From: Candidatus Methylomirabilota bacterium
GTDB taxonomy: Bacteria > Methylomirabilota > Methylomirabilia > Methylomirabilales > JACPAU01
Reading direction: 5' to 3'
Length of the DNA: 13,174 nt
NCBI GenBank assembly: GCA_016180705.1
Contig: JACPAU010000126.1
Location: 1-13,174 of the forward strand
This document shows, piece by piece, positions 1 through 13,174 of the stretch (positions are counted from its first letter, which is position 1; the number at the start of each line of letters is the position of its first letter). The position numbers and the translations under genes are program-made. The notes beneath the pieces were generated by a model. The model did not search any database and was not told the origin of the DNA. It saw only the letters and a list, made by a program, of their open reading frames with translations.

Positions 1-1326
1 GGGGCGGGGGACCTCACGCACCGCCTCCCGGTGGAAGGGCCGGCGGAGATCGCCGACCTGGCGCGGACGTTCAACGCGATGACCGCGAACCTCTCGGAGT
101 CCTTCGCGGGGCTCCAGGCGCTCCTGAGTGTCAGCCGCCGCCTCGCACCCAGCCTGAAGCTCCAGGACGTGCTCGAGGCCGCCTTGCGGGCGGGCCTGGA
201 AGAGTTGCAGGCGACCCACTGTGCCCTCCTCCTCTGCCCACAGCCGGAGGGGCCCGACCCGGTCCCGCCTCTCCTCTTCCTGGCGGGGCCGGACGGCATG
301 CACCGGGGCGAGGCCGTCTCGTTCGGGATGCTCCCGAACTTCGCGCGCGCCCTGGAGACGCAGGAGGTGGTCGTGGGTGGAGCGGACGGGACTGCCGATC
401 CCACCTGGACGGTGGTGGTTCCCCTCACCGCGGGGGGGATCCCCCTCGGGACGATGGCCTTCGCCCTCCGCGAGGGCGCCGGGGGTCTCACGCCGAGCCG
501 GGTCTCTCTCCTGCGGGCTGTCGCCGAGCTGTACGAGCGGCTGCGGGGCTACAGCGAGAACCTGGAGCACCGGGTGGAGGAGCGGACGCGGGACCTGACG
601 GCCCTGAACCAGCAGCTGCAGGAGGCCAACCGGCACAAGTCCCAGTTCCTGGCCAACATGTCGCACGAACTCCGGACGCCCCTGAACAGCATCATCGGAT
701 TTTCCGAGGTGCTCCTGGATGGGGGCGCCGAGGCGCTCAGGGAGCGGCAGCGCCTCTATGTGGACACCATCCTCGACTCGGGGCAGCACCTGCTCACCCT
801 CATCAGTGACATCCTGGATGTGGCGAAGATCGAGGCGGGGAAGGTGCGCCTGGAGCCGGCCGCGGTCCACTGCACCGATCTGGTCGCGGAGGCGGTGGAT
901 GTGGTCCGCCCGCAGGCCGAGCGGAAGCGGCTCCGCCTCGGGGGTGCCGTCGAGCCGGCCGGCACCACGGTGTGGGGCGACCGCCCGAAGCTCCGGCAGG
1001 TCCTCCTGAACCTCCTGAGCAACGCCGTCAAGTTCACGCCGGACGGCGGGGAGGTCCGGGTGACGGCGAGCCCCGCGCCGGGCGGAGCGGTGGAGTTCCG
1101 CGTGGCCGACACCGGCATCGGGATCCACCCGGACGACCAGGAGCGCATCTTCCAGGCCTTCGAGCAGGTGGACAACTCGTATTCGCGGCGCTACCAGGGG
1201 ACCGGCCTCGGGCTGAGCCTGACGCGCCAGCTGGTCGAGCTCCACGGCGGGACCGTCCGGGTCGAGAGCGCCGTCGGTGCCGGCAGCACCTTCATCGTCA
1301 CGCTCCCGGCCGCCGCAACGGCCTGA
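1..1326 (+). CDS. Sensor histidine kinase, 5'-truncated at the window edge (HAMP - GAF-like - HisKA - HATPase)
   Basis: The frame is open from base 1, so the start and any sensor or membrane part lie upstream. The 441 visible residues begin inside a HAMP domain (GDLTHRLPV, then a conserved E, then the LARTFNAM helix). A region at about residues 40-180 looks like a weakly conserved GAF domain. A coiled-coil linker (ENLEHRVEERTRDLTALNQQ) leads into the dimerisation and phosphoacceptor domain. The H-box SHELRTPLNSIIGFSEVL puts the phospho-accepting His codon at 664-666. The ATPase domain has the N-box (NLLSNAVKF), G1 (DTGIGI), F-box (FQAFEQ) and G2 (GTGLGLSL) motifs, so the catalytic core is complete. 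By family knowledge it autophosphorylates and passes phosphate to a response regulator. No receiver domain is fused and no regulator gene follows, so the partner is unknown. It converges on the M23 gene with a 92-nt gap in which I see no clear terminator. Confidence 0.95.
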   Translation, partial: GAGDLTHRLPVEGPAEIADLARTFNAMTANLSESFAGLQALLSVSRRLAPSLKLQDVLEAALRAGLEELQATHCALLLCPQPEGPDPVPPLLFLAGPDGMHRGEAVSFGMLPNFARALETQEVVVGGADGTADPTWTVVVPLTAGGIPLGTMAFALREGAGGLTPSRVSLLRAVAELYERLRGYSENLEHRVEERTRDLTALNQQLQEANRHKSQFLANMSHELRTPLNSIIGFSEVLLDGGAEALRERQRLYVDTILDSGQHLLTLISDILDVAKIEAGKVRLEPAAVHCTDLVAEAVDVVRPQAERKRLRLGGAVEPAGTTVWGDRPKLRQVLLNLLSNAVKFTPDGGEVRVTASPAPGGAVEFRVADTGIGIHPDDQERIFQAFEQVDNSYSRRYQGTGLGLSLTRQLVELHGGTVRVESAVGAGSTFIVTLPAAATA

Positions 1327-1418
1327 CTGTCAGCCGGTCGCGGGGAGCGGTACGGCGGCCGTGCGGGGTGCTGGCAGGACGGGACAGGGCCGCTGGGAGG
1401 AGAGGGAGGCGCGCGGGC

Positions 1419-2312
1419 TTACGGCCGCGGCGGGCCGTCGCCGAGGCGGAGGAGGGCCATGGGGTCCACCCGGGCCGGCCCGAGGCGGGCCCCCCAGTGC
1501 AGGTGCGGGCCGGTCGCGCGCCCCGTCGCCCCGACGCTCCCGAGCAGGCGGCCGCGCTCGACCATCTCCCCCGGGTCCACGGCGATGCTGTCCAGGTGGA
1601 AGTAGAGGGTGTACAGGCCGAGGCCGTGGTCGAGGATGACGCACCTCCCGGCGAAGTACAGCACGCCCGTGTAGGCGACCTGCCCCCGGTTCGAGGCATG
1701 CACCGGCGTCCCCGCGGGCGCGGAAAAGTCTTCGCCTGTGTGCGGGCTCCGGAGCCGGCCGGTCAAGACGCGGCGGCGGCCGAAGGTCCCGGTGGGCTGG
1801 AAGGCCTGGTCGATCGGCAGCACGAAGGGCTCGGCGAAGTGGGGGATGCGGTCGGCCTGGGCGAAGAGGGCTTCGAGGAGCTCCTGCTCCTCCTGAATCC
1901 GCGGGAGATCGGCCGGGTCCGGGTCCACCATCCGCGGGGGCAGCGTCAGCCGCTGGATCGGGAAGGCGGCGTCGCGCACGGCGACGGGGACCTCGTGGGT
2001 CACGTCGGTCTCCTGGTGGCGCCAGTGCAGGGTCACCGGGTAGGTGCCGGGCGAATGCCCCAGGTCGATCCCGACGAGGGCCCGGTACGCGCCGTCCGCC
2101 AGCGGAGCGAAGAGGAGCGGCCGGCCCGCGAAGGTGCCCCGGAGCGTTTCGGGCGAGTCCGGGATGCTCACCTGCACCACCACGACTTCCCCCTGGCGGA
2201 CCTCCGTGGGCCACACCGTCGCCACGAGCCCTGCCGTGGCTGTGCGCGGGGCGATGGACAACGCCACGAGCGCGAGGAGCGCCCGGGTCCATTGTGCAGC
2301 CGATCGGCGCAT
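1419..2312 (-). CDS. Secreted M23 family (LytM-type) zinc metallo-endopeptidase
   Basis: This 297-residue protein starts with a signal peptide (MRRSAAQWTRALLALVALS, then a cleavage-like TATAG). A beta-rich N-terminal domain spans about residues 28-115 and a helical linker about 130-160. The C-terminal peptidase domain is at about 175-290. The zinc and catalytic motifs are intact: HTGED (H191, D195), H239 in YFHLD, and HLHWG (H270, H272). Family members cut peptide cross-links in peptidoglycan or act in cell-wall remodelling in the periplasm. A GTG at 2339 would give nine more residues, but the ATG at 2312 puts the signal peptide at the N terminus, so I chose it. There is no good Shine-Dalgarno at either start. 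A perfect TTGACA (minus strand, 2345-2350) lies upstream, but a well-spaced -10 is not clear. It is divergent from the ubiquitin-like operon, with 143 nt between them. Confidence 0.9.
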   Translation of the reverse strand: MRRSAAQWTRALLALVALSIAPRTATAGLVATVWPTEVRQGEVVVVQVSIPDSPETLRGTFAGRPLLFAPLADGAYRALVGIDLGHSPGTYPVTLHWRHQETDVTHEVPVAVRDAAFPIQRLTLPPRMVDPDPADLPRIQEEQELLEALFAQADRIPHFAEPFVLPIDQAFQPTGTFGRRRVLTGRLRSPHTGEDFSAPAGTPVHASNRGQVAYTGVLYFAGRCVILDHGLGLYTLYFHLDSIAVDPGEMVERGRLLGSVGATGRATGPHLHWGARLGPARVDPMALLRLGDGPPRP

Positions 2313-2379
2313 GGTGCGCTCAGGAGAGCATAGCGCCACGGGCCTGTCAAGGCAGCTACCGGGCCCCGAGGCGGCGCCG

Positions 2380-2409
2380 TTGACAGGGAGGCGTGGCGTC
2401 CGCTATAGT
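2380..2409 (+). promoter_or_regulatory. Sigma70-type promoter of the AAA-JAB-E1-Ubl operon
   Basis: A perfect -35 TTGACA (2380-2385) and a near-consensus -10 TATAGT (2404-2409) are separated by 18 nt. Transcription would start near 2416, giving a leader of about 40 nt. A GGAG ribosome-binding site at 2446-2449 sits 6 nt before the ATG at 2456. No operator-like palindrome is obvious, so the operon may be constitutive. Confidence 0.75.
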
Positions 2410-2455
2410 ACTGCCGCTAGGAAAATCCGCTACTTAGGGACCGCTGGAGCCAGCC

Positions 2456-4174
2456 ATGCGCGAGGGTGTGCCGGCCTGGATCGCGGCCCTCGAGGCCAAG
2501 CTCGAGGCCAAGACCGGTTCGGTCTTCCTGCTTCACGGCAACGTGGCCGATTACGTCCCACTCGGAGGCGAGTTCGTCCCGCTCCGCACCTTCCTCATCC
2601 GCCGATTCGGGCACCGGGCCCGCGTCATCTGCTATAACCGCTCGGGCGGTCTCGCCTTCTCGGACAGCACGACCGAAGCCCGGTTCCGGTCCCTCGTGGG
2701 CTATGCGGCGCCCCCCCCGGGTTCCCCCGAGGCGCTCCGGGAACGGGCGGCCCAGGCGCTCGGGGAGCCCGAGGGGACGCGCCGCCTCCCGACCGCGCCG
2801 GCCCAGGTGATCCCCCTGCTCGACCGCGCGCTGCAGAGCCTGTGCCTCTCGGACGAGGAGCAGGAACGGGTGCTCCTGATCCTGGAGTTCGCCGAGACCC
2901 TCGTGCCGGCGGGGGACCTGGCCGCGCTGTCCGACGAGGACCGCGGGACGTTGGTTGCCCTGCTGCGCTGGGCGGAGGAGCCGCGGCTCGCGGCCGTGGG
3001 GACCGTGGTCCTCCTCCTGGTCAGTGCGCTGAGCGACGTACATTCGCGGCTCCGGGACCCGAGCGCGCGGGTGGAGGCGCTGGAGGTCTCCCTGCCCGAC
3101 TACGCGGAGCGCCTCGCCTTCCTCCGGGCCCGCGCCGCCGGGGACGGACGGGGCAGGGGCCTGCCGCTGGAGGAACTGGCCACCACCTCGGCCGGCCTCT
3201 CCCGAATCCAGCTGGAGGGCCTGCTGAAGGAGGCGACGGGACGGGCCCGACCCCTCAGCCACGAGGAGGTCAAGACCCGGAAGCGGGAACTGCTCCAGCA
3301 GGAGTTCCAGGGAATGCTGGAGACCCTGGAGCCCCAGTTTGGGCTCGATGCCATCGGCGGCCTGGAGCCGGTGAAGACCTTCTTCCGGGAGGTCATCGCG
3401 GCCCTCCGGGGCGGGGAGGCGAAGCTGGTCCCCCGGGGGATCACCCTGGTCGGTCCCCCCGGCGTGGGGAAGACGGCGCTGGCGGAGGCCCTCGCCTACG
3501 AGTGTGGGTTCAACTTCGTGAAGGTGATCAACGCGCGCGAGCGGTGGGTGGGGCAGTCGGAGCGCAACTACTGGAAGATCCTCCAGGCGCTCCGGTCCAT
3601 GACCCCGGTGGTGGTGGTGGAGGACGAGGCGGACCAGAGCGAGCACTCGCGCGACGAGGCGTCCGCCGACTCCGGGGTCTCCAACCGCCTCCGGCAGATG
3701 CGGTTCGAGTTCACCGGGGATCCGCGGATCCAGGGCCAGGTCCTCTGGATCCGGATCAGCAACCGGCCGGACCGCCTGGACATGGCCGAGAAGCGCTCGG
3801 GGCGGGCCTCGGAGCGGATTCCGCTGGTCCTCCCGGATCGGGAGGAGATGGCGAGCATCTTCGCCGTCATGCCCCGCAAGCACGGCTTTCCGGTGGGAGG
3901 GGTGGACTTCGGGGCGCTGGCCGTGTACTGCGACGCATGTTACCCCGGACAGGTCACGGGGGCGGACATCGAGGAGATCTCCCTGCGCGCCTACCGGCAC
4001 GCGCGGATCCGGGGGGCGGGGGCGGTGGAGGACGCGGACTACCGGTGGGCCATCGAGGACTTCATCCCGGCCCTCAGCGCCGAGACGCTCCGGGCCCACG
4101 AGGCGATGGCGGTCGCCTGCTGCTCCTCCCGCCGGTTCCTCCCGCCCCGGTACCAGGGGGGAGGGCGGGCGTGA
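2456..4174 (+). CDS. Tandem AAA+ ATPase with a degenerate first domain, first gene of the ubiquitin-like operon
   Basis: This 572-residue protein has two AAA-like halves. The C-terminal half (about 295-520) is an apparently active AAA module. It has Walker A GPPGVGKT (333-340), an aromatic pore-loop-like RWVGQSE (363-369), Walker B VVVVEDEAD with D390/E391, sensor 1 ISNRPDRLD (434-442), an arginine-rich segment at 447-454, and lid motif TGADIEE (501-507). The N-terminal half (about 15-265) follows the same order but lacks a P-loop. LLHGNVADY (25-33) stands where Walker A would be. LLILEFAETL (140-149) resembles a Walker B strand and VVLLLVSALSD (184-194) a sensor 1 strand. LPDYAERLAFL (213-223) and a lid-like helix (243-260) follow. 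I infer a Cdc48-like D1/D2 arrangement with a dead D1. It overlaps the JAB gene by 4 nt (GTGA), so the two are probably translationally coupled. It may unfold or remodel modified substrates. The substrate is unknown. Confidence 0.9.
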   Translation: MREGVPAWIAALEAKLEAKTGSVFLLHGNVADYVPLGGEFVPLRTFLIRRFGHRARVICYNRSGGLAFSDSTTEARFRSLVGYAAPPPGSPEALRERAAQALGEPEGTRRLPTAPAQVIPLLDRALQSLCLSDEEQERVLLILEFAETLVPAGDLAALSDEDRGTLVALLRWAEEPRLAAVGTVVLLLVSALSDVHSRLRDPSARVEALEVSLPDYAERLAFLRARAAGDGRGRGLPLEELATTSAGLSRIQLEGLLKEATGRARPLSHEEVKTRKRELLQQEFQGMLETLEPQFGLDAIGGLEPVKTFFREVIAALRGGEAKLVPRGITLVGPPGVGKTALAEALAYECGFNFVKVINARERWVGQSERNYWKILQALRSMTPVVVVEDEADQSEHSRDEASADSGVSNRLRQMRFEFTGDPRIQGQVLWIRISNRPDRLDMAEKRSGRASERIPLVLPDREEMASIFAVMPRKHGFPVGGVDFGALAVYCDACYPGQVTGADIEEISLRAYRHARIRGAGAVEDADYRWAIEDFIPALSAETLRAHEAMAVACCSSRRFLPPRYQGGGRA

Positions 4175-4839
4175 TTCCCCTCTACCTCAAGGGCTCGGAC
4201 TTCGTGGAGCCGGCCGACCCCGTCTATTACCTGCTCACGCGGGACGGGCTCTTCCTGGTGAAGCGGACCGCCGTTTTTGCCTCCTGCACGCGCGTGCGAG
4301 GCCTCCCCTGGCTGGCCGGTGCGGGCGAGGAGGTCCGCTGGCGCGGCCCCCGCGTTCCGGGGGCGCTGTTAGCCCGGGCGGTGGACTTTTTCCGGGAGGT
4401 CTACCGGCGCCACCAGGCCGAGGCAGTCGCGCTCCTCGTCAGCCGCGCGGACGGACCGAGCTTCGATCTGGAGGTTCCGGAGCAGGTCGTGGCCGGCGGG
4501 CATGCCCGCTATCGGATCGGCCCGTGCCCGCCCGGCGCGATCCGGGTCGGCACCCTGCACAGCCACGCGGGCGCCGAGGCCTTCCACTCGGACCTGGATG
4601 ACCTGGACGAGCGGCACGCCGATGGGCTCCACGTGACCGTGGGGACACTGGACCGCCGGCCGACCTATGCCTGCTCGCTGGTGGTGGACGGCCGCCGCTT
4701 CCGGCTCGATCCCCTGGAGATCTTCGAGGCCCTCCCGGGCGACGGGGGCCTGCCGGCCGATCCGGAGTGGCTCGCCCGCCTGCGGGTGGAGGAAGTCCCC
4801 CGCGACATCCACGAGGGGGGGCCGCCGGCGGCGGTCTGA
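4171..4839 (+). CDS. JAB/JAMM-domain metalloprotease (deubiquitinase-like, PRTRC-A-like)
   Basis: The 222-residue product carries a complete JAMM zinc-protease signature, HxH-x7-SxxD: H130, H132, S140 and D143 within LHSHAGAEAFHSDLDDLDE. E84 in AEAVALLV is the likely catalytic glutamate. An N-terminal region of about 80 residues precedes the JAB fold. This layout and the AFHSDLDDLDE signature remind me of the JAB protein of PRTRC-type systems. That comparison is from memory. Family members remove ubiquitin-like proteins from targets or trim their C termini. The start is GTG at 4171, overlapping the ATPase stop as GTGA, with a purine-rich GGGGGGAGGG just upstream. The same reading frame stays open far upstream inside the ATPase gene, but that part is a shadow. 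The stop lies 10 nt before the E1 gene. The likely job is processing the ubiquitin-like protein encoded two genes downstream, or cutting its conjugates. Confidence 0.9.
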   Translation: MIPLYLKGSDFVEPADPVYYLLTRDGLFLVKRTAVFASCTRVRGLPWLAGAGEEVRWRGPRVPGALLARAVDFFREVYRRHQAEAVALLVSRADGPSFDLEVPEQVVAGGHARYRIGPCPPGAIRVGTLHSHAGAEAFHSDLDDLDERHADGLHVTVGTLDRRPTYACSLVVDGRRFRLDPLEIFEALPGDGGLPADPEWLARLRVEEVPRDIHEGGPPAAV

Positions 4840-4849
4840 AGGGGTGCGG

Positions 4850-5530
4850 ATGCTGGAGATCCGGGTCATCGGCCTGGGGGGGATCGGCTGTGCCCTCGTG
4901 CCCCCGCTCGCCCGCTACCTCTACTACGCGGGGACCGCCTGCCGGCTGACGCTGGTGGACGGGGACGCGTTCGAGCAGCGCAACCTCCCCCGGCAGGCCT
5001 TCCGGGCCGGCGGCAACAAGGCACGGGTGAAGGCGGAGGAACTGGCCCAGGAGTTTCCCGGCCTCTCGGTCCGCGCGGTCCCGGAGTTCGTCACTACCGC
5101 CAACGCGCCCGACCTGATCCGGAGCGGCGACGTGGTCTTCCTCGGGGTGGACAACCATCGGACCCGCAGGGTGATCAGCGACCACTGCGAGCGGCTCGCC
5201 GACATCCTCCTGATCTCGGGGGGGAACGAGTGGACAGACGGGAACGTGCAGGTCTACCGCCGGCAGGGGGGCCGAGACCTCTCCGCCCCGCTCACCCGGT
5301 TTCATCCGGAGATCGCCGCCCCGGGTGACGCCTCACCCGCCGAGGCGTCATGCGACGCGGCGGCGGCCGCCGGGGCGCCGCAGCTCCTCTTCATGAATTT
5401 GACCGTCGCCTCGGCGATGCTGAACGCCTTCTACGCGTGGCAGCAGGGGGGACTCGGGTACGGCGAGGTGTACCTGGACATCCTGGCCGGTCGGTGCCAG
5501 CCGGTGGAGCGGAGGGGAGCTCGTGGGTGA
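4850..5530 (+). CDS. E1/ThiF/MoeB-like ubiquitin-activating adenylyltransferase
   Basis: This 226-residue Rossmann-fold protein starts at ATG 4850, after AAGGGG at 4839-4844. GTG 4844 is possible but would sit on that ribosome site. It has the nucleotide loop VIGLGGIG (6-13), the acidic strand VDGD (36-39) and the adenylation motif RNLPRQ (N45, R48, Q49). Lysines K57 and K61 and the substrate-facing GVDNHRTRR (D101) follow. C168 in EASCD, just before a PQLLFMNL helix, is the best candidate for the thioester cysteine. There are no CxxC zinc pairs, unlike MoeB and ThiF of cofactor pathways. No E2-binding ubiquitin-fold domain is attached, so it is minimal. By family knowledge it adenylates the C-terminal glycine of a beta-grasp protein. 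Its 3' end overlaps the Ubl gene by 8 nt, which makes that protein the natural substrate. Confidence 0.9.
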   Translation: MLEIRVIGLGGIGCALVPPLARYLYYAGTACRLTLVDGDAFEQRNLPRQAFRAGGNKARVKAEELAQEFPGLSVRAVPEFVTTANAPDLIRSGDVVFLGVDNHRTRRVISDHCERLADILLISGGNEWTDGNVQVYRRQGGRDLSAPLTRFHPEIAAPGDASPAEASCDAAAAAGAPQLLFMNLTVASAMLNAFYAWQQGGLGYGEVYLDILAGRCQPVERRGARG

Positions 5531-5831
5531 GGAACTGCGCGAGGCGAGCGGCACCCGGGCCGCGGCCCGGACGGAGGGCGCGGTCCGGATCGTCTATGGG
5601 ATCCACGCGCTGGAGGCGGCCGTTGCCGGGCGACCGGTAGCGGAGATCCGGCAGGCCCTCGCCCAGCCGCTGAACATCAGCCCCCGAGCGGTCGCGGTGG
5701 TGGACGGCGAGGTGGTCGCCGAGGGCCACCTCCTGCAGGCCGGGCAGCAGCTGGAGTTCGTCCGGCTCGCGGGAGAAAAGGGCGCCCCTAGAGATACTGC
5801 CCGTAGCGGATTTTTTCCACCACTTCCTTGA
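5523..5831 (+). CDS. Ubiquitin-like beta-grasp protein (MoaD/ThiS/PRTRC-C-like)
   Basis: This is a 102-residue protein with a GTG start at 5523. GGAGGGGA (5511-5518) lies 4 nt upstream, and the start overlaps the E1 stop. Residues about 20-87 read as a beta-grasp fold. A first strand VRIVYG is followed by a helix with AGRPVAEIRQAL and LNISPRAVAVVDGEVV. GHLLQAGQQLEFVRLAGEKG ends the domain, and its LQxGxxLEFV element is the typical penultimate turn and last strand of MoaD-like and ubiquitin-like proteins. It does not end in Gly-Gly. After GEKG (84-87) comes a 15-residue tail with FFPPLP, encoded over the 3' end of the convergent ATPase gene. The tail could be removed by the neighbouring JAB protease to expose a glycine, or the protein may act without trimming. 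Residues 1-19 look unstructured. The function (protein tag or sulfur carrier) is inferred from fold and operon. Confidence 0.82.
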   Translation: MGEELREASGTRAAARTEGAVRIVYGIHALEAAVAGRPVAEIRQALAQPLNISPRAVAVVDGEVVAEGHLLQAGQQLEFVRLAGEKGAPRDTARSGFFPPLP

Positions 5832-6726
5832 TCCGCCGGTAGTCCTCGATCACCCGGAGGATGTCGTCGGTCTCCACGGGGCCGGGGTTCTCCCCGGCCC
5901 CCTCCCGCCGGGCCTTTTCCTCCAGCGCCCGCCGCAGCACCTCTGCCAAGTCCCCCCCGCTCATCTTCACCGTCCGCGCCAGGATGGCGTCGGAGTCCAG
6001 GGTGTGGAAGAGGGTCCGCCCCGCGCTGGCCTCGGCGCGCCGCTGGTGGATCGCCAGGATCTCCCGCTTCTCGTCCCCGTCCGGCAGGGGAACCTCGATC
6101 AGGCGGTCCAGCCCCCCCGGGCCGACCAGGGTGGAGTCCAGCGCATCGGGCCGGCTCGTGGACGCGACGGCCAGCGTCTCCAGCATCCCGCCGAGCGCCT
6201 CCAGCCGTTCCAGGAGGACGGTGATGACGCGCCGGCTGGCCGCCCGCGCCTCTTCCCCCGGGAACATCCGGTCGAAGGAGAGGGCGTCGATCTCGTCGAG
6301 GTACAGCACGCCGCGCCCGTTGCCTGCCAGGACCCGGAATACCTCCTGGATCAGCTCGCCCGAGTCCCCGTACCACTTGAAGACGATGTGCCGCATGCGG
6401 AGGTGGAAGAAGACCGCCTCCGCCTCGCGGGCCAGGGCCTGCGCCAGGAGGGTCTTCCCGGTCCCGGGGGGCCCGTAGAGGAGAACGCCCTTGACCGGCA
6501 CGGTCCCCCAACGCTGGTGCAGCTCCGGGCGGCGCAGCGCGAAAACGAGACTCTGGATCTCCCGCTTCGCCGCCGCCAGCCCGCCGATCTCCTGCAGGGT
6601 GACCTGCGGCCGCGGCACCATGTCCACCTTGCCGCGAAGGTCGCCGAAGCGCTTCGCGAGACCGGCCAGGAGATCCTCCAGGCGACGGAGACTCACGTCA
6701 GGGGGGGCGGGACGGTCTGGCCTCAT
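5788..6726 (-). CDS. AAA+ ATPase with a C-terminal GQYL proteasome-docking motif
   Basis: This 312-residue protein has a single AAA module of the classical Cdc48/proteasomal type. The motifs are GPPGTGKT (Walker A, 85-92), pore loop KWYGDS (117-122), LYLDEID (Walker B, 141-147), TSRPDALD (sensor 1 region, 190-197), GGLDRLIEVPLPD (204-216) and SGGDLAEVLRRA (lid, 256-267). The last four residues are Gly-Gln-Tyr-Leu (309-312). That is the C-terminal motif by which actinobacterial Mpa and PafE/Bpa bind pockets of the 20S proteasome. There is only a short helical N-terminal segment (about 1-35), with no OB domains like those of Mpa/ARC. It converges on the Ubl gene with a 44-nt tail-to-tail overlap and has its own upstream region of 71 nt. 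The start is ATG 6726; the ribosome site is weak (GAGG 3 nt away). I infer it is an unfoldase feeding a proteasome, linked to the adjacent tagging system. A non-proteasomal role cannot be excluded. Confidence 0.92.
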   Translation of the reverse strand: MRPDRPAPPDVSLRRLEDLLAGLAKRFGDLRGKVDMVPRPQVTLQEIGGLAAAKREIQSLVFALRRPELHQRWGTVPVKGVLLYGPPGTGKTLLAQALAREAEAVFFHLRMRHIVFKWYGDSGELIQEVFRVLAGNGRGVLYLDEIDALSFDRMFPGEEARAASRRVITVLLERLEALGGMLETLAVASTSRPDALDSTLVGPGGLDRLIEVPLPDGDEKREILAIHQRRAEASAGRTLFHTLDSDAILARTVKMSGGDLAEVLRRALEEKARREGAGENPGPVETDDILRVIEDYRRIKEVVEKIRYGQYL

Positions 6727-6757
6727 GGGCCTCGCGGCTCATCTCGCGGGTCAGGAC

Positions 6758-6801
6758 GGGAGGTTTTGCCTCCCCTTATCACAGGGTCTCGGGCGCGTCA
6801 A
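6758..6801 (-). promoter_or_regulatory. Candidate promoter and inverted repeat upstream of the GQYL ATPase gene
   Basis: On the minus strand TTGACG (6796-6801) is followed after 15 nt by GATAAG (6775-6780), preceded by TG. The spacing is a little short. Immediately downstream, GGGAGG (6758-6763) and CCTCCC (6769-6774) form a perfect 6-bp inverted repeat with a 5-nt loop. It covers the expected transcription start and could be an operator or a leader hairpin. The -35 overlaps the stop codon of the preceding lipoprotein gene, so read-through from upstream is also possible. Confidence 0.35.
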
Positions 6802-7241
6802 CGGCTTTGGAGGGGCGGGGGAGCGGAGGGGGACGGGGAGAGGTGGAGGGCGATCTGGTGGAGGACTTCCGAGGCTGTGGCGTGATCTCTGCCGATGGTT
6901 CCCTCGATGGCCTCGATGGTCACCCGGGTGGTCCGCGCGGTGACGGTGCTCATGGTGAGGATCACGGTGAGGTCGGAGGCGGTCCCCGTGAGTTCCCCGG
7001 TGTTCTCGTCCCGGGTCCCTTCGCTGACGGTCAGGTCCATGAGGCGGAAGACGGTGACGCCGGCACGCCAGACCTCCGGAAGCGTGACCACGAAGGTCCG
7101 CTCGACCTCTCCGTCGGACATGTACGCGAGGCCGCTGAAGGCGGCGCCGATTGCGGAGCCGATGGCTCCCGCCGCCACGCACCCGCCGGTGAGGAGGGGA
7201 GGGAGGAGGAAGAGGGGAAGGAGCCGATGGGGGCAGTGCAT
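6798..7241 (-). CDS. Probable lipoprotein, DUF3568-like
   Basis: The 147-residue product has a short hydrophobic signal (LLPLFLLPPLLTGGC). C21 is the likely lipidated cysteine, although Thr at -3 makes the lipobox imperfect. A small glycine-alanine segment follows. The body is a beta-alpha domain with the pattern GEVERTF, LPEVWRAGVTVFRLMDLTV, GTASDLTVILTM and TTRVTIEAIEGT. This matches my memory of DUF3568-type lipoproteins, which have no assigned reaction and probably sit in the outer membrane or periplasm. The tail is proline/serine-rich. The start is ATG 7241 with a G-rich stretch 3 nt upstream. It lies 19 nt after the stop of the broken gene before it and 71 nt before the GQYL ATPase gene, so these could share transcripts. 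Confidence 0.75.
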   Translation of the reverse strand: MHCPHRLLPLFLLPPLLTGGCVAAGAIGSAIGAAFSGLAYMSDGEVERTFVVTLPEVWRAGVTVFRLMDLTVSEGTRDENTGELTGTASDLTVILTMSTVTARTTRVTIEAIEGTIGRDHATASEVLHQIALHLSPSPSAPPPLQSR

Positions 7242-7260
7242 AAACCCCCCGCGGGCTCCG

Positions 7261-7627
7261 CTAGCGGAGCGCCTGCCGCTTCTGCTGGTGGAGCTCCCGG
7301 CCGCCTCCGGCGCCCACGCCCACCAGCGGCTCGGTCCCCGGCTCCAGCCCGGAGAGGATCCGCAGCTGGTTCTCGAAGGCCCGGAGCTTCCCCATCTCCG
7401 CCTGGAGGGTCTGGATCAGGGAATTCGCCGAGAACGCCCCAGACGGCCAGGCCCAGGAGCAGGGCCGCCACGAGTCCCAGGCCGGCCAGGCGCAGGTGAG
7501 AGAGGCGGAGTGCGCGCGTCCGGCCTTCGGGGGAAAGGGCGAGGACGGTGATGTAGCGCTCGGCGAGACGACGGAGATGAGGCACCACCATCTGCTTCAG
7601 GAACGAAAAACTATGGATGAGGACCAT
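7261..7627 (-). pseudogene. Frameshifted, truncated M23-type membrane protein (N-terminal part only)
   Basis: A strong start (ATG 7627, GGAGG 7 nt upstream) opens a frame with a cytosolic head containing RYITVLALSPEGRTRALRLS and a transmembrane helix at about 46-66. This is a typical N terminus of membrane-anchored M23 peptidases. After residue about 63 the reading becomes proline/arginine-rich nonsense. The next frame instead gives a fitting continuation (FSANSLIQTLQAEMGKLRAF, ENQLRILSGLEPG, then VGVGAGGGRELHQQKRQ) that stops at 7261-7263. Removing one base from the CCCC run at 7437-7440 joins both parts into a clean 121-residue protein. The C-terminal peptidase domain is absent even then. 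It is either a decaying gene or a short intact protein hit by a sequencing error in the homopolymer. Confidence 0.65.
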
Positions 7628-7644
7628 GCCTGAGCCTCCGGTTT

Positions 7645-7679
7645 GTGGTCCGCGCCCTGCCGGTTTTCGCGCGGTCCAC
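7645..7679 (-). promoter_or_regulatory. Stem-loop in the leader of the broken M23-type gene
   Basis: GTGGTCCGCGC (7645-7655) and GCGCGGTCCAC (7669-7679) form an 11-bp arm pair with a single central mismatch around a 13-nt loop. It ends a few bases before the GGAGG ribosome site (minus strand) of the gene starting at 7627. It has no T-run, so it is not a typical terminator. It could affect translation, or be chance in GC-rich DNA. I see no gene in 7628-7859 and matched no known riboswitch there. Confidence 0.3.
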
Positions 7680-7859
7680 AGGTGGCTCGGGGGGTCTGCA
7701 ACTTCCGTTCCGGGCGGATGCCCCGGTTGGTAGGCCGCGGGGCTTGGGACTTCTAGGGGTTTAAAGACTTGTCGCCCCAGGGAGGGCCGCCCCGGGGGAC
7801 ACCCTGTTACCTTTCTCCACCGGGGGGGCAGAGGGGCTTCCCAGGCCATCGGTCCGCGC

Positions 7860-8030
7860 TCAGCGGGAGTCGCTTGCTCCGGAGGCTGGGGAGGGAATCT
7901 CCGGGGACGGCGTTGGCACCTCGGAAAACGCATTGAGGACCAGGGCGAGGAGGAGGGCGGCCAGTACCGGAAGGAGGAGACCGAACATGCTGGTCTCCCC
8001 GCCTTTTCTGTTGCGCGCTGTCGCCGCCAT
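7860..8030 (-). CDS. Small single-pass membrane protein, unknown function
   Basis: The 56-residue product has a basic head (MAATARNRKGG), one hydrophobic helix at about 16-35 (MFGLLLPVLAALLLALVL) and a short proline/serine-rich tail. The ATG at 8030 has an excellent GGGAGG 6 nt upstream. An internal ATG at 7988 also has a good GGGGAG site and would give a 42-residue form that begins right at the membrane helix. Two well-placed ribosome sites make the coding call believable despite the small size. I do not recognise a family. Orientation would be N-in with the tail outside the membrane by the positive-inside rule. Confidence 0.5.
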   Translation of the reverse strand: MAATARNRKGGETSMFGLLLPVLAALLLALVLNAFSEVPTPSPEIPSPASGASDSR

Positions 8031-8387
8031 ACCGACCTCCCACTCCGCGGGTGAGGCGTGGATCTCTCCGGAGCCGTGAGGACTGCTCGTGAAAGCGAGA
8101 AGTTCAGGTTGCAAGAAGGGTGCCCGGGAGGCCCGGGCGCCACGCCGCGGGGAAGGCGCCGGGCCAGATGACGAGCGTCACGACCGCCCTCGGAGCCGCC
8201 GCCCTCTTCCTGGGGAGAGCCGCTCCTCTGCCCGATACCCAGACAGGGCTACGTCGCGGCTCACCCCGAGCGGGCGCCAGCGGGAGGGTAGCCGGAGGCG
8301 TACCCTCCTGGTACGCTCCCGACCGCCGCGGGCATCACCCGAAGGGTGGTCGGAGCGCGACGTGGGGCGAAGTGAGTTGGCCCGGTA
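8031..8387. other. Gene-free stretch with nested inverted repeats
   Basis: No convincing gene lies in these 357 nt between lexA and the small membrane protein gene. The right part (8251-8363) can fold as a unit. ACGTCGCG (8251-8258) pairs with CGCGACGT (8356-8363). Inside it, 8294-8304 pairs with 8310-8319 (10 bp with one bulge). CCGACC (8319-8324) pairs with GGTCGG (8348-8353), and CACCC/GGGTG (8336-8340/8344-8348) caps the last arm. GAGGGTA/TACCCTC (8284-8290/8301-8307) is an alternative to the second stem. The stretch could be a structured leader or 3' region, or a small RNA. The strand is undecided, and GC-rich DNA makes chance pairing common. Confidence 0.3.
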
Positions 8388-9011
8388 CTAGGGGAGGCGG
8401 CGGATGACGCCAATAACCTTCCCGAGGATCTCGAGGCGGCTCCCCGGGGTGAAGGTGAGGGGGGTCAGGGCGGGATTCTCCGGGAGGAGCGTGAGCGTCT
8501 CGCCGGAGCGCTGGAAACGCTTGACCGTTGCCTCCTCGTCCACCAGGGCGACGACGATGTCTCCGTTTTCGGCGGTCTCCTGGCGGCGCACCAGGGCCAG
8601 GTCCCCCGGGAGGATGTGGGCCCCGATCATGCTGTCCCCCTGGACGCGGAGGAGGAAGACGTCGCCGCCGTTGGTCCAGTCCGCGGGGAGGGAGACCGTC
8701 CCCTCCAGGTTCTCCACGGCCAGCAGGGGACGCCCCGCTGCGACCCGCCCCACGATCGGAACCTCCCGCGGGCGCGGCGGGCGGCGGCCAGGTGAAGTGG
8801 GATCCGTGATCTGGAGGGAGCGGGACTTCGTGGCTTCCCGCTTCAGGTATCCCTTCCGCTCGAGCGCCTTCAGGTGATCGAAGACGGACCGGGGAACGAA
8901 GCCGAAGTGGCGACCGATCTCGCGGACCGTGGGGGGGTAGCCGTGTTCATCAAGGAACCGCTTGATGAACTCCAGGACCTCGCGCTGTCTCGGCGTCAGC
9001 CCCTGTGCCAC
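8388..9011 (-). CDS. lexA: LexA repressor (SOS response regulator, S24 autoprotease)
   Basis: The 207-residue protein has an N-terminal winged-helix domain (GLTPRQREVLEFI, then YPPTVREIGRHFGF, then VFDHLKALERKGYL) and a C-terminal S24 peptidase domain. The self-cleavage site is A92-G93 in GRVAAGRP. The catalytic dyad is S127 in QGDSMIG and K164 in ATVKRF. All parts for RecA-stimulated self-cleavage are present and the length is normal. The start is GTG 9011, because AGAGGG stands just upstream and the residue context (MAQGLTPRQREVL) fits LexA. The longer GTG 9044 start has no ribosome site and lies within the promoter region. It binds operators of DNA-damage genes. A palindrome in its own promoter suggests autorepression. 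It lies downstream of mltD, with 90 nt between them. Confidence 0.96.
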   Translation of the reverse strand: MAQGLTPRQREVLEFIKRFLDEHGYPPTVREIGRHFGFVPRSVFDHLKALERKGYLKREATKSRSLQITDPTSPGRRPPRPREVPIVGRVAAGRPLLAVENLEGTVSLPADWTNGGDVFLLRVQGDSMIGAHILPGDLALVRRQETAENGDIVVALVDEEATVKRFQRSGETLTLLPENPALTPLTFTPGSRLEILGKVIGVIRRLP

Positions 9012-9044
9012 GGTGCCCTCTCGAGGGGTCCCAACCCCCGGCAC

Positions 9045-9075
9045 GTATTTACTATACAGACGTATAGCCTGTCAA
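9045..9075 (-). promoter_or_regulatory. lexA promoter with putative LexA box CTATAC-N4-GTATAG
   Basis: On the minus strand a perfect TTGACA (9070-9075) is followed by the perfect palindrome CTATAC-GTCT-GTATAG (9052-9067). It then runs into TATAGTAAAT. The TATAGT (9051-9056) is only 13 nt from TTGACA, and GTAAAT or TAAATA at 17-18 nt are weaker -10 options, so the exact -10 is unclear. The 6-4-6 geometry is like Gram-positive LexA boxes, and the position would block RNA polymerase. No second copy was seen in the window. Confidence 0.6.
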
Positions 9076-9101
9076 GGGTTTCGTTTGAGAGTGAAAGGGA
9101 G

Positions 9102-10625
9102 CTAGTCGGGGTGGATGCGGAGGCGGAGGCCGGGGTGGATCAGGCTCCCTTCGAGGTCGTTCCACTGCCGCAGGTCGCTGGGGGAGCAATCGAAGACCTG
9201 GGCAATCCGCCAGAGACTGTCGCCGTGCTTGACGACGTAGGTCCGGGGGCCGCCGTTCGCGGCGGGCTGACGGTCGCTCCGGCCGTCCTCCGCGACCGTC
9301 AGGTGCATCAGGGGAACCACCAGGGAGCGGCCCACGCGCAGGCGATGGCGGCTCGCGAGCCGGTTCAGGTCCATCAGGACTCGGATGGAGGTGTCGTAAC
9401 GACGGGCGATCTGGGAGAGCGTGTCGCCCCGCCGGATCACGTGGCGTTGCCAGGTCACGCGCCGGGTCTTCTTGATCTCGCTGAAGTTCTCTGCGAACAG
9501 GAGCCCCGCCCCGGCCGGGACCCGCAGCCGGTACGCTTGCATGTTGGGGGGCGTGACAAGGTGGTTCAGTTCGGGGTTCAGGGCCTGGAGCTCGGCGAGC
9601 GGGACCGCCGACGCCTGGGCGACGATGCGCAGGTCGAGGGGCTCCGAGAGCGCGAGGGGCTCGGTCGGGGGCTCCTCCTCGAGCGGAGGGGTGAAGCCGT
9701 AACGCGCCGGTTCCTTGGCGAGGATGGTCATGGCCATGAAGGCCGGGACGTAATACTTGGTCTCCCGGGGGAGGCGGAGCCTCCAGAAGTCGGCCGTCTT
9801 CTGCCGGCGCATGGCGCCCGCGACCTTCCCCTCCCCCGCGTTGTAGGCCGCGATGGCAAGCGGCCAGGAGTCGAAGAGCGCGTACAGGTCCCGCAGGTAC
9901 GCCGCTGCCGCCCGCGTCGCCTTTTCCGGGTCCCGTCGCTCGTCCAGCCACCAGTCGATGCGCAGCCCGTACTTCCGCCCCGTCCCCGCGATGAACTGCC
10001 AGATGCCCACCGCCCGGGCTCGCGAGTAGGCGCGGACCTTGAAGGCGCTCTCGATGTAGGCCAGGTTCACCAGGTCCAGGGGGAGGCCGTACTCCTCGAA
10101 GATGCCCCGCATCATGGGGAGGTAGGGCCCAGCGCGATCGAAGGCCTCCTGGATCCGCCCCCGCCGCTTCGCCGTGAACAGATCGAGGTACGCCCGGACT
10201 TTGTCGTTCAGTTCGATGGGCACATCGAACGCGTGCGGAGGCTCCGGCGTCCCGTCGGGCGGCTCGGCCTCGGCTTCTGCCTCCTCCAGCACCGTAGTGT
10301 CCTCGGGGGTGACGAGCGTCTCCGCCGGGACGGCGTCCGGGGGGACGGGGTCCTGGTCCTCCTCACTGGCCGGGGCGGGGGTCGCGGCCTCGTACGCCGC
10401 GGGCGCTTCCGCACCGTCGCCCGCGGGGTCCTCACCGTCGGCTCCGGCGCGCGTCCCCTCCTCGTTCTGCTCCATGATCGGGGCGGCCCCATCCTGGCCG
10501 GGAACGACGTCGTCGGCCCCAGGGGTCACATCGCCAGCCGAGGGCAGTGCGAGGAAAACGAGGAAGATCGCGGGGAGGACTACACGACGGAAATGACGGC
10601 GGCGGGCCTGGCTCGGATCGAGCAT
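9102..10625 (-). CDS. mltD: Membrane-bound lytic murein transglycosylase D-like, with two C-terminal LysM domains
   Basis: The 507-residue precursor has a signal peptide (about 1-30, VVLPAIFLVFLALPSAG). A long acidic, proline-rich linker (about 31-135) precedes an SLT domain (about 155-290). The catalytic glutamate is E192 in LAYIESAF, followed by the family motifs AVGIWQFIAGTGRKYGL and AIAAYNAGEGKV. A spacer containing a LysM-like LNPELNHLVTPP segment (349-360) follows. Two clear LysM repeats are at about 394-438 (HVIRRGDTLSQIARRY) and 462-505 (TYVVKHGDSLWRIAQVF). It cleaves peptidoglycan glycan strands to 1,6-anhydromuropeptides, and the LysM repeats bind glycan. No lipobox cysteine follows the signal, unlike E. 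coli MltD. The start ATG 10625 has GAGGAGAGGG directly upstream. An upstream start at 10760 would lie inside the patatin gene and bury the signal peptide, so I rejected it. Confidence 0.93.
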   Translation of the reverse strand: MLDPSQARRRHFRRVVLPAIFLVFLALPSAGDVTPGADDVVPGQDGAAPIMEQNEEGTRAGADGEDPAGDGAEAPAAYEAATPAPASEEDQDPVPPDAVPAETLVTPEDTTVLEEAEAEAEPPDGTPEPPHAFDVPIELNDKVRAYLDLFTAKRRGRIQEAFDRAGPYLPMMRGIFEEYGLPLDLVNLAYIESAFKVRAYSRARAVGIWQFIAGTGRKYGLRIDWWLDERRDPEKATRAAAAYLRDLYALFDSWPLAIAAYNAGEGKVAGAMRRQKTADFWRLRLPRETKYYVPAFMAMTILAKEPARYGFTPPLEEEPPTEPLALSEPLDLRIVAQASAVPLAELQALNPELNHLVTPPNMQAYRLRVPAGAGLLFAENFSEIKKTRRVTWQRHVIRRGDTLSQIARRYDTSIRVLMDLNRLASRHRLRVGRSLVVPLMHLTVAEDGRSDRQPAANGGPRTYVVKHGDSLWRIAQVFDCSPSDLRQWNDLEGSLIHPGLRLRIHPD

Positions 10626-10665
10626 CCCTCTCCTCAGGCGAACCGGCCGGTCAGGCGGCTGCAGG

Positions 10666-11451
10666 CTAGGGTGCCGCCAGCAGGGTTCGGAGGGATGGAA
10701 CGACGCGCGACGCCGCCTTATATCCTTCTTCCTCGAGCTTGTCAAGGGAATCGAATCCAAGAACGCTCTCCTCCTCGATGGCCGGACTGTACGCCTCCAG
10801 GATGATCGCGCCGGCGGCGCGGCACGCGCGGAGTTCGCGCCGCATCATCGCCCAGCCGACGGCATCCACCGCCTTCCAGGGGAGGAGCCGGCGCCACCCG
10901 GTCTCCCGGCGGAAGACCACGCCGAGGGGGACGCAGAGCAGGATCCGGCACCCGCGCTCGGCGGCCACCCGGGCCGGGAGGTTGCCGGTCAGACCCCCGT
11001 CATAATGCGGGGTCCCCCCCAGGGGGACCGGACGTTGCAAGGGAAGGGCCGAACTCGCCAGGACGGCTTCGACCAGGGACGGGGCGGGGGGGTCTCCAAG
11101 GATCGTCCGACGGAAGGTGGGCAGAGCGGTTGCCGTCACCCGGAGCGGAACCCGCAGCCCCGCGAAGGTCGCCCCGCGGAGTCCCAGGCCCTCCTCGACG
11201 AGGACGCGGCGCCGGGCAGCGCCGGGCAGCCGTCGCCCCTCGAGCGCGAGGGTCCGGGCGGCGGCGCGCAGGCGGGGCAAGGCGGCGGGCCCGGCCTGGC
11301 AGTAGGCGGCACCCACGATGGCGCCGATGCTGACGCCGACGACAAGGTCGGGGGTGAGGCCGGCCTCTCCCAGGGCTGCCAGGACGCCCAGGTGCGCCGC
11401 GCCGCGGGCCGCGCCGCCCCCCAGGATGAGGGCCCAGCGCGTGCGACTCAC
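10666..11451 (-). CDS. Patatin-like phospholipase / serine hydrolase (RssA-like)
   Basis: The 261-residue protein has the patatin hallmarks. The oxyanion loop GGGAARGAAHLG is at 11-22. The nucleophile elbow GVSIG has S41, and the catalytic aspartate is D151 in DGGLTGNLP. ASSALPLQRPVP (132-143), with the typical S-x-x-x-P element, is also present. Family members hydrolyse acyl esters of phospholipids, and the dyad is complete. There is no signal peptide, so it is cytosolic or membrane-associated. The start is GTG 11451, overlapping the cutA stop as GTGA, which implies coupling. Its 3' end carries the apparent mltD promoter. The native substrate cannot be told. Confidence 0.92.
   Translation of the reverse strand: MSRTRWALILGGGAARGAAHLGVLAALGEAGLTPDLVVGVSIGAIVGAAYCQAGPAALPRLRAAARTLALEGRRLPGAARRRVLVEEGLGLRGATFAGLRVPLRVTATALPTFRRTILGDPPAPSLVEAVLASSALPLQRPVPLGGTPHYDGGLTGNLPARVAAERGCRILLCVPLGVVFRRETGWRRLLPWKAVDAVGWAMMRRELRACRAAGAIILEAYSPAIEEESVLGFDSLDKLEEEGYKAASRVVPSLRTLLAAP
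10717..10745 (-). promoter_or_regulatory. mltD promoter located inside the end of the patatin gene
   Basis: On the minus strand TTGACA (10740-10745) and TATAAG (10717-10722) are separated by an optimal 17 nt. Both lie inside the last codons of the patatin-like gene. Transcription would start near 10710, leaving a leader of about 85 nt before the mltD start at 10625. Confidence 0.6.
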
Positions 11452-11774
11452 CCCGTGGCGTCCCGGAGCCAGGCCAGGTAGGGGCCCGCACCGGCCAGGA
11501 TCGGCAGGGCGAGGACCTCGGGGATCGAGTAGGAGTGGAGGGCCTGGACGCGGGCAATGACGGCCGGCATCCGCTCGGCCCGCGTCTTCCCGATGAGGAG
11601 GACCTCGGGCTCGCGCTGGACGGCCCCCTCCCACCGGAACGTGGAGATCACCCCCGGAACGACGTTGACGCAGGCCGCCAGGCGCTCCTCGACGAGCGCT
11701 GTGGCGATCCGCTCTCCCTCAATGGCGGTGGCGGCGGTTACGAGGAAGATCACGGCGCCGGCCGGATCGGTCAC
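11448..11774 (-). CDS. cutA: CutA family divalent-ion tolerance protein
   Basis: This is a 108-residue protein of the normal CutA length. Recognisable family segments are VIFLVTAATAIEGERIATAL (8-27), ERLAACVNVVPGVISTFRW (30-48), EPEVLLIGKT (55-64) and ALHSYSIPEVLALPI (78-92). CutA forms very stable trimers. It has been linked to copper tolerance in E. coli, but its molecular role is unsettled. The start is GTG 11774, overlapping the htrA stop as GTGA. Its own stop overlaps the next start the same way. htrA, cutA and the patatin gene are therefore one translationally coupled operon. Confidence 0.95.
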   Translation of the reverse strand: MTDPAGAVIFLVTAATAIEGERIATALVEERLAACVNVVPGVISTFRWEGAVQREPEVLLIGKTRAERMPAVIARVQALHSYSIPEVLALPILAGAGPYLAWLRDATG

Positions 11775-12931
11775 GATCGCTCCTTGGCGGCGCCGATGGG
11801 CTGCTCCACGATGACGACGTTCACGCGCACTTCGGTCCGGTCCCGCAGTAGGGTGAGTTCCAGCGGTTTGCCCACCTCCGCCTCCGCCACCATCGCGCGG
11901 ACCTCGGCCGGCGTCCGGACGCGTCGCCCCCGGATGGCCGCGATGACGTCGCCGGCCCGGAGGCCCCCGGCCTCGGCCGGCCCCCCGGGCAGCACCTGCT
12001 CCACCAGCACCCCGGCATCGGGTTCGACTCCCAGTTCCCGGGCGAGCTCCCTGGTGATCGCCTTGAGTCCGGCGCCCAGCCAGCCCCGTGTGACTCGCCC
12101 CTCGCGGATGAGGTCCTGAGCGATCTTCCGGGCCAGGTTGATGGGGATGGCGAAGCCGATCCCCTGCCCCGAGGCCACGATGGCGGTGTTGATCCCGATC
12201 ACCTCCCCCCGGACGTTCAGGAGGGGGCCGCCGGAGTTGCCCGGGTTGATGGAGGCGTCGGTCTGGATGAAGTCCTCCTGGCTCGTGATCCCCACGTCGG
12301 AGCGGCCGGTGGCGCTCACGACCCCGACGGTCAGCGTGTGGTTGAGGCCGAAGGGATTCCCGATGGCGATGGCCCACTCCCCCACCCGCAGGCCGTCCGA
12401 ATCCCCCAGCTGTGCCTCGGGCAGCTCCCGGTCCGTCTCCACCCGGATCACGGCCACATCGGTCCGGGGGTCCTGCCCGATGACCTGGGCGGGATGCTCT
12501 TTCCGGTCCGCCAGGCGGACCAGGATCGTGTCGGCCTCCCTGATGACGTGGTTGTTGGTCAACACGAACCCCCGCTTGTCGATGATGACCCCGGAGCCGA
12601 GACTCGTCTGGCCGTCCCTCGGTCCGCGCTCGGGAGCCCCCTCGAAGAACTCCCGGAAGAACGGATCCAGGGGGAGCGGCGCGGAGCGTCGCCCCCGGCG
12701 TCCCCGGGGGGCACTCTGGGTCCGGATGTTCACCACGGCGGGGGTCACCTGCTCGGCCAAGCGAATGAAGGCCGGATCCCCGGCGAGCTGGGCTTGGCCG
12801 GGTGCGTCGGCCGGGCCCGCGAGCCACTGCGGGAAGAGGCGGGGCCAGGCGAGCAGTGCCAGGAGAACACCCAGCACGAAGCCGGCCGACAACCCGACCG
12901 TGAAACCTGCCTTTGCGCCGCGCATCTGCAT
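11771..12931 (-). CDS. htrA: HtrA/Deg family serine protease with one PDZ domain and an N-terminal membrane anchor
   Basis: The 386-residue protein opens with a hydrophobic segment (about 8-30, AGFTVGLSAGFVLGVLLALL) that acts as an uncleaved anchor or signal. A trypsin-like domain follows (about 55-270) with the complete triad H128 (LTNNHVI), D158 (RTDVAVIRV) and S233 (NPGNSGGP). The oxyanion and specificity loops look normal. One PDZ domain spans about 280-375 (GWLGAGLK, PGGPAEAGGLRAGDVI). Family members degrade or sense misfolded envelope proteins. A single PDZ plus anchor resembles DegS in layout, but that does not prove a sigmaE-type role. The start is ATG 12931, about 20 nt after the predicted transcription start and with AAGGGA upstream. 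The longer GTG 12973 lies above the -10 and is unlikely. Confidence 0.94.
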   Translation of the reverse strand: MQMRGAKAGFTVGLSAGFVLGVLLALLAWPRLFPQWLAGPADAPGQAQLAGDPAFIRLAEQVTPAVVNIRTQSAPRGRRGRRSAPLPLDPFFREFFEGAPERGPRDGQTSLGSGVIIDKRGFVLTNNHVIREADTILVRLADRKEHPAQVIGQDPRTDVAVIRVETDRELPEAQLGDSDGLRVGEWAIAIGNPFGLNHTLTVGVVSATGRSDVGITSQEDFIQTDASINPGNSGGPLLNVRGEVIGINTAIVASGQGIGFAIPINLARKIAQDLIREGRVTRGWLGAGLKAITRELARELGVEPDAGVLVEQVLPGGPAEAGGLRAGDVIAAIRGRRVRTPAEVRAMVAEAEVGKPLELTLLRDRTEVRVNVVIVEQPIGAAKERS

Positions 12932-12959
12932 GGCATCCCTTGAGCGCTGTGGAGCATCT

Positions 12960-12989
12960 ATGCTAGTGATCACCCTTCGGTCGTGTCAA
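12960..12989 (-). promoter_or_regulatory. Promoter of the htrA-cutA-patatin operon
   Basis: On the minus strand TTGACA (12984-12989) is followed after 18 nt by TAGCAT (12960-12965), a 4/6 match to the -10 consensus. The predicted start near 12952 gives a leader of about 20 nt to ATG 12931. An 8-bp palindrome GTGATCAC (12967-12974) lies in the spacer and might be a regulator site. It is divergent from the promoter-like site at 13013. Confidence 0.55.
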
Positions 12990-13012
12990 GGGCGCTTGGG
13001 GTGAGGGGCTGC

Positions 13013-13040
13013 TTGACAGGTAGCTGTTCCTGCCTACCTT
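13013..13040 (+). promoter_or_regulatory. Promoter-like site with an AGGTAG-N10-CTACCT inverted repeat
   Basis: TTGACA (13013-13018) is followed after 16 nt by a weak -10 TACCTT (13035-13040). A perfect 6-bp inverted repeat, AGGTAG (13018-13023) and CTACCT (13034-13039), fills the space between the two. This is the place a repressor dimer would occupy. It lies before the ORF that runs off the right edge. Confidence 0.4.
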
Positions 13041-13099
13041 AACGTATGCCCTGCCGGCGCGGGCGTGTCCTGACGCTGGCGGGCGGAGGGAGACCAGCG

Positions 13100-13174
13100 A
13101 TGGGGCAGAAGCACAGCGGCCGGACAGCCCGGGGCCGTCGGGAGACGCCCCGACGTCATGCCGAGCTGTTCCGG
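13100..13174 (+). CDS. Start of an unidentified gene, truncated at the window edge
   Basis: Twenty-five codons are visible from ATG 13100 (MGQKHSGRTARGRR, then more basic residues, ending HAELFR). The purine-rich GGAGGGAGA a few bases upstream is a good ribosome site. An in-frame ATG at 13046 would add 18 residues but lies close to the likely transcription start and has no ribosome site. The basic N terminus and operator-like promoter could suit a DNA-binding regulator, but too little is present to name a family. Confidence 0.4.
   Translation, partial: MGQKHSGRTARGRRETPRRHAELFR

What the first reader, a model, noticed from the sequence alone, without database searches (positions are those of the whole stretch)
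2380..6726. Ubiquitin-like cassette (AAA+ - JAB - E1 - Ubl) facing a proteasome-docking-type AAA+ ATPase
Seen: four overlapping or closely spaced genes encode a tandem AAA+ protein, a JAMM protease with intact HxH-x7-SxxD, an E1 with GxGGIG and NxxR motifs, and a beta-grasp protein. They are tail-to-tail with an ATPase ending in GQYL. Known: bacterial JAB/E1/Ubl neighbourhoods have been described (PRTRC-type and Bil-type systems), and GQYL is the 20S-docking tail of Mpa and PafE/Bpa. Inference: here the two parts come together as a self-contained tag-and-unfold system outside the Pup pathway. I cannot tell whether this exact combination has been reported.
Basis: partly seen in the sequence, partly recalled or inferred. 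Interest (0 to 1): 0.92.

Follow-up and report, generated by a model that had tools for sequence, protein, structure and literature searches.

The report
Bacterial ubiquitin-like cassette beside proteasome cap
An uncultured NC10-type bacterium carries, in one chromosomal stretch, a set of genes that look able to attach and remove a ubiquitin-like tag, next to a separate gene whose protein appears built to plug into the proteasome and whose plug has been kept unchanged while its motor has decayed.

Summary
AAA1-JAB-E1-UBL (2456-5831, +) is a tight operon; an AAA protein (ATP2, 5788-6726, -) ending KIRYGQYL faces it. The UBL models as a MoaD/ubiquitin-like beta-grasp ending in an invariant Gly, followed in 9 of 13 species by a variable extension. 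JAB and E1 motifs are invariant in the relatives aligned. In 11 of 17 cassettes an E2-like gene sits inside; in the window's genus it lies elsewhere. UBL and E2-like genes track the cassette across the order (15/17 against 2/18; 16/17 against 1/18).

The one-system inference is only partly supported. ATP2 does not track the cassette (7/17 against 4/18) and occurs in 25/25 genomes of another family without it. Adjacency holds in 4/4 of the genus, and in another family in one genome with full ATP2 and two with a remnant. The bin lacks a 20S, but two sister bins break inside a Pup-ligase gene and one has Mpa/ARC, so the genus probably has a Pup-proteasome.

New here: ATP2's tail is invariant in 27/27 orthologues read while ATPase residues are repeatedly lost, down to 67-aa remnants. 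ATP2 is best read as a Cdc48-D2-like 20S cap drifting towards a PafE-like role. Novelty: new variant.

The parts
2456..4174 (+). AAA1, 572 aa: C-terminal AAA domain (Cdc48-D2-like) after a long N-terminal half of unassigned fold
   Evidence: Pfam AAA 330-456 E 1.4e-20; nearest PDB chains Cdc48/VCP, D2 by residue range; Walker A, pore loop [RK]WVG, Walker B and RSGR motif conserved in 16 aligned sequences
4171..4839 (+). JAB/JAMM metallopeptidase, 222 aa
   Evidence: PRTRC_A E 7.8e-7 and Prok-JAB E 0.0012, both below cut-off; catalytic Glu and HxH-x7-SxxD in 15 of 15
4850..5530 (+). E1-like adenylating enzyme, 226 aa
   Evidence: ThiF E 3.1e-23; adenylation motifs and three Cys (in GGIGC, in C-E/R/Q-x-L about residue 114, in SC[DE]) shared by the 16 aligned sequences
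5523..5831 (+). Ubiquitin-like protein; conserved core 5523-5783 ending at Gly87, then a 15-aa unconserved extension 5784-5828
5788..6726 (-). ATP2, 312 aa: single AAA domain with short N-terminal segment and 20S-docking-type tail
   Evidence: AAA E 2.9e-25; nearest PDB chains Cdc48/VCP, D2 by residue range; orthologues in 36 of 60 genomes
5791..5814 (-). Codons of the invariant tail KIRYGQYL of ATP2
   Evidence: 27 of 27 orthologues read; 116 of the 120 database homologues listed

Best explanation
Two chromosomal modules lie tail to tail. (1) A ubiquitin-like modification cassette: JAB trims the UBL precursor back to Gly87, E1 adenylates that Gly (MoeB-MoaD-like), the UBL is passed to proteins (through an E2-like protein encoded elsewhere in this genus), JAB removes it, and AAA1, a Cdc48-D2-like ATPase, pulls tagged proteins apart. 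(2) ATP2, a Cdc48-D2-like ring that docks on the alpha ring of the bacterial 20S proteasome through the same GQYL tail as Mpa/PafE. Docking and gate opening are its retained function; ATP hydrolysis has become dispensable in many lineages, so it works increasingly like the ATP-independent activator PafE. Shown by sequence or model: gene order, active-site motifs, beta-grasp model, tail identity and invariance, motor erosion. Inferred: conjugation itself, E2 role, AAA1 substrate, docking. A direct hand-over from the UBL to ATP2-20S is possible but not shown.
Confidence: 0.55

Rival explanations
1. One integrated pathway: UBL-tagged proteins are unfolded by AAA1 and/or ATP2 and degraded in the 20S, a second tag route beside Pup.
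For: Adjacency kept in 4/4 genomes of the genus and in a second family (G021 full ATP2; G012, G015 head-plus-tail remnant); GQYL tail.
Against: ATP2 and cassette do not co-occur beyond chance in the order (7/17 against 4/18, Fisher p 0.29; with remnants 9/17 against 4/18, p 0.09); 25/25 f7 genomes have ATP2 without a cassette-type E1; convergent genes are not expected to share a transcript.
Confidence: 0.2
2. Sulfur-carrier chemistry: UBL is a MoaD/ThiS-type carrier whose C-terminal thiocarboxylate feeds a cofactor, tRNA or metabolite pathway, not a protein tag.
For: Nearest folds include MoaD and TtuB; best E1 profiles include MoeB and ThiF; Iyer 2006 describes JAB in such sulfur operons (PMC1779556, one part of the text read).
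Against: E1 has no room for a rhodanese domain (226 aa); E2-like partner; a Cdc48-like ATPase; other E1-like matches exist in the same bin (C237, C220, C215); no cofactor genes among the window's other genes.
Confidence: 0.13
3. ATP2 docks on something other than the 20S, such as HslV, or on no protease.
For: Window bin has an HslUV-type pair and no 20S hit; G037/G039 keep the tail with no 20S pair, Pup ligase or ARC found.
Against: The HslU-like tail there is SRYIL, not GQYL; ARC tails of the same class are GQYL/GHYL; several 20S absences coincide with contigs ending inside Pup-ligase genes.
Confidence: 0.15
4. Mobile anti-phage system of the Bil or CBASS-accessory kind.
For: E1 has weak PADLOC E1-E2 (2.8e-8) and BilD (1.5e-4) hits.
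Against: E1 tree groups by host family, with weak deep forks; housekeeping neighbours; no relative of the JAB in viral contigs; E1 matches in phages (7 records, best 38% over 69%) and plasmids (33 records, best about 36%) are distant.
Confidence: 0.06

Closest known systems
PRTRC / type 6d Ubl cassettes (Iyer et al. 2006, PMC1779556, passages seen)
   Same: Stand-alone JAB with an extra N-terminal region, stand-alone E1, UBL, separate E2-like protein with a conserved Cys
   Different: Scores far below PRTRC cut-offs; chromosomal, E1 tree groups by host family; adds the Cdc48-like AAA1, which rows 6a-6e as seen do not list; E2-like family has no invariant His
Mpa/ARC proteasomal ATPase
   Same: AAA protein with C-terminal GQYL
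   Different: ATP2 is 312 aa with its AAA profile match starting near residue 40, so little room for coiled-coil plus OB domains; pup_AAA profile 71 bits against a cut-off of 505; AAA domain is Cdc48-D2-like; motor residues eroded
PafE/Bpa ATP-independent activator
   Same: GQYL tail; docking with no need of ATP hydrolysis (proposed here)
   Different: PafE shares only the GQYL motif with Mpa (PMC9599533 passage); ATP2 still carries an AAA domain except in two remnants
MoaD-MoeB / ThiS-ThiF
   Same: UBL fold and E1 adenylation motifs
   Different: Single terminal Gly, JAB and Cdc48-like partner, no cofactor genes in the window
Bil and CBASS Cap2/Cap3 Ubl systems (recalled)
   Same: E1, E2-like and JAB logic
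   Different: Not fused; no defence context seen; E1 hits weak

Membership tests
PRTRC system (NCBIfam) | JAB above PRTRC_A cut-off (101.8 bits) | tested here: not met
   28.8 bits; 36.5 for relative L096
PRTRC system (NCBIfam) | E1 above PRTRC_ThiF cut-off (144.75 bits) | tested here: not met
   52.3 bits
Type 6d cassette (Iyer 2006) | UBL + JAB + E1 + E2-like with conserved Cys | tested here: inconclusive
   UBL, JAB, E1 present; E2-like fold weakly supported, Cys invariant, gene outside the window's cassette
Type 6d cassette (Iyer 2006) | conserved His C-terminal to the E2 Cys | tested here: not met
   no His among invariant or nearly invariant columns of the 46-sequence alignment
Type 6d cassette (Iyer 2006) | JAB N-terminal domain with conserved Arg and Trp | tested here: not met
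   no Trp among invariant columns of 8 JABs
JAMM peptidase | Glu + HxH-x7-SxxD | tested here: met
   15 of 15
E1-like enzyme | ThiF profile and nucleotide/adenylation motifs | tested here: met
   82.6 bits against 28.1
Ubiquitin-like beta-grasp | b-b-a-b-b-b fold with flexible C-terminus ending in Gly | tested here: met
   predicted model only, pLDDT 74.5
Ubiquitin/MoaD C-terminus | diglycine | tested here: not met
   EKG
Mpa/ARC | pup_AAA profile above 504.75 bits | tested here: not met
   71.4 bits
20S activators of bacteria | C-terminal GQYL | tested here: met
20S activators of bacteria | binding to and opening of 20S | not testable with these tools
   needs biochemistry
Cdc48/Cpa | N domain plus two AAA domains (recalled) | tested here: not met
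   ATP2 has one AAA domain in 312 aa
E2 (UBC) enzymes | UBC fold | tested here: inconclusive

The most novel reading that the evidence does not exclude
These bacteria run two unrelated ubiquitin-like tags into one 20S: Pup through Mpa/ARC, and a true beta-grasp UBL (JAB, E1, E2-like) through a Cdc48-like remodeller (AAA1) and a second cap (ATP2). ATP2 has been stripped from motor to docking plug, so that an active AAA1 without a tail and a tailed ATP2 without a motor may divide the work of a proteasomal ATPase.
Probability: 0.2. Interest if true: 0.93.

Novelty: new variant of a known kind. Interest (0 to 1): 0.66.

Why it matters
A bacterial beta-grasp conjugation cassette with its own Cdc48-like ATPase, apparently inherited with the host lineage and living in a clade that also has Pup and the 20S, makes testable whether a ubiquitin-type tag ever led to a proteasome outside archaea and eukaryotes. 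The ATP2 family is a natural series from intact AAA motor to bare docking tail, and could show what a proteasome cap needs. The dop/pafA repeat shows why metagenome bins of this class can look proteasome-free when they are not.

Tried and rejected
20S lost in cassette-bearing genomes: rejected as uninterpretable. Counting PF00227 hits gave 4/17 against 14/18 (p 0.002), but dop and pafA share a 510-base identical stretch in complete genome G026 and contigs of several bins end inside Pup-ligase genes, so a short 20S contig can drop out of bins. The 20S set used was my own reading, partial hits of G030 and G034 counted as present.

E2-like gene lost from genomes whose cassette faces ATP2, that is, ATP2 replaces E2: rejected. 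The E2-like family is found elsewhere in G000, G001, G002, G012 and G015 (not in G003), and G021 holds AAA1-E2-like-JAB on one contig and E1-UBL-ATP2 on another. The tree does show separate cassette and second-locus clades and no cassette copy in the genus or in G012/G015.

E2-like gene as PRTRC_B / Prok-E2_D: my first guess, from memory; no such Pfam or NCBIfam hit in the relatives scanned (four, three), so only 'E2-like by weak fold match' is kept.

Phage or plasmid origin: no support. Known defence system: no JAB or UBL hit in PADLOC at E <= 0.1.

In print: searches of the open-access library for PRTRC + ubiquitin-like + JAB (0 papers), beta-grasp/JAB/AAA terms (1), UBact/proteasome/Methylomirabilis (10), proteasome/AAA/Methylomirabil (280, 20 listed), GQYL (11), PRTRC (26, 20 listed), bacterial ubiquitin terms (5), JAB domain/E2-like (4) and Methylomirabilota + ubiquitin (1 unrelated) showed no listed title on this combination; most subscription papers are not held. 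I recall a 2017 UBact paper on Pup in Gram-negative bacteria; it was not seen here.
Full report
What is there. The window is contig C278 of a 1.65-Mb, 302-contig bin, 64% complete. The cassette contigs of two of its three genus-mates (G001, G003) have the lengths of records titled Candidatus Methylomirabilota, so the host is taken to be NC10-type; that is an inference. Four genes on the plus strand overlap or nearly touch: AAA1 2456-4174, JAB 4171-4839, E1 4850-5530 and UBL 5523-5831. ATP2 (6726-5788) runs against them, and its last codons overlap the 3' end of UBL. Eight other proteins of the window that were scanned are ordinary: histidine kinase, M23 peptidase, DUF3568, LexA, LysM-transglycosylase, patatin, CutA1 and an HtrA-like protease. 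No tRNA was found.

Distribution. All 35 genomes held for the order were searched with the JAB alignment: 17 have it. Cassette-type E1 is in 16 of these; G007 is the exception, with AAA1, E2-like gene and JAB but no E1 in the 1.5 kb that follow nor elsewhere in its 70%-complete bin, and no UBL. UBL is found in 15 of the 17 and in 2 of the other 18 (one further marginal hit at E 0.009 left out). In family f4 it is not next to E1 but on another contig in G006 and G010. The E2-like family is in 16 of 17 and 1 of 18. Full ATP2 is in 7 of 17 and 4 of 18, p 0.29. These p-values ignore kinship. The E1 tree groups by host family, with weak deep forks. No cassette-type E1 and no E2-like gene was found in the 25 genomes of family f7, all of which have ATP2. 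In the species-genome collection 13 of 14 loci with a JAB relative are titled Methylomirabilota or NC10 kin; the other is a 4.9-kb contig labelled Heimdallarchaeota (L170), with an E1 47% identical to the window's.

Linkage. ATP2 faces the cassette in all four genomes of the genus and in G021 of family f3. In G012 and G015 of f3 the same place holds a 67-aa gene made of ATP2's head and tail with the AAA domain gone; its last 29 residues are identical in the two, and dN 0.048 is below dS 0.133 on few sites. The other cassettes read (G005, G006, G009, G010, G018, G022, G027, G029, G032) have no ATP2 in the stretch fetched, which is short past the cassette in G029 and G032; of these genomes only G010 has an ATP2, on another contig. 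In G007 the two lie on separate short contigs, so linkage cannot be told.

ATP2. In the PDB it is closest to Cdc48/VCP D2. Over 27 orthologues (11 from the order, 16 of 25 from f7; only these were read in full) the tail KIRYGQYL is 27/27. Walker A GK[ST] is 23/27, Walker B DE 23/27, sensor-1 Asn 10/27, the first Arg of the RPGR motif 4/27 and the second 26/27, the one miss being the window's own copy (residue roles are recalled). All five are canonical only in G010, G013, G016 and G025. Of the 120 database homologues listed, 118 end GQYL. GQYL opens the 20S gate for Mpa and PafE (passages of PMC9599533 and PMC12288473). The seven ARC tails read in this class are GQYL (3, f7) or GHYL (4, order), and the alpha subunit of ATP2-bearing G004 keeps K52, E119, D144 and S146 with R26 changed to K. 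So docking on the 20S is the likeliest reason for the invariance, and loss of motor residues suggests it no longer needs ATP in many lineages.

Is there a 20S? PF00227 gives one hit in the window's bin, HslV by its HslU-like neighbour, and one hit in each genus-mate; the window's bin also has no Pup-ligase and no ARC hit. But G002 has ARC at 727 bits, and contigs C4 of G002 (15,969 bases) and C170 of G003 (3,329 bases) end inside a Pup-ligase C-terminus next to a leucyl-aminopeptidase-like gene, as pafA and that gene lie in complete genome G026 (gene names are my reading). In G026 dop and pafA share 510 identical bases, which would break assemblies there. So absence is not shown for the genus. 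Against this, G037 and G039 show no 20S pair, no Pup ligase and no ARC at E <= 1e-60, at 93% and 100% completeness, yet keep ATP2 with its tail.

Conclusion. The cassette is a real module, shared across several families of the order, that looks fit for Ubl modification and has its own Cdc48-like ATPase: a new variant of the PRTRC/type 6d kind, not a member by the NCBIfam cut-offs. ATP2 is a separate 20S-cap-like family whose plug outlives its motor. Their adjacency is real and conserved in two families but not obligate; one pathway remains possible and unproved.

Noticed in passing
L101:2678-2881 (-) and L102:11105-11308 (-): 67-aa remnant of ATP2 (head plus KIRYGQYL tail, AAA domain deleted) beside the cassette in two related genomes, frame kept open in both
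   Followed up: partly
L173-L184 (G000 C291, G002 C215, G012 C221, G015 C14, G024 C11, G009 C22, G018 C65 and others): Second Ubl-type locus: alpha/beta hydrolase-like gene, one or two E2-like paralogues, a UBL paralogue ending AGEKG plus extension in three genomes, a JAB-like protein, a protein with HPHV...CLGN, helical and TPR-like proteins (names by eye)
   Followed up: partly
L140:12543-14027 and 15715-17073: dop and pafA share a 510-base identical stretch in a complete genome; several bins of the class have contigs ending inside these genes and no 20S hit
   Followed up: yes
L170 (DXJL01000071.1): Contig labelled Heimdallarchaeota with an 866-aa protein with an E2-like-family head, a 373-aa JAB and an E1 47% identical to the window's; the label may be wrong
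   Followed up: partly
L096, L097, L099 (family f4): Cassettes with no UBL next to E1; the UBL lies on another contig in G006 and G010, and in G013, which has no cassette in its bin
   Followed up: partly
L182 (G007 C115): AAA1, E2-like gene and JAB with no E1 in the 1.5 kb that follow
   Followed up: no
L082 (G037), L083 (G039): No 20S pair, Pup ligase or ARC found in these genomes, but ATP2 kept with its tail and with damaged Walker motifs
   Followed up: no
window 6091-6168: The window's own ATP2 has Gly in place of the second Arg of the RPGR motif and Ser for sensor-1 Asn; the two closest database copies keep the Arg
   Followed up: partly
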